64,000 nucleotides of DNA from Alphaproteobacteria bacterium (GTDB lineage: Bacteria; Pseudomonadota; Alphaproteobacteria; Ferrovibrionales; Ferrovibrionaceae). This document shows positions 1 to 64,000 of this stretch, piece after piece (position 1 is the first letter of the stretch; every line of letters begins with the position of its first letter). Location of the stretch: contig CANJGB010000005.1 in NCBI GenBank assembly GCA_947473805.1, positions 1-64,000 of the forward strand, written 5' to 3'. The position numbers and the translations under genes are program-made. Under the pieces are notes generated by a model, which saw nothing but the letters and a program-made list of their open reading frames with translations, did no database searches and was not told the origin of the DNA.

Positions 1-1
1 C

Positions 2-127
2 CGCAACCGCAGGCTTGCCCGCGACTTCGAACGCCATGCCCGCAAGGTGGCCGCCTTCGTCCGCCTCGCCATGATCCGCATCATGCTCAGGCGCCTCGCA
101 AAGCCAACTCACTCAACGGGAATCTAA
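2..127 (+). mobile_element. IS5-type transposase, C-terminal fragment (left edge)
   Basis: The first 126 bases read as one open frame of 41 codons closed by TAA. The peptide holds RDFERHARKVAAFVRLAMIR followed by IMLRRLA, which matches my memory of the end of IS5-family DDE transposases, where an arginine-rich helix follows the catalytic Glu. The start of the gene and the left end of the element lie outside the window. The bases just after the stop (about 128-146) presumably hold the right terminal inverted repeat, but without the left end this cannot be shown. Whether the upstream part is intact is unknown. Confidence 0.6.
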
Positions 128-153
128 ACTTTCCGGAACGGCTCTGAGGGCCG

Positions 154-702
154 CTACTTCGCGTGCTTCTCGATCCAGGCCGAGAAGATCTGGCCGAACT
201 GGGTCAGGAAGTCGCGCGTGCCGTCATTGGTCAGCTTGCCGGCCGCATCGAACAGGCCGAACGCACCGCCGATATAGGCCTCGTGCGCGAGCGTCGGCAT
301 GGCCAGGACGGCCAGCGACTGGCGCAGGTGATGGTTGGCGCCGAAGCCGCCAATAGCGCCGGGCGAGGCGCTGACCACGGCGGCGGGCTTGCCGGACCAG
401 ACGCTCTTGCCATAGGGGCGCGAGCCGACGTCGATGGCGTTCTTCAGCACGCCGGGGACCGAGCGGTTGTATTCGGGGGTGACGAACAGCACCGCGTCGG
501 CGGCCCTTACCTGGTCGCGAAACTTGATCCACTGGGCCGGGGGGGTCGCCTCCAGTTCCTCGTTGAAAAACGGCAGGTCGCCGATCGGGACGATGTCGAA
601 CTTCAGGCCCGGGGTCAGTTCGGCAATCGCCTTGGCAATCTTCAGGTTGACCGAATCCTTGCGCAGGCTGCCGACGACGACAGCGACGGTACGGGTGCTC
701 AT
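154..702 (-). CDS. NADPH-dependent FMN reductase family protein (ChrR/YieF-like)
   Basis: A 182-aa flavodoxin-fold quinone/FMN reductase. Such enzymes take two electrons from NAD(P)H through bound FMN to reduce quinones, chromate or azo compounds in the cytosol. The phosphate-binding loop GSLRKDSVN is at residues 11-19, and the FMN loop TPEYNRSVPGVLKNAID starts at residue 75; both are diagnostic of the family. Length is normal and the ATG start gives the usual N-terminal beta strand. It lies convergent to the transposase remnant and divergent from gpsA. The physiological substrate cannot be read from sequence. Confidence 0.88.
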   Translation of the reverse strand: MSTRTVAVVVGSLRKDSVNLKIAKAIAELTPGLKFDIVPIGDLPFFNEELEATPPAQWIKFRDQVRAADAVLFVTPEYNRSVPGVLKNAIDVGSRPYGKSVWSGKPAAVVSASPGAIGGFGANHHLRQSLAVLAMPTLAHEAYIGGAFGLFDAAGKLTNDGTRDFLTQFGQIFSAWIEKHAK

Positions 703-865
703 TATTAATCCCCTTCACTCAAACTCATTGCCGGCGGTTATGCCCGGCGCATGGTTGGAAGGTAGGGCCTGGCGCGCCCGCGAACAGAGGGGCAGAAACA
801 AATAGACTGTTTCCCTGGAGGAACCACTGGCGACCCCTGACACCAGCGGGCATTATGCGCCGCGC

Positions 866-1876
866 ATGACCAGGGGGATGGATCTGAACCACATCGGCAT
901 TGTGGGCGGCGGCGCCTGGGGCACCGCTTTGGCCGCCGTGGCTAAAGCGGCGGGCGGCGATGTCACCCTCTGGGCGCGCGAGACCGAGGTGGTCGAGGCG
1001 ATCAATACAGGCCACGACAACCCCCTGTTCCTGCCCGGCGTGAAGCTGGACCCGGGCATACGGGCAACCACGAGCCTGGCCGACCTCGGCGGCTGCGATG
1101 CCGCCCTGTTCGTGGTGCCGGCGCAGTTCGCCCATTCGGTCCTGACCGAACTGCGCCCGCACTGGCGCGGCCAGCCGCTGGTCCTGTGCGCCAAGGGCAT
1201 CGAGATCGCCACGGGCCGGCTGATGACCGAAGTGGCGGCCAGCGCCCTGCCAGGCGCGCCGGTTGCCGTCCTGTCAGGCCCGACCTTCGCGGCAGAAGTG
1301 GCCAAGGGCCTGCCCACTGCGATCACATTGGCGACGCCCGACCGCGCGCTGGGCGAGCGCCTGGCCGAGCGGCTGGGCCGGTCGGCCTTCCGTCCCTATT
1401 GGTCGGACGACCCGATCGGCGCCGAGATCGGCGGCGCGGTGAAGAACGTGCTGGCGATTGCCTGCGGCATCGTCCAGGGGCGCAAGCTGGGCGACAATGC
1501 GCGCGCGGCTTTGATCACCCGCGGCATGGCGGAGATGGCGCGGCTCGGCGTGGCCCTGGGCGGCCGGGCGGAAACCCTGATGGGCCTGTCGGGCCTGGGC
1601 GACCTGGTGCTGACCTGTTCCAGCCCGCAATCGCGCAACATGTCGCTGGGCCTGGACCTGGGCGCCGGCCGCACCCTGGCCGAGATCCTGGCCGAGCGGC
1701 GCTCGGTCGCCGAGGGCGTACCGACCGCGAAGGCGGTGACGGCCCTGGCCGCCAAGCTGGGCATCGACATGCCGATCTGTGCCGCGGTCGACGCGATTTT
1801 GCACCAGGGCGCCGCGGTGGAGGGTGCGATCACCGCCCTGCTGGCGCGCCCGTTCCGCGCCGAACACACAAGGTGA
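866..1876 (+). CDS. gpsA: Glycerol-3-phosphate dehydrogenase [NAD(P)+]
   Basis: A 336-aa enzyme that reduces dihydroxyacetone phosphate to sn-glycerol 3-phosphate, the backbone for phospholipid synthesis. The dinucleotide-binding motif GGGAWGTA is at residues 14-21, and SGPTFAAEV and [10 protein letters not shown], the substrate-pocket segments with the catalytic lysine, follow in the expected order. The start is uncertain: ATG 866 and ATG 878 are both in frame, neither has a clear ribosome binding site, and the later one gives an N-terminus closer to typical GpsA. The next gene starts 4 bp after the stop, so the EVE protein is probably co-transcribed. Confidence 0.95.
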
Positions 1877-1880
1877 GACG

Positions 1881-2297
1881 ATGAACTACTGGCTGATGAA
1901 ATCGGAACCCGGCACGTGGTCGTGGGACGAGGCCGTGAAGAAGGGCAGCGCCGACGACTGGACCGGCGTGCGCAACGCCCAGGCCGCGATCAACCTGAAG
2001 ACCATGGCCAAGGGCGACCGCGCCTTCTTCTATCATTCGGGCGAGGACAAGGAGATCGTCGGCATTATCGAGATCACCCAGACCTGGCACCCCGACCCGA
2101 CCGACGACGAGGGCAAGTGGGGCTGCGTCGCGGTGAAGCCCCTCATGCCGCTGAAGACGCCCGTCACGCTGAAAGCGGTGAAGGCGGAGCCGTCACTGGC
2201 GCAGATGCTGTTGGTGCGCCATTCGCGCCTGTCGGTCTCGCCGGTCGACGCGGCGGCATGGAAGAAGATCTGCGCAATGGGCGGCGTGAAGGCCTAG
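1881..2297 (+). CDS. EVE domain-containing protein
   Basis: A 138-aa protein that is essentially one EVE domain, a PUA-like fold thought to bind modified nucleobases in RNA or DNA. It begins MNYWLMKSEPGTWSWDEA, the standard EVE opening, and holds VRNAQAAINLKTMAKGDRAFFYHSG, where the conserved RN and the FYHS strand form the pocket. The open frame extends upstream into gpsA, but this ATG, 4 bp after the gpsA stop, gives the family N-terminus. Full length for stand-alone EVE proteins. Its ligand is unknown. Confidence 0.93.
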   Translation: MNYWLMKSEPGTWSWDEAVKKGSADDWTGVRNAQAAINLKTMAKGDRAFFYHSGEDKEIVGIIEITQTWHPDPTDDEGKWGCVAVKPLMPLKTPVTLKAVKAEPSLAQMLLVRHSRLSVSPVDAAAWKKICAMGGVKA

Positions 2298-2308
2298 CGC
2301 CAACACCT

Positions 2309-2405
2309 GCGCGCCGCCTCACGCTTCGACGGGCTCAGCATGAGGCTAATGATCGTTCTTTAAGCCGCCCTCATCCTGAGCCCGTCGAAGGGTGAGGACG
2401 TGCAC
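2309..2405. repeat. ~97-bp palindromic intergenic repeat, copy 1
   Basis: An imperfect inverted repeat with arms of about 35 bp. The left arm contains CACGCTTCGACGGGCTCAGC and the right arm contains its near-perfect complement, CTGAGCCCGTCGAAGGGTGA; an AT-richer centre separates them. It fills the gap between two converging genes. The same unit recurs at 29774-29871, so this is a dispersed REP/MITE-like family and not a simple terminator. The transcript would fold into one long hairpin. Confidence 0.85.
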
Positions 2406-2410
2406 CAAGT

Positions 2411-2668
2411 TTAACGCCGGTCGTCGATCCGCAGTTCGAATTCGCCACTGATGTGGCGCTGGAACGTCGCCTCGATCAGCTTGAACAGCATGGGTGGCGG
2501 CACCAGGCAGGCGCCGTCGGCGGCGTCGCAGCTCAGGTTGGTCACGTCGAGGCGCAGGTCGATGCGATCCATGCGCGTATCGACCTTCACCAGGATCAGA
2601 TCGGCGCCATCGCCGCGCACCAGGGCGCGCGCATCCTCGACCGCCGCCTGAACCACCTTCTCGTCCAT
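2411..2668 (-). CDS. Small protein with weak NifU-domain-like pattern, third gene of UGSC operon
   Basis: An 85-aa protein starting 2 bp after the stop of the 355-aa gene. The ATG at 2668 is preferred over an upstream in-frame start that would overlap that gene by about 100 bp. The strand pattern GADLILVKVD...IDLRLD, followed by SCDAADGACL and a helix LFKLIEATFQRHISG, resembles the layout of NifU C-terminal domains (acidic strand, strand, cysteine turn, helix). The two cysteines are spaced C-x7-C, not the CxxC of iron-sulfur NifU domains. The resemblance is inference from pattern only. Translation coupled to the selenoprotein operon argues for a joint role. Confidence 0.7.
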   Translation of the reverse strand: MDEKVVQAAVEDARALVRGDGADLILVKVDTRMDRIDLRLDVTNLSCDAADGACLVPPPMLFKLIEATFQRHISGEFELRIDDRR

Positions 2669-2670
2669 CG

Positions 2671-3738
2671 TCACTTCTCCTCGTGCCTGTAAGGCACCAC
2701 GCTTTGCATTTCGCTGTCGCACCACGAATGCAAAATCATCGCGTGCAGGTTGCCGAGGCCGCCGCACACGACGGGTACGAACTGGGCGGGCCGGTTGGCC
2801 ATGTAGACGCGGCCCCTGTCATCGACGCGGTTCTTCTTGCGCAGGATCGACTGGTTGTCCGCGCGCCAGAGATCGATCGGCTGCCACGCATGTTCGTGGA
2901 AATAGGCCTGCAGGTCCTCGATGTTCGGGAACACCTTGCCCATGCGGTCGGCCCAGATCGGGTTGATGCAGATCACCAGCTGGCCGGTCTCGCCCGTGGG
3001 GCCGAGGTACCAATTGGCCATCGGGAAGGCCATGCTCTTCGCCAGCAGATAGGCGAGGTCCTTGGCGTCATCCGTGTTAGTGTCGGCGACAGGGAAATTG
3101 CCCTTTCCCGCATGTGCCGTCACGACGTCCTGGCTGGCATCGAAGCCGCGCCGCTGGGCCAGCGACGGCCAGGGCGAACGCTCCTCCCACTCGCCGAAGC
3201 ACTGGCCGAACCGGGCGGCCTGGCCGAATACCGTGCGGCTGGTTTCGCCGGCGCGCTGGCCGCCGATATTGCGCAGGCACAGCGACAGGGCGCGGCCGAT
3301 GGTCATCGAGCCGCGGCCCGCCGCACCGCCGAGACAGCCGGCGCGGTAGTCGACGCCGAGGTCGTCGCGGCCGGGGCCGTTGACGATCAGCATCGGGAAC
3401 ACGCTGGACGTCGTGGTGAGGATCGCGAACGGATTGAACTCGGCCCGCAGCACCGCCTCGACGGCGGCGATAACGTGCGGGAAGGCCTTGGCCTGGCAGC
3501 CCGCCATGACCGCGTTGATCGCCACCAGTTCGACGGTGCAGAGGCCGTATTTCGGCGGCAGCGCGCCCAGCACATGGTCGGCCGGATAGGGCGTCGCCGC
3601 CAGCATGGCGCGGATGCGCGCATCGGTCGGCGGGATGAGCGGCGCGCCATCGCCCCACTTCTCGGCCAGCGACAGCTCGTAAAATGCCTCGAAATCGTCG
3701 TCGATCTCGATGGCGTCGGCCGTCAGCGCGACGGTCAC
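2671..3738 (-). CDS. Conserved protein of unknown function, second gene of UGSC selenoprotein operon
   Basis: A 355-aa soluble protein without signal peptide or membrane segments. I do not recognise the domain. It opens with a helical stretch (DDDFEAFYELSLAEKWGDG) and continues with PLIPPTD; a glycine/cysteine-rich centre GVDYRAGCLGGAAGRGSMTI is followed by several more cysteines toward the C-terminus. Its GTG start overlaps the TGA stop of the selenoprotein gene in a GTGA junction, so translation is probably coupled. The next gene begins 2 bp after its stop. The tight coupling suggests a partner or substrate-handling protein of the UGSC protein. Function is not assigned. Confidence 0.8.
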   Translation of the reverse strand: MTVALTADAIEIDDDFEAFYELSLAEKWGDGAPLIPPTDARIRAMLAATPYPADHVLGALPPKYGLCTVELVAINAVMAGCQAKAFPHVIAAVEAVLRAEFNPFAILTTTSSVFPMLIVNGPGRDDLGVDYRAGCLGGAAGRGSMTIGRALSLCLRNIGGQRAGETSRTVFGQAARFGQCFGEWEERSPWPSLAQRRGFDASQDVVTAHAGKGNFPVADTNTDDAKDLAYLLAKSMAFPMANWYLGPTGETGQLVICINPIWADRMGKVFPNIEDLQAYFHEHAWQPIDLWRADNQSILRKKNRVDDRGRVYMANRPAQFVPVVCGGLGNLHAMILHSWCDSEMQSVVPYRHEEK

Positions 3739-4280
3739 GGCGTCACCCCCAGCAGGGCAAGGAACTTCGGGTAAAATTCCCTGGCAATCTCGCGCAGTTC
3801 GTCATCGGGCCGGCCTTCCAACGGGTACGGGAAGACCTGAATCTTCAGGTCAGGATGGCCGAGGAATACGCTCATGTTCTTCCCATGACTCAGGAACTCG
3901 TCGCAGATCGCGGCGATGGCAGGCTTCTTCAACATTTCGACGCGAACCGCGTCGTGCACCGACCAGGAGGTGCAGGAGCCTCAGGTACCCAGGCCGACGA
4001 CGGCGCAATCGACGTCGGCGGCCCAGCGATCTATGTCGGCATTGGTCCGGATGCCCTCGGCGCCGGTGCGCTCGCCGACCTCAATCACGACCGGGATGGC
4101 GCCATCGCGTGCCAGCCATTCGGCCCACAGGCCGCTGATCAGCATCCACGACCGCCAGGCGCCCTCGTGGCGCAGGCCGACGCGGGTACCCTTGAGCGGC
4201 CGGTTCAACGTGAAAGTCGGCGCGGCCTTTTGCTCGCGCGGCTTGGCGGTTGGCCGGCGGATGGTGATTCGCTGGTTCAT
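3735..4280 (-). CDS. UGSC family selenoprotein (in-frame TGA read as selenocysteine)
   Basis: Two open frames, 3981-4280 and 3735-3980, are in the same register and separated by a single TGA at 3981-3983. Reading it as Sec gives a 181-aa protein with ...VVGLGT-U-GSCTSWSVHDA..., exactly the U-G-S-C motif that names this selenoprotein family; Sec is residue 100. Coding character continues without a break after the TGA through CDEFLSHGKNMSVFLGHPD to a normal stop. The ATG at 4280 has GGGAG 7 bp upstream. U-x-x-C resembles a thioredoxin-type redox pair, so a redox role is plausible, but the reaction is unknown. Two strong hairpins follow the TGA. Sec machinery (selA, selB, selC, selD) is not in this window. 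The alternative is a nonsense mutation, which the exact motif makes unlikely. Confidence 0.88.
3938..3974 (-). promoter_or_regulatory. Candidate bacterial SECIS: two hairpins just after the Sec TGA
   Basis: Downstream of the TGA in the mRNA, hairpin A pairs TGCACC with GGTGCA around the loop TCCTGGTC (3955-3974). It is directly followed by hairpin B, where CGACGCG pairs perfectly with CGCGTCG around GTT (3938-3954). Bacterial SECIS elements are short stem-loops within the coding region, with the apical loop roughly 16-37 nt from the UGA and G/U bases in the loop that SelB reads. Hairpin A starts early but carries GGTC, as in the E. coli fdhF loop. Hairpin B has a loop opening with GU at the far limit. 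Which one serves cannot be decided by eye. Confidence 0.5.
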
Positions 4281-4442
4281 GCGTTTCTCCCGGGTAGCAT
4301 TGCCGCCAGATTAGTCCTCCAGGCCCCGGGCCGGCTATTTCGTTTTTCTCAACTGCCCGGTGCGCCCGGGGCAGCCGACAATCCTGTTGCGACGACCCCG
4401 TACCCGGCCCACACTGTCGGTGCAGTTGCGACGAGGGCGGTC

Positions 4443-5219
4443 ATGTTCAAGCGTCTCGCAGCATGGTGCGCGGTCTTGGCCGTGCCGGTTTTCCTTCTCT
4501 TGGCGATGCCCGCGCGGGCCGCCGAGACGGTCGATGTCGAGCTGGTCCTGGCGGTCGATATTTCGGGGTCCATCGACTCGTACGAGTTCGACCTGCAGCG
4601 CAAAGGTTATTCCAAGGCGTTCCTGGACCCGCGGGTGATGGACGCCATCCGCGCCAACCAGCTGCAGCGCATCGCCGTCACCATGGTCGAATGGTCGGGC
4701 AACGAGAACCAGGAGCAGATCGTGCCCTGGATGCTGGTCAAGGATGCCGCCAGCGCCATGGCCTTCGCCGAGGCGGTGCTGAAACCGGGGCGGGGGCCGG
4801 GCCGGCGCACCTCGATCAGCGGCGGCATCGATTTTTCGATGAGGCTGTTCGAGAACAGTCCCTATGCCGGCCAGCGTCGGGTGATCGATGTCTCGGGCGA
4901 CGGCGCCAACAATTCCGGCCGGCCGGCCGAGGCAGCCCGCGACGATGCGGTAAAGGCGGGCGTCACCATCAACGGCCTGGCCATCCTGAACGACCGGCCC
5001 AATCCGGGCGGGTTCGGCGGATTCGGCTATGGCGCCGAGTGGACCGGGCCGCTGGACGAGTATTACGCCGACAAGGTGATCGGCGGCGTTGGCTCGTTCA
5101 TGATCAGCGTCAACGATTTCGAGGCTTTCGAGCGGGCCGTCGTGCAGAAGCTGGTGCGCGAGATCGCCGGGATCATCGTCACGCCGGCCAACGGGCCGGC
5201 CGGACTCGCCGCGCCTTGA
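4443..5219 (+). CDS. DUF1194 secreted VWA-like protein, copy 1
   Basis: A 258-aa exported protein. A signal peptide (residues 1-27, ending AMPARA) is followed by VDVELVLAVDISGSIDSYEF, where DISGS is a metal-ion-dependent adhesion site motif of von Willebrand A folds. RRTSISGGIDFSM and VIDVSGDGANNSG supply the other expected MIDAS loops. DUF1194 proteins are common in alphaproteobacteria and presumed periplasmic; their partners are unknown. The ATG at 4443 is the only start giving the signal peptide. The stop overlaps the start of a close paralogue, so the pair is one transcription and translation unit. Confidence 0.9.
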   Translation: MFKRLAAWCAVLAVPVFLLLAMPARAAETVDVELVLAVDISGSIDSYEFDLQRKGYSKAFLDPRVMDAIRANQLQRIAVTMVEWSGNENQEQIVPWMLVKDAASAMAFAEAVLKPGRGPGRRTSISGGIDFSMRLFENSPYAGQRRVIDVSGDGANNSGRPAEAARDDAVKAGVTINGLAILNDRPNPGGFGGFGYGAEWTGPLDEYYADKVIGGVGSFMISVNDFEAFERAVVQKLVREIAGIIVTPANGPAGLAAP

Positions 5220-5962
5220 AGGCGGTCCGGCGCCTGATCCTCGCTTTGGCGGTCGCCCTGCTGCCCGCCCTGCCGGCGGTCGCCGCCGAAAAGGTGGATG
5301 TCGAACTGGTCCTGGCCGTCGATATTTCCGGCTCGATCGATTCCTACGAGTTCGACCTGCAACGCAAGGGCTACGCAAATGCCATGCGCGACCCGCGCGT
5401 GATGGATGCCATAAGAGCCAATCAGCGGCAGCGTATCGCCATCACCATGGTCGAATGGTCGGGCGTCGAAACCCAGGTCCAGATCGTGCCATGGATGCTG
5501 GTCAAGGATGCCGCCAGCGCCAATGCCGTCGCCGAGGCCATCCTGGCGCCGCCCCGCAGTGGCGGGCGCTGGACCTCGATCAGCGGCGGGATCGACTATT
5601 CGATGAAGATGTTCGAAAGCAGCCCGTTCACGGGCGAGCGCCGTGTGATCGACGTGTCGGGCGACGGGATCAACAATTCCGGCCGCCTGCCCGAGGAGGC
5701 GCGCGACGACGCGGTCAGGGCGGGAGTGACGGTCAATGGCCTGGCGATTCTGAATGACCGGCCGAACCCGTTTAGCGGCTATTACCAGCAGACCGCCGTG
5801 CCGCTGGACGCGTATTACGCCGACCGGGTGATCGGCGGCGTTGGCGCCTTCCTGATCAGCACCAACGATTTCGAGGGGTTCGAGCGGGCGGTCGTGCAGA
5901 AGCTGGTCCGCGAAATAGCCGGCCTCGACGTGAGGCCGGCCGGTGGATTCGCGGGACGCTAA
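5216..5962 (+). CDS. DUF1194 secreted VWA-like protein, copy 2
   Basis: A 248-aa paralogue of the preceding gene with the same order of motifs: signal peptide ending ALPAVAA, VDISGSIDSYEF, WTSISGGIDYSMK and VIDVSGDGINNSG. Most blocks are identical or nearly so, so this is a tandem duplication with drift in the surface loops (for example NPFSGYYQQ in place of NPGGFGGFGYG). No ATG or GTG precedes the signal peptide. The TTG at 5216-5218, overlapping the TGA of copy 1 (TTGA), is the likely start, which implies translational coupling. Two related binders made in equal amounts may form a heterodimer; that is inference. Confidence 0.88.
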   Translation: MKAVRRLILALAVALLPALPAVAAEKVDVELVLAVDISGSIDSYEFDLQRKGYANAMRDPRVMDAIRANQRQRIAITMVEWSGVETQVQIVPWMLVKDAASANAVAEAILAPPRSGGRWTSISGGIDYSMKMFESSPFTGERRVIDVSGDGINNSGRLPEEARDDAVRAGVTVNGLAILNDRPNPFSGYYQQTAVPLDAYYADRVIGGVGAFLISTNDFEGFERAVVQKLVREIAGLDVRPAGGFAGR

Positions 5963-5985
5963 AGCTAGAGGTGGGGCCTAGACCC

Positions 5986-6147
5986 CTACTCCACCGCTAC
6001 CGGTTGGAAATCGCGCTGCGACTTCTGATCCGCGATCAACGCCAGAAGCGTGTCACGGTCGATGCCGTCGCGGCGCATGACCAGTTCGACAATCGGCTCA
6101 TCGAGCAAATCGGTAATGGTGGGTTCGCAGTGCCACTGCCGTTCCAT
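5986..6147 (-). CDS. Small conserved hypothetical protein (53 aa)
   Basis: The ATG at 6147 gives a 53-aa protein beginning MERQWHCEPTITDLLDEPIV and continuing VMRRDGIDRDTLLALIADQK; GGGAG lies a few bases upstream. The pattern 'W-C-x-P-T-I-x-D-L-L-D-D-P-I-V...VM-x-x-D-G-V' is familiar from many short unannotated alphaproteobacterial proteins, with two amphipathic helices. An upstream in-frame start would add 24 residues of low-complexity sequence and lacks a ribosome binding site. It converges on the DUF1194 pair. Function is unknown. Confidence 0.75.
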   Translation of the reverse strand: MERQWHCEPTITDLLDEPIVELVMRRDGIDRDTLLALIADQKSQRDFQPVAVE

Positions 6148-6375
6148 GGTGCGCTCCCTGTTTGCTGCTGCCAAAGTTGCGTTCGACTGGTTCGACGCCT
6201 GCCCAGTTAAGTAGAGCAAGTGTCGATGGAGGCAAGAGTAGCACGCGCAATGTGTCGGCCCGACGTCGCAAACCGGACTTTTCTGTGACTTCCATCACGA
6301 TCAACGCGACATTGCGGCGCACAACGCGCTGCGGTGCAGGCGCAGTAATCGCGCTGCACCGCAGTGCATCTTTTG

Positions 6376-7128
6376 CTATGCCGCGGCTGCAGCGAAGCGT
6401 TCGAAGTCGCGCGAGAGATCGTTCACCGTCACCTCGAAGATGCGCTTGCCCAGTTCGGGCGTCGCGAGGCCGGGGTTCGACCCGATGCGGCCATCGGGGA
6501 ACTGGCGGCGGAAGTCGGCGGCGTCGGCGAAGTCATCGCCCATCGGCGCGACCGCCGGTGTCATGGTGAGGGTCCGCACCGCTTCGGGATGCAGGTACTG
6601 GGTCAGCGCCACTTCGGACGGGGTGGCATGGTGCCCCTCGGCATGGCCGAACAATTCGCGCGAGAGCTGGCCGATGGCCGGCGTGGTCCACCAGTTGCGC
6701 AGGCGGCAGCGGATCGGCGTGGCATTGCCGGGCGTGCCCAGGCTGGTCTCGGCATAAATCTCGGAAAAGGCGGCGGTGACGGTGGCGGTGTTTCCGCCAT
6801 GACCGTTGATGAAATAGAACCTGGTGAAGCCGTGCTTGGCCAGCGAAACCACGCTGTCGCGGACCACGGCCATCAGGGTCGAGGGCCGCAGGGTCATCGA
6901 GCCGGCAAAGCCCATGTGGTGCTGCGCCATGCCGACCGCGATGGTCGGGCCGACAAGGGTGTCGGTGCGCTCGCCCACTGCCCGGGAAATGCCATCGGCG
7001 GCCAGGGCGTCGATGCCGATCACGCCATTCGGTCCGTGCTGTTCGGTCGAACCGATCGGCAGGATGATCGCCGTCGAGCGGCGCAGATAGGCCTCGACTT
7101 CGGGCCAGGTAGACAATTGCAGCAGCAT
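6376..7128 (-). CDS. Creatininase family protein (amidohydrolase-type metalloenzyme)
   Basis: A 250-aa member of the creatininase/MftE superfamily, which hydrolyses amide bonds of cyclic or small amides with a bound metal pair. Metal-binding motifs are in order: GSTEQHGPNG (Glu and His ligands), then an Asp, FINGHGGNTA, and HAEGHHATPSEVAL with the last Glu. Length is normal. The ATG at 7128 is preferred over a TTG two codons upstream. True creatininase cannot be told from related enzymes (formamide hydrolases, riboflavin ArfB) without an alignment. It stands alone, divergent from acs. Confidence 0.9.
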   Translation of the reverse strand: MLLQLSTWPEVEAYLRRSTAIILPIGSTEQHGPNGVIGIDALAADGISRAVGERTDTLVGPTIAVGMAQHHMGFAGSMTLRPSTLMAVVRDSVVSLAKHGFTRFYFINGHGGNTATVTAAFSEIYAETSLGTPGNATPIRCRLRNWWTTPAIGQLSRELFGHAEGHHATPSEVALTQYLHPEAVRTLTMTPAVAPMGDDFADAADFRRQFPDGRIGSNPGLATPELGKRIFEVTVNDLSRDFERFAAAAA

Positions 7129-7323
7129 CGGCAAACCCTATCCCCGGAACGCTGGATTTGGGTAATCTAGCAGCAAGACGAGGGTGGGGGAGCCGTACTC
7201 TGCCCCCAAGGGGGGCCGACTGAGGCGAATCAATCCATTGCCTCGCCGGAATGCTAGGATTTGCCGCGCGGGCGATAACGGTCGCCCTCAGAAAATCAAG
7301 TAAAGCAGGGAGGATGTCCCGTC

Positions 7324-9264
<1,941 letters not shown>

Positions 9265-9300
9265 ATTCGGCGCCGCCAGAAACAGCGAGGCGGGCGCAGC

Positions 9301-9972
9301 ATGTTTCCTGAGCGGTTGACGGAGGGCTATCGCGCGTTCCTGAAGGGCCGGTTCACCGGCGAGCGTATGCGTTACGAAACGCTGGCCGAGGCGGGGCAGC
9401 AGCCGGAGATCATGGTGATCGGCTGTATCGATTCGCGTGTATCGCCTGAAATCGTGTTCGACGCCGCGCCGGGCGAATTGCTGGTCGCGCGCAACGTTGC
9501 CAACCTGGTGCCGGCCTACGCGCCGGATGGCCACCAGCACGGCACCAGCGCGGCGCTGGAATTCGCCGTGCAGGCATTGCGGGTGAAACACATCATCGTG
9601 CTGGGCCACGCCTTTTGCGGCGGCATCCGCGCCTTTGCCGACGACCGCGCGCCGCTGTCGCCGGGCGATTTCATCGGCCGCTGGATGGCGCAGATCGCCC
9701 CCGCTGCCGAAAGCCTGGGCCCGCCGGGCGACGTGAACGACGGAGCCTATCTGCGCCGTCTGGAATTCGCGTCGGTGGAGCTGAGCCTGCAGAACCTGAT
9801 GACGTTCCCGTGCATCCGCACGCAGGTTGAGCGCGGACGGCTGGAGCTGCATGGCGCCTATTTCGGCATTGCCAGCGGACGCCTGCTCATCCGCAATCCG
9901 GCCAGCGGGCAGTTCGAGCCCGCCGCCGGCGCCGGGGCGGCTGACCTGCGCGGCATTGCGGCACAGTCATAG
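9301..9972 (+). CDS. Beta-class carbonic anhydrase
   Basis: A 223-aa zinc enzyme interconverting CO2 and bicarbonate. The zinc ligands are visible: C42 and the D44/R46 dyad in CIDSR, then H103 and C106 in GHAFCGG. The family usually has HSxCGG, so the alanine after the histidine is a small variation. Length and layout are normal for bacterial beta-CAs and there is no signal peptide, so it acts in the cytosol. The 36-bp gap from acs suggests co-transcription. Confidence 0.95.
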   Translation: MFPERLTEGYRAFLKGRFTGERMRYETLAEAGQQPEIMVIGCIDSRVSPEIVFDAAPGELLVARNVANLVPAYAPDGHQHGTSAALEFAVQALRVKHIIVLGHAFCGGIRAFADDRAPLSPGDFIGRWMAQIAPAAESLGPPGDVNDGAYLRRLEFASVELSLQNLMTFPCIRTQVERGRLELHGAYFGIASGRLLIRNPASGQFEPAAGAGAADLRGIAAQS

Positions 9973-10037
9973 ATCGCGCCTTTTTGCAGCGCCTTGCAGA
10001 TGCTAGTGTCGATCATCGCCCATCGGGGGATCAGGCC

Positions 10038-10163
10038 ATGTCGATCAAGCGTGTGGTTGCGTTAGCAGTAGCGTTGCTCGGTTTGCTGGCAGCCATGCCG
10101 GTGACGAGCGTCGATGCCCAGGAATCCTGCAACCCCTGCGCCGGCCCCAAATCGCCGCCCTGA
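10038..10163 (+). CDS. Tiny secreted peptide with CNPC motif (41 aa)
   Basis: An ATG preceded by GGGGATCAGGCC opens 41 codons. The product has a clear signal peptide (MSIKRVVALAVALLGLLAAM, cleavage likely after VDA) and a mature part of only about 14 residues, QESCNPCAGPKSPP. The C-x-x-C pair suggests metal or disulfide chemistry in the periplasm, though no family is recognised with certainty. It sits between the carbonic anhydrase gene and the oppositely oriented thermonuclease gene. Being this short, it could be a chance frame, but the signal peptide is convincing. Confidence 0.55.
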   Translation: MSIKRVVALAVALLGLLAAMPVTSVDAQESCNPCAGPKSPP

Positions 10164-10170
10164 GGGCGCC

Positions 10171-10593
10171 TTACCCCGCGCACCAGCCTGCTTTCGCGCC
10201 CCCGCCATAGGGGTGGGCCAGGCCGGCGCCGAGCAGCGTATCGGTGATATCCTTGCCGTCGGCCGCAATGACTCGCGCGGTGACCCGGCCGCCATACTTG
10301 TCGCGGCCGATGTCGCGCAGTTGCACCGCGCCGGCCAGACGCTCGGCCACGAAGGTCCGGGCCTGGATGGCCAGGTCGCGCTCGCGAGCGCATTTGCCAT
10401 GCAGTTCGGGCGTATCGGCGCCAAGGATGCGGACGAGCGTGCGCAGGGACTGTCCCAGCCAGATCTGCGCCTCCACCTCGACGGTGTCGCCGTCGATCAC
10501 CCGCAGCACCTCGGCCGGCACCGGGCCGGTCAATCGGTCCGTCGCGTGCGCCAGGCCGGGCACAAGCAGGAGGACAAGCCAGAGCCGGATCAT
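10171..10593 (-). CDS. Thermonuclease (SNase)-family secreted protein
   Basis: A 140-aa protein with a 17-residue signal peptide (ending GLAHA) and one staphylococcal-nuclease OB fold. The calcium-binding strand VLRVIDGDTVEVE and the ADTPEL segment, where the family usually has GIDAPE, are present; arginines in RTLVRILG and in RDKYGGRVTARV fit the catalytic positions. It would cleave DNA or RNA outside the cytoplasm. Length is typical of the short proteobacterial YncB-like nucleases. It ends 8 bp from the CNPC peptide gene on the other strand. Confidence 0.9.
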   Translation of the reverse strand: MIRLWLVLLLVPGLAHATDRLTGPVPAEVLRVIDGDTVEVEAQIWLGQSLRTLVRILGADTPELHGKCARERDLAIQARTFVAERLAGAVQLRDIGRDKYGGRVTARVIAADGKDITDTLLGAGLAHPYGGGAKAGWCAG

Positions 10594-10646
10594 CGCCTCA
10601 TTATAGGAATATCAGGATATTTTACTAGATATTACGGGTTGTTTTC

Positions 10647-12542
10647 TTATGAATAATAATCGCGAGGCTTTGCCGGGTTGAAGCTGGTGGAAAGCTTCTT
10701 CAGCAGCGCCTCGCGCCGGGTGCGGCGCTGGATGGCGGCGTCGCGGGTGGCGGCGCGGCGCGCGCGGGTCGAGCGGACGAGCGTCGCCCCGTCCTCGGTG
10801 CGGATCAGGACCAGCTGACGCTGGTGAAACGCCTCGAGCCCCGGCCGGTGGGCGACGCTGAGCACGCTGATGTTCGGGTGCGAATCCGTCAGCGCGTGCA
10901 TGACTTTTTCCTGGTTCTCGTCGTCGAGCGCCGAGGTCGCCTCGTCGAGGAACACCCAGTCGGGCTTGTGCACGAGTACGCGGGCGTAGGCGAGACGCTG
11001 CTGCTCGCCGCCGGACAGCACATGGTCCCACTGCGCATCCTCGTCGAGACGTTCGCCGAGCTTTTCCAGGCCAACATCGGTCAGGGCCTTCAACAGTTCC
11101 TCGTCGCGCAGGCTGTCGGGCGCCTTTGGATAGAGCAGCGCGTTGCGCAGGGTGCCGACCGGCAGATAGGGCCGCTGCGGCATGAACATGAAGTTATGCG
11201 CCATCGGCACGCCGATGCGGCCACGGCCCCACGGCCAGAGGCCGGCAATCGCGCGGAACAGCATGCTTTTGCCCGAACCCGATTCGCCGGTGATCAGCAC
11301 GCGCTCGCCCGGCTTGATTTCTGCGGTCGCGTCGTTGACCAGAACGGTGCCGTCGGGATGCGCGATGTGCAGCGCGTCGAACACCAGGCCACCCTCGCCG
11401 CTTGGCTGCAGCACGATGCTGTACTCGTCGATCTGGGACAGGTCCTCGTCCAGCTCATCGAGCGCGTCATGCAGATCGAGCACGCGCTCGACGGAGGCGA
11501 ACCATTCGGCGAAGCGCGCGAAATTGTCGACGAACCAGGACAGAGCCGACTGCACCTGCACGAACGCCTGCGCCGTCTGCATCAGGCCGCCCAGCGTGAT
11601 CGCGCCGGCGAAGTAGCGCGGCGCGGCAACGATGATCGGAAACACGCCGGCCAGGGTTGCATAGGCGGTGGTGAGCATGATCAGGCGGCGCTGGCCGTGG
11701 GTCTGCTTGTCCCATGCGCCATGGATGCCAGTGAAGGCGGCAAGCAGGCGACGGCGCTCATCGGCCTCGCCGCGCAGCAGGGCGATGCCCTCGGCATTCT
11801 CGCGCACGCGCACCAGGCCAAAACGGAAATCGGCCTCGCGCGACTGGCGCTCATCGGTTGCGGCAACCAGCGGCCGGCCGAGGAAGAAGGTCAGGACCGA
11901 ACCGAATGCCGCGTAGGCGATCGCAACCCACACCATGTAGCCGGGAATCTCGATCCCGACGCCATTGACGGTGACGTTGATGACACCCGACAACGCCCAC
12001 AGGATGCTGATGAAACTGACCAGCAGCAGGATGCAGTGCAGAATCGAGTGCGCGAACTCGACCGCCCATTCGGTGGCGATGCGCACGTCCTCGGCGATGC
12101 GACCATCGGCATTGTCATGGCTGCCGGGCATGAACTGCAACTGGTAGTGGCGGCCGGCCTCAAGCCAGCGGGCAACCGTCTGCTCGGACAGCCAAGACCG
12201 CCAGTCGAGCTGCAGCTTGCGCTTGATGTGCAGGTGCGCGGCGCTGCTGGCGACCGACACCACGACGATGATCACAAAGGTCCAGAGTTCGACGTAGAAG
12301 CCGGTCCAGTCACGCTGTTCCAGCGTATTGAAGAAGTCGCGGTTCCAGAAATTGATCCAGATCTGCACGCAGATGGTGGCGAGGCCGAGGAGCACGAGCG
12401 CGCCCGTCATGGTCCAGGCACGCACGCGCCGTTCGGATTTCCAGTAGCCGCCGGCCACTGCCCAGAAGCGCCGCATGACATGACGCACACGCACCGGAGG
12501 CTCGCCCGCCGTCGCGCCGGGGAAGTTGTTGGGATCGGCCAA
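10647..12542 (-). CDS. SbmA/BacA-like ABC transporter, fused permease-ATPase
   Basis: A 631-aa half-transporter. The N-terminal ~330 residues carry about six hydrophobic helices of the SbmA/BacA type, with PRYFAGAITLGGLMQTAQAF as in YddA and Rv1819c. The C-terminal ATPase has Walker A GESGSGKS, signature LSGGEQQR and Walker B DWVFLDEATSALD. Members import peptides or move cobalamin or very-long-chain fatty acids. The TTG at 12542 is taken as the start because GGAG lies 9 bases upstream; the first ATG would cut into the conserved N-terminus. It is divergent from the HerA-like gene. Substrate is not predictable. Confidence 0.9.
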   Translation of the reverse strand: MADPNNFPGATAGEPPVRVRHVMRRFWAVAGGYWKSERRVRAWTMTGALVLLGLATICVQIWINFWNRDFFNTLEQRDWTGFYVELWTFVIIVVVSVASSAAHLHIKRKLQLDWRSWLSEQTVARWLEAGRHYQLQFMPGSHDNADGRIAEDVRIATEWAVEFAHSILHCILLLVSFISILWALSGVINVTVNGVGIEIPGYMVWVAIAYAAFGSVLTFFLGRPLVAATDERQSREADFRFGLVRVRENAEGIALLRGEADERRRLLAAFTGIHGAWDKQTHGQRRLIMLTTAYATLAGVFPIIVAAPRYFAGAITLGGLMQTAQAFVQVQSALSWFVDNFARFAEWFASVERVLDLHDALDELDEDLSQIDEYSIVLQPSGEGGLVFDALHIAHPDGTVLVNDATAEIKPGERVLITGESGSGKSMLFRAIAGLWPWGRGRIGVPMAHNFMFMPQRPYLPVGTLRNALLYPKAPDSLRDEELLKALTDVGLEKLGERLDEDAQWDHVLSGGEQQRLAYARVLVHKPDWVFLDEATSALDDENQEKVMHALTDSHPNISVLSVAHRPGLEAFHQRQLVLIRTEDGATLVRSTRARRAATRDAAIQRRTRREALLKKLSTSFNPAKPRDYYS

Positions 12543-12642
12543 AACCGGTTACTCCTGCCACTGATGTGACGTAAACGTGCGATGGTTGTTTTAGGTCCTG
12601 AGGCCGATGTCGCGGTCTATAGTCGCGGAACGGAGAGCATTT

Positions 12643-14172
12643 ATGGCTGACGATCTGGGGATTTTGCTGGGCGGCCGGGCGGATGGCGGCGGACCGGTGC
12701 ACCTGCTGCCGCGGTTTGCCAACCGGCACGGGCTGATTGCCGGCGCGACCGGAACGGGCAAGACCGTCAGCGTCCAGATCCTGGCCGAAGGCCTGGCGGC
12801 GCGCGGCGTACCGGTTTTCCTGGCCGACGTGAAGGGCGACCTGGCGGGCCTGGCGTTCTCCGGCAGCGACAAGCCGCATTTCGCGGCGCGGGCAAAGCAG
12901 ATCGGTCTCGACTGGGGCGGCAAGGCAGAGCCGTTCCGCGCCATGCCCGCGTTGTTGTGGGACCTGTTCGGCAGCCAGGGCCACCGCGCACGGGCGACGG
13001 TATCGGACCTGGGGCCGCAATTGCTGGCCCGCCTGCTGGACCTGAACGACACCCAGACCGGTGTCCTGAACCTGGCCTTCAAGGTGGCCGACGAAGACGG
13101 CCTGCTGCTGCTCGACCTCAAGGACCTGCGCGCACTGCTGACCCATGTCGCGGATGAAGCACCGCGCCTGACCAAGACGCACGGCACGGTGAGCACGACC
13201 TCGATCGGTGCAATCCAGCGCGCGCTGCTGGTGCTGGAACAGCAGGGCGGCGTGTCATTCTTCGGCGAGCCGGTACTGGACCTGTTCGACCTGATGCGCA
13301 GCGGGCCGGGCGGCGGCTATGTCTCGCTGCTGGCAGCGGACCAGCTGATGCAGCGGCCGCGCCTGTACGCGACCTTCCTGCTGTGGCTGCTCAGCGAGCT
13401 GTACGAGAACCTGCCGGAAGCTGGCGACCTGCCGCAGCCCAAGCTGGTCCTGGTATTCGACGAGGCGCACCTGCTGTTCGACGAGGCGCCGAAGGCGCTG
13501 GTCGACAAGGTGGAACAGGTCGTGCGGTTGATCCGCTCGAAGGGCGTCGGCGTGTGGTTCGTGACGCAGAACCCGCTCGATATCCCCGACAGCGTGCTGG
13601 GCCAGCTGGGCAACCGTATCCAGCACGCGCTGCGCGCCTTCACGCCGCGCGACCAGAAGGCGGTCAAGGCCGCGGCCGACACGTTCCGCCCCAACCCGAA
13701 ACTGAAGACGGCGCAGGTCATCACCGAACTTGGCATCGGCGAGGCGCTGGTTTCGGTGCTGGACGAGAGTGGCGCGCCCTGCCCGGTCGAGCGCGTGCTG
13801 ATCCGCCCGCCGGTGTCGCGCGTCGGCGCGGCCAGCGCGGCGGAGCGCGCGGCGCTGATCGCCGCCAGTCCGCTGGCCGGGAAATACGACCGCGACGTGG
13901 ACCGTGAATCCGCGTTCGAGAAATTGCGCGACCGTGCGGCACCCGAGGAAGCGGCGCCGAAAACTTCGGTGCCGCGTGCCGGCCGACCGTGGGGGGCGCC
14001 GCCCGCCGAAGCGCCGCCGCCGCGCGCCACCGGGCGTGTGCCGAAGACACTGACCCAGACGACGACCGAGCGCGTGGTCACCAACATGGCCAGTTCGGCG
14101 GCGCGCACTATCGGCACCCAGATCGGCCGCGCGGTGCTGCGCGGCATCATGGGGTCGATCCTGAAGCGCTAG
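12643..14172 (+). CDS. HerA-like ATPase, DUF853 family (YjgR-like)
   Basis: A 509-aa RecA-fold ATPase. Walker A GATGTGKT is at residues 34-41, Walker B LVLVFDEAHLLF in the middle, and RSKGVGVWFVTQNPLDIPDSVLGQLGNRIQHALRAFTPRD is the sensor/arginine region typical of DUF853. The family is related to HerA/FtsK pumps, but its role is not established. The ATG at 12643 with GGAGAGC upstream is preferred over a start 36 bp earlier. The last four bases, CTAG, also form the stop of the convergent SDHAF4 gene. Confidence 0.93.
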   Translation: MADDLGILLGGRADGGGPVHLLPRFANRHGLIAGATGTGKTVSVQILAEGLAARGVPVFLADVKGDLAGLAFSGSDKPHFAARAKQIGLDWGGKAEPFRAMPALLWDLFGSQGHRARATVSDLGPQLLARLLDLNDTQTGVLNLAFKVADEDGLLLLDLKDLRALLTHVADEAPRLTKTHGTVSTTSIGAIQRALLVLEQQGGVSFFGEPVLDLFDLMRSGPGGGYVSLLAADQLMQRPRLYATFLLWLLSELYENLPEAGDLPQPKLVLVFDEAHLLFDEAPKALVDKVEQVVRLIRSKGVGVWFVTQNPLDIPDSVLGQLGNRIQHALRAFTPRDQKAVKAAADTFRPNPKLKTAQVITELGIGEALVSVLDESGAPCPVERVLIRPPVSRVGAASAAERAALIAASPLAGKYDRDVDRESAFEKLRDRAAPEEAAPKTSVPRAGRPWGAPPAEAPPPRATGRVPKTLTQTTTERVVTNMASSAARTIGTQIGRAVLRGIMGSILKR

Positions 14173-14360
14173 AAGTCGCTGACGATGCCCTTGCGCTCCC
14201 AGTCGCCGTAGCGCGTGGGTTCCAGACCCTTGGGGCCGCCTTCCTCGCCGGGCGCCTGTTCCTGCACGATGGCGGCCTGCTTGCGGCGCAGCTTGCCGGT
14301 CGCGGGATCGGTTTCCCACTGGGCGGGGTCGAAAGACGGGTCGGTTTGTGGCGGCTTCAT
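14169..14360 (-). CDS. Succinate dehydrogenase assembly factor 4 family protein (DUF1674)
   Basis: A 63-aa protein ending GPKGLEPTRYGDWERKGIVSDF, the highly conserved signature of DUF1674/SDHAF4. In mitochondria and alphaproteobacteria this factor binds flavinylated SdhA and protects it before complex II assembly. The ATG at 14360 gives the usual short disordered N-terminus; longer in-frame starts lack support. Its TAG stop shares the palindrome CTAG with the HerA-like gene on the opposite strand. It is divergent from htpX. No sdh genes are nearby. Confidence 0.9.
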   Translation of the reverse strand: MKPPQTDPSFDPAQWETDPATGKLRRKQAAIVQEQAPGEEGGPKGLEPTRYGDWERKGIVSDF

Positions 14361-14440
14361 GGCACTTCGCTTGAAGAGGGTCGGACCGTCCATACATATA
14401 GCACGCGCCGGATGGTCCGGCTGAAGGATGCAAGATTCCG

Positions 14441-15319
14441 ATGAACGCCCTGTTCCGCACCGGCATGCTGTTCGCGGCGCTGACCGCATTGTTCATGGGC
14501 ATGGGTTTCCTGCTGGGCGGCCAGGGCGGCATGCTGATCGCGCTGCTGATTGCCGCGGCGATGAACCTGTTCGCCTACTGGAACGCCGACAAGATGGTGC
14601 TGCGCATGTACGGCGCGCGCGAGGTCGGCCCCAATGAAGCGCCTGACTTCTATCGCCTGGTGCAGCAGCTGGCCGGCAATGCCGGCCTGCCGATGCCGCG
14701 CGTGTTCGTCATCGACAACGAGCAGCCGAATGCCTTTGCCACCGGGCGCAACCCGCAGAACGCCGCCGTCGCCGCGACGACCGGCCTGCTGCAGCGCCTG
14801 AGCCAGGAGGAAATCGCGGGCGTCATGGCGCACGAACTGGCGCATGTGAAGAACCGCGACACGCTGACCATGACGATCACCGCGACGATTGCCGGCGCGA
14901 TCTCGATGCTGGCCAATTTCGCGTTCTTCTTTGGCGGCAACAGCGACAACCGCAACAACCCGCTGGGCTTTGTCGGCGTAATCGCCGTCGCGATCCTGGC
15001 GCCAATCGGCGCGATGCTGGTGCAGATGGCAATCAGCCGCGCCCGCGAGTACGAGGCTGACCGCATCGGCGCGCAGATTTCCGGCCGCCCGCTGTGGCTG
15101 GCCGACGCGCTGGGCAAGCTGGAGCAGGCGGCGCACGCCATCCCGAATCCGGAGGCCGAGCGCAACCCGGCGACCGCGCACCTGTTCATCGTCAATCCGC
15201 TGTCGGGCGCCGGCATGGACAACCTGTTCTCGACCCACCCCAGCATGGCGAACCGCATCGCCCGGCTGCACGCCATGGCCGGCCGGGGCGCGGCGCCCCG
15301 CCGGGGCCCGTGGGGGTAA
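14441..15319 (+). CDS. htpX: Membrane zinc metalloprotease HtpX
   Basis: A 292-aa M48 protease of the inner membrane that degrades misfolded membrane proteins together with FtsH. Two N-terminal transmembrane helices (residues ~7-25 and 28-47) are followed by the zinc motif HELAH at 131-135, two more hydrophobic segments, and [13 protein letters not shown], which supplies the third zinc ligand (Glu). The C-terminus [18 protein letters not shown] is the standard M48B ending. Length is normal. Confidence 0.95.
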
Positions 15320-15386
15320 TCGTCCCGTTCCGCCATGATGCACGGGGCATGCTATAGGTGCGCACCCGATCTTCACGGATGACGCC

Positions 15387-15647
15387 ATGACCCCGCGCTT
15401 TGTCGCCCTTGCCGCCCTCGCCTTCCTGCTCGCCGCCTGCGGCCCGCCCAGCACGGCGGACGCGCTGAAAAAGGCCGAGGGGGTCAAGACCCGCACCGAG
15501 CTTGAGAGCAGGTTGGGCAAGCCGACCGAGATCGCCAAGCTGGGGCCGATCGAAAACTGGACCTACAAGACATCGGACGGCAGTGTCAGCTTCGTCATCA
15601 CCGGTGACACGGTGCAGATGTCGAGCGGCGGCACGAATTCCAAGTAG
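15387..15647 (+). CDS. Small putative lipoprotein
   Basis: An 86-aa protein whose signal peptide ends in a lipobox, LLAACGPP, so Cys20 should be lipidated. The mature part, about 65 residues, includes LESRLGKPTEIAKLGPIENWTYK and a beta-rich end SVSFVITGDTVQM, in outline like SmpA/OmlA (BamE)-type folds with a 'G-x-P' turn, but too short to assign. It starts 67 bp after htpX, and the methyltransferase gene begins 4 bp after its stop, so the latter pair is probably co-transcribed. Confidence 0.8.
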   Translation: MTPRFVALAALAFLLAACGPPSTADALKKAEGVKTRTELESRLGKPTEIAKLGPIENWTYKTSDGSVSFVITGDTVQMSSGGTNSK

Positions 15648-15651
15648 CGTC

Positions 15652-16929
15652 ATGAGCACGACCGGCGAACCCAGCCGCGCGGCCGCGCTGGCCCTGCTGC
15701 GCGCGGTGTTCGACCAGCGCCAGGCGCTGGACGACGCGTTCGACCGTGCGGTCGATCCGTTCGGCCTGGCGCCGCGCGACCGCGGCCTGGCGCGCGCCCT
15801 GGCCGCGACGGTACTGCGGCGGCTGGGCCAGATCGATGCCGTCATCGACATCCTGCTGGAACGCCCGCTGACCAAGGCGGCTATGCCGGCGCGCGACCTG
15901 CTGCGTCTCGGCGCGGCGCAGCTGCTGTTCATGGGTACGCCGGCGCATGCCGCGGTCTCGACCACGGTGGCGCTGGCGACCGGCGCCGCCGTGCACTACC
16001 GCAGCCTGGTCAATGCCGTGCTGCGCCGCATGGCGCGCGAAGGTGCGGGCATTATCGAGGAACAGGACGCCGCGCTGCTGAATACGCCGGACTGGCTGTT
16101 CCGCTCGTGGAGCACGGCCTATGGCGAGGCGAATGCGCGCGCCATTGCCGAGGCGCACCTGCACGAGGCGCCGCTGGACTTCAGCGTAAAGGATGACCCG
16201 GCCGGATGGGCCGAGAAGCTGACCGGCACGCTGCTGCCCAACGGATCGGTGCGCCGGCCAGCCGGCGGCGCGGTGGAAGAGCTGCCCGGCTATGACGAGG
16301 GCGCGTGGTGGGTGCAGGACGCCGCCGCGACCTTGCCGGCCCGCCTCTTGGGCGACGTACGGGGCAAGCGGGTGTTCGACCTGTGCGCCGCACCTGGCGG
16401 CAAGACGGCGCAACTGGCGGCAGCCGGCGCGCATGTCGTGGCACTCGACCGATCTGCCGCGCGCCTGCAGCGGGTTGCCGAGAACCTGCAGCGGCTGAAG
16501 CTTGAGGCGGAACTGGTCGCGGGCGATGCAACCAAATGGCAGCCCGATGAACTGGCCGATGCGATCCTGCTGGACGCGCCGTGCAGCGCGACCGGCACCA
16601 TTCGCCGCCATCCGGACATCCCGCACCTGAAGAAGGCGAACGATGTGGCCAAGCTGGCCATCGTGCAGCGCAAGATGCTGGATCATGCAGCGAACCTGCT
16701 GAAACCCGGCGGCTTGTTGGTCTATTGCACCTGTTCGCTGCAGCCCGAAGAGGGCGAGGCCCTGCTGTCCGGCGTGCCGCTGCAACCCGCGCCGCTCCGC
16801 GCCGATGAAGCCGGCATGCCGCCCGAGGCGATCAACCGGCACGGCTTCCTGCGCGCATTGCCGTCGTTCTGGCCCGAGCAGGGCGGCATGGATGGGTTCT
16901 TCGCCGCGCGCTGGACCAAGCCGGCGTAA
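15652..16929 (+). CDS. RsmB/NOP family 16S rRNA m5C methyltransferase
   Basis: A 425-aa protein with an N-terminal NusB-like helical domain (RAAALALLRAVFDQRQALDDAF) and a C-terminal Rossmann methyltransferase. The SAM loop is DLCAAPGGKTAQLAA, motif IV with the release cysteine is LLDAPCSATGTIRRHPD, and motif VI with the nucleophilic cysteine is LVYCTCSLQPEEGE. These match RsmB, which methylates C967 in 16S rRNA. The frame runs farther upstream through the lipoprotein gene, but ATG 15652 gives the normal N-terminus. The short C-terminus GGMDGFFAARW is standard. Confidence 0.93.
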   Translation: MSTTGEPSRAAALALLRAVFDQRQALDDAFDRAVDPFGLAPRDRGLARALAATVLRRLGQIDAVIDILLERPLTKAAMPARDLLRLGAAQLLFMGTPAHAAVSTTVALATGAAVHYRSLVNAVLRRMAREGAGIIEEQDAALLNTPDWLFRSWSTAYGEANARAIAEAHLHEAPLDFSVKDDPAGWAEKLTGTLLPNGSVRRPAGGAVEELPGYDEGAWWVQDAAATLPARLLGDVRGKRVFDLCAAPGGKTAQLAAAGAHVVALDRSAARLQRVAENLQRLKLEAELVAGDATKWQPDELADAILLDAPCSATGTIRRHPDIPHLKKANDVAKLAIVQRKMLDHAANLLKPGGLLVYCTCSLQPEEGEALLSGVPLQPAPLRADEAGMPPEAINRHGFLRALPSFWPEQGGMDGFFAARWTKPA

Positions 16930-16936
16930 GACCGGT

Positions 16937-17458
16937 TCAGGATCTCGGCGTGCCGAGGCGGAAGCTGAAGCCGATGAGCAGCTTGTCCACGTTCACGCTG
17001 TCACCGGCCAGCGGCAGGAACAGGCTTTCATAGCTGATGTGATCCTTGTGCCGCCAGTAGTGCATGGTCGAACGCGCGATCATCGGCCGCGCCCAGCCCA
17101 GCGCCACTTGGTAGAGCAGCACCGCCTCGTTCGAGACCACCGGCTTGAACAACGTACTGAGCAGCTTGCCGGTGCCGTCGAAACCGAACGCCTCCACCAC
17201 ACCGGTACCGACGAGACGGACGCGGAAGTCGGCACCGCCCTCGACGACGTCGAAGATCAGCAGGTCGGGCAGCAGATGGCGGATCTCGAGTGGGTCGAGA
17301 TCGGTGCGCGCCGGCAGGCGGGTCTCTCCCCCCTTGGACGTCGAGTACTCCAAAAGTTGCTGCAGCGAGGGTGCTTCAGGTACGGCGTCGAAGCTGAGGT
17401 CGCGATTGGTGAGGCCCTCGGCGAGGGCGTTCGCCTGTTCTAGATCCAGTTTGGTCAC
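16937..17458 (-). CDS. PAS domain protein (PAS_5 family)
   Basis: A 173-aa protein carrying one PAS_5-type domain, recognised from LPARTDLDPLEIRHLLPDLLIFDVVEGGADFRVRLVGTGV. PAS_5 proteins are abundant stand-alone proteins of Rhodospirillales and Rhizobiales with unknown ligands. The GTG at 17458, 8 bp after the amidase stop, is chosen; an ATG at 17512 would overlap the amidase by 47 bp and add a low-complexity tail. The start is uncertain. It lies downstream of the amidase gene and may be co-transcribed with it. Confidence 0.83.
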   Translation of the reverse strand: MTKLDLEQANALAEGLTNRDLSFDAVPEAPSLQQLLEYSTSKGGETRLPARTDLDPLEIRHLLPDLLIFDVVEGGADFRVRLVGTGVVEAFGFDGTGKLLSTLFKPVVSNEAVLLYQVALGWARPMIARSTMHYWRHKDHISYESLFLPLAGDSVNVDKLLIGFSFRLGTPRS

Positions 17459-17465
17459 GCGCGGA

Positions 17466-18248
17466 TCAGGCGCGCTGGAATTCGAGCGCGATGGCGGCGA
17501 GCTCGTCGGCAAGGCTCTTGGCGATCACGGCGCGGGACCTCGGCTCGGCGAGCAGCGCCTCGTCCTTCGGATTGGTCAGGAAGCCGGTTTCGACCAGCAC
17601 GGACGGCACCATGGTCGAACGCAGCACGGCGAAGTTCGCCGAGCGCATCGGGTTTTCCAGCAGCATGACCTTGCCGCGCACGCCCGACACGATGCGCTGT
17701 TTCGCCGTCAGCGACGCGCCGTGGCTGTGCCGCTTGGCGAGGTCGAGCAGGATGGCGGCGGTCATCTTGTCGGTGCCGCGCAGGTCGACGCCATACAGGC
17801 TGTCGACCGCGTTCTCGCGCTGGGCCAGCGCGCCGGCGAACGAGTCCGATGCCCGTTCCGAACGGGTATAGGCGGAGAGGCCACGGGCGGCCAGCGTCGG
17901 CGCCGCATCGGCGTGGATCGAGACGAACAGGTCGGCATCGGCCTCATGCGCGATCTCGACCCGGCGTGGCAGGGACAGGAACTCATCCTCGCTGCGGGTC
18001 AGCACCACCTTGATGCTGCGGGTGCCGGACAGCTGCTGTTTGATCGAGCGGCAGATGGCGAGGACGACGTCTTTTTCGTAGGTGCCGCTGCCGCCAATGG
18101 CGCCGGGATCGTGGCCGCCATGGCCGGGATCAAGAACGAGGACCGCAGGATCGGCGCGCCGTTTCGCGGTCTGGGCCCGGGCCGGGCGGCCGATCAGGGC
18201 CGCGCCGCCGGCACCCAGCAACAAAGAAAGCACGAAGCGGCGATCCAT
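17466..18248 (-). CDS. N-acetylmuramoyl-L-alanine amidase (Amidase_3, AmiC-like)
   Basis: A 260-aa exported zinc amidase that cuts the amide between MurNAc and the stem peptide. The N-terminus MDRRFVLSLLLGAGGAALIG is a signal peptide with a twin arginine, so Tat export is possible (AmiA and AmiC use Tat). Zinc ligands: DPGHGGHDPG, the Glu in TYEKD, His in FVSIHADAAPT; the catalytic Glu is in VLVETGFLTNPKDE. No AMIN targeting domain precedes the catalytic domain, so it is shorter than E. coli AmiC. The ATG at 18248 is preferred over an upstream TTG. Confidence 0.93.
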   Translation of the reverse strand: MDRRFVLSLLLGAGGAALIGRPARAQTAKRRADPAVLVLDPGHGGHDPGAIGGSGTYEKDVVLAICRSIKQQLSGTRSIKVVLTRSEDEFLSLPRRVEIAHEADADLFVSIHADAAPTLAARGLSAYTRSERASDSFAGALAQRENAVDSLYGVDLRGTDKMTAAILLDLAKRHSHGASLTAKQRIVSGVRGKVMLLENPMRSANFAVLRSTMVPSVLVETGFLTNPKDEALLAEPRSRAVIAKSLADELAAIALEFQRA

Positions 18249-18335
18249 GACGCCCGGATTCTCCAATATGAATCGAGCGCTTAGGCGCCAGCGCTCACGA
18301 ATCGGATGAAAAGGTGACGGCCCGGAGGCCGGCGG

Positions 18336-19289
18336 TCAAGAGGGAGCTTTGAGGTGGCGCTCGAAAAAGTCGACGGTTTCACGGACCGAATCCTCACGCG
18401 CCGCGATCCGGAAATTGTGCGTTTCGCCGTGATAGATTTTCATTTCATACGGCGTGCCCAGGTTCTCGAGGATCTGGGCCAGTTCCTGCGCCCGCTTGAA
18501 CGGCACGGTACGGTCGCGGTCGCCGTGCAGGATCAGGGTCGGCGGCATGCGCATGACACCTTCGCGGGTAACCTGCGCCGGCATGGCGCCGATGACATCG
18601 ACCACGGCCTGGATGCGGTCGTCCTTGCTGGCCAGGCTGAGCGCCTGGAAGCCGCCGAGCGACAGGCCGAACACACCGATCTTGCCGCCATCGACATAGG
18701 GCAGCGCCTCGACATAGTTCAGCGCGGCGGTGACGATACGCTCGCGCTGGTCATGCAGGTTCGGCGCGGCGGCGCCGCGACGATTGGCCAGGCCGTCGAA
18801 ATAATGGACGACGAAGGCGGACATGCCGCGCTCGGTCAGGGCCCGGGCCTGCGGATAGAACAGGGTGCCGTCGCCCATGCCGCTGGCGCCGTGCAGGATG
18901 ATGACGGCGGGCAATTGCCCGTCGGCCTGGGCGTGGAATGCCTCGACGCGGACGAAACGTCCGTCGTGCATGAAGCCGCCCGTCGGACGCAGCGCAGGGC
19001 GCTCGGCGCGCACGGGCTTTTTCGCCTGGACGGCAGCCATCTTCACGGCGGCGCCCTTTTGCGGGGCCGACTTCGCGGTGGCTGTCTTTGAGGTGGAGGT
19101 TTTCTGGGTCTTCTGACCCGACGTCTTGGGCTGGGAAGCTGAAGCTTGGGGAACCGCGGACACCGCAGCGGCGTTACCGGCGGCGAGAGCGATTGCTGAA
19201 CCCATCGGCCCGACCGCGAGGGCAAGGCCCAACGCCACCGAAGTGGCGGTACGGATCAGGTTATAGGTCCGCGTCTTGATCCGACGCAT
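18336..19289 (-). CDS. Secreted dienelactone hydrolase-like alpha/beta hydrolase
   Basis: A 317-aa protein with a long signal peptide (residues ~1-37), then a lysine/serine/threonine/alanine-rich linker of about 60 residues, then an alpha/beta hydrolase. Catalytic elements: oxyanion loop ILHGASGMGDG, nucleophile GLSLGGFQAL, acid in LHGDRDRTVP and histidine in HGETHNF. The ATG at 19289 follows a run of G that can serve as ribosome binding site; the longer open frame lacks the signal peptide at its start. The charged linker may anchor the enzyme to cell wall or membrane. Substrate is unknown. Confidence 0.87.
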   Translation of the reverse strand: MRRIKTRTYNLIRTATSVALGLALAVGPMGSAIALAAGNAAAVSAVPQASASQPKTSGQKTQKTSTSKTATAKSAPQKGAAVKMAAVQAKKPVRAERPALRPTGGFMHDGRFVRVEAFHAQADGQLPAVIILHGASGMGDGTLFYPQARALTERGMSAFVVHYFDGLANRRGAAAPNLHDQRERIVTAALNYVEALPYVDGGKIGVFGLSLGGFQALSLASKDDRIQAVVDVIGAMPAQVTREGVMRMPPTLILHGDRDRTVPFKRAQELAQILENLGTPYEMKIYHGETHNFRIAAREDSVRETVDFFERHLKAPS

Positions 19290-19383
19290 GGGCCCCCCAA
19301 AAATTACGTCCCCAAAGAAGGCAGCAGGGTAGCAAAGCAAGGGGGGTGTGTCTCCCCCCAATTTGCCGCACCGCACTATTAAG

Positions 19384-20109
19384 TTAAGCCTTTGGCAGAA
19401 ATAGATAATCTGCGTCTCCGGTGAAACCCTGCACCGGGGTGGTCCGGACCCCGTCCAGCCGCAGGGTCCGATAGCCCATTGGCGCCAGAACCTCCCACAC
19501 CTTGCCGGGGGTGTCATCGGCCCGGGCCAGGTGCTCTGCCACCAGTTCCAGCATGATGACGGGCCGGAAGCGGGCCAGGGCCGACTTGCCGCCGGCCAGC
19601 ATGCGCGCCTCCCACCCTTCGATATCGGCCTTGAGGAAATCGAGCCGCGTCAGGCCGGTATCGGCGACCAGCCGGTCCAGCGTCGTCAGGTGAATGGTCT
19701 CGTGCCGCACCTGCCGACCGGAATGGTCGGCGCCGAGATGGCTAAGGCCGAAGCCGAGCGACCCGCTGCGCTTCAGCGGCACCGACAGGTCGGCGCTGCC
19801 CGGTACGTCCGACAGGCCGAGCGGAATGACGCGGACATTGGCCAGCCGGCGCCAGCGCACGACACGCTCAAGGATGGCGCGGGCATAGACGCCGGGTTCC
19901 AGCGCCAGCACCTGGCCGCGCGGCACGAGGCCGGCGAACAGCTTGGCGTACTGGCCCGCATGGGCGCCGACATCGACGACAGTGCCATCGGCCGGCACAT
20001 GGTCGGCGAACAGCGGCAGAAATTCACGATGATGCTGGCGCGTCAGCGCCTTCCACGTATGGGCGGCGAAGGTCAGGTTCTGGCGGAAGGTCAGCGGTAG
20101 CGAATCCAT
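19384..20109 (-). CDS. FkbM family SAM-dependent methyltransferase
   Basis: A 241-aa methyltransferase. The SAM-binding motif VVDVGAHAGQYAKLFA is followed by VLALEPG (ribose acid) and by the family hallmark LTRLDFLKADIEGWEARMLAGG. FkbM enzymes O-methylate sugars or other small molecules; the target is usually deduced from neighbours, and here there is no biosynthetic cluster beside it. The ATG at 20109 is preferred over a TTG- or ATG-led extension rich in arginine and cysteine. It is divergent from the solute-binding protein gene. Confidence 0.9.
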   Translation of the reverse strand: MDSLPLTFRQNLTFAAHTWKALTRQHHREFLPLFADHVPADGTVVDVGAHAGQYAKLFAGLVPRGQVLALEPGVYARAILERVVRWRRLANVRVIPLGLSDVPGSADLSVPLKRSGSLGFGLSHLGADHSGRQVRHETIHLTTLDRLVADTGLTRLDFLKADIEGWEARMLAGGKSALARFRPVIMLELVAEHLARADDTPGKVWEVLAPMGYRTLRLDGVRTTPVQGFTGDADYLFLPKA

Positions 20110-20336
20110 AGCCGCACATAGCATGACACGGCAGGCATGGCGCGGTCGTCGCTGCATTAGCCCGGTTTATTTCAGGATAAAAACAATAAAATTCCCTGAT
20201 TGAGTGGATCGCCTAGTGTCACCCCCAACAACGCAGATGAAACGGCGTGCCGACGCATCGGAACATCAAAGAGGACAAAGCGGCGGCGCATTTTTCCATG
20301 CTAGGTTCCGCCATCCCGCTTTTGGAGGAAACATAA

Positions 20337-21350
20337 ATGACGATCAGGACCACGCTCGCCCTTGCTGTCGCCGCGACCCTGTCGCTGGCCACCGGCGCCT
20401 TTGCCCAGGCCGACGCGCCGCAGCCGCTGGCCACCAAGGCAACCGTCAAGGTCGGCTATTCGTCGAAGTTGACCGCCTTCGCGCCTTTGTTCCTGGCCAA
20501 GCACTTCAAGGAGTTCGAGAAGGAAAACCTCGACGTCGAACTGGTCGTCGGCACGCCGAACAACTCGCTGGTCCTGTTGTCGACCGGCCGGCTGGATGTC
20601 GGCCTGACGCAGCCGAGCGCCGCCTTCTTCAACGCTGTCGCCAGCGGCGCCGACGTGAAGATCACCGCACCGGGCACCTTCTTCCCGGACAACAACAAGC
20701 AGGGCCTGTGGGTGTCGAAGGCGTTCCTCGCCGGCAAACCCTATTCGCCGGCGCTGCTAAAGGGCCAGACCATCGGGTCGGTGGTCGGCTATGGCTCGAC
20801 CATCTCGGTCTACATCAACAAGGAACTGCAGAAGGCCGGCCTGACCATCAAGGACGTCGAGTTCAAGCAGATGGGCGCGGCCGATATCCTGGCGGCGCTG
20901 GAGAACGGCGCCATTCCCGCCGGCATCCTGAACGACCCGATCTGGCTGAACGCCAATCCGGACAAGGTGCAGTTCGCCGTCGGCCAGCCTGTGACCGACA
21001 CCGGCGGCGGCTGGGTCTACGGCCCGAACCTGCTGAAGGACAAGCGCGACGTCGGCATGGCGTTCATGCGCGCCATTGCCCGCACCACCCGCCTGTACCT
21101 GCAGGGCGACTACATGAACAACAAGACGGTGTCGGACGCGCTGGTCGCCGAACTGGAGACCCCGATCGAAGTCCTGAAGAAGACGCCGGCGCCGCTGTTC
21201 CCGGCCGACATGCAGATTCCGCCGACCTATCTGGACACCGTGCAGACGGTCTACTCGCTGACGCCGGGCGTCCTGACCTACACGGCACTGCTGCCGCGCG
21301 ACAAGGTCGAGGACAGCGCGTTCGTGAAGCCGTATGCGGGGACCAAATAG
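20337..21350 (+). CDS. ABC transporter substrate-binding protein (NMT1/SsuA-like)
   Basis: A 337-aa periplasmic protein with a signal peptide ending GAFAQA. The segments VKVGYSSKLTAFAPLFLAKHFKEFEKENLDVELVVG and RLDVGLTQPSAAFFNAVASGADVKI are typical of the nitrate/sulfonate/thiamine-precursor binding group. GGAGGAAACATAA precedes the ATG. No permease or ATPase gene is adjacent; instead two NIPSNAP-like genes follow after 45 bp. It may therefore deliver a substrate to those enzymes' pathway through a transporter encoded elsewhere. Ligand not predictable. Confidence 0.9.
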   Translation: MTIRTTLALAVAATLSLATGAFAQADAPQPLATKATVKVGYSSKLTAFAPLFLAKHFKEFEKENLDVELVVGTPNNSLVLLSTGRLDVGLTQPSAAFFNAVASGADVKITAPGTFFPDNNKQGLWVSKAFLAGKPYSPALLKGQTIGSVVGYGSTISVYINKELQKAGLTIKDVEFKQMGAADILAALENGAIPAGILNDPIWLNANPDKVQFAVGQPVTDTGGGWVYGPNLLKDKRDVGMAFMRAIARTTRLYLQGDYMNNKTVSDALVAELETPIEVLKKTPAPLFPADMQIPPTYLDTVQTVYSLTPGVLTYTALLPRDKVEDSAFVKPYAGTK

Positions 21351-21395
21351 ACACCGGCATGCACGCATAAGAAAAAAAGACAGGGAGGAAACGCC

Positions 21396-22106
21396 TTGAA
21401 CGAAAACATCTATATCCACGAATTCATCGACATCATCCTGCAGGGCCGGCCCAAGTACATGCACCACATGACCGTGGGCTGGGGCGAGGGTCTGGGCACC
21501 GACCGGCCGATGAAGTGCTTCGGCGTGTGGGGCACGTTCGGCAGCACCGGCCGCTGGCCCGAGGTGATCAACCTGTGGGAACTGCCGGGCTGGGAAGGGA
21601 TGGCGCGCAACTTCGCCCACGAAGTGAGCCATCCGTCGATGCAGGACCCGGTGCTGAAGAAGTGGTGGGACGAGGCGCAGAAGTACCGCAGCGGCGGCTT
21701 CGACCGGCTGGTCGTGCCGGCGCCGTGGTCGCCGACCGCCGACGAGATGTGCAAGGACAAGAACGTCGTCGGCGCGCAGGTCTATTACCACGAGCGCATC
21801 AGCATCGCGGCGGGCCAGGCCAAGACCTACCTGTCGATGCTGGAGCAGGAATGGGTGCCGGTGGCCAAGACGCTGGGCCTGCACATGGTCGGCGCCTACC
21901 GCACCGCCATGCGCAACGACAGCGAGGTCATCGTGATCTGGGCGATCCGCGACTGGAAGACCTGGGGCAAGATCGAACAGGCCTATGAGGAGGACCCGCG
22001 CGTGCCGGTGTGGCGCCGCAAGACCGAGGGCATCGCCATCGACTGGCTCAACCACCTCATGGTCTCGGCGCCCGCGTCGCCGACCAAGACCGGCCACCAG
22101 CCGTAA
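21396..22106 (+). CDS. NIPSNAP-like ferredoxin-fold protein, copy 1
   Basis: A 236-aa soluble protein with a TTG start, supported by AGGGAGG nine bases upstream. It contains two alpha+beta halves, the first opening [18 protein letters not shown] and the second VYYHERISIAAGQAKTYLSM, each followed by an FG/GAYRTA...VIVIWAI strand. This is the arrangement of a dimeric alpha-beta barrel duplicated in one chain, as in NIPSNAP proteins. Assignment to NIPSNAP is by pattern. It follows a solute-binding protein gene and precedes a close paralogue. An enzymatic role on a hydrophobic small molecule is possible but unproven. Confidence 0.75.
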   Translation: MNENIYIHEFIDIILQGRPKYMHHMTVGWGEGLGTDRPMKCFGVWGTFGSTGRWPEVINLWELPGWEGMARNFAHEVSHPSMQDPVLKKWWDEAQKYRSGGFDRLVVPAPWSPTADEMCKDKNVVGAQVYYHERISIAAGQAKTYLSMLEQEWVPVAKTLGLHMVGAYRTAMRNDSEVIVIWAIRDWKTWGKIEQAYEEDPRVPVWRRKTEGIAIDWLNHLMVSAPASPTKTGHQP

Positions 22107-22123
22107 GCCGGGGGGAAACGACA

Positions 22124-22831
22124 ATGAACAACAAAGTCTATCTGCACGAGATCGTCGACATCATCCTGCAGGGCCGCCCGAAATACATGGACCACATGAC
22201 GGTGGGCTGGGGCCCGACGGGTCGCGAGGAGCGCGGCATGTCCTGCGTTGGCGTATGGGGCACGCTGGGCAGCACGGCGCGCTGGCCGGAAGTGACCAAC
22301 CTGTGGGAGTTCGACAGTTGGGACGCCATGGCGGCGAGCTATGGCTTCGAGGCGAACGCGCCCGGCATGCAGGACGCCAAGCTGAAAGTCTGGTGGGACG
22401 AGGCGCAGAAATACCGCAGCGGCGGCTTCGACCGCATCCTGCGGCCGGCGCCGTACTCCCCCACCCTGGCGGAGATCACCAAGAACAAGAACATCATCGG
22501 CGCCAAGGTGTTCTACCACGAGCGCATCACCATCCGCCCGGGCCAGGCCAGGACGTATCTCGATATGCTCGAGGAATGGGTGCCGGTCGCGAAGACGCTG
22601 GGCATGCACCTGATGGGGGCGTACCGCAGCACGATGCGGAACGATTCCGAGTGCATCGTCATCTGGGCGATTCGCGAATGGGCCGACTGGGCCAAGGTCG
22701 AGATCGCCATGGACAGCGATCCGCGCGTCGCCGCCTGGCGTCGCCGGACCACCGGGGTGGCGCTGGACTGGTTCAGCCACCTGATGGTGTCGGCGCCGCA
22801 TTCGACCACCAAGACCGGCATTATCCCCTAA
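22124..22831 (+). CDS. NIPSNAP-like ferredoxin-fold protein, copy 2
   Basis: A 235-aa paralogue of the preceding gene with long identical stretches ([33 protein letters not shown] is near-identical, [10 protein letters not shown]). GGGGGAAACGACA precedes the ATG. The gap of 17 bp makes co-transcription with copy 1 nearly certain. Differences are concentrated between residues 30 and 90, where the pocket of such barrels usually lies, so the two may act on different substrates or form a heteromer. Both copies are full length. Confidence 0.75.
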
Positions 22832-22842
22832 GGAGCAACCCC

Positions 22843-23193
22843 ATGGCCGCCAAGAAGAAAGCCGAGAAGAAGAAGGTCGTGAAGAAGGCCGTCAAGAAAA
22901 AGGCCCCGGGCAAGAAGAAGGCGGCGGTCCGCAAGGCCGCCCCGAAGAAGACGTCAGCGAAGAAGGCCCCGGCCAAGAAGGCCAGGACCGTCGTCGTGGC
23001 ACCGCCGGACCCGGCCTATCCGATGACGGAGGTGAACAAGGAGCTGTTCGCCGCCATCGCCATGACGCCCGGCGCGGACGACGCCACGGTGGTGACCCGG
23101 GCAATAACGGTCATCCACGCCCACCACCGGCGGCTGCCGGAGCAGAGCTGGCCCCATTCGGCCCAGCAGTTCACCAGCCACCGCTACATCTAG
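22843..23193 (+). CDS. Lysine-rich histone H1-like protein
   Basis: A 116-aa protein. Residues 1-47 are an Ala/Lys/Pro-rich tail built of AKK, VKK and PAKK units, as in bacterial histone H1-like proteins (Hc1/AlgP-type tails) that bind DNA. The remaining ~65 residues ([31 protein letters not shown] and a His-rich stretch) are a neutral domain that I do not recognise. AGGAG precedes the ATG. The start lies 11 bp after the NIPSNAP-like copy 2 stop. The lysine codons are a mix, not a microsatellite. A hairpin follows the stop. Confidence 0.8.
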
Positions 23194-23208
23194 CAAAACC
23201 GCCCTTTC

Positions 23209-23240
23209 GGGAACCCGGACCGCCGTGCGGCCGGGTTCCC
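23209..23240 (+). terminator. Strong hairpin after the H1-like gene, possible terminator
   Basis: GGGAACCCGG and CCGGGTTCCC form a perfect 10-bp stem around a 12-base loop, 15 bp after the H1-like stop codon. No T-run follows, so intrinsic termination would be inefficient; it may instead protect the 3' end or act with Rho. It separates the NIPSNAP/H1 cluster from rpe. Confidence 0.5.
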
Positions 23241-23276
23241 GGTTGCGGTGCGGAATCCAAGCTGGTACGAAACCGC

Positions 23277-23960
23277 ATGGCGCGCCCCGTCCGCATCGCT
23301 CCGTCGATCCTGTCGGCGGACTTCGCCCGGCTTGGCGAGGAGGTCCGCGCGGTTGACGCCGCCGGCGCCGATTACATCCATGTCGATGTCATGGATGGCC
23401 ATTTCGTCCCCAACCTGACCATCGGCCCCGCCGTCGTCGCGGCGCTCCGCCCGCACACCACCAAGGTCATGGACGTCCACCTGATGATCTCGCCGGTGGA
23501 TTTCTACGTGCCGCACTTTGCCGAGGCCGGCGCCGACATCATCACCGTCCATCCGGAAGCCGGGCCGCACCTGCACCGGACGCTGCAGCTGATCCGCTCG
23601 CTGGGCAAGAAGGCCGGCGTGTCGCTGAACCCGGCGACACCGGTCGAGGTCGCCCTGGCCGTGCTGGAGGACGTCGACCTGGTGCTGGTCATGAGCGTCA
23701 ATCCCGGTTTCGGCGGGCAGAAGTTCATCCGCAGCCAGCTGGACAAGATCCGCACCCTGCGCGCCGCCATCGACCGCAGCGGCAGGGCCATCGACCTGGA
23801 AGTCGATGGCGGCATCAACGAGGCGACCGCGCAGGAGGCCATCGACGCCGGCGCCGACGTGCTGGTCGCCGGCACCGCCACCTTTACCGGCGGACCGGGC
23901 AAATATGCCGGCAACATCGCGCGGCTGAGGGGCGCCGCCACCGCACAAGCGGCGCGGTGA
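23277..23960 (+). CDS. rpe: Ribulose-phosphate 3-epimerase
   Basis: A 227-aa TIM-barrel enzyme interconverting ribulose 5-phosphate and xylulose 5-phosphate in the pentose phosphate and Calvin pathways. Signature segments are complete: [26 protein letters not shown] (catalytic Asp and metal His), [21 protein letters not shown] and EVDGGIN. Length is normal. The heparinase-family gene begins with GTG overlapping the rpe TGA (GTGA), so they are translationally coupled. Confidence 0.96.
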
Positions 23961-25597
23961 GCTTCCGCACCCGCCTTTACGGCTCGCCGCTTTATGACCT
24001 GCTGTTGCGGGTCAAGGCGCCGGACGGTCTGGCGGTCCGGCCGCCCGATCCGTGGCCGGGCGAACCCGCCATTGCCGACCGCCTGTTCCAGGGCCGCTAC
24101 CGCTTCGGCGACGAGGAAGTGGTCTCCACCACCGACGCGCCGTGGACCGCGCCGGGCGCCAGCCTGACCTGGCTCATCGACCTGCACGGCTTCGACTGGT
24201 TGCGCCACTTCGAGGCGGCGGGCGCAGAGGCCGCGACGCGGCACGCCCGCGCGCTGACCGGCTCGTGGCTGCGGCTTTTCGGCCGCTGGCAGCGCCTGGC
24301 CTGGCGGGCCGACGTGCTGGGCCGCCGGCTGATCACCTGGTGCAGCCATGCCGGCATGTTGCTGGAGGGGGCGGACGCCGGGTTCCGCACCGCCTTCCTG
24401 ACCTCGATGGCGAAGCAGGTGAAGCACCTGCACCGCGACCTGGCCTCGGCCCCCGCCGGCCGGCCACGGCTGACCGCGCTGCTGGCGCAGGTCTATGCCG
24501 CTTTGTGCCTGCGCGACGAGCGCGCGCGGCTGAACCGGGCGCTGCACCAGCTGGAGCGCGAGATGGAGGCGCAGGTCCTGGGCGATGGCGGCCATGCCAG
24601 CCGCAACCCGTCGCAGCACCTCTCGGTTCTGCGCGACCTGATCGCGCTGCGCGGCGCACTGCAGGCAGGCCAGGTGCCGGCGCCCGAATTCCTGGAACTG
24701 GCCATCGACCGCATGACGCCGATGCTGCGCTTCTTCCGCCATGGCGACGGCGGCCTGGCCCTGTTCCATGGCAGCGAAGAGGAAGTCGCCGCCGCCATCG
24801 ACCTGGTGCTGAACCAGGCCGGCGCGACCGGCAAGCCGCTGAACAGCGCGACGCTGTCGGGCTACGAGCGGCTGGCGGCACGGCGCGGCCTGGTCCTGTT
24901 CGATGCCGGGTCGCCACCGACGGCCGGCGGGGCCACGCCGCATGCGGCGCCGCTGGCCTTCGAGTTCAGCCACGGGCGCGAGCGGCTGATCGTCAATTGC
25001 GGCGCGGCGTTCCGCCACGATGAAGCGGCACTGGCCGGCACGTTCGCCTCGAACGCCGCGCGCGGGCCGTGGACCAAGGCGCTGATGTCGACGCCGGCCC
25101 ATTCGACGCTGACCTTCGCCGACATCAACGCGCAGGACGCGGGCGAGAACGTGCCGCCGCTGTCGGTACTGGTGGCGCGCGACGAACAGGACGGCGCGAT
25201 CTGGCTGGACACCAGCCATGACGGCTATCGCCGCCGCTTCGGCCTGACCCATCACCGCAAGATCTACCTGGCCAGCACCGGCGAGGACCTGCGCGGCGAG
25301 GACACGTTCGACGGGCCGGGCCTGGAAAGCGCCGGCGGCAAGAGGTTCGCGATCCGCTTCCACCTGCATCCGTCGGCGCAGGCGTCGCTGCTGCAGAACG
25401 GCAGCACCGCGCTGGTGAAGAGCGGGTCGGGCATTGGCTGGCAGTTCCGCGCCGGCGGCGGCCTGCTGGAACTGGAGCCCAGCGTCTATTTCGGCCGTGG
25501 CCGCGAGCAGCGCCGCAACCAGCAACTGGTCGTCACCGGCATGATGGTGCCGGGTGAGCCGGTGAAGGTGAAGTGGGCCTTCACCAAGGTCGGCTGA
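23957..25597 (+). CDS. Heparinase II/III family protein
   Basis: A 546-aa protein of the heparinase II/III-like group found widely in alphaproteobacteria beside rpe and purH. The N-terminal half is an alpha/alpha toroid ([15 protein letters not shown]...[25 protein letters not shown]). The C-terminal half is beta-rich, with [28 protein letters not shown] and a His-containing [20 protein letters not shown]. No signal peptide is present, which sits oddly with polysaccharide lyase activity outside the cell; a cytosolic role on a small oligosaccharide is possible. GTG start in a GTGA overlap with rpe. Confidence 0.9.
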
Positions 25598-26748
25598 TGG
25601 ACCGCAAGCCGCGCCTGCTGTTCGTCGTGCACGAGGCCCTGTTCTTCACCACGCACAGGCTGCCGATCGCGCGCGCCATGGTGCAAAGCGGCTTCGATGT
25701 GCATGTCGCCGCGCCGGTGGAAGACGATGGTCCGCGCCGCAAGATCGAGGCGACGGGCTGCACCTTCCATCCCATCCCGCTGAACCGTGGCGCACGCAGC
25801 ATCACCGGCGAACTGAAACTGGTCGCCGCGTTGTGGCGGCTGATCCGCGACCTGAAGCCCGACATCACCCACCATGTGTCGATGAAGCCGGTCGTGTGGG
25901 GCGGGCCGCTGGCGCGCCTGCTGAACGTGCCGGCAGCGGTGTTCGCGATCACCGGCCTCGGCTACTTCTTCATCCGGCGCGGCATGGTCGTTGCTGCGTA
26001 CCGCACGCTGATCAAGGCGCTGTTCCGGTTCGCGCTGCATCACCGCAACTCGGTGACCATCTTCCAGAACGGCGACGACCGCGACCTGTTCGTGAAGGGC
26101 GGACTGGTCGAGGCGGATCGCGTGGCGATGATCGCCGGCTGCGGCGTCGACCTGGTCGAGTTCGCGGCGACGCCGGAACCCGATGGCGTGCCGGTGGTGA
26201 TGTTCCCGGCGCGGCTGCTGGGCGACAAGGGGGTCAACGAGTTCGTCGGCGCGGCGGAGATCCTCAAGCGTGAAGGCGCATCAGCCCGCTTCGTGCTGGT
26301 GGGCCGGCGCGACCCGATCAACCCCACCGACATCGGCCAGGCGAAGCTGGACGACTGGGTCGCGCGCGGCACGGTGGAGTATTGGGGCTTCAGCGAGTCG
26401 ATGCCGGCAACGCTGGCGCAGGCCAATATCATCGTCATGCCCAGCTACCGCGAGGGCCTGCCGCGCGGCCTGATCGAGGCGACGGCCAGTGCGCGGGCCA
26501 TCGTCACGACCGACGTGACGGGCTGCCGCGACGTGGTGCGCGACGGGGCGAACGGCCTGCTGGTGCCGGTGGAAGATGCCAGGGCCACGGCCGACGCGAT
26601 CCGCCGCCTGCTGGCCGACCCCGCCTTGCGCGCCCAACTGGCCCAACGCGGCCGCGCCATTGCCGAATCAGAGTTTTCCGTCGAGGGCTTCGTCGCCCGC
26701 AGCCTGGATGCGTACCGGAAAGTGCTGCCGAGGGCTGCGTTGCCATGA
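25597..26748 (+). CDS. Glycosyltransferase family 4 protein
   Basis: A 383-aa GT-B enzyme. The N-terminal Rossmann half begins RLLFVVHEALFFTTHRLPIARAM and contains PDITHHVSMKPVVWGG, a CapM/WbpN-like feature. The C-terminal half has the donor-binding MFPARLLGDKGVNEFVGAAEIL and the EX7E motif in MPSYREGLPRGLIEATASA. It would transfer a nucleotide-activated sugar onto a lipid carrier or polysaccharide. The ATG shares one base with the TGA of the heparinase-like gene, so both are coupled, which hints that they act on the same glycan. Confidence 0.92.
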   Translation: MDRKPRLLFVVHEALFFTTHRLPIARAMVQSGFDVHVAAPVEDDGPRRKIEATGCTFHPIPLNRGARSITGELKLVAALWRLIRDLKPDITHHVSMKPVVWGGPLARLLNVPAAVFAITGLGYFFIRRGMVVAAYRTLIKALFRFALHHRNSVTIFQNGDDRDLFVKGGLVEADRVAMIAGCGVDLVEFAATPEPDGVPVVMFPARLLGDKGVNEFVGAAEILKREGASARFVLVGRRDPINPTDIGQAKLDDWVARGTVEYWGFSESMPATLAQANIIVMPSYREGLPRGLIEATASARAIVTTDVTGCRDVVRDGANGLLVPVEDARATADAIRRLLADPALRAQLAQRGRAIAESEFSVEGFVARSLDAYRKVLPRAALP

Positions 26749-26816
26749 CCGGTTCGACTCCGCGCCCGAACGTGCTATAGCGCGCCCAATTCTCCCCTCC
26801 CCCTTCAGGTAGGCCC

Positions 26817-28397
26817 ATGACCGACCGTCCCGTGTCCCGCGCGCTGCTGTCCGTTTCCGACAAGACCGGCCTGGTCGAGTTCGGCCGTTTCCTGAGCGGC
26901 AAGGGTGTCGAGCTTTTGTCCACCGGCGGCACGTTCAAGGCGCTTAGGGATGCCGGCGTGGCGGTGCGCGAAGTGGCCGACTACACCGGCTTCCCCGAGA
27001 TGATGGACGGCCGGGTCAAGACGCTGCACCCCAAGGTGCATGGCGGCCTGCTGGGCCTGCGCGACCATCCGGAACACCAGGCGGCGATGAAGGAGCACAA
27101 CATTGGCGCCATCGACCTGCTGGTGGTGAACCTGTACCCGTTCGAGGCGACGGTGAAGAAGGGCGCGGACTTCGCCACCTGCATCGAGAACATCGACATT
27201 GGCGGCCCGGCGATGATCCGCTCGGGCGCGAAGAACCATGGCTTCGTCGCCGTCGTGGTGGACCCCAACGACTACGCCGCCGTGACGGCCGACATGGAAG
27301 CGAACAAGGGCGCGGTCTCGGCCGACCTGAAGAAGCGCCTGGCGGCCAAGGCCTATGCCCGCACCGGCGCGTATGACGCGGCGATCAGCCAGTGGTTCGC
27401 GGGCCAGCTGGGCGAGACGTTCCCCGAGCGGCTGGTGCTCGCCGGCGAGCGCGCGGAGATTCTGCGCTATGGCGAGAACCCGCATCAGCAGGCGGCCTTC
27501 TATCGCAATGCCGAGGTGCGCCCCGGCGTGGCGACGGCGAAGCAGGTGCAGGGCAAGTCGCTGTCGTACAACAACCTGAACGACACCGATGCGGCGTTCG
27601 AACTGGTGGCCGAGTTCACCGACGGGCCGGCAGTCGCCATCATCAAGCACGCGAACCCGTGCGGCGTGGCGGTCGGCGCGAGCCTCAGTGAGGCCTATGC
27701 CAAGGCGCTGGCCTGCGACCCGGTCAGCGCGTTCGGCGGCATCATCGCGGTGAACCGCACGCTGGATGCGGCGACGGCAAAGCTGATTGCCGAGATCTTC
27801 ACCGAGGTCATCGTCGCCCCGGATGCCGATGCCGATGCGCAGGCCATTCTGGCCGCGAAGAAGAACCTGCGCCTGCTGCTGACCGGCGCGATGCCGGACC
27901 CGCAGGCGGCGGCGATGACGGTGAAGTCGCTGGCCGGCGGCTACCTGCTGCAGAACCGCGACAATGGCCGCGTGGCATCAAGCGACTACAAGGTGGCGAC
28001 CAGGCGCCAGCCCAGCGCGCAGGAACTGGCCGACATGAAGTTCGCCTTCACGGTGGCCAAGCATGTGAAGTCGAACACCATCGTCTATGTGAAGAACGGC
28101 GCGACGGTGGGCATCGGCGCGGGGCAGATGAGCCGGGTCGACAGCGCGCGCATCGCCTATCGCAAGGCGCAGGACGCGGCCGCGGCGGCGGGCCTCAGCG
28201 AACCCGCAACCAAGGGCTCGGTCGCCGCATCCGACGCGTTCTTCCCGTTCGCCGACGGCCTCGAAGTGGTGGCCGAAGCCGGCGCCACGGCGGTGATCCA
28301 GCCGGGCGGTTCGATGCGCGACCAGGAAGTGATCGACGCGGCGGACAAGGCGGGCCTCGCCATGGTGTTCACCGGCATGCGCCACTTCCGCCACTAG
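26817..28397 (+). CDS. purH: Bifunctional AICAR formyltransferase / IMP cyclohydrolase
   Basis: A 526-aa enzyme catalysing the last two steps of de novo IMP synthesis. The N-terminal IMP cyclohydrolase domain (MGS-like) has [31 protein letters not shown] and HPKVHGGLL. The C-terminal transformylase has [28 protein letters not shown] (catalytic His) and [14 protein letters not shown]. Length is that of typical PurH. The tight spacing after the glycosyltransferase (68 bp) allows co-transcription but a separate promoter is likely. Confidence 0.98.
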
Positions 28398-28430
28398 AGG
28401 CGCGGGCTGCGCATGCGCTAGGCTTGGGCC

Positions 28431-28562
28431 ATGGACGGGGAATTGTTCAGGATTGGCCTGGCGCTGGGCGGCGTGGTGATCTGCCTCGTCGCGTTCACCA
28501 TTTACATGCGCTGGCACTACGCCACCCGGCACCGGCAGATGCGGGACGACGGGGAAAGCTGA
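28431..28562 (+). CDS. Small single-pass membrane protein (43 aa)
   Basis: An ATG 33 bp after the purH stop opens 43 codons. The product has one transmembrane segment, LALGGVVICLVAFTIYM (about residues 10-27), followed by a basic, hydrophilic tail WHYATRHRQMRDDGES, so the C-terminus is probably cytoplasmic. There is no obvious ribosome binding site. Small membrane proteins in this position are seen in related genomes, but I cannot name the family. Confidence 0.55.
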   Translation: MDGELFRIGLALGGVVICLVAFTIYMRWHYATRHRQMRDDGES

Positions 28563-28989
28563 GCCTTTTCATCGTCATGCCCGGCGTGTTCCGGCCTTCC
28601 GCGCCTTCGGTTTCCGCCATTTTTGAAATTTTCTTTAGAAAGTGGCGGATTTCCGCCGTTTTCCGTCCGGCTTCCAGCTTATTTCCGCTATTTCCCGCTT
28701 AGATTCGGCAGGTCTCGCCTAGATTCGCCGTCCCCCGCTTAGATTCCGCAGCTTTCGCTTATCCGCGCTACGCCGCGCGGACGTGGTTTGGGCGGGGTCA
28801 GAGCCTCGATTTTACCGATGTCAAAGAGCGAGCCGGGCCATGGCGGACGGACTTGAAACCATGACATAAAATAGGAATAAAGTCAATACCTGGCTGTGCC
28901 AAAAGCTGGGCGAAAAATTTCGGAAAGATGTCGTTTCTACTCGCCTCGAAGAATCGCAAGAGTTTTCCGGCATTAGGTAGCAAACGCAC
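28563..28989. other. Non-coding, compositionally odd stretch between purH region and 28990
   Basis: About 430 bp without a credible gene. 28614-28648 holds an inverted repeat (CCGCCA ... TGGCGG) in an AT-rich setting. 28676-28775 holds a degenerate 20-bp tandem repeat. 28798-28985 is distinctly poorer in GC than the surroundings, including a patch with ACATAAAATAGGAATAAAG. Short frames there have no coding character. GGGGTCAGAGCC at 28794 resembles sequence seen at ends of some transposon remnants. It looks like decayed mobile or foreign DNA; that is inference. Confidence 0.5.
28676..28775. repeat. Degenerate 20-bp tandem repeat, about five units
   Basis: Five consecutive 20-base units begin at 28676, 28696, 28716, 28736 and 28756. 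Units two to four start CGC(T/C)TAGATTC and then vary; unit one starts AGCTTATTTC and unit five CGCTTATCCG. The period is exact at 20, close to two helical turns, which places each TTAGATTC box on the same DNA face. No gene is read through it. Confidence 0.65.
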
Positions 28990-29265
28990 CTAGTTTGTTT
29001 TGGGCAACCTGAAGATACGGCACAGCCCATATGCAGCGGCACAGATGCCCACCAGCCACACCGTTGCGGACAGGATGCCCTCCTGCTCTGGCGTAATGTA
29101 AACCCAAGAATTGCCACCCCGGAAAACAGCCATCATTTGCGTCTGGCCGGTCTGTGGGTTGACCGTGAGAGAGCCGGTCATGGCGAAGTAGCCCAGCGCC
29201 GCGAACGCGCCGATGATGGCGGCGGCGGTCGCCAGTTTCAGAACCTGTTCGATTCTCTGGCCCAT
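28990..29265 (-). CDS. Two-helix membrane protein of unknown function (91 aa)
   Basis: An ATG start gives 91 residues with two transmembrane helices, LATAAAIIGAFAALGYFAM (about 11-29) and ILSATVWLVGICAAAYGLCRIF (about 64-85), joined by a hydrophilic loop VNPQTGQTQMMAVFRGGNSWVYITPEQ that would face the periplasm. No family is recognised. It neighbours an atypical AT-rich stretch, which may point to acquisition by transfer. The hydropathy pattern and loop look genuine. Confidence 0.6.
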   Translation of the reverse strand: MGQRIEQVLKLATAAAIIGAFAALGYFAMTGSLTVNPQTGQTQMMAVFRGGNSWVYITPEQEGILSATVWLVGICAAAYGLCRIFRLPKTN

Positions 29266-29452
29266 CGGGCAAGCCTACCAATGCTATCTGCTGCCGCAAA
29301 GGCGCGGATGCCGGGTCAAGCCCGGGCATGACGATGGGGAAATACGGTAGTCCGTGATCACCCGACAGCACCGCCGCCAGTCGCGCAGGGAGATGTGGCG
29401 AGCGGGCGGTGTGCCGCGCTAGGGTTGCGCTGTATCGCACGGGGGACACAGC

Positions 29453-29773
29453 ATGATTCTCACCACCACGGACGGCGTCGAGGGACGCCGCATCGTCGAG
29501 TACAAGGGCCTGGTCGCCGGGCAGGCGATCTATGGCGCCAATTTCATGAAGGACTTCTTCGCCGGCATCCGCGACGTGGTGGGCGGGCGTTCGGGCGGCT
29601 ACGAGAAGGTGGTCGCGGGCGGCCGGCAGGCGGCGCTGGAGGACATGGCCGAGCAGGCCAGGGCGCTGGGCGCGGACGCGGTGATCGGCATCGACCTGGA
29701 TTTCGAGACCATGGGCGGCAAGGGTTCGATGCTGATGGTCAGCGCCACCGGCACGGCGGTGAAGCTGGGATAG
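29453..29773 (+). CDS. YbjQ/UPF0145 family protein
   Basis: A 106-aa protein of the UPF0145 ('heavy-metal binding domain') family, a small homopentameric alpha/beta fold of uncertain role. The diagnostic layout is clear: [64 protein letters not shown] and a hydrophobic end [13 protein letters not shown]. Length is standard. It is followed directly by the second palindromic repeat. Confidence 0.93.
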
Positions 29774-29871
29774 GTGCACCGCCTCACGCTTCGACGAGCT
29801 CAGCATGAGGCTGCTTATAAATCTATGAAGTCGTCCTCATCCTGAGCCCGTCGAAGGGTGGGGACGTGTAC
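29774..29871. repeat. ~98-bp palindromic intergenic repeat, copy 2
   Basis: The same element as at 2309-2405, and in the same orientation: GTGCACCGCCTCACGCTTCG on the left, CCTGAGCCCGTCGAAGGGTG on the right, with a variable AT-rich centre. The arms agree with copy 1 at nearly every position while the centres differ, so selection or recent spread acts on the arms. It begins at the base after the UPF0145 stop and ends 6 bp before the MFS gene's stop, again between converging genes. Confidence 0.85.
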
Positions 29872-29876
29872 GGGTG

Positions 29877-31268
29877 CTAGCGCTCCTCGCGCACGCGGGT
29901 CAGCAGGATGAAACCCACGGCGAGGAAAATGACCACCACGACGCCGGCGGCGCGCTGGCTCATGAAATATTGCGTGGCCACCGCGATGCAGAACGGCGCC
30001 ATGAAGGTGGTCGCCTTGCCCGACAGCGCGTACAGGCCATAGAACTCACCCGCCATGCCCGGCGGCGCGAGACGGCCCATCATGGTGCGGCTGGCGGCCT
30101 GCATCGGCCCCATGCCGAGGCCGAGGATGACGGCGAAGACGAAGAAAATCTTTTCCTGGATCGAGCCGAACAGCGCGCCGCCGGCAACCTTGGCCGGCAG
30201 GTCGAGCACGAAGAGCGCCGAGGTCGCCGTCACCGACACGATGCCGATGGTGGCGATGGTGACCAATACGATGGCCAGCTGCACCGTGCGCTTGGACCCC
30301 AGGCGGTCGTCCAGCGTGCCGCCGACAAAGGCGGCGATGGCGGCGACGGTGGTGAGCAGGATGCCGAAAATGCCGAGCTCGGTCGTGCCCCAGCCAAAGG
30401 TGCCGGCGGCATAGATGCCGCCCAGCGCGATAACGGCGGCGAGGCCGTCATTGTAGATCATGTAGGCGGCGAGGAAGGTCGTCGGGTTGCGGTACTTGCG
30501 GAGCTGCCGCACGGTGTCGACCAGGCGGCGCATGCCCTCGCGCGCGGCAGCGACGCGGCCGAGGCCGCTGTGCACGATGTCGGGCGTGAACAGGAACATC
30601 GGCACGACGAACACGACCAGCCACAATGCGGAGGCCGGACCGGTGAGCCGTTCGGCGGCGGCGGTGGCGCGGTCGAGACCGAACAAGGCCTGTCCCTCGG
30701 GCGGGGTGATGCCGATCAGTTCCGGGCGGCTGATGATGAGGATGGCGACCAGCGCGATGATGCCGCCGACATAGCCCATGGCCCAGCCGGCGCCCGACAG
30801 GCGGCCGATGCGTTCGGGCCGCACCAGGCTGGGCAGCAGCGCGTTGTTGAACACGATGGAAAATTCCGCGCCGATGGTGGCGATGACCAGAGCCACGGCG
30901 ACCGGCAGCACCAGGTCAGGCCGGTTCGGATAGGCCCACCACAGGCCGATACAGCCGATGACCGTCAGCACCTGGAAGAACAGGATGTAGCCCTTGCGGC
31001 GGCCGGACGCGTCGGCCATGGCGCCGAGGAAGGGGCTGAGGATCGCGATGATCAGGCCGGCGGCGGATTGCGTATAGCCGTAGATCGCCTGGCCGCGCAC
31101 CGGATCGCCCACCATCTGCGCCGCGAAATAGGGCGCGAAGATGAAGGTGGTGACGATGGTGAAGAACGGCTGGTTGGCCCAGTCGAACATCACCCAGCCG
31201 AAGCGGCCGAGGAACGAGGCCTCGCGTGGCGGTGGTGCTGCGTGCGGTTGCGCCGCGGTTCCCGTCAT
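29877..31268 (-). CDS. MFS transporter, UMF1/Atg22-like
   Basis: A 463-aa membrane protein with about 12 hydrophobic helices. The N-terminus FGWVMFDWANQPFFTIVTTFIFAPYFA and SPFLGAMADASGRRKGYILFFQ are characteristic of the UMF1 (vacuole effluxer Atg22-like) branch of the major facilitator superfamily. In bacteria the substrates are unknown. The ATG at 31268 overlaps the TGA of the glutamate dehydrogenase (ATGA), so translation is coupled; a role in amino acid export linked to glutamate catabolism is possible, by context only. Confidence 0.92.
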   Translation of the reverse strand: MTGTAAQPHAAPPPREASFLGRFGWVMFDWANQPFFTIVTTFIFAPYFAAQMVGDPVRGQAIYGYTQSAAGLIIAILSPFLGAMADASGRRKGYILFFQVLTVIGCIGLWWAYPNRPDLVLPVAVALVIATIGAEFSIVFNNALLPSLVRPERIGRLSGAGWAMGYVGGIIALVAILIISRPELIGITPPEGQALFGLDRATAAAERLTGPASALWLVVFVVPMFLFTPDIVHSGLGRVAAAREGMRRLVDTVRQLRKYRNPTTFLAAYMIYNDGLAAVIALGGIYAAGTFGWGTTELGIFGILLTTVAAIAAFVGGTLDDRLGSKRTVQLAIVLVTIATIGIVSVTATSALFVLDLPAKVAGGALFGSIQEKIFFVFAVILGLGMGPMQAASRTMMGRLAPPGMAGEFYGLYALSGKATTFMAPFCIAVATQYFMSQRAAGVVVVIFLAVGFILLTRVREER

Positions 31269-34200
31269 GCCGCCGTGGATATCAGGGTGCCGATGGCCCG
31301 TCCAGCAATGGCGAGGCGCGCGAGGTCGAGCACGCCGCCGTGGCGCATCTCGCCGAGCAGCGCATCGATGCGGCCGACCGGGACCTCGCGTGTCCTGGCC
31401 CAGGCGTCGAGCAGTGCCTCGGGCTTGCCCGTGCCCTCGACCGCCTGGGCGCTGAGCGTGCGCTGGGCGGCGTCGAGGTCGTCGACCAGCGCGCCGATGG
31501 CGCGGGCCTCCCACTCGTTCGCGGGTTTGATGTCCGATGCGGCGGTGCGCAGCCAGTCGAAGCCGAAGCGCGCGCCGGACGCGAACCAGATGGCAGCGAC
31601 GGCGGGCACATCTTTCCCCGACTTGCGCGCGGCGGCGACGATGTCGAACGAGGCGCGCAGCGGTTCAAGATCGGCAATGGCGCCGGCGAGGTCGGCCGGC
31701 ACGCCGCCGGCCACGAGCGTATTGAGACGCTGGCTGCGCGCCTCGACCGCGGGTCCCTTGAGATCCCCGGCCAGCACGGTACGCAGCGCGGCGATGCCGG
31801 GCTTGTAGGCCTCGACCGTCGGGCCGATCTCGACCTTGCCGCTGCGGTGGCGGAGCAGCCAGAAGATGCCGTGCTTGTGCAGGCCGCGCACGGCATTGGA
31901 CATGTCGGTCTGCAGGCTTGCAGCGACCTTGTTGTCGAGCGCCTCGATCCCCGCCCACAGTGGCCGCAGGTCGAACACGTCACGCACCACGGAATAGGCG
32001 CGCGCAATGTCGCCGGCGTCGGCGCGGGTTTCGTCCTGCACCTCGTTGACGAAGGTGATGCCGGCGCGGTTGACCATGGAGTTCGCCGTCGCGGTCGCCA
32101 CGATCTCGCGCCGCAGGCGGTGCTTGCCGATGGCGTCGCCGAACTGGCGGCGCAGCGGACGCGGAAAATACTTGCGCAGTTCGGTGGCGAAGTACGGATC
32201 GTCCGGCAGGTCGCTGGCCAGCAGGTCCTCGTACAGCGACATCTTGGCATAGGCGAGCAGCACGGCGAGTTCAGGCCGGGTCAGGTTGCGCCCGCTTTCG
32301 CCCAGTTCGGCATCGGGTGGCAGGTATTCGACCGCGCGGTCGAGGCGGTTGCGCTTTTCCAGCGCCTGCATGAAGCGGCGCTGCTTGGCGCGGGCGCCGG
32401 AGCCTTGCGCCTGCGCGGCGGTCAGCGCCTGGCCCTGCAGGTAATTGTCCTGCAGCACCTGCAGACCCAGTTCTTCGGTCATCTCGTCCAGCAGCTTGTC
32501 GCGCTGCTTCAGGGTCATGTCGCCCTCGGCCATGATGCCCTGCAGCAGGATCTTGATATTGACCTCGTGGTCGGAACAATCGACGCCGGCGGAATTGTCG
32601 ATGGCGTCGGTGTTGAGGCGCACGCCGTTCAGCGCGCATTCGATGCGGCCACGCTGGGTGAAGCCCAGATTGCCGCCCTCGCCCACCACCCTGGCCCGCA
32701 GGTCGCGGCCATCGACGCGCAACACGTCATTGGCGCGGTCGCCGGCGGCGGCGTTGCTTTCGGTCGACGCCTTCACATAGGTGCCGATGCCGCCGACATA
32801 GAGCAGGTCGACCTCGGCCTTGAGCAGGCGCTGGATCAGCTCGGCGGGGGTCAGGGCCTCTTCACCGATGCCGAACAGCTGGCGCATCTCGGCGGTGAGT
32901 TTCAGCGACTTGGCCTTGCGGTCGAATACCGCGCCGCCGGTCGAGATCAGCTTCGCGTCGTAATCGGCCCAGGACGAGCGCGGCAGTTCGAACAGGCGCT
33001 TGCGTTCGGCCCAGCTGGCGGCCGGATCGGGCGACGGGTCGATGAAGATGTTGCGGTGATCGAACGCGGCGACGAGCTTGATGTGCTGCGACAGCAGCAT
33101 GCCGTTGCCGAACACGTCGCCCGACATGTCGCCGATGCCGACGACGGTGAAATCTTCTTCCTGGATGTTCTTGCCCAGTTCGCGGAAGTGGCGCTTGACC
33201 AGTTCCCACGCGCCGCGCGCGGTGATGCCCATCTTCTTGTGGTCGTAGCCGGCCGAGCCGCCGGACGCGAACGCATCGCCCAGCCAGAAGCCGTGCGCGA
33301 CCGACAGGCCGTTGGCGATGTCGGAGAAGGTGGCGGTGCCCTTGTCGGCGGCGACGACGAGGTATGGATCATCGCCATCGAGGCGCACCACATCGGGCGG
33401 GAATACGAGGGTCTGGCCGTTCAGATTGTCGGTGATGTCGAGCAGGGCGCCGATGAACAGCTTGTAGCAGGCAATGCCGTCGGCCTGGACGGCCTCGCGG
33501 TCGCCGCCCGCCGGCGGCTTCATCGGCACGAAGCCGCCCTTGGCGCCAACCGGCACGATGACGGCGTTCTTGACCATCTGCGCCTTGATCAGGCCCAGCA
33601 CTTCGGTGCGGAAATCCTCGCGCCGGTCCGACCAGCGGATGCCGCCGCGCGCGACCTTGCCGCCGCGCAGGTGGATGCCCTCGACACGGGTCGAGTAGAC
33701 GAACACTTCCGTGTACGGGCGCGGCGCCGGCAGCTCGATGATCTTCGAACTGTCGAGCTTGATCGCCACGCACTCCTTTGGCGCGCCATCGGCATTGCGC
33801 TGGTAGAAATTGGTCCGCCATGCCGACTGGATGACATTCAGGAAACGGCGAAGGATGCGGTCCTCGTCGAGGCTGGTGACGCCATCGAGCGCGGCCGCGA
33901 TATCGGCCTCGATCCTGGCGGTGCGCTCATTGCGGGCCGTCTCGCCCTTCGGGTCGAGACGCGCCTCGAACAGGCTGACCATCAGGCGTGCGGTGGCGGG
34001 ATGGGCGTTGAGCGTGCCCTCCATATATTCCTGGCTGAAGGCGATGCCGACCTGGCGCAGATACTTGGCAATCGTGCGCAGCAGCACGACCTCGCGCCAG
34101 TCCAGCCCGGCCAGCAGGACCAGGCGGTTGAAGCCGTCATTTGCGGCAACGCCGCCCCATACCGCGAGCAGGGCCGCCTCGAATGCCGGTTTCAGGCGGT

Positions 34201-36091
34201 CGAGGGCGACGGGCTGGCCGTTGCGGCTTTCGAGCACGAGGTCCTGCACCACGGAGGGCGAGGAATCCTCGTCGATGCGGATGGCATAGGGGCGCTCTTC
34301 CAGCACCCGGAAGCCAAGCCCCTCGATCATCGGCACCACGTCCGACAGCGCGATGGGGCCGCCGCGGTGATAGACCTTGAGCGCGACGTGGTGATCGTCG
34401 GCGCCAATCGGTCGGTACAGGTTCAGCGCCAGCGGCGCCAGATCGCTGAGCGCCTCGACACGGTCGATGTCGTGGCGCGCGACCGCGGCGTCGAACGCCT
34501 CGCGGTAGGATGACGGGAACGCGTTCGCGTAGCGGCGGAACAGCGTGTTGCCGGCCTCCTCGCCATGCGCAGCGCGCAGCACCTCGCCCAGATCGTCGGA
34601 CCAGGCGCGGGCGGCATTGACGAGGCGGGCCTCGATGGCCGGCACGTCGACTTCGCTGGGCCCGGACGCGGGGGTCGAAACGATGAGCAGCAGGCGGGCG
34701 AGCACGTCGTCGCCGATATGGGTGTTGCGGTTGACGACAGTGCCGCCAAAGGCCTCGGTCAGGATGGTCTCGAAGCGGTGGCGCAGGTCGGTCGACCAGC
34801 GGTCGCGCGGCGCGAACACGATGCACGAGGCGAAGCGGCGGAACTGGTCCCATCGCACCAGCAGGCGGATGCGCGGCCGTTCCTGCAGCGCGAGGATTTC
34901 CATGGCGATGCGGAACAGGTCGTCCTCGCCGATCTGGAACAGCTCGTCGCGCGGATAATTGTCGAGGATGTTCTGCAGCGCCTTGCCGTCGTGGCTGCTG
35001 GGCGCGATGCCGGCGCGCTCGATCACCCGGCGCACCTTGCGGCGCAGATAGGGAATGTCGCCGGGCATGCGGCTATAGGCGGCGGAGGTGAACAGGCCGA
35101 CGAAGCGGCGCTCGCCGGTCACGCGGCCCTGGGCATCGAACCGCTTCACGGCGATGTAGTCGAGCGGCACCGGGCGATGCACGGTCGAGCGCGCATTCGC
35201 CTTGAGGATCATCAGCAGTTCGGGGCGCTTGAGGAATTCGCGCGCCTCGGGCGCCATGTCGGCGGCCGAGCGGTCGCTGCCGATCATGCCCATGATGCGC
35301 CGGTGCGGGTCGCGCAGCAGGCCGAGGCCGGAATCCGGCACGACCGTCATGGCGTCGGCATCGGTGCTGGCGCCGAAGTCATTCTCGCGGTAGCCGAGGA
35401 AAGTAAAGTTGTCGGCGCGCATCCAGGCTAGCAGGGCCTTGCCCTCGGCCACTTCTTCGGCCGGCAGCGGCGGCGGCGCGCTGTCGAGCGAGGCCAGGCA
35501 CTGGTCGAGCTTTTCCAGCATCGCCTTCCAGTCGAGGACCCCGGCGCGGACATCGGCCAGCACGTCGCGCAGGCCTGTTTCGAGCGTCGCAAGCGCGGCG
35601 GCGTCGCCATGCTGGTCGATCTCGATATGCATGACGGATTCGATGACCGCATCGGCAGCCGGGGCATCGAGCAGCGCGGTGCGCTTGCCCTTGGCATCGC
35701 GGCGCACGGCGATGACCGGATGGGCCAGAGCGTGGATGGCGATACCGCGTTCGGTAATGGCGGCGGCGACGGAATCGACCAGGAACGGCATGTCGTCGTT
35801 CACGATCTCGACCACCGTATGGCCGGAATGCCAGCCCTGTTCGGTCGTGCGCGGGTTGAAGACGCGGACCTTTACGGTGCCGGGCAGGCGCTCGGCGCCA
35901 AACTTCCACAGGGAAACGGCGGCGCCGGCCATGTCTTCCGGCGGCGCGGCGGCGAGGTCGTCGGCCGGCACGCGGGCGTAAAGCTTGCGGGCAAAGGCCT
36001 CGGCCTCCTGGGCGGCCGGCTTGCCCAGCCGGTCATTCAGCAAGCGGACGATGCGCTCGACCCGGTCGGCGCGTTGCTCCTGCACATTCAT
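31265..36091 (-). CDS. NAD-specific glutamate dehydrogenase, large (~180 kDa) class
   Basis: A 1608-aa protein of the GDH-180 class that oxidatively deaminates glutamate to 2-oxoglutarate. The long N-terminal part carries ACT-like regulatory regions (HTVVEIVNDDMPFLVDSVAAAI; AIRIDEDSSPSVVQDLVLES). The catalytic core has GGKVARGGIRWSDRREDFRTEV, VPVGAKGGFVPMKPP with the catalytic lysine, VVAADKGTATFSD, FTVVGIGDMSGDVFGNGMLL and VVGEGGNLGFTQRGRIE. The ATG at 36091 (MNVQEQRADRVERIVRLLND) is preferred to the longer open frame, whose extra 63 residues are non-family. It is followed in operon by the MFS gene. Confidence 0.96.
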   Translation of the reverse strand: MNVQEQRADRVERIVRLLNDRLGKPAAQEAEAFARKLYARVPADDLAAAPPEDMAGAAVSLWKFGAERLPGTVKVRVFNPRTTEQGWHSGHTVVEIVNDDMPFLVDSVAAAITERGIAIHALAHPVIAVRRDAKGKRTALLDAPAADAVIESVMHIEIDQHGDAAALATLETGLRDVLADVRAGVLDWKAMLEKLDQCLASLDSAPPPLPAEEVAEGKALLAWMRADNFTFLGYRENDFGASTDADAMTVVPDSGLGLLRDPHRRIMGMIGSDRSAADMAPEAREFLKRPELLMILKANARSTVHRPVPLDYIAVKRFDAQGRVTGERRFVGLFTSAAYSRMPGDIPYLRRKVRRVIERAGIAPSSHDGKALQNILDNYPRDELFQIGEDDLFRIAMEILALQERPRIRLLVRWDQFRRFASCIVFAPRDRWSTDLRHRFETILTEAFGGTVVNRNTHIGDDVLARLLLIVSTPASGPSEVDVPAIEARLVNAARAWSDDLGEVLRAAHGEEAGNTLFRRYANAFPSSYREAFDAAVARHDIDRVEALSDLAPLALNLYRPIGADDHHVALKVYHRGGPIALSDVVPMIEGLGFRVLEERPYAIRIDEDSSPSVVQDLVLESRNGQPVALDRLKPAFEAALLAVWGGVAANDGFNRLVLLAGLDWREVVLLRTIAKYLRQVGIAFSQEYMEGTLNAHPATARLMVSLFEARLDPKGETARNERTARIEADIAAALDGVTSLDEDRILRRFLNVIQSAWRTNFYQRNADGAPKECVAIKLDSSKIIELPAPRPYTEVFVYSTRVEGIHLRGGKVARGGIRWSDRREDFRTEVLGLIKAQMVKNAVIVPVGAKGGFVPMKPPAGGDREAVQADGIACYKLFIGALLDITDNLNGQTLVFPPDVVRLDGDDPYLVVAADKGTATFSDIANGLSVAHGFWLGDAFASGGSAGYDHKKMGITARGAWELVKRHFRELGKNIQEEDFTVVGIGDMSGDVFGNGMLLSQHIKLVAAFDHRNIFIDPSPDPAASWAERKRLFELPRSSWADYDAKLISTGGAVFDRKAKSLKLTAEMRQLFGIGEEALTPAELIQRLLKAEVDLLYVGGIGTYVKASTESNAAAGDRANDVLRVDGRDLRARVVGEGGNLGFTQRGRIECALNGVRLNTDAIDNSAGVDCSDHEVNIKILLQGIMAEGDMTLKQRDKLLDEMTEELGLQVLQDNYLQGQALTAAQAQGSGARAKQRRFMQALEKRNRLDRAVEYLPPDAELGESGRNLTRPELAVLLAYAKMSLYEDLLASDLPDDPYFATELRKYFPRPLRRQFGDAIGKHRLRREIVATATANSMVNRAGITFVNEVQDETRADAGDIARAYSVVRDVFDLRPLWAGIEALDNKVAASLQTDMSNAVRGLHKHGIFWLLRHRSGKVEIGPTVEAYKPGIAALRTVLAGDLKGPAVEARSQRLNTLVAGGVPADLAGAIADLEPLRASFDIVAAARKSGKDVPAVAAIWFASGARFGFDWLRTAASDIKPANEWEARAIGALVDDLDAAQRTLSAQAVEGTGKPEALLDAWARTREVPVGRIDALLGEMRHGGVLDLARLAIAGRAIGTLISTAA

Positions 36092-36272
36092 GGCGTTCTC
36101 CCGTTCGGCCCGGCTCTGGCTGGCCAGTATCGGCCCGAAACATGGCCCCTCATGGTTAAGATTACGTGACCCGTCCCCGGCGGGCACCCGCAATTGCGTC
36201 CGGGGCAATCTTGCTTTGGGGCGGCGGGGGGACGAATATCGCGGCGAAAAGACACGTCCTAGGGAGCCAGTT

Positions 36273-37232
36273 TTGCGCACTTTTTCTTATTTTCTTGGCT
36301 TGGCCGGCCTTGTGGCCGCCGCCCTCCCGGCCGCCGCCCAGGACTATCCAAACCGTCCGGTGCGCATCATCGTTCCCTATGCGGTCGGCAGCCCGCTGGA
36401 AATCGAGGCGCGCGCCCTGGGCCAGTTCATGGAACCGCGCCTGAAGCAGCCGTTCATCGTCGAGAACAAGCCGGGCGCGGCGTCGGCCATCGGCACCGAG
36501 CAGGTGGCGAAGTCGGCGCCCGATGGCTACACGCTGATCTATACCGGCGCGGCACTGTCGACCCTGCCGGTCCTGCAGAAGATCAATTTCGATCCGGTGA
36601 AGGATTTCGCCCCGATCTCGATCGTGACCGACTTCGTGTCGGTGCTGGTGACCAACAAGGACACCCCGGCAAACACCCTGAACGAGTTCCTGGCGCTGGC
36701 GAAATCGAAGCCCGGCAAGATGAACTATGCCTCGGCGGGCCGCGGCTCGATCCTGCTGTCGATCGAGGCGCTGAAGAAGTCGGCCGGCGTCGACATGCTG
36801 GAAGTGCCCTATTCGGGCCAGGGCGCGTACATCCCGGCGCTGATGAGCAACGACGTGCAGCTGGCCATGGCCTCGGCCGGGTCGATCAAGCAGAACGTCG
36901 ATGCCGGCGCGCTGAAGATCCTGGTCGTGCTGAATCCGCAGCGGGTAGCCCAGTTGCCGGGCATCCCGACCAGCAAGGAGCTGGGCTATGACCGCACGAT
37001 CACGTCCAGCTGGAACGGCCTGCTGGCCCCCGCCGGCACGCCGAAGGCGATCCTCGACAAGCTGGCCAACGAAGTGAAGGCCTATGTCGCGACCGACGCG
37101 GTGAAGCAGCGGGCCCAGACCTCGATCTTCATTCCGGTCGGTTCGACGCCGGAAGAGTTCAAGGCGCGCATCGAGAACGACACCCGCATCTGGCAGTCGA
37201 TCGCGAAGGACATCAACCTGCAGCCGGAATAG
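36273..37232 (+). CDS. TctC/Bug-type tripartite tricarboxylate transporter binding protein, copy 1
   Basis: A 319-aa periplasmic protein. TTG at 36273 is the start, since AGGGAG lies 6 bases upstream and it opens a signal peptide (ending ALPAAAQ). Bug-family landmarks are present: YPNRPVRIIVPYAVGSPLEIEARAL, KSAPDGYTLIYTG, FDPVKDFAPIS, NYASAGRGSILLSIEALK and VPYSGQGAYIPALMSNDVQ. No TctA/TctB membrane genes are nearby. Bug proteins bind carboxylates or amides and are often orphans in large expansions. A paralogue follows 38 bp later. Confidence 0.92.
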   Translation: MRTFSYFLGLAGLVAAALPAAAQDYPNRPVRIIVPYAVGSPLEIEARALGQFMEPRLKQPFIVENKPGAASAIGTEQVAKSAPDGYTLIYTGAALSTLPVLQKINFDPVKDFAPISIVTDFVSVLVTNKDTPANTLNEFLALAKSKPGKMNYASAGRGSILLSIEALKKSAGVDMLEVPYSGQGAYIPALMSNDVQLAMASAGSIKQNVDAGALKILVVLNPQRVAQLPGIPTSKELGYDRTITSSWNGLLAPAGTPKAILDKLANEVKAYVATDAVKQRAQTSIFIPVGSTPEEFKARIENDTRIWQSIAKDINLQPE

Positions 37233-37270
37233 GCGCAGGCGACGCATAAAAACAAAACAGGGAGGAAATA

Positions 37271-38242
37271 ATGAAAAAGATGAAAGGCGCCGCACTCGCG
37301 GCGGCGGTCGCGGTATTCGGTCTTCTGACCCATGCCGCGACCGCACAGGAGTTTCCCAACAAGCCGATCAAGGTGATCGTCCCGTTCACCGGCGGTAATC
37401 CGTTCGAGCTGGAGGCGCGGTCCTTTTTCGCCTTCGCCGAGCCGCGGCTGAAACAGCCGGGCATTGTCGAATCGCGGCCGGGCGGCGGTTCCGCCATCGG
37501 CATCGACGCGGTCGTACGCTCGCCCGCCGACGGCTACACCCTGTTATGGACCGGTGCGTCGCTGTCGCAGATCAAGTTCCTGCAGAAAAACCTGCCGTTC
37601 GATCCGGTGAAGGACCTGGTGCCGGTCTCGCTGGTCGGCGAGGTGGCCACACTTGTCGTCATCAACAAGGCGGTGCCGGCCAAGACCTGGGCCGAGTTCG
37701 TGGCCTATGCCAAGGCCAATCCGGGCAAGCTGAACTACGGTTCGGCGGGGCGCTCGTCGGTCATGCTGGCGACCGAGGCGCTGAAGGCGGAGAGCGGCAT
37801 CAACCTGCTGGAAGTGCCCTATGGCGGTTCGGCCGCCTATACCCAGGCGCTGCTGCAGAACCAGGTGCAGCTGGCCATGTCGGCGGCCAGCAGCGTGAAG
37901 CAGCACATCGACAGCGGGGATTTGCGTGCGCTGATGGTGATCGGCAACCGCAAGGTGCCGCAGATGCCCGACCTGCCGACCTCAGCGGAGCTGGGCATCA
38001 AGTCGCTGCGTTCGTTCGCGTGGAGCGGCGTGCTGGCGCCGGCGGGCACGCCGAAGGCAGTGGTCGACAAGCTGGCCGCCGAGTTCGCCGCCTATGCCAA
38101 GACCGAGGAGGCGCAGAAGCGCGCCACCGCGACGATCTTCACCCTGGTCGGCTCGACGCCGGAGGAGTTCCGCCAGGTGATCGAGACGGACTCCAAGGCC
38201 TGGGAAGCGGTCGCCAAGGCGATCAACCTGCAACCCGAATAG
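37271..38242 (+). CDS. TctC/Bug-type binding protein, copy 2
   Basis: A 323-aa paralogue of the preceding gene, with signal peptide ending HAATAQ and the same landmarks (FPNKPIKVIVPFTGGNPFELEAR, RSPADGYTLLWTG, FDPVKDLVPVS, NYGSAGRSSVMLATEALK). AGGGAGGAAATA precedes the ATG, a strong ribosome binding site. Pocket loops differ between copies (GGNPFELE against AVGSPLEIE), so ligands may differ. The two amidohydrolase paralogues downstream make a catabolic link plausible. Confidence 0.92.
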   Translation: MKKMKGAALAAAVAVFGLLTHAATAQEFPNKPIKVIVPFTGGNPFELEARSFFAFAEPRLKQPGIVESRPGGGSAIGIDAVVRSPADGYTLLWTGASLSQIKFLQKNLPFDPVKDLVPVSLVGEVATLVVINKAVPAKTWAEFVAYAKANPGKLNYGSAGRSSVMLATEALKAESGINLLEVPYGGSAAYTQALLQNQVQLAMSAASSVKQHIDSGDLRALMVIGNRKVPQMPDLPTSAELGIKSLRSFAWSGVLAPAGTPKAVVDKLAAEFAAYAKTEEAQKRATATIFTLVGSTPEEFRQVIETDSKAWEAVAKAINLQPE

Positions 38243-38287
38243 GCCGCGATTGACCGCATGGCGGCGCACAGCGATGCTGGCACCGCC

Positions 38288-39142
38288 ATGCTGATTGCCC
38301 AGATTTCCGACCTGCATATCAAGGAGCCCGGCGCCCTGGCCTATGGCCGGGTGAACACGGCCGGGCTGCTGGAAGAAGTGGTCAGGGCACTGAACACGCT
38401 GGCGCCGCGGCCGGACCTGCTGATCGCCAGCGGCGACCTGATCGACCAGGGCAAACCGGCGGAATATGCGCATCTGCGCGACCTGCTGGCGCCGCTGCGG
38501 ATGCGCGTGCTGCTGGTGCCGGGCAACCACGACGAACGCGGCGCGCTGCGCGCGGCGCTTTCCGCGCACACCTATCTGAACGATGGCGGCGCGTTCACCC
38601 ACTACACGGTCGAAGACCTTGAAGTGCGGCTGATCGTCCTGGACACCGTCAGCCCCGGGCGCACCGAGGGCAGCCTGGACGGCGGGCGGCTGGACTGGCT
38701 GGCGGCGCGGCTGGCGGAACAGCCGGAGCGGCCGACCATCGTCGTCATGCATCACCCGCCGGTCGATACCGGCCTGCCGCTGATGGACCGGCTGGGCCTG
38801 GACAAGGCGGATGCGCAAGCGCTGGCGCAGATCGTCGCGCGCCACCCGAACGTGGAGCGCATCCTGTGCGGCCATGTGCACCGGCCGATCCATGCGCGGT
38901 TCGCCGGCACGGTGGTTTCGACCTGCCCCAGCACGGGGCACCAGATGAACCTGGATTTCCGCACCACGGTGCCGGCCGGCTACATCATGGAGCCGCCGGG
39001 GTATTTGCTGCACCTGTGGGTGCCGGGCACGGGCCTGGTCACCCACACGGCGGTGGTTGGCGCGTTCGACGGGCCGCATCCGTTCTTTGCCCGCACGGCC
39101 AATGCCATGAAACCGGTTCGCAAAATCTCGCCGGCAAATTGA
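38288..39142 (+). CDS. Metallophosphoesterase (CpdA/Icc-like phosphodiesterase)
   Basis: A 284-aa calcineurin-type phosphoesterase. All metal motifs are visible: QISDLHI, SGDLIDQG, VPGNHDERG, VVMHHPP and CGHVHR. The overall order and the ending resemble CpdA/Icc 3',5'-cyclic nucleotide phosphodiesterases. ATG 38288 gives the standard MLIAQISDLHI N-terminus; an ATG 30 bp upstream is in frame, and neither has a clear ribosome binding site. It lies between the TctC pair and the amidohydrolase pair on the same strand. Substrate specificity is not certain. Confidence 0.9.
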   Translation: MLIAQISDLHIKEPGALAYGRVNTAGLLEEVVRALNTLAPRPDLLIASGDLIDQGKPAEYAHLRDLLAPLRMRVLLVPGNHDERGALRAALSAHTYLNDGGAFTHYTVEDLEVRLIVLDTVSPGRTEGSLDGGRLDWLAARLAEQPERPTIVVMHHPPVDTGLPLMDRLGLDKADAQALAQIVARHPNVERILCGHVHRPIHARFAGTVVSTCPSTGHQMNLDFRTTVPAGYIMEPPGYLLHLWVPGTGLVTHTAVVGAFDGPHPFFARTANAMKPVRKISPAN

Positions 39143-39228
39143 GGTTGAAGCCGTGCGGCGGACGCCGCATGCTTCGATAGTCAAAGCTTAGGAACCGGCA
39201 TCAAGCCGGGCCTTGAGGGGAGAGAACA

Positions 39229-40356
39229 ATGTCGCTGACCGATGGCGTTACGCTGATTTCTGCCGACGATCATCTGCAGGAGCCGCCGCACCTGTGGACC
39301 GAGCGCCTGCAGAAGAACCTGCGCGACCGCGCGCCGCACGTGATCCGCCTGCCCGACGGCAGCGACGCCTGGGCGGTGGAGGGGGCGACGCCGCGGCCGT
39401 TCGGCATTCTGGTCACCGCCGGCAAGAAGCGCGACGAGAAGAAGGATTCCGGCGTCACCTGGGCCGACGTGCCGAAGGGCGCGTGGGACGTGGACGCGCG
39501 CATAAAGGACATGGACCTGGACCATATCCAGGCAACGTTCCTGTACCCCAATGTCGGCCTCGACTTCTTCATGGGCCAGGTGCGCCTGGCGCCCGACCTG
39601 CTGGCGCCGGTGTGCCGCGCATACAACGACTATCTCTCGGAATGGTGCTCGACGCACAAGAAGCGGCTGTTCGGCATCGGCCTGGTGCCGTGCGAGAACA
39701 TCGACGAGGCGGTGGCGGAGCTGAAGCACCTCGCCAAGCTGCCGAGCATCAAGGGCGCGCTGCTGCCAACCGTTCCGCTGCACAAGGACTGGAACGACCC
39801 GATGTACGAGCCGATCTGGACGGTGGCCGAGGACCTGGGCATCATCCTGTCGATCCACGCCGGCAAGCCGCGCGGCCTGCCGCACCGCAACGACATCTAC
39901 AAGATGCCGGGCGGCGCCATGATCTACATGCAGCTGGGCCGCCTCAGCATCATCGAGACGTTCGGCTATCTGTTCTGGTCGGGCGTGTTCGAGCGGCACC
40001 CGAAGCTGAAATTCGTGTCGGTCGAGGGCGACATCGGCTGGCTGCCCTATTTCGCCGAGCGCGGCGACAACGTCATCAAGAAGCATGGCGGCTGGGCTGG
40101 CCACAAGTTGCAGTACGCGCCGTCGCACTGGTTCGGCAAAAGCTTCTTCGCCACCTTCGAGGAGGACGTGGTGGGCCTGAAGAACCTCGACCTCATCGGC
40201 ATCGACACGGTGATGTGGGCCTCGGACTATCCGCACTCGGCAACCACATGGCCGGAATCGCGCGAGTCCATCGAGGAGACGTTTGTCGGCCTGCCCAAGA
40301 CCGACGTGAAGAAGATCGTCCACGACAACGTCGCGAAGCTGTACGGGCTGAACTGA
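39229..40356 (+). CDS. Amidohydrolase family 2 protein, copy 1
   Basis: A 375-aa TIM-barrel metalloenzyme. The metal site opening is SADDHLQEPPHLWTERL, and the C-terminal acid is in WASDYPHSATTWPESRESIEETF. IHAGKPRGLP holds the barrel histidine. In this group (ACMSD, LigJ and related) the reaction is decarboxylation or hydration of ring-cleavage products, or hydrolysis. GGGGAGAGAAC precedes the ATG. A paralogue follows 43 bp later. Exact chemistry is not predictable. Confidence 0.9.
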   Translation: MSLTDGVTLISADDHLQEPPHLWTERLQKNLRDRAPHVIRLPDGSDAWAVEGATPRPFGILVTAGKKRDEKKDSGVTWADVPKGAWDVDARIKDMDLDHIQATFLYPNVGLDFFMGQVRLAPDLLAPVCRAYNDYLSEWCSTHKKRLFGIGLVPCENIDEAVAELKHLAKLPSIKGALLPTVPLHKDWNDPMYEPIWTVAEDLGIILSIHAGKPRGLPHRNDIYKMPGGAMIYMQLGRLSIIETFGYLFWSGVFERHPKLKFVSVEGDIGWLPYFAERGDNVIKKHGGWAGHKLQYAPSHWFGKSFFATFEEDVVGLKNLDLIGIDTVMWASDYPHSATTWPESRESIEETFVGLPKTDVKKIVHDNVAKLYGLN

Positions 40357-40399
40357 CGTTCACGCACCGCGCCACGACGGCAGCCAAACGGGAGGAACC

Positions 40400-41521
40400 A
40401 TGTCGCTTATCGACGGCATCAGCATCAATTCGGCCGACGACCATGTGCAGGAGCCGCCCGACCTGTGGGAGAAGCGCCTGCCGAAGAACCTGCGCGACCG
40501 CGCGCCGCGGGTGATCGTGATGGAGGACGGCCGCGGCGCCTGGAGCATTCCGGGCAAGCCGCCGCGCCCGTTCGGCATCCTGGTCGCCGCCGGCACGCGG
40601 CGCGACGGCGGCACCAACCTCACCTGGGATGATGTGCCGAAGGGCTCGTACGACCCGGACGCGCGCATCAAGGACATGGACCTGGACCATATCCAGACCA
40701 CCTTCATGTACCCGAACGTGTGCCTCGACTTCTTCATGAACCAGGTGAAGCTCGACGCCGACGTGATGGGCCCGGTATGCCGCGCCTATAACGACCACCT
40801 GTCGGAGTTCTGCGTCACGCACAGGAAGCGCCTGTTCGGCATCGGCCTGGTGCCGATGGACACGCTGGACGAGGCCATCGCCGAACTGAAGCACATCGCC
40901 AAGCTGCCCAACATGAAGGGCGCGATGCTGCCGGTAACGCCGCCGGTGGCCGACTGGAACGACCTGCGCTGGGACCCGCTGTGGAAGACGGCCGAGGACC
41001 TGGGCCTGATCATCAGCTTCCACACCGGCAAGCCGCGCGGCATGGCGAACCGGCAGGAAATGGAAAAGCAGCACGGCGGCCTGCAGATCTACTACCAGCT
41101 CGGCCGGCTCAGCATGGTCGAGACGTTCGGCTACCTGTTCTGGTCGGGCGTGTTCGAGCGGCACCCGAAGCTGCGTTTCGTCTCCGTCGAGGGCGATGTC
41201 GGCTGGCTGCCCTATTTCAAGGAGCGCGGCGAGGGGCTGATGAAGAAGCACCTGCGCTGGACCGGCTTCAAGCTGGAATACCCGCCGGGCCACTGGTTCG
41301 GCACCAATTTCTTCGCGACCTTCGAGGAGGACCGCCTCGGCGTCGAGCTGCGCCACAAGATCGGCATCGAGTGCATGCTGTGGGCCTCGGACTATCCGCA
41401 CTCGGCGACGACCTGGCCGGAGTCGAGCAAGGCCATCGAGGAAACCTTCGCCGGCGTGCCGAAGGACGAGGTGCGGCAGATCATCTCGACGAACACGGCG
41501 AAACTGTACGGGCTGAATTGA
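40400..41521 (+). CDS. Amidohydrolase family 2 protein, copy 2
   Basis: A 373-aa paralogue of the preceding gene: SADDHVQEPPDLWEKRLPKN, FHTGKPRGMANRQEME, FGYLFWSGVFERHPKLRF and WASDYPHSATTWPESSKAIEETF. Large blocks are identical, so the pair arose by tandem duplication. GGGAGGAACC precedes the ATG. Variable segments near residues 50-75 and 125-150 may set substrate choice. Metal ligands are kept in both, so neither looks inactive. Confidence 0.9.
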   Translation: MSLIDGISINSADDHVQEPPDLWEKRLPKNLRDRAPRVIVMEDGRGAWSIPGKPPRPFGILVAAGTRRDGGTNLTWDDVPKGSYDPDARIKDMDLDHIQTTFMYPNVCLDFFMNQVKLDADVMGPVCRAYNDHLSEFCVTHRKRLFGIGLVPMDTLDEAIAELKHIAKLPNMKGAMLPVTPPVADWNDLRWDPLWKTAEDLGLIISFHTGKPRGMANRQEMEKQHGGLQIYYQLGRLSMVETFGYLFWSGVFERHPKLRFVSVEGDVGWLPYFKERGEGLMKKHLRWTGFKLEYPPGHWFGTNFFATFEEDRLGVELRHKIGIECMLWASDYPHSATTWPESSKAIEETFAGVPKDEVRQIISTNTAKLYGLN

Positions 41522-41579
41522 GCGCGCGGGGCCTGGGCCGATGACCCGGGTCCTTGGCGACTTCATAAAGTAGAGAGTT

Positions 41580-41654
<75 letters not shown>

Positions 41655-41699
41655 TCACTAACGGCGTCCACGCCCGAAGGCGGGGGGTCGAGGCGGCGG

Positions 41700-41727
41700 A
41701 TAATACTCATAAGCCGGACCATTGCAA
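41700..41727 (-). promoter_or_regulatory. Promoter of tRNA-Gly
   Basis: On the minus strand TTGCAA (-35, at 41722-41727) and TATTAT (-10, at 41700-41705) are 16 bp apart. Transcription would begin near 41693, giving a leader of about 39 nt before the tRNA 5' end for RNase P to remove. The same intergenic gap (41521-41886) has no other gene; a GC hairpin near 41785-41810 is the only further structure noted. Confidence 0.7.
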
Positions 41728-41885
41728 GCGGGGCGGAAACCGGGCCGGAACGGCCCCCAAACCCCACTTAGTCCCCCGCCCATGCCCTTGGCGGGCGGGG
41801 CCGCCATTCCCATTTAACCGGCAGGCGGTGGCGTACTATGCTGCGCCATCCTTTTCAGTCCCTTCAAGGTCAGGCAGTTCCCGCG

Positions 41886-42812
41886 ATGAATTCAGGTGCT
41901 TTCCCCGCCCCGCCGCAAGCCGCCGCCGGCGGCGACCTGGTCAAGGACGCGTCCTTGCCCACCTTTGCCGCCGACGTGATCGAGCCGTCGATGCAGGTGC
42001 CGGTGATCGTCGATTTCTGGGCGCCGTGGTGCGGCCCGTGCAAGACACTGGGCCCGCTGATCGAAAAGGTCGTGCGCGCGGCCAATGGCAAGGTGCGCCT
42101 GGTCAAGGTCAACATCGACGAGCCGCAAAACCAGCCGCTGGCGCAGCAGCTGCGCATCCAGTCGATCCCGGCGGTCTATGCCTTCTACAAGGGGCAGCCG
42201 GTGGACGGCTTTGTCGGCGCCCTGCCGGAGAGCCAGCTGAAACAGTTCGTCGAGCGGCTGCTGGGCGACAAGCTGGCGCCCGACCCGGTGGAGCAGTTCC
42301 TGGAACATGGCCACGCGGCGCTGGAAGACAGCGATTTCGAGGTCGCGCTGCAGGCGTTCGACGCCGTGCTGCAGCAGGAGCCGGAAAACCCCGTCGCCCT
42401 GGCGGGCCAGGCCAAGGCGCTGATCGGCCTGAACGAGTTCGACGAGGCGGAGGCCACCCTGGCGCGCGCGACCGGCGACGGCGCCAAGCACCAGGACATC
42501 CAGGCGGCGCGCACGGCGCTGACCCTCGCGCGCGAGACATCGGGCGCGGCCGGGCAGGTCGGCGAGTTCGAGGCGAAGGTCGCGGCCGACCCCAAGGACA
42601 AGCAGGCGCGGCTGGACTATGCCGCGGCGCTCGTGGGCGCGAACAAGCGCGAGGAAGCGGTCGAGCAGCTGCTGACCCTGTTCAAGCAGGACAAGAAGTG
42701 GAACGACGAGGCGGCGAAGAAGCAGCTGCTGAAACTGTTCGAGGCCTGGGGTTTCGCCGACCCCGTCGCGGTCGAGGGGCGCAAGCGGCTCTCGACCATC
42801 ATGTTCTCGTAA
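41886..42812 (+). CDS. Thioredoxin-TPR protein (CnoX/YbbN-like)
   Basis: A 308-aa protein. The N-terminal thioredoxin domain has VDFWAPWCGPCKTLGPLIEK, with an intact CGPC active site, unlike E. coli CnoX, whose first cysteine is lost; alphaproteobacterial members often keep both. The C-terminal ~180 residues are TPR helices (HGHAALEDSDFEVALQAFDAVL; EFDEAEATLARA). CnoX binds chlorinated or misfolded proteins and hands them to GroEL. The start at 41886 is chosen; an in-frame ATG 48 bp earlier is possible. It heads a four-gene operon. Confidence 0.92.
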   Translation: MNSGAFPAPPQAAAGGDLVKDASLPTFAADVIEPSMQVPVIVDFWAPWCGPCKTLGPLIEKVVRAANGKVRLVKVNIDEPQNQPLAQQLRIQSIPAVYAFYKGQPVDGFVGALPESQLKQFVERLLGDKLAPDPVEQFLEHGHAALEDSDFEVALQAFDAVLQQEPENPVALAGQAKALIGLNEFDEAEATLARATGDGAKHQDIQAARTALTLARETSGAAGQVGEFEAKVAADPKDKQARLDYAAALVGANKREEAVEQLLTLFKQDKKWNDEAAKKQLLKLFEAWGFADPVAVEGRKRLSTIMFS

Positions 42813-42819
42813 GACCGAC

Positions 42820-43509
42820 ATGGCGCAAAGCGGGGCTCATGGCAGCGGCACGGAAAGCTCCGGCCAGCTGCCGCCCAGCCTTGCGATCTTTCCGCTTGCC
42901 GGCGTGCTGCTGCTGCCGGGCGGGCGTCTGCCGCTGAACATTTTCGAGCCGCGCTACCTGGCCATGGTGCGCGACGCCATGGCCACCCACCGCATCATCG
43001 GCATGGTGCAGCCGACCGACCCGCGCACCCGCGACTGGGCGCCGCCGGTTTATCCCGTGGCCTGTGCCGGGCGCATCACCTCGTTCAGCGAGACCGATGA
43101 CGGGCGCTTCCAGATCGTCCTGACCGGCATCAGCCGCTTTCGCATTGCCGAGGAACTGGCGGTGACCACGCTGTATCGCCAGGTGACGGCCGACTGGTCG
43201 CCCTATACCGCCGATGCGGAAGCACCCGCCGGCAAGGTCGACCGCAAGCGCCTGCTGCAGGGCCTGCGCGAATTCCTGGACCTGCACCAGATCCCGGCCG
43301 AGGGGCAGGCGATCGAGCGCGCACCGGACGAGCCGCTGGTCAACACGCTGGCCATGATCTGCCCCTTCGCGCCCAGCGAGAAGCAAGCGCTGCTGGAAGC
43401 GCCGGACCTGTTGGGCCGCGCCGAATTGATGACGGCCCTGATCGAAATGGCGGTATTGAACCGCCGTGCCGCGGGCGGGCAGGACCCCGACCGCCGCCCC
43501 CTGCACTAG
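42820..43509 (+). CDS. LON substrate-binding domain protein
   Basis: A 229-aa protein made of the Lon N-terminal (LAN) domain alone: LAIFPLAGVLLLPGGRLPLNIFEPRYLAMVRDAM and GCA-type strand YPVACAGRITSFSETDDGRFQIVLTGISRFRI. There is no ATPase or protease part. Such proteins sit next to the thioredoxin-TPR and Trm112 genes in many alphaproteobacteria; their role is thought to be protein quality control but is not established. It starts 7 bp after the preceding stop. Confidence 0.93.
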   Translation: MAQSGAHGSGTESSGQLPPSLAIFPLAGVLLLPGGRLPLNIFEPRYLAMVRDAMATHRIIGMVQPTDPRTRDWAPPVYPVACAGRITSFSETDDGRFQIVLTGISRFRIAEELAVTTLYRQVTADWSPYTADAEAPAGKVDRKRLLQGLREFLDLHQIPAEGQAIERAPDEPLVNTLAMICPFAPSEKQALLEAPDLLGRAELMTALIEMAVLNRRAAGGQDPDRRPLH

Positions 43510-43518
43510 GCACCAGAC

Positions 43519-43725
43519 ATGACCGATGCACCGAAGCCCACGCCCTCCACCAGCCAGGTCGACCCGCGCCTGCTGGAAATTCTCGTCTGCCCGCTGACCA
43601 AGGGGCCGCTGCAATACGACCGCGCGGCGCAGGAGCTGATCAGCGAGAGCGCGCGCCTGGCCTATCCGATCCGCGACGGCATTCCGATCATGCTGGTCGA
43701 CGAGGCGCGAAAGCTGGACGGCTGA
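43519..43725 (+). CDS. Trm112 family small zinc-ribbon-like protein
   Basis: A 68-aa protein. Residues [47 protein letters not shown] are the UPF0434/Trm112 signature. In eukaryotes and archaea Trm112 activates several methyltransferases of the translation apparatus; the bacterial role is less clear. Only one cysteine is kept, as in proteobacterial homologues, so zinc binding is unlikely. Spacing to its neighbours is 9 bp upstream and 1 bp downstream. Confidence 0.93.
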
Positions 43726-43726
43726 C

Positions 43727-44107
43727 ATGGCCTCCGCGTTCGAAGCCGCCGGCCGCCCGGTGCCGGCCGAGATTCGCCTGAAGTCCGCCGAACAGATGCT
43801 GGAAGTCGATTTCGGCGATGGCAGCCGCGCGCGCTACAGCGCGGAATACTTACGCGTGATGTCGCCGTCCGCCGAGGTGCAGGGCCACGGCCCCAGTTCG
43901 CGCGTGACCGTGCCGGGCAAGCGCAACGTGAAGATCACCGGCATCGACCCGGTCGGCACCTACGCGGTGCGCCTCACCTTCGACGACGGCCACGACACCG
44001 GCCTGTACTCGTGGGAGTTCCTCTACAACCACATCAACAAGCACGACGAGGCGTGGAAGAACTATCTGCGCGAGCTGGAGATGCTGGGGATGAGCAGGGA
44101 TAGGTAG
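43727..44107 (+). CDS. DUF971 family protein
   Basis: A 126-aa protein corresponding to the N-terminal domain of gamma-butyrobetaine hydroxylase-like proteins: PAEIRLKSAEQMLEVDFGDGSRARYSAEYLRVMSPSAEVQGHG and IDPVGTYAVRLTFDDGHDTGLYSWEFLYNH. Bacterial stand-alone DUF971 proteins are linked by neighbourhood to iron-sulfur handling. It is the last gene of the thioredoxin-TPR operon and converges on the UbiH-type gene 2 bp away. Confidence 0.92.
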   Translation: MASAFEAAGRPVPAEIRLKSAEQMLEVDFGDGSRARYSAEYLRVMSPSAEVQGHGPSSRVTVPGKRNVKITGIDPVGTYAVRLTFDDGHDTGLYSWEFLYNHINKHDEAWKNYLRELEMLGMSRDR

Positions 44108-44109
44108 GG

Positions 44110-45887
<1,778 letters not shown>

Positions 45888-45907
45888 CCGCTTCCGGTCG
45901 CTAAAGC

Positions 45908-45942
45908 ACGGCCCCGGCCCAAAGCCGGGGCCGTTTGCGTTT
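45908..45942 (+). terminator. Intrinsic terminator of the PII gene
   Basis: ACGGCCCCGGC and GCCGGGGCCGT form a perfect 11-bp stem with loop CCAAA (45908-45934), followed by TTTGCGTTT on the plus strand. It lies 20 bp after the PII stop codon, so the gene is transcribed as a single cistron. Confidence 0.88.
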
Positions 45943-46090
45943 GGGTCCCGGCCTGGCCCGGCCACCCTGAATCAGGAAGATATCCCGCATCTTTCCCTTG
46001 AGCCCGAGGCGACTTGGGCCTAGATTATCCAATACCTATAGGTATTTGGGCGGCTCTGTTGATGCCGTGAGGGAAGTCTGAGCGGGCGAG

Positions 46091-47290
46091 ATGCTGAACA
46101 GCCGGTTCGATGAACTGCGGGATTACCCGTTCCAGCGCCTGCGCGACTTGCTGGACCGGCACCCCACGCCCGCCGGCCGGCCGGTCATCAACCTGACCAT
46201 CGGCGAGCCGCAGCACGCCTATCCCGACTTTGTCGGCCGGATCATGGCCGAGAATGCCCACCTGTACGGCAAGTACCCGCCCGTAGCCGGCACACCCGAC
46301 CTGCGCGCCGCGATCGGCGACTGGCTGACCCGGCGCTATCGCCTGAAGGCCGGCGCGCTGGATCCCGAGCGCCACATCGTGCCGCTGGGCGGCACGCGCG
46401 AGGGCCTGTTCATGCTGGCGCTGGCGGCGGTGCCCGAGCGCAAGGCCGGGCAGCGGCCCGTCGTGCTGATGCCGAACCCGTTCTACCAGGTCTATGCCGG
46501 GGCGGCGGTGGCCGCCGGCGGCGAGGCGGTGTTCCTGCCGGCCCTGCCGGACAAGGGCTTCCTGCCCGACATCGACCATATCGACCCCGCTGTGCTGGAC
46601 CGCACGGCAATGCTGTACCTGTGCTCGCCGGCCAATCCGCAGGGCACAGTGGCCGACCTCGCCTATCTGCAACGCGCCATCCGCCTGGCCCGCAAGCACG
46701 ACTTCGTCGTCGTGTTCGACGAATGCTATGCCGAGATCTACGACCGCGACCCGCCGCCCGGCGGGCTGGAGGCCGCGGCATCGCTCGGCGACGGTTTCGC
46801 CAATGTGGCGGTGTTCCATTCGCTGTCGAAGCGGTCGTCGGTGCCGGGCCTGCGCTCGGGCTTTTGCGCCGGCGACGAAAAGCTGATGGCCGTGTTCAGC
46901 AAGATCCGCACCTATGGCGCCGCCGGCCTGTCGCTGCCGGCCTGCGCCGCGTCGGCCGCGTTGTGGCGCGACGAGGCGCACGTGGAAGCCAACCGCGCGC
47001 TGTACCGCGAGAAGTTCGACATCGCGCAATCGATCATCGGCAACCGGCTGGGCTTCTTCCGGCCGGCCGGCGGCTTCTATCTGTGGCTGGACACCGGCAA
47101 TGGCGAAGAGGCCGCGGTGAAGCTGTGGCGCGAGGCGGGTGTGCGCACGCTGCCCGGGTCGTACCTGACACGCGACACCGGCGACGCCGCCACTGCCGCC
47201 GGCACGAAACCCTATTTGCGGATTGCCTTGGTCGACACCGCCGACCGCACGCGCGATGCGATGGAACGCGTCCGCGACACGCTTTGCTGA
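46091..47290 (+). CDS. dapC: N-succinyldiaminopimelate aminotransferase-like PLP enzyme (DapC)
   Basis: A 399-aa class I aminotransferase. [17 protein letters not shown] is the substrate-recognition strand, [13 protein letters not shown] holds the PLP Asn, [12 protein letters not shown] the PLP Asp and Tyr, and [17 protein letters not shown] the Schiff-base lysine and the phosphate Arg. This pattern, with the [15 protein letters not shown] opening, fits DapC of the lysine/diaminopimelate pathway in alphaproteobacteria. Other class I aminotransferases cannot be fully excluded. ftsK follows 13 bp later, placing two cell-envelope genes together. Confidence 0.88.
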
Positions 47291-47303
47291 CGGAGATAAC
47301 GTT

Positions 47304-49760
47304 ATGGCTTCGCGTACACTCACCGCCGGAAAATCGACCGGCAAGTCTAAAAGCCGCGGCTCGTTCCTGCCCGATGGCCTGAAGAACTTCGTGCGCCGCC
47401 GCGCCGTCGAGATCGGCGGCATCGTGTTGTTCGCCGCCGCTGCTGCGCTGGCTTTGGCGCTGGCCAGTTTCGATGCGCAGGACCCGACCTTCAACAACGC
47501 GACCGCGCGGGCCGCGACCAACCTGCTGGGCCGGCCGGGCGCGTTTGCCGCCGACCTGCTTCTGCAGACGCTGGGCGCCGCCGCCGTGCTGCCGGCGCTG
47601 GCGCTGGCGGCGTGGAGCTGGCGCATTGCGTCGCATCGCGGCCTGCCGCGCTGGTGGCTGAACGTCGCGATCCAGCCGATTGCATTGATCCTGCTGACCG
47701 CCGCACTGGCCGCGCTGCCGACGCCGGCACACTGGCCGCTGCACGCGGGCTTTGGCGGCGTGGTCGGCCAGGCGGTGTTGCAGGGCCTGACCCTGCCGGC
47801 ACTGTCGGCCATGGGCTGGCCGTTCGGGGCGTGGCCGGTCGGCCTGCTGTTCGGCGTGCTGGCCGTGGCACCCATCGTGCTGACCCTCGGCCTGTCGTTC
47901 GACGAATGGCATGTCCTGGGCCGCGGCCTGGGCCAGGGCGCGGGCGCCACCGCGCGTGGCCTGTGGCGCGGCAGCCAGGTGGCGGGCACCGGCCTGGCCG
48001 ATCTCGGCAACCGGGTGGGCGACGCGCTGAAGCGCGAGCCGAGCCTGGGCCGCAAGGAACCGGAAGAAGAACCCGATGACGGCACCATCGGCACCGTGCT
48101 GCGCCGCGCCAGCCGCGCGGCGGGCGAGCCTGCGCCGGCGCGCGCGCCGGTCATCGAGGACGGCCGCACCGAGCCGCGCATCGAGAAGCGCAATGCCGCG
48201 AAGCCCAGCAAGAAGGCGCAGCAGCCGGCGCTGAAGCTGAAGGCGGCGGACGAATTCGAACTGCCGCCGCTGGACCTGCTGGGCCTGCCGCCTGAGTCGA
48301 AGCGCGTCGAGAAGATCAACGAGGACGCGCTGGAGCAGAATGCGCGCATGCTGGAATCGACGCTGGCCGAGTTCGGCGTCACCGGCGAGATCGTCAAGGT
48401 GCGCCCTGGCCCTGTTGTCACGCTGTACGAACTGGAGCCGGCGCCCGGCACCAAGTCGAGCCGCGTCATCGGCCTGGCCGACGACATTGCGCGCTCGATG
48501 AGCGCGCTGTCGGCGCGCATCGCCGTCATCCCCGGCCGCAACGCCATCGGCATCGAGCTGCCGAACGCGCGGCGCGAAACCGTGTACCTGCGCGAACTGC
48601 TGGCGGCGGCCGACTACGAGACCAACGCGGCCAAGCTGGGCCTGGCGCTGGGCAAGGACATCAGCGGCGCGCCGGTCATCGCCGACCTGTCGCGCATGCC
48701 GCATCTGCTCGTCGCCGGCACGACCGGTTCGGGCAAGTCGGTCGCGATCAACACGATGATCCTGAGCCTGCTGTACCGCATGACGCCGGAACAGTGCCGC
48801 TTCATCATGGTCGATCCGAAGATGCTGGAATTGTCGGTCTATGACGGCATCCCGCATCTGCTGGCGCCGGTGGTCACCGAGCCGGGCAAGGCGGTGGTCG
48901 CACTGAAGTGGACGGTGCGCGAGATGGAAGAGCGCTACCGCAAGATGTCGGAGCTGGGCGTGCGCAACATCGCCGGCTACAACCAGCGCCTGGCGGATGC
49001 GCGGACGCGCAACGAGAAGCTGGCCCGCACGGTGCAAACCGGCTTCGATTCCGAGACCGGCCAGCCGATCTTCGAGGAGCGGCCGCTGGAACTGTCGCCG
49101 CTGCCGCTGATCGTCGTGATCATCGACGAGCTGGCCGACCTGATGCTGGTGGCCGGCAAGGACATCGAAGGTGCGATCCAGCGCCTAGCGCAGATGGCGC
49201 GTGCGGCAGGCATCCACCTGATCGTGGCAACGCAACGCCCGTCGGTCGACGTCATCACGGGCACGATCAAGGCGAACTTCCCCACCCGCATCAGCTTCCA
49301 GGTGACGTCGAAGATCGACAGCCGCACCATCCTGGGCGAGATGGGCGCCGAGCAGCTGCTGGGCATGGGCGACATGCTGTTCATGGAAGGCGGCGGCCGC
49401 ATCAAGCGCGTGCACGGCCCGTTCGTGACCGACGAGGAAGTCGAGAAGATCGTCGCCATGCTGAAGGCGCAGGGCGAGCCCGACTATGTCGAGGCGGTGA
49501 CCGAGGAGCCGGAATCCGGCTTCGGCATGCCGGGCAGCAACAGCGGCGACAGCGACAGCGACCAGCTGTACGACCAGGCGGTGGCGCTGGTCTGCCGCGA
49601 GCGCAAGGCCTCGACCTCGTTCGTGCAGCGGCACCTGCAGATCGGCTACAACCGCGCGGCACGCATCATCGAGCGGATGGAGACCGAGGGCGTGGTCGGC
49701 AAGGCCAACCATGTCGGCAAGCGCGAAGTGCTGGCGCCGGAAGGCAATTACGGCACCTGA
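47304..49760 (+). CDS. ftsK: DNA translocase FtsK
   Basis: An 818-aa divisome DNA pump. The N-terminus has about four transmembrane helices (residues ~30-200), then a charged Ala/Pro/Glu linker. The alpha/beta motor has [25 protein letters not shown], Walker [13 protein letters not shown], Walker [13 protein letters not shown], and the FtsK motif [23 protein letters not shown]. The gamma winged helix that reads KOPS is at the end ([41 protein letters not shown]). ATG 47304 with CGGAG upstream is chosen over longer in-frame readings. lolA follows, as in many alphaproteobacteria. Confidence 0.97.
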
Positions 49761-49843
49761 CGGGAGGCAGACACGGGAACCGGGCATGGCGTCGGGCGTT
49801 TTGCGCCTTGTTTCCGCCATTCCCCTCCCTTAAGCCGGTCATC

Positions 49844-50482
49844 ATGAAACGCCTGTTCGCCTGCCTGCTGTTCCTCGTGGCTGCCCTGCCGGCCGTCGCC
49901 GCGCCGCTGAGCGACGCCGACAAGGCCGATGTCGTGCGCGTCGAGGCGTACATGAACAGCGTCAAGACCCTGAGCGGCCGGTTCCTGCAGCTGGCCCCGG
50001 ACGGCCAGTCGTCGGAAGGCAAGTTCTGGCTGAGCCGGCCGGGGCGGCTGCGCTTCGAATACGATCCGCCGGTGCCGGTGCTGGTGGTCGGCGACGGCAC
50101 GTTCCTGATCTTCCGCGACAACGAACTGAACCAGACCGACCGCGTGCCGATCGGCTCCACCCCCATCGGCGTGCTGGTGCGCGAGAACGTTAAGCTGTCG
50201 GGCGACCTGACGGTGGATTCGGTCGAGCGCCAGAAGGGCATATTGCGCGTCACCGTGTTCGACACCGTGCGGCCGCGCGAGGGCAAGCTGACCATGACGT
50301 TCGACGACGGCACGCAATTGGCGCTGCGCCAGTGGCGGGTGCTGGACGCCCGCGGCCAGTCAACTAACGTCAGCCTGAGCGCTGTCGAGGTGAACCAGCC
50401 GGTCGAGCGCCGCCTATTCGTCTATATCGACAAGACCAAGGAAGAAATCGACCGCGACAACGTGATGCGCGGGCGAAAGTAG
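49844..50482 (+). CDS. lolA: Outer-membrane lipoprotein carrier LolA
   Basis: A 212-aa periplasmic chaperone carrying lipoproteins from LolCDE to the outer membrane. A signal peptide (MKRLFACLLFLVAALPAVAA) precedes VEAYMNSVKTLSGRFLQLAPDGQSSEGKFWLSRPGRLRFEYDPP, the family's conserved opening, and ends with a beta sheet (LTMTFDDGTQLALRQWRVLDARGQSTNVSL). The ATG at 49844 is the only one with a signal peptide. The position just after ftsK is conserved in proteobacteria. Confidence 0.94.
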   Translation: MKRLFACLLFLVAALPAVAAPLSDADKADVVRVEAYMNSVKTLSGRFLQLAPDGQSSEGKFWLSRPGRLRFEYDPPVPVLVVGDGTFLIFRDNELNQTDRVPIGSTPIGVLVRENVKLSGDLTVDSVERQKGILRVTVFDTVRPREGKLTMTFDDGTQLALRQWRVLDARGQSTNVSLSAVEVNQPVERRLFVYIDKTKEEIDRDNVMRGRK

Positions 50483-50634
50483 CTCGCCCCGGTCCAGGGC
50501 CCATATTTGCCGCCGCCCGGACCCAAAAATCGCCGGAAAACCCCCGTTTCGATTGACTTCCGCCGCCGCCCTTGCATCCTATGGCCGGCCCTGATTCGAC
50601 GTCGAGTCCGGGCGTACGCCCACGGAGACGCGAC

Positions 50635-51726
50635 ATGCGGCACATCCTCGCCACCCTGGCCACAACCTTAGCGTTGGGCCTTTGCGCGCCCGCCTTCGCC
50701 CAGCAGAAGGTGGTGAACGTCTACAACTGGTCGGACTATATCGACGACAAGATCCTGGAGGACTTCACCAAGGAGACCGGGATCAAGGTCGTCTACGACG
50801 TCTATGACTCGAACGACATCCTGGAAACCAAGCTGCTGGCCGGCAAGACCGGCTATGACGTGGTGGTGCCGACCAACAACTACCTGGCGCGGCTGATCCA
50901 GGCCGGCGTGCTGGCCAAGCTCGACAAAGGCAAGCTGCCCAACCTGGTCCACATGGACAAGGAGCTGATGGGCCGCATGGCCAATTACGACGCCGGCAAC
51001 GACCACGCGGTGATCTACCTGTGGGGCACCACGGGCATCGGGCTGAACGCCGAGAAGATCAAGGCGCGGGTCAAGAACCCGCCGGCCAATTCGCTGGCGA
51101 TGATTTTCGACCCGGCCCTGGTGTCGAAGTTCGCCGATTGCGGCGTCAACATGCTGGACGCGCCGGACGAGGTGATTCCCGCCGTGCTGAAATTCCTCGG
51201 CGAGAATCCGAACGCCAAGGACGCCGCCACCCTGGCCAAGGCCGAGGCGCAGCTGAAGAAGGTGCGCCCGTACATCCGCAAGTTCCACTCCAGCCAGTAC
51301 ATCAACGACCTGGCGAACGGCGACACCTGCCTGGCGTTCGGCTGGTCGGGCGACATCCTGCAGGCCAAGTCGCGCGCCGACGAGGCGAAGAACGGCGTCA
51401 AGGTGCAGTACCTGCTGCCGCGGGAAGGCGCGCTGCAGTGGTTCGACAGCTTTGCCGTGCCCGTCGATGCCCCGAACAAGGACAACGCCATGGCGTTCAT
51501 CGACTACATGATGAACCCCAAGGTGATCGCCCGCGCGTCGAACAAGGTGCAGTACCCGAACGGCAACAAGGACTCGATCAAGTTCGTCGACAAGGAAGCG
51601 ATGGCGGACGAGGACGTGTGGCCGAAGCCGGAGGCGATCAAGCGCCTGTACACCATCACGCCCAACAACCAGCAGCAGATGCGCAGCTTCACCCGCGTGT
51701 GGACCAGCGTGAAGGGCGGCAGCTAG
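50635..51726 (+). CDS. potF: Polyamine ABC transporter substrate-binding protein
   Basis: A 363-aa periplasmic binding protein of the PotD/PotF family. A signal peptide (ending APAFAQ) precedes VVNVYNWSDYIDDKILEDFTKETGIKVVYDVYDSNDILETKLLAGKTGYDVVVPTN, the classic polyamine-binder opening. LWGTTGIGLN and CLAFGWSGDILQA are other landmarks. Putrescine is the likely ligand from similarity to PotF. It heads the potFGHI operon; a terminator-like hairpin separates it from the ATPase gene. Confidence 0.94.
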   Translation: MRHILATLATTLALGLCAPAFAQQKVVNVYNWSDYIDDKILEDFTKETGIKVVYDVYDSNDILETKLLAGKTGYDVVVPTNNYLARLIQAGVLAKLDKGKLPNLVHMDKELMGRMANYDAGNDHAVIYLWGTTGIGLNAEKIKARVKNPPANSLAMIFDPALVSKFADCGVNMLDAPDEVIPAVLKFLGENPNAKDAATLAKAEAQLKKVRPYIRKFHSSQYINDLANGDTCLAFGWSGDILQAKSRADEAKNGVKVQYLLPREGALQWFDSFAVPVDAPNKDNAMAFIDYMMNPKVIARASNKVQYPNGNKDSIKFVDKEAMADEDVWPKPEAIKRLYTITPNNQQQMRSFTRVWTSVKGGS

Positions 51727-51759
51727 CACCCGCCACATCGATGACGTCACCCCACCCCT

Positions 51760-51788
51760 CCCTCCCCCCTTCAAGGGGGAGGGTTTTT
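51760..51788 (+). terminator. Intercistronic hairpin with T-run between potF and potG
   Basis: CCCTCCCCC (51760-51768) pairs with GGGGGAGGG (51775-51783) around a six-base loop, and TTTTT follows. It lies 34 bp after the potF stop and 6 bp before the potG start. Partial termination here would make more binding protein than membrane transporter from a single promoter. Confidence 0.75.
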
Positions 51789-51793
51789 ACTGA

Positions 51794-52939
51794 ATGAGCG
51801 CCATGCACGCCTCGCCGCGCAAACCGGCCGAACCGTGGAACGATCCCGCGGCTGTTCCCTATATCCGCCTGCGCGAGGTGTCGAAGGCGTTCGGCCCGGT
51901 CAACGCGGTGGACCGCATCAGCCTGGACATTCATCGCGGCGAGTTCTTCTCGCTGCTGGGTCCGTCGGGTTGCGGCAAGACCACGCTGCTGCGCCTGCTG
52001 GCGGGGTTCGAGACGCCGACCGGCGGCGTGATCGAGATCGACGGCACCGACATGTCGGCGGTGCCGGCGCACCGTCGCCCGGTCAACATGATGTTCCAGT
52101 CCTACGCCCTGTTCCCGCACATGAGCGTGGCGCAGAACATTGCCTTCGGCCTGAAGCAGGACCGCCTGCCCAAGGCCGACATCGCCACCCGCGTGGACGA
52201 GATGCTGGGCCTGGTGCAGCTGGCGAAGCTCGGCGACCGCAAGCCGCACCAGCTCTCGGGCGGCCAGCGCCAGCGCGTGGCGCTGGCGCGCGCCTTGGCC
52301 AAACGGCCCAAGCTGCTGCTGCTGGACGAGCCGCTGGCGGCGCTGGACAAGCGCCTGCGCGAGCAGACGCAGTTTGAGCTGATGGCCGTCCAGGAGCGGC
52401 TGGGCATCACCTTCGTCATCGTGACGCACGACCAGGAGGAGGCGATGACCATGTCGTCGCGCATCGCGGTCATGGATGCGGGTCATATCCGCCAGGTCGC
52501 GCCGCCGGCGGAAGTGTACGAGTTTCCCAATTCGCGCTACGTCGCGACGTTCATCGGCGACGCCAACATTTTCGAGGGCCGGGTCGAGCGGGCGGCGAGT
52601 GACAGCGTCACCATTCATTCCGCCGAGGCAGGCCGCCTGTTCGTGGACCGCAGCGTCGCGTCACCGGTGGACGCGACCGTGTGGGTGGCGGTGCGGCCGG
52701 AGAAGATCGCCATCGCGGCCGAGCCGCCGGCTGATGCCAGCGTGAACTGCGTCGAGGGCACGGTGTTCGACATCGGCTATCTGGGCGACATGTCGATCTT
52801 CCATGTCGCGCTGGCAGGTGGGCGGCGCGTGCGGGTGGCGCAGGCGAACCGCTATCGCCTGGTCGACCGCGCCATCACCTGGAGCGACCGCGTGTGGCTG
52901 ACCTGGCCGCCCGGCGCCGGCGTGGTGCTGCTGACATGA
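51794..52939 (+). CDS. potG: Polyamine ABC transporter ATP-binding protein
   Basis: A 381-aa ABC ATPase: Walker A GPSGCGKTT, Q-loop MFQSYALFPHM, signature LSGGQRQR, Walker B LLLLDEPLAALD, H-loop VTHDQEEA. The C-terminal ~130 residues form the TOBE regulatory domain (FIGDANIFEGRV, GTVFDIGYLGDMSIFHVAL), as in PotA/PotG. Its TGA overlaps the ATG of potH (ATGA). Confidence 0.96.
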   Translation: MSAMHASPRKPAEPWNDPAAVPYIRLREVSKAFGPVNAVDRISLDIHRGEFFSLLGPSGCGKTTLLRLLAGFETPTGGVIEIDGTDMSAVPAHRRPVNMMFQSYALFPHMSVAQNIAFGLKQDRLPKADIATRVDEMLGLVQLAKLGDRKPHQLSGGQRQRVALARALAKRPKLLLLDEPLAALDKRLREQTQFELMAVQERLGITFVIVTHDQEEAMTMSSRIAVMDAGHIRQVAPPAEVYEFPNSRYVATFIGDANIFEGRVERAASDSVTIHSAEAGRLFVDRSVASPVDATVWVAVRPEKIAIAAEPPADASVNCVEGTVFDIGYLGDMSIFHVALAGGRRVRVAQANRYRLVDRAITWSDRVWLTWPPGAGVVLLT

Positions 52940-53949
52940 GCGGGCCCGAGCCGCGCATCGCCTATCTCGCGGGGCGCCACGCCGAACCGACGGCGCTGGA
53001 ACGCCTGTTCTATCGCCTGATGGCAGTGCCGGCCTTCGCCGCGCTCGTCGCGTTAGCCGACCGTATCGGCCTGACGCGGCGCGGCGCGGTGATCGCCATC
53101 CCCTATGGCTGGCTGGTGCTGTTCTGCCTGCTGCCGTTCCTGATCGTGCTGAAGCTGAGCTTCGCCGAGGCCGAACTGGCGCAGCCGCCCTATACGCCGC
53201 TGTTCGACTGGGTCGACGGGCATTTCCGCGGCATCAGGGTCAACATCGAGAACTACCGCCTGCTGTTCGAGGACGATCTGTACTGGCGCTCGTACCTGAA
53301 CAGCATCCGCATCGCTTTCACTTCCACGCTGCTGGCGCTGGCCATCGGCCTGCCCATGGCGTACGGCATGGCGCGCGCGCCGCTGGCGTGGCGGACACCG
53401 CTGTTGATGATGGTGATCCTGCCGTTCTGGACCTCGTTCCTGATCCGCGTCTATGCGTGGATCGGCATCCTGAAGAACGAGGGCCTGCTGAACGGGGCGC
53501 TGATGCAGCTGGGCCTGATCGACCAGCCGCTGGTGATCCTGAACACCGAAATCGCGGTGCATATCGGCATCGTCTATTCGTACCTGCCATTCATGATCCT
53601 GCCGCTGTACGCGAACCTGGAGAAGATGGACTGGACCCTGCTGGAGGCGGCGGCCGACCTCGGCTGCCGGCCGGCGCGGGCGTTCTGGACCATCACTGTG
53701 CCCCTGGCTTTGCCCGGCATCGTCGCCGGCTGTTCGCTGGTGTTCATTCCGGCGGTGGGCGAGTTCGTGATCCCCGATTTGCTTGGTGGTTCCGACACCG
53801 TGATGATCGGCAAGACCCTGTGGGTCGAGTTCTTCCAGAACCGCGACTGGCCGCTGTCAAGCGCGGTGGCCGTACTGCTGTTGCTCGCACTTGTTCTGCC
53901 GATTGTGCTGCTGCAGCGGCAGCGCGCGCGGCTGGAGGCGGCACGATGA
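52936..53949 (+). CDS. potH: Polyamine ABC transporter permease, PotH
   Basis: A 337-aa inner membrane protein with six predicted helices in the PotB/PotH arrangement and a longer, ~60-residue N-terminal extension. WRTPLLMMVILPFWTSFLIRVYAWIGIL and the coupling motif EAAADLGCRPARAFWTITVPLALPGI are the family landmarks; the latter docks in the ATPase. Coupled by 4-bp overlaps to both neighbours. Confidence 0.95.
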   Translation: MSGPEPRIAYLAGRHAEPTALERLFYRLMAVPAFAALVALADRIGLTRRGAVIAIPYGWLVLFCLLPFLIVLKLSFAEAELAQPPYTPLFDWVDGHFRGIRVNIENYRLLFEDDLYWRSYLNSIRIAFTSTLLALAIGLPMAYGMARAPLAWRTPLLMMVILPFWTSFLIRVYAWIGILKNEGLLNGALMQLGLIDQPLVILNTEIAVHIGIVYSYLPFMILPLYANLEKMDWTLLEAAADLGCRPARAFWTITVPLALPGIVAGCSLVFIPAVGEFVIPDLLGGSDTVMIGKTLWVEFFQNRDWPLSSAVAVLLLLALVLPIVLLQRQRARLEAAR

Positions 53950-54755
53950 AGCCCGGCTTCAGTGCGACGACGGTACTGGTGCTGACCTTCGGATTCGCAT
54001 TCCTGTATCTGCCGATTCTGATCCTCGTCGTGTTCTCGTTCAATGAATCGAAGCTGGTCACGGTGTGGGCCGGCTTCTCGCTGAAGTGGTACGGCGAGCT
54101 GATGCGGAACGAGGGGCTGAAGGACGCGGCCTGGGTGACCATCCGCGTGGCATTGCTATCGGCAACGCTGGCCACCATTCTGGGTACGCTGGGCGGCCTG
54201 CTGCTGTCGCGCTTCATCAACTTCCGCGGCCGGCTGCTGTTCTCGGCGCTGATTTACGCGCCGCTGATCATGCCCGAAGTGATCACGGGCCTGAGCCAGT
54301 TGCTGCTGTTCGTGGCGCTGGACTGGGCGCGCGGCTACTGGACCCTGGTCATCGCGCACACCACGTTCTGCATGGCGTTCGTCGCTGTCATCGTGCAGTC
54401 GCGCCTGGCCGGTTTCGACCGTGCGCTGGAAGAAGCGGCGATGGACCTGGGCGCCACGCCGGCCAAGACGTTCTTTGTCATCACGCTGCCGATCATCGCC
54501 CCGGCCCTCGTATCAGGCTGGCTGCTGGCCTTCACCCTGTCGCTGGACGACCTGGTGATCTCGTCGTTCACCTCGGGCCCCGGGGCCACGACGCTGCCGA
54601 TGAAGATCTACAGCCAGGTGCGGCTGGGCGTGACGCCGGAGATCAACGCGGTGTCGACCATCCTGATTGCGTTCGTCACGCTGGGCGTCATTGCCGCGAC
54701 CATCGTGCAGAAGCGGCAGTTGGTCCTGCGTGCGCGGGAAGCGCGCGCGGACTAG
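53946..54755 (+). CDS. potI: Polyamine ABC transporter permease, PotI
   Basis: A 269-aa permease of the PotC/PotI type with six helices. FLYLPILILVVFSFNESK at the N-terminus and the coupling loop EEAAMDLGATPAKTFFVITLPIIAPALVSG are diagnostic, and SLDDLVISSFTSGPG follows. Its ATG overlaps the potH stop (ATGA). The final CTAG also supplies the stop of the MarR gene on the opposite strand. With potFGH it completes a full transporter. Confidence 0.95.
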   Translation: MKPGFSATTVLVLTFGFAFLYLPILILVVFSFNESKLVTVWAGFSLKWYGELMRNEGLKDAAWVTIRVALLSATLATILGTLGGLLLSRFINFRGRLLFSALIYAPLIMPEVITGLSQLLLFVALDWARGYWTLVIAHTTFCMAFVAVIVQSRLAGFDRALEEAAMDLGATPAKTFFVITLPIIAPALVSGWLLAFTLSLDDLVISSFTSGPGATTLPMKIYSQVRLGVTPEINAVSTILIAFVTLGVIAATIVQKRQLVLRAREARAD

Positions 54756-55219
54756 CCGGCGAGTTTTTTCAGCAGGGCGATGAGCTGCCGGCGCTCGGCC
54801 TCGGTGAGGTGGCCGGAGAACTGCGTCTCGTGGGCGCGGACAGCAGGCACCATGCGGGTCAGCAGCTGTTGCCCCTGGGCAGTCAGGTGCAAGGCGTGGG
54901 AGCGGCGGTCGCCCGGCACCGGGCGACGCTCAACCAGGTTGCGCTTCTGCAGGCGGTCGATTGCGGCGACGACGGTGGAACGGTCGACGCCCATGGCGTC
55001 GCCCAGTTCGGTCTGGTTCAGCCCGGGCGTGGCATCGATCGGGACGAGCACGCCGAACTGGCCCGGCGTAACGTCGTGTTCGGCAGTCGCCGCGGCGAAA
55101 TCCTGGAACAGGGCGACCTGGGCCCGGCGCAGGTTGTAGCCCAGCAGATCGGGCAACAGGCCGCGGCCCTTTGGGGCCGGCGTCGGCAGTAGTACGTCGC
55201 GGCGTTTAATTTCACTCAT
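54752..55219 (-). CDS. MarR family transcriptional regulator
   Basis: A 155-aa winged-helix regulator. FGVLVPIDATPGLNQTELGDAMGVDRSTVVAAIDRLQKRNLVERRPVPGDRRSHALHLTAQG is the complete MarR DNA-binding domain, including the wing DRRSHAL. Flanking helices make the dimer interface. Ligand and targets are unknown. It converges on potI and reads away from the small RNA region; an interrupted palindrome just upstream of its ATG may be its own operator. Confidence 0.92.
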   Translation of the reverse strand: MSEIKRRDVLLPTPAPKGRGLLPDLLGYNLRRAQVALFQDFAAATAEHDVTPGQFGVLVPIDATPGLNQTELGDAMGVDRSTVVAAIDRLQKRNLVERRPVPGDRRSHALHLTAQGQQLLTRMVPAVRAHETQFSGHLTEAERRQLIALLKKLAG

Positions 55220-55222
55220 GAT

Positions 55223-55233
55223 TAACTACGTTA
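55223..55233. promoter_or_regulatory. Possible operator upstream of the MarR gene
   Basis: TAAC-TAC-GTTA, a perfect interrupted palindrome, sits 4 bp upstream of the MarR start codon. MarR proteins often repress themselves by binding such sites. The site is short and AT-rich in a GC-rich genome; it is a suggestion only. Confidence 0.3.
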
Positions 55234-55324
55234 GGTGAAGGCCCTCGCCGGCGGAAGGGATAATTTCCGCATAGCGCGACACGCCTAGGTTGACGTTCCG
55301 CAGGCCATGCAGAAAGTGCATAGC

Positions 55325-55517
55325 TAATCGGCAAATCCGCCGCTGGTAATGACGGGGCTGTTCGCGAATATCTCTTTCATCGACTGGCGGATAGCCCCCG
55401 CTGCCCGGCCCCCCTAGGCAGCCGTCTGTCAGTCACTGGTGCCGACACGTCCCCTGTCGGCACCTGCTCGAAAGAGCATGAAGCGCCTCGGTCCCCCGGC
55501 CGGGCGCTTCTTTTTTT
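55325..55517 (+). ncRNA. Candidate structured small RNA with C-rich hairpin loops
   Basis: Within the 350-bp gap 55219-55570 the plus strand encodes a chain of stable hairpins. GCTGCC/GGCAGC has loop CGGCCCCCCTA (55400-55422). A perfect 10-bp stem GGTGCCGACA/TGTCGGCACC has loop CGTCCCC (55438-55464). TGCTC/GAGCA has a GAAA tetraloop (55465-55478), and a terminator hairpin (55480-55510) has TCCCCC in its loop and is followed by seven T. ATCCGCC near 55334 can pair with GGCGGAT near 55386. No reading frame with coding character is present. The start is approximate; TTGACG at 55290 could be a -35 box but its -10 is poor. I do not recognise the family. Confidence 0.55.
55480..55517 (+). terminator. 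Intrinsic terminator ending the candidate small RNA
   Basis: GAAGCGCC (55480-55487) pairs with GGCGCTTC (55503-55510), and TTTTTTT follows at 55511-55517. It is a textbook plus-strand terminator although no plus-strand gene lies just upstream; the nearest, potI, ends 725 bp earlier and is followed by a minus-strand gene. Confidence 0.88.
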
Positions 55518-55569
55518 GCGCCGGCACCGGCCCCGGGCCCTATGCTCGCGCGCCCTTACGGATGGTTTC

Positions 55570-56193
55570 ATGCACCCCGCAAATGACGATGACGACCTGC
55601 CCGGAGACCTGCCGCTGAGCGAGGAGGACGAAGCTGCATTGGCCGACCTACCGCAGCTGGCGGCCGTCGTGCGCTTTGCCCGCATGCTGGGTTCGATCGG
55701 CTGGTTCCGCGCGCTGGGCGAGCCGCTGGGCGGGACTGACCGGGCAACTGCCGAATCCTACGCGGCCGCCCTGGGATTTCCCGACGCCTATGTGGCCACT
55801 GTCGCCGACTGGGAAGAGGCCGAAGCCGTGGCCGGCACGCCGGACTGGAATTCGGAATGGTGGGAGGTGGAGGAACAATTGCGCGCCGCGCTGACCGCCG
55901 AAGCGGGCGATCTGGTTGGCGACGAACTGCTGGAGATCGCGCTGACCCATGTGGCCGCAAAAGCCGCCGAGGGCGTGCGCGAGGCGGCGGAAAATGCCGC
56001 CATGCGCGGCGGCAACGCCGACGATGAATTGATCCGCGCGGCGGCGGGCGCCGCCATCCAGGCCTGTCACCAGGCGGCGCTGGTGCTGGCGGCGGATGGC
56101 GATGCGGACCATCCCTTCGCGCTGAAGTTCCGCCTGTTCGAAGCCGGGCGGTGGCCGCTGGGCATTGCCGGCACGACCCTGAACCTGTTCTGA
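55570..56193 (+). CDS. Conserved hypothetical protein (207 aa)
   Basis: The ATG at 55570 gives an acidic 207-aa protein. The N-terminus is very acidic (NDDDDLPGDLPLSEEDEAALADLPQ). The middle has RFARMLGSIGWFRALGEPLGG and a Trp-rich stretch WNSEWWEVEEQLRAAL; the C-terminal half is helical and alanine-rich (AAGAAIQACHQAALVLAAD) and ends FALKFRLFEAGRWPLGIAGTTLNLF. No signal peptide or domain is recognised. It lies 8 bp upstream of the exonuclease III gene, so the two are probably co-transcribed. Confidence 0.8.
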   Translation: MHPANDDDDLPGDLPLSEEDEAALADLPQLAAVVRFARMLGSIGWFRALGEPLGGTDRATAESYAAALGFPDAYVATVADWEEAEAVAGTPDWNSEWWEVEEQLRAALTAEAGDLVGDELLEIALTHVAAKAAEGVREAAENAAMRGGNADDELIRAAAGAAIQACHQAALVLAADGDADHPFALKFRLFEAGRWPLGIAGTTLNLF

Positions 56194-56201
56194 GTAAGAC
56201 C

Positions 56202-57020
56202 ATGGCGCGTGCAAAGAAAGAGATCCCGCTGCGGATCGCGACGTGGAACACCAATTCGGTGCGGCTGCGCTTTGACAGTTTGAAGCAGTTGATGGCCACG
56301 GAAAATCCCGACGTCATCTGCCTGCAGGAAACCAAGGTCGCCGACGAGTTCTTCCCGCGCGACTTCTTCATCGAGCAGGGCTATCCGCACCTGGCCATTG
56401 GCGGGCAGAAGATGTGGCACGGCGTGGCGATTGCCTCGCGCGTGCCGCTGGACGGCGTGGATGCGCGCAAGTGGTGCTCGAAGCAGGACTGCCGCCACAT
56501 GTCGGTGCGCCTGCCCGGCAATATTGAGCTGCATAATTTCTATGTCCCGGCCGGCGGCGATATTCCCGACCCCGAGGTGAACGAGAAGTTTGCCCACAAG
56601 CTGCAGTTCATCGACGAGATGACCGAATGGTCGCGCGGCTACAAGCGCGACGGCGCGCGCACCATCCTGGTCGGCGACCTGAACATTGCGCCGCTGGAAA
56701 CCGACGTGTGGTCGCACAAGCAGCTGCTGCGCGTCGTCAGCCACACGCCCATCGAGACCGCGCGCATGGCGACACTTGTCGAGGCGGGGGGTTGGGTCGA
56801 TGCCATGCGCCGCTTCGTGCCGCCGGAGGAAAAACTTTTCACCTGGTGGAGCTATCGCTCGCCCGACTGGGCCAATGCGAACAAGGGCCGCCGGCTGGAC
56901 CATATCTGGGTGACGCCCGACCTGGTGCCGAACCTGCGTGGCATCAGCGTGCTGAAGTCGTTCCGCGCGCATGAGCCGGCGTCCGACCACGTGCCGGTGC
57001 TGCTCGACATGGTGGCGTGA
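56202..57020 (+). CDS. xthA: Exodeoxyribonuclease III
   Basis: A 272-aa AP endonuclease/3'-5' exonuclease of base excision repair. Active-site motifs are complete: IATWNTNSVRLR, ICLQETKV (metal Glu), HNFYVPAGG, LVGDLNIAPLETDVW (Asp/Asn), WWSYR, RRLDHIWVTPDL and EPASDHVPVLLD (final Asp-His). The ATG at 56202 gives the usual N-terminus with a short basic extension; an upstream in-frame start lies in the preceding gene. Confidence 0.95.
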   Translation: MARAKKEIPLRIATWNTNSVRLRFDSLKQLMATENPDVICLQETKVADEFFPRDFFIEQGYPHLAIGGQKMWHGVAIASRVPLDGVDARKWCSKQDCRHMSVRLPGNIELHNFYVPAGGDIPDPEVNEKFAHKLQFIDEMTEWSRGYKRDGARTILVGDLNIAPLETDVWSHKQLLRVVSHTPIETARMATLVEAGGWVDAMRRFVPPEEKLFTWWSYRSPDWANANKGRRLDHIWVTPDLVPNLRGISVLKSFRAHEPASDHVPVLLDMVA

Positions 57021-57062
57021 TCACTTCGTTGGACAGGCCAATTATCAGACCGCCGCTGGTTC

Positions 57063-58538
57063 ATGGCGGATAAGCCGCCTATTCCCGCCCCGAACATTTC
57101 CGGGGGCATAGTGGGCAGTCTCGATCCGTTTTTCCGGCCGCGGTCCATCGCCATTGTCGGCGCCGGCGACCGGCCCACGTCTTCTGGCGCGGCTGTCTTG
57201 CAGATGCTGCAGCAGGGCGGTTACCCCGGCCGCCTGATCCCGATCAATCCGAAGGGCGGCACGGCGTTTGGCCTCGACATCAGCACCAGCCTGTCGGCGC
57301 TGAGCGAACCGGCGGAGTTGTGCATCGTCGTCATTCGCCCCGACGGCATTCTCGACATCGTGCGCGAGGCCGCGGCCAGCGGCCATCGCCACCTGCTGAT
57401 CCTGCCGGGCGGTTTTGCCGAGGCCGGCGTCGAGGGTCTGAAGCGCGACGCGGAACTGCGCCAGCTGATCGCGGAGCACGGCCTGACCGTGGCCGGGCCG
57501 AACTGCGCCGGGCTGATCCGCCATGACGTGCAGGGTTCGGTTGCGGCCACGTTCCTGCGCAGCATTCCGCCGGGCGGTGGCGTGGCCCTGTTGTCGCAAT
57601 CGGGCGCGGTGGCGGAGGAAATGGTCGCGGCAGCCAATGCGCTGGCCCTGCCCATAGGCACCGTGGTGAGCGTCGGCAATGCCGTGCAGCTGGGCGTGAC
57701 GGAATACCCGGATCATCTGGCCGACGATCCGGCCTGCACCGCCGTACTGCTGTATGTGGAATCCATCGATGACGTGGTGGCGTTCCGCACTGCCGCGCGC
57801 CGCGCGGCACAGCGCAAACCCGTCGTCATGCTGATGGGCGGACGCACGGCAGTCGGCGCGCGCGCCGCCAGTGCCCATACCGGCGCGGTGCCGAACAGCG
57901 ATGCCGCCATCACCGCCTTTGCCGAGGAATGCTGCATCCTGCGGGTTCACTCGTTGCGTGACCTGATGCTGGCGGCCAAGGGCTTCGGCTTTTTCCCGCA
58001 GGGGTTCGGCAAGCGCATCCTGATCCTGTCCAATGCCGGTGGCCCCGCCGTGCTGGCCGCGGACCGCGCGGTGCTGGGCGGGCTGGACGTGCCGCCGCTG
58101 CCGCCGAAGCTGGATGCCGCATTGCACGCCCTGCTGCCGGCGGAGGCGTCGGCAGCCAACCCGGTCGATATCCTGGCCGATGCCCGCGAGGACCGCTTTG
58201 GCGCGGTGCTGGACGCCATGGCGGAAAGCCGCGATGCCTATGACGCCGTGCTGGGCGTGCATGTGGTGCCGTTCATGGTCGATCCGGTGCCGGTGGTCGC
58301 GCGCATCGCCGCAGGTGCGAAACACCTCGGCCTGCCGATGATGCACACGCTGATGGGCACCCTGCCCGAACGGCCCGCCATGCAGGCGGTGCTGGAGCGG
58401 GCGGGCATTCCGCATTTCGCCGATGTCGAGGAAATGGCGGGGGCGGCGGTGCTGCTGGCGCGCTATCCCGGCATCCGGGCGCAGGCGCATGAGCCGGCGC
58501 CCACGACGAAGCCGGCGCTGCGCGCCCGCCGCGACTGA
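57063..58538 (+). CDS. ADP-forming acyl-CoA synthetase, alpha-type subunit
   Basis: A 491-aa protein with a CoA-binding domain (PRSIAIVGAGDRPTSSGAAVLQMLQQGGYPGRLIPINPKG), a succinyl-CoA ligase-like domain (GVALLSQSGAVAEEM) and a second ligase segment with the phospho-acceptor histidine in RAASAHTGAVPNSDAAITAFAEE. It corresponds to the alpha half of acetate-CoA ligase (ADP-forming). The ATP-grasp beta domain is neither fused nor adjacent. The start has no evident ribosome binding site. It may need a beta subunit from elsewhere or act as a CoA transferase-like protein. Confidence 0.88.
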   Translation: MADKPPIPAPNISGGIVGSLDPFFRPRSIAIVGAGDRPTSSGAAVLQMLQQGGYPGRLIPINPKGGTAFGLDISTSLSALSEPAELCIVVIRPDGILDIVREAAASGHRHLLILPGGFAEAGVEGLKRDAELRQLIAEHGLTVAGPNCAGLIRHDVQGSVAATFLRSIPPGGGVALLSQSGAVAEEMVAAANALALPIGTVVSVGNAVQLGVTEYPDHLADDPACTAVLLYVESIDDVVAFRTAARRAAQRKPVVMLMGGRTAVGARAASAHTGAVPNSDAAITAFAEECCILRVHSLRDLMLAAKGFGFFPQGFGKRILILSNAGGPAVLAADRAVLGGLDVPPLPPKLDAALHALLPAEASAANPVDILADAREDRFGAVLDAMAESRDAYDAVLGVHVVPFMVDPVPVVARIAAGAKHLGLPMMHTLMGTLPERPAMQAVLERAGIPHFADVEEMAGAAVLLARYPGIRAQAHEPAPTTKPALRARRD

Positions 58539-58580
58539 ACTTGAGTCCGTGCCCGGCGCGCGCTACAGCCTGCCGGGACC

Positions 58581-60185
58581 ATGGCTGAGTTCGACTACAT
58601 CATCGTCGGCGCTGGGTCGGCGGGCTGCGTTCTGGCGCATCGCCTGTCGGCCAATCCGCGCAATCGCGTCCTGCTGCTGGAGGCCGGCGGCGAGAACCGC
58701 CATCCGTTCATCCGCCTGCCGCGCGCGTGGATCAAGCTGCGCGCCAACCCGACCTATGCCTGGGAGTTTCCGGTCGAGCCAGAGGACGGCGGCCCGGCGC
58801 GCGAGACGTGGCTGCGCGGGCGCGGACTGGGTGGATCGAGCGCGATCAACGGCATGGTCTATAGCCGCGGCCAGGCCGAGGATTACGACGCGTGGGAAAA
58901 GCTCGGCAATCCAGGCTGGGGCTGGCGCGACATGGCGCGCTGCTTCAAGGAGATCGAGGACCATGCCGCCGGTGCGGATGACTTTCGCGGCAGAGGCGGA
59001 CCGCTGCAGGTCGGCGTGCGCTGCCAGCCGCTGCCGGTGTTCGAGGCGTGCATCGCGGCCGGACAGCAGATGGGCCTGCCGCGCCTCGACGATCCGAACG
59101 GCGCGACGCGCGAGGGCATCGGCTACATCGTCCACAGCGTGGACCGGCGCGGCGTGCGGTCCAGCGCGCGACATGCCTTCCTGGACCCGGTCCGCCATCG
59201 TCCGAACCTGAAAATCGTCACCGGCGCGCGCGTCTCGCGCCTGCTGTTCGACGGAATGCGCGCCACCGGCGTCGCCTGCGGTGACGGTGAGTATCGCGCC
59301 ACGCGCGAGGTGATCGTCGCGACCGGCGCGCTGCATTCGCCGCAATTGCTGCAGGTCTCGGGCATCGGTCCCGGCGCGGTGCTGCAGGCGGCCGGCGTGC
59401 CGGTACGGCGCGACCTGAAGGGCGTCGGCGCGAACCTGGCCGAGCACCTGGTCTTTGCCATGCCGCACCGCTTGCGCACCGCATATGGCCACAACCGCGA
59501 GTTTCGCGGCCTGCGCCTGTTGAAGAATGCTGTCGTCTACTACGCAACCGGGCGCGGCCTGCTGAGCTATGGCGCATCGGAAGTCGGTGGCTTCATGCGC
59601 TCGGCCGACGCTGTGGAGCGGCCCGACATACAGCTGGGCATGTCGCCCTACTCGTTCGACCTGAAGCGCGGCAACTGGGTGTCGAAAGGCGTGCGGACAG
59701 AGCAGCAGCCCGGCATCACCATTATCGGCACGATGATCCGGCCGAGCAGCCGGGGCGATGTGCAGATCACATCACCCGATATCGCAACACCGCCGCGCAT
59801 CCGCGCCAACTGGCTGGCTACCGACGACGACCGCGCCACGGCTTTGGCCATGGTCGGCAAGCTGCGCCGCTTCGTGCGGCAGCCGGCCCTGGCCGATTAT
59901 GTTGGCGAAGAGATTTCGCCGGGCGCTGACGTCAACAGCGATGCAGACATTCTTGCCGCCGTGAAGCGCCTGCTGGCGTCGGGACTGCACGCGGTCGGCA
60001 CCTGCCGCATGGGGCCGGACGCGGACGCTGTGGTGGACGCCCGCCTGCGCGTCCATGGCATCGACGGCCTGCGCGTGGTGGATTGCTCGATCATGCCGCT
60101 GCCGGTCTCCGGCAATACCAACGCGCCCGCCATGGCCATGGCCTGGCGCGCGGCAGAGATGATCCTGGAAGACGCGGCCGTCTAG
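58581..60185 (+). CDS. GMC family FAD-dependent oxidoreductase (choline dehydrogenase-like)
   Basis: A 534-aa flavoenzyme of the glucose-methanol-choline family. FDYIIVGAGSAGCVLAHRLS is the FAD fold; RGRGLGGSSAINGMVYSRG and ATGALHSPQLLQVSGIGP are GMC signatures 1 and 2. The C-terminus has AVGTCRMGPDADAVVDARLRVHGIDGLRVVDCSIMPLPVSGNTNAP, with the catalytic His-Asn pattern. It oxidises an alcohol; choline, polyethylene glycol and other alcohols are possible. The final CTAG is shared with the convergent trpE(G). Confidence 0.94.
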   Translation: MAEFDYIIVGAGSAGCVLAHRLSANPRNRVLLLEAGGENRHPFIRLPRAWIKLRANPTYAWEFPVEPEDGGPARETWLRGRGLGGSSAINGMVYSRGQAEDYDAWEKLGNPGWGWRDMARCFKEIEDHAAGADDFRGRGGPLQVGVRCQPLPVFEACIAAGQQMGLPRLDDPNGATREGIGYIVHSVDRRGVRSSARHAFLDPVRHRPNLKIVTGARVSRLLFDGMRATGVACGDGEYRATREVIVATGALHSPQLLQVSGIGPGAVLQAAGVPVRRDLKGVGANLAEHLVFAMPHRLRTAYGHNREFRGLRLLKNAVVYYATGRGLLSYGASEVGGFMRSADAVERPDIQLGMSPYSFDLKRGNWVSKGVRTEQQPGITIIGTMIRPSSRGDVQITSPDIATPPRIRANWLATDDDRATALAMVGKLRRFVRQPALADYVGEEISPGADVNSDADILAAVKRLLASGLHAVGTCRMGPDADAVVDARLRVHGIDGLRVVDCSIMPLPVSGNTNAPAMAMAWRAAEMILEDAAV

Positions 60186-62362
60186 CCCTTCAGCGCCATC
60201 TGGCCCAGCACGTTGGCGACCAGGCGCAGGCCGTGGTTGTCGCGCGCCGACATGATCGATTCAGGATGGAACTGCACCGCCTTGACCGGCAGCGTCTTGT
60301 GCCGCACGGCCATGATGGTGCCGTCCTCGACCTGGGCCACCGCCTCCATGTCCGACGGGAAGCTGGCGCGTTCGGCGTGCAGCGAGTGGTAGCGGCCGAT
60401 GGTGACCTGGCGCGGCATGCCTTCGAACATCGGATCCTCGCCCAGCGTCACGATGGACTCCTTGCCGTGCACCGGCTCGCCCAGGCGCACGATCCTGCCG
60501 CCGAACTTTTCCACGATGCCCTGCAGGCCCAGGCAAACACCGAACACCGGCACGCCCTTGGACATGGCGAGGTCGATGGTCTCGTTGATCGGGAAGTCGC
60601 TGGGCCGGCCGGGACCGGGCGACAGCACGACGAGGCTGGGCTTCTCGGCCTTCAGCCGTTCCAGCGCCGGGCCGGAGCGCAGCGTCACCACCTCGGCGCC
60701 GGTCTGGCGGAAATAATCCGCCAGGATCAGCACAAAGCTGTCCTCGTGATCGACGAACAGGACGCGCTTGCCCTTGCCGGATTCGGCGATGCTGCGCAGG
60801 TTCGACACGGCGGCGGGCGCCACCTTCGCCTTCGGTTCCAGCACCGCGAGCAGGGCCGAGGCCTTGAGCGCGCATTCCTTGTCCTCGTCCTCGGGCACGG
60901 AATCATGCAGCAGCGTCGCGCCCGCACGCACCACGGCAATGCCGTCGCGCAGCTGCATGGTGCGCAGCGTCAGGCCGGTGTTCATGTTGCCATCGAAGCC
61001 GAGCATGCCGATGGCGCCGCCGTACCAGCGGCGGGCCGAGCGCTCCTTCGCCTCGATGAAGCGCATGGCGGCGCGTTTCGGCGCGCCGGTCACCGTCACC
61101 GCCCAGGCATGGGTCAGGAAGGCATCAAGGGAGTCGAAACCCTCGCGCAGCTCGCCCTCGACGTGGTCGACCGTGTGGATCAGGCGGGAATACATTTCGA
61201 TCTGGCGGCGGCCGATGACCTTCACCGAGCCCGGCGTGCAAACGCGCGCCTTGTCGTTGCGGTCGACGTCGGTGCACATCGTCAGTTCGGACGCGTCCTT
61301 CTGCGAATTCAGCAGGGTCAGGATCTGAGCCGCGTCGCCGATGGCGTCACCGCCACGCGCGATGGTGCCCGAGATCGGGCAGGTCTCGACCCGCCGGCCG
61401 TTCACCCGCACGAACATCTCGGGCGAGGCGGCGACAAGGAACTCGCCGTCGCCGAGGTTGATCAGCGCGCCATAGGGTGCCGGGTTGGTCTTCTGCAGAT
61501 GACGGAACAGGGCGGTAGGTGCGGTGTCGCAGCGGCGGTAGAACGCCTGCGTCAGCACGCACTCGTATATGTCGCCGCGCTTGAAGGCTTCCTGTGCCTC
61601 ACGCACCGCGGATGCGAACTCGCCCGGCTTGTGGCTCTGCGGCATTTTCGGATCGCGGCCCGGCTTCGGCGGATGGTGCGCGCCGGAGCGGGGGATGGCG
61701 TCGGTGCTGTGGCCACCGACGGCGAACTCGTAGCGGATCAAAGTCGCCGCCTGTTTCAGGTGATCGACCACCAGAAGTTCGTCGGGCAAATAGAGGACGA
61801 GGTCGCGCTGGTCGGCGCTGCGCTCCATGCGCGTCTCGAACGGATCGAGCTGCAGCACGAGGTCGTAGCCGAACGCACCGTACAGGCCGAGGTTCGGATC
61901 ATCCGCGCTGTGGAAGGCGGCGGCGACATCGCGGAGCAGGGTGAACAGTGACGGGCGGCGGGTGCGTTCCTCCTCGGCCAGCGGGCCGGAGGCAACCTGG
62001 CCCAGCGTGCTGTCGAAGCCGTCAGCAACAATGGCGCCGACCTTGTGCCCCGCCTGTTTCAGGTGACGGGCCAGCGGTTCCAGCAGCAGCGCGCCGCGCG
62101 GGTTCAGCGCCTGGACGTGCAACACCTCGCCGCGCGCAACGAGTTCCAGCGGCGGGTCGGCGAAGCCGAAGTCCCACCGGCTGTAGCGGTTGGGAAATTC
62201 GAACGCCGAGGAAAAGACGCAGCCCTTGCGCGTGTCGAGCCGGTCGACCAGCGGCGCCAGCGAACCCTCATAGTCTTCGCTATAGCGGCGCACCGCGACC
62301 TCGACGCCACAGGGCGTGGCGTAGCGGTGCAGGGTGGGGGGGGCGTTCAGGTCGATGTTCAT
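60182..62362 (-). CDS. trpE(G): Anthranilate synthase, fused TrpE-TrpG
   Basis: A 726-aa fusion converting chorismate and glutamine to anthranilate. The TrpE part (~1-510) has VSPEMFVRVNGRRVETCPISGTIARGGD, LTMCTDVDRNDKARVC and FDGNMNTGLTLRTM. The glutamine amidotransferase part (~530-726) has FVDHEDSFVLILADYFRQTGA, LSPGPGRPSDF, VFGVCLGLQGIVE with the catalytic Cys, HSLHAERASFPSD and VQFHPESIMS. Rhizobium, Azospirillum and Brucella have the same fusion. The gene is preceded by a promoter, a Trp-codon leader peptide and an attenuator, so it is controlled by charged tRNA-Trp. Confidence 0.97.
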   Translation of the reverse strand: MNIDLNAPPTLHRYATPCGVEVAVRRYSEDYEGSLAPLVDRLDTRKGCVFSSAFEFPNRYSRWDFGFADPPLELVARGEVLHVQALNPRGALLLEPLARHLKQAGHKVGAIVADGFDSTLGQVASGPLAEEERTRRPSLFTLLRDVAAAFHSADDPNLGLYGAFGYDLVLQLDPFETRMERSADQRDLVLYLPDELLVVDHLKQAATLIRYEFAVGGHSTDAIPRSGAHHPPKPGRDPKMPQSHKPGEFASAVREAQEAFKRGDIYECVLTQAFYRRCDTAPTALFRHLQKTNPAPYGALINLGDGEFLVAASPEMFVRVNGRRVETCPISGTIARGGDAIGDAAQILTLLNSQKDASELTMCTDVDRNDKARVCTPGSVKVIGRRQIEMYSRLIHTVDHVEGELREGFDSLDAFLTHAWAVTVTGAPKRAAMRFIEAKERSARRWYGGAIGMLGFDGNMNTGLTLRTMQLRDGIAVVRAGATLLHDSVPEDEDKECALKASALLAVLEPKAKVAPAAVSNLRSIAESGKGKRVLFVDHEDSFVLILADYFRQTGAEVVTLRSGPALERLKAEKPSLVVLSPGPGRPSDFPINETIDLAMSKGVPVFGVCLGLQGIVEKFGGRIVRLGEPVHGKESIVTLGEDPMFEGMPRQVTIGRYHSLHAERASFPSDMEAVAQVEDGTIMAVRHKTLPVKAVQFHPESIMSARDNHGLRLVANVLGQMALKG

Positions 62363-62410
62363 CCTTCGGGTTCCTCAGTCCTGGGGGCCGGCGGAGGACG
62401 AACGGGGCAG

Positions 62411-62445
62411 AAAATCAAAAAGGCCGTCTCGTCTCCGAGGCGGCC
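62411..62445 (-). terminator. trp attenuator terminator (3:4 hairpin)
   Basis: On the minus strand GGCCGCCTCG pairs with CGAGACGGCC (9 of 10 pairs) around GAGA, followed by TTTTTGATTTT. It lies between trpL and trpE(G). Segment 3 contains GCCGCC, which can instead pair with GGCGGC just after the trpL stop, so the two structures exclude one another as attenuation requires. Confidence 0.9.
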
Positions 62446-62489
62446 CGATCTTCATGTCACATGCACAAGGGATCGTGGGAGCCGCCGCT

Positions 62490-62537
62490 TCAGCGGCGCC
62501 ACCAACGACGGGTTTCCATATGCACGCGGTTCAACAT
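62490..62537 (-). CDS. trpL: trp leader peptide with tandem Trp codons
   Basis: A 15-aa frame, MLNRVHMETRRWWRR, with two consecutive TGG codons and flanking arginine codons, ends in TGA inside a hairpin (CGCCGC-TGAA-GCGGCG). The ATG lies 7 bp after the -10 box, so it would sit at or beside the transcription start, making the mRNA leaderless, as reported for trpL in Sinorhizobium. An internal in-frame ATG could give a 9-aa form. When Trp-tRNA is short, ribosomes stall at TGG TGG and permit the antiterminator. Confidence 0.85.
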   Translation of the reverse strand: MLNRVHMETRRWWRR

Positions 62538-62544
62538 GGCGCGG

Positions 62545-62573
62545 ACCATAGCCGGGGCCGGGAAAGTGGTCAA
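62545..62573 (-). promoter_or_regulatory. Promoter of trpL-trpE(G)
   Basis: TTGACC (62568-62573) and TATGGT (62545-62550) on the minus strand are 17 bp apart, a near-consensus sigma-70 promoter. The start site would fall at about 62537-62538, at the A of the trpL ATG. It begins 27 bp from the stop of the upstream binding-protein gene, on the same strand. Confidence 0.8.
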
Positions 62574-62600
62574 GCGGGGTTCCCCTGCCGCGTCTGCCGC

Positions 62601-64000
62601 CTACTCCACCCGCACGGAGCGGAGCGGGAAGTAGTTGTCGGCGCGCTGGACCAGTTTCACATTGTCCTTGGTGGCCCACAGCACGACCTGCTGGTGCAAC
62701 GGCAGGGCCAGCACGTTGTCGCGGATGTAGACCAGCCCCTCGCGGATCAGCGCGTTGCGCTTGGCCAGGTCGGTTTCGCCGCCCATGGTGAGGCCGAGCC
62801 GTTCGAGTTCCGGGAAATTGTTGTTGTGGAAATTGAACAGGCCCTGGCGGATGTCCGCCTTGCGGGGCATGAACAGGCTGAAGATCGTGTTGTGCGCATC
62901 GTAGGTCGTGGGCGCCCAGCCGACAAAGGCGATGCTGGCGGCGCCGTAGCCCGGCGGCGAGATCTTCGCGCCGTACAGGCTCATCGGCATGGCGGTGAGC
63001 TTCACCTTCACGCCGATCTGCGCCAGCATGCCGACAACCGCGACGCAGATCTGCTCGTCATTGACGTAGCGGTTGTTCGGGCACTCCATCGCCACTTCAA
63101 AACCGTCGGGATAGCCGGCATCAGTCAGCAGCTTCTTTGCCGCCGCGTAGTCGGGCTTGCCCGGCTTGTTCAGCGCTGCGTCGTAGCCGTTGATGCCCGG
63201 GCCAACCACCAGCGTGTTGGGCAGCGAGAAGCCGCGCATGATCTTGGTCTTGATCGCTTCGCGGTCGATGGCGAACTGCAGCGCCTGGCGGACGCGCAGG
63301 TCGCGGAACGGGTTCTTGCCCTTCACGCTGCTGCCGACCAGTTCATCGCTGCCCTGGTCGAGCGCGAGAAAGATGGTGCGGGTTTCCGGCGACTGCACGA
63401 CGCGCAGCCCCTTGCGCTTGGACAGGTCGTCGACATTCTGGGTTGGCACGCTGTAGATCATGTCGACCGAGCCGGCGCGCAGCGCCGATACCCGGGCGTT
63501 CGGGTCCTTCAGCAGGTTGAAGGTCACCTTGGTCAGGTTGTGCGTGGGCTTGTCCCACCAGCCGGCATAGGGCTCCCACTCGGTCTCGATTCCGGCCGGC
63601 GCGACTTCACGACGAACGGGCCGGTGCCGTTGGAATGCAGGACGGCGAAGTTCTCTTCGTTCTTCGCCACCTCGGCGATGCGGGTGAGATTGTTCCGCTC
63701 GGACCAGCTCTTGGACATGATCAGCCAATTGGCCAATTCCTCGGGCAGGACCGGGTTGGGTGCGCGGGTGACGACGTCGACGGTGAAGTCATCGACCTTG
63801 GTCATCTCCTTCACCGAGGCGAAATAGCCCGCGATGGAGGTGCCGGCACCGGCCGAGGCGCGCTGGTACGAGAAGATCACATCGTCGGCGGTGAACGGCG
63901 TACCGTCCTGGAAGCGGACGTTGCGGCGCAGCGTGTAGCGCCACGTGGTCGGCGCCACCAGCTTCCACTCGGTGGCGAGAGAGGGTTCCAGCTTCAGGTC
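62601..64000 (-). pseudogene. Family 5 ABC substrate-binding protein, frameshifted and cut by right edge
   Basis: A peptide/nickel-type (SBP_bac_5) binding protein in two frames. From the right edge the first part reads LEPSLATEWKLVAPTTWRY, FQDGTPFTADDVIFSYQRA and NGTGPFVVKSR. The second part, one frame over, reads AGIETEWEPYAGWWDKPTHN and runs through DLRVRQALQFAIDREAIK and GYPDGFEVAMECPNNRYVNDEQI to a TAG at 62601. The switch is at about 63594-63601, where one base appears missing. The signal peptide lies beyond the window. The reading is otherwise intact, so a sequencing error or a very recent mutation is as likely as true decay. Confidence 0.85.

Follow-up and report, generated by a model that had tools for sequence, protein, structure and literature searches.

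A divergent UGSC-family gene with an in-frame TGA, its partner gene and a distant relationship to PrdB and GrdB

The stretch of DNA analyzed here (64,000 nucleotides of contig C5 of the host genome G000, hereafter the window) carries on its reverse strand a gene of the UGSC family that is interrupted by a TGA at codon 100. On the basis of sequence comparisons, this codon is very probably decoded as selenocysteine (Sec). The gene overlaps that of an obligate partner protein, and the family is distantly related to the selenoproteins PrdB and GrdB; an earlier note, made from the sequence, recognized the interrupted frame and overlooked both the partner and this relationship. These two features, together with an odd SECIS hairpin, make this copy of interest within one of the commonest selenoprotein families of natural waters (PMC2398784).

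Reading frame and family membership

The gene and its internal codon are located as follows:
3738..4280, (-) strand: UGSC family gene, putative selenoprotein, 181 codons, ATG start at 4280, stop TGA at 3735-3737.
3981..3983, (-) strand: in-frame TGA, proposed selenocysteine codon 100 (U-G-S-C), from the sequence and from column comparison across the class loci.

As the earlier note had proposed, the frames 3981-4280 and 3735-3980 lie in register with the TGA as their sole separator, and the 181-codon frame is interrupted nowhere else. Reading this TGA as U yields 181 residues with U at position 100 (...VVGLGTUGSCTSWSVHDAV...), where codons 100-103 (TGA GGC TCC TGC) give U-G-S-C at the conserved [U/C]-G-S-C column. 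The coding signal persists downstream of the TGA, as judged from the GC content at second (0.40) and third (0.80) codon positions.

The joined protein was assigned to the Pfam family PF24696 (UGSC) with 110.3 bits against a cut-off of 25 bits, the domain covering residues 7-178 (profile positions 2-171 of 172) on both sides of the TGA, a match well outside what chance would give. The same comparison with the NCBIfam model NF041046 gave 69.1 bits, under its curated cut-off of 125 bits. The UGSC identity suggested by the motif was thus upheld by Pfam and not by NCBIfam, and we regard the protein as a divergent member belonging to the wider Pfam family only, outside the NCBIfam equivalog. UGSC-containing selenoproteins were described in 2008 from the GOS metagenome, with 255 sequences in that ocean survey (PMC2398784), so the window protein is a new member of a known family, placed in a divergent subfamily. 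A 2026 review counts UGSC among the selenoprotein families with functions largely uncharacterised (PMC13188914).

Selenocysteine decoding in the host and across the class

The host genome (58 contigs, 95% complete) encodes the full bacterial set of SelA (PF03841, 535 bits), SelB (438.7 bits), tRNA-Sec (87.7 bits, anticodon tca, also found by ARAGORN) and SelD, the last as an NDH-SelD fusion. The prediction that the host would be a selenocysteine user was borne out by this search for selA, selB, selC and selD. All four are grouped on contig 9, where another UGSC gene of the Sec type, together with its partner, adjoins the cluster within a few kb; this second gene has a 9-bp SECIS in the canonical register. 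The order in this locus (L021, G000:C9 5596-15021) is selA, selB, tRNA-Sec and the NDH/selD fusion, then a TctC receptor gene and this further UGSC-partner pair, an arrangement which suggests that UGSC ranks among the main clients of the host Sec system. Two Cys-type UGSC-partner fusions are found elsewhere in the genome. A molybdopterin enzyme on contig 9 was considered as a Sec formate dehydrogenase and dropped, as its NirB/NirD-like neighbours, read by eye, suggest nitrate assimilation.

A class-wide search detected UGSC in 38 of 385 genomes, in which 96 loci were read. The motif codon is a single TGA in 90 of these and Cys in the other six. A strict SelB search was positive for 33 of the 35 genomes with a TGA copy versus 21 of the 350 others (Fisher 5e-31). 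As for the two exceptions, SelB lies in pieces at contig ends in one (G352), which has a tRNA-Sec of 79 bits, and the other genome (G028) is 77% complete. In G340, which holds a Cys copy, SelB and tRNA-Sec both fell under the cut-offs.

A partner-based genome scan retrieved 17 loci. The nearest of them (partner identity 0.67-0.71) are Cys forms from a Myxococcota MAG, Acidimicrobiia, uncultured actinobacteria and Yinghuangia; further ones, in Actinomycetota and Betaproteobacteria MAGs, are Sec forms. The nearest relatives of the window copy (L115-L119 and L122) are all Cys forms that run full-length through the motif position. In line with a hallmark of selenoproteins, these and other loci supply homologues of full length that have Cys at the Sec position, and they continue past the position of the TGA rather than ending at it. 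The nearest one (L115) is 61% identical before codon 100 and 68% after it. In the tree the window branch stands beside the Cys clade with weak to modest support, which leaves three histories for the TGA: a retained Sec, a return from Cys to Sec, or a nonsense mutation. Returns of this kind are documented as a common route (PMC1794560). The exact position of the TGA, the intact downstream half and a host that decodes Sec favour Sec in the window copy.

Hairpins after the TGA and alternative readings

In the family, the SECIS is a hairpin after the UGA with an apical loop containing GU about 19 nt downstream. It was found in 78 of 97 Sec loci and in none of 16 Cys loci, and its stem shows compensatory changes on both sides (e.g., C-G in 72 loci and G-C in 22). 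The window copy lacks this element, as C:C, G:G and U:U mismatches fall in that stem register. Two other hairpins are predicted instead:
3938..3954, (-) strand: candidate SECIS hairpin, weak, 7 bp stem CGACGCG/CGCGUCG, loop GUU, 33 nt past the UGA, -9.8 kcal/mol.
3955..3974, (-) strand: second hairpin, UGCACC/GGUGCA, loop UCCUGGUC, between the UGA and the +33 hairpin, from predicted folds.

The +33 hairpin satisfies the published constraints of the bacterial SECIS model that served as our yardstick (PMC13188914), as do 34% of synonymous recodings; of all such recodings, 13% are equally stable. The second hairpin alone is no better than shuffles, and an Rfam search around the TGA returned chance matches only. 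The SECIS is thus the weakest link in the case for Sec: the frame, the family and the host machinery of the hidden selenoprotein described in the earlier note all held, but Sec decoding of the window copy is probable rather than certain, because the family SECIS is absent from its normal register. The copy offers a natural test of how far a SECIS may sit from its UGA. The Cys relative L115 retains most of the family SECIS stem after its Cys codon, with one C:C mismatch and the loop GCG, a remnant-like structure that suggests an ancestor which used Sec.

The off-register SECIS, a +33 hairpin no better than recodings and the Cys forms of the nearest relatives together leave room for another origin of the TGA: in a Cys-form UGSC gene, the codon of the active-site Cys may have suffered a recent nonsense mutation or been misread in sequencing, in which case the window copy would be broken and the two frames its pieces. 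The Cys codon of those relatives (TGC) is one change from TGA, and the window branch falls among them, with weak support. Nevertheless, among some 180 codons the stop would have struck precisely where 90 of 96 relatives have TGA, in a host that decodes Sec and owns another intact Sec UGSC gene. Moreover, no frameshift or decay follows the TGA, the C-terminal part being closer to L115 than the part before it, and the gene still overlaps its partner at an intact GTGA junction. We therefore consider this explanation improbable. Read-through as Trp or another near-cognate amino acid would equally leave the frame open past the TGA, and the inserted residue is not fixed by the sequence alone; yet the column holds Cys and never Trp in relatives, and a host with SelB and tRNA-Sec makes such read-through very unlikely indeed. 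The least credible option, two separate short genes in register by accident, reflects where mechanical ORF callers split the gene and is already refuted by the single Pfam domain spanning both halves and by Cys homologues that are all single full-length proteins.

With Sec as the preferred reading, UGA codon 100 would be read by tRNA-Sec and SelB, which would put a selenol where a helix begins, with a conserved Cys three residues further on (U-x-x-C).

Partner gene, fold and comparison with known systems

Two further genes follow UGSC in the same cassette:
2671..3738, (-) strand: partner protein gene, 355 aa, GTG start overlapping the UGSC stop (GTGA), no named family.
2411..2668, (-) strand: small NifU-like protein gene, third of the cassette, 85 aa, with C-x6-C here and CxxC in most relatives.

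The partner matched no Pfam or NCBIfam family. With an iterated profile, its homologues were found adjacent or fused to UGSC in 93 of the 96 class loci (fused in about 20), and two of the three partner-less loci sit on incomplete stretches. When the class was searched with an alignment of the partner, exactly the 38 of 385 genomes that carry UGSC were retrieved. The partner is obligate: UGSC never occurs without it in the genomes searched. Its invariant residues (window numbering) are D30, G31, M78, G80, G121, R149, N157, E183 and G198. No catalytic motif was identifiable in the protein. Across the phylum, a search for its close relatives yielded its own genome only, and a search of plasmid DNA returned no match. 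A fusion of UGSC to a second domain, named Unknown_1, was already noted in 2008 (PMC2398784), and the partner probably corresponds to that domain. A second partner-like gene lies directly downstream of the first in several loci (L024, L026, L079, L081, L084, L086, L094, L099 and others), and is incomplete in most of the stretches read.

The NifU-like protein scored 12.4 bits against PF01106, under the cut-off. Its homologues adjoin the UGSC-partner pair in L115-L119 and L122, and also the Cys fusion L019 of the host genome. Hand-picked neighbours of UGSC loci are of catabolic types, namely luciferase-like monooxygenases, CoA transferases, acyl-CoA ligases, amidohydrolases and TauD/PhyH dioxygenases; none besides the partner recurs among these loci, where ORF picking is crude owing to GC-rich genomes. 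Upstream of the UGSC gene, on the forward strand, the window holds two similar tandem genes (4443-5219 and approximately 5220-5962) with secretion-signal-like starts, the first of which belongs to DUF1194 (PF06707).

An AlphaFold2 model of UGSC from a 50-sequence alignment (pLDDT 88) predicts a five-stranded Rossmann/flavodoxin-like domain of alternating beta-alpha order, in which residue 100 closely follows strand 92-98 and opens helix 101-116. The best PDB matches of this model (TIR, GTPase and lumazine synthase, TM ~0.45) indicate a general fold likeness only. For the fusion (pLDDT 84.5, pTM 0.87), the Rossmann half alone found PDB fold matches and the partner half none. Sequence searches of the PDB with the UGSC and fusion profiles found nothing. 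A thioredoxin-like fold had been proposed for UGSC (PMC2398784); the predicted beta-alpha order departs from that topology, and together with the PrdB/GrdB link it argues against the published guess.

Profile alignment (hhalign) of UGSC with 17 PrdB/GRDB-like Sec proteins of the same class reached 89% probability (E 2e-6) with Sec aligned on Sec. With Cys columns masked the value was 68%, and reversed or column-shuffled controls stayed at or below 0.4%. UGSC relatives match PrdB, GrdH, GrdB and GrdF weakly, eight of them hitting NCBIfam PrdB (best 2e-4), while the window protein itself gave no PrdB/GRDB hit. Likewise, the partner matched neither of the pyruvoyl-bearing subunits PrdA and GrdE in Pfam or NCBIfam. 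On these profile comparisons, UGSC is a distant relative of PrdB and GrdB, which amounts to remote homology and not to superfamily membership. The class also contains uncharacterised PrdB/GRDB-like selenoproteins with the motif U-P-x-C or U-P-x-x (L132-L151), comprising about 70 PrdB-model matches, all under the cut-off and nearly all with one in-frame TGA, in Sec-decoding genomes.

GrdB and PrdB work with a second subunit, and their Sec cleaves a C-N bond reductively. UGSC resembles them in its anatomy (Sec at a helix start followed by a resolving Cys at +3, a second protein that always accompanies it, multiple copies in a genome and catabolic neighbours), and for this reason we favour, tentatively and at somewhat less than even confidence, a two-subunit enzyme of selenium-dependent reductive chemistry formed by UGSC and the protein that the overlapping gene encodes. 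In such an enzyme, the partner subunit would hold a small organic substrate, in which Sec, acting as a nucleophile, would cleave a bond reductively; a selenenyl-sulfide would then form between Sec and Cys103, to be reset by a thiol reductant. As the partner has no identifiable catalytic motif and no PDB fold match, this chemistry is proposed by analogy only. PrdB has been described as a GrdB homologue (PMC13188914), and the breaking of the C-F bond in fluoroacetate has been linked to a GrdB-like pair (PMC10838667), so the fold is able to act on substrates of other kinds. A broader proposal, possible though rather unlikely, would place UGSC with its partner next to glycine reductase and proline reductase as a third type of two-subunit reductase that depends on selenium. 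Genomes of Alphaproteobacteria and of other phyla would then hold many copies, diversified for different substrates within catabolic gene clusters, and the window copy would be a Cys-to-Sec return with its hairpin in a new position. The obligate partner and the kinship with PrdB and GrdB recast what was an unknown redox protein as an enzyme of two subunits that can be put to the test.

Among known systems, the window protein shares with the UGSC family (PF24696/NF041046) its domain, U-G-S-C motif, length and Sec/Cys alternation, but its identity to each of the other 95 class loci in the comparison stays at or below 33%, and it differs by its separate partner gene, NifU-like third gene and SECIS off the usual register. 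With thioredoxin-like UxxC selenoproteins UGSC has the U-x-x-C redox motif in common, whereas its predicted fold is different. Compared with PrdB of D-proline reductase and GrdB/GrdH/GrdF of glycine, betaine and sarcosine reductase (TIGR04483, PF07355), UGSC is shorter, its homology is seen only by profile comparison and weak NCBIfam hits, and its partner family matches no named subunit; what it appears to share with them is the strand-Sec-helix-strand core, the Sec columns and an obligate second subunit.
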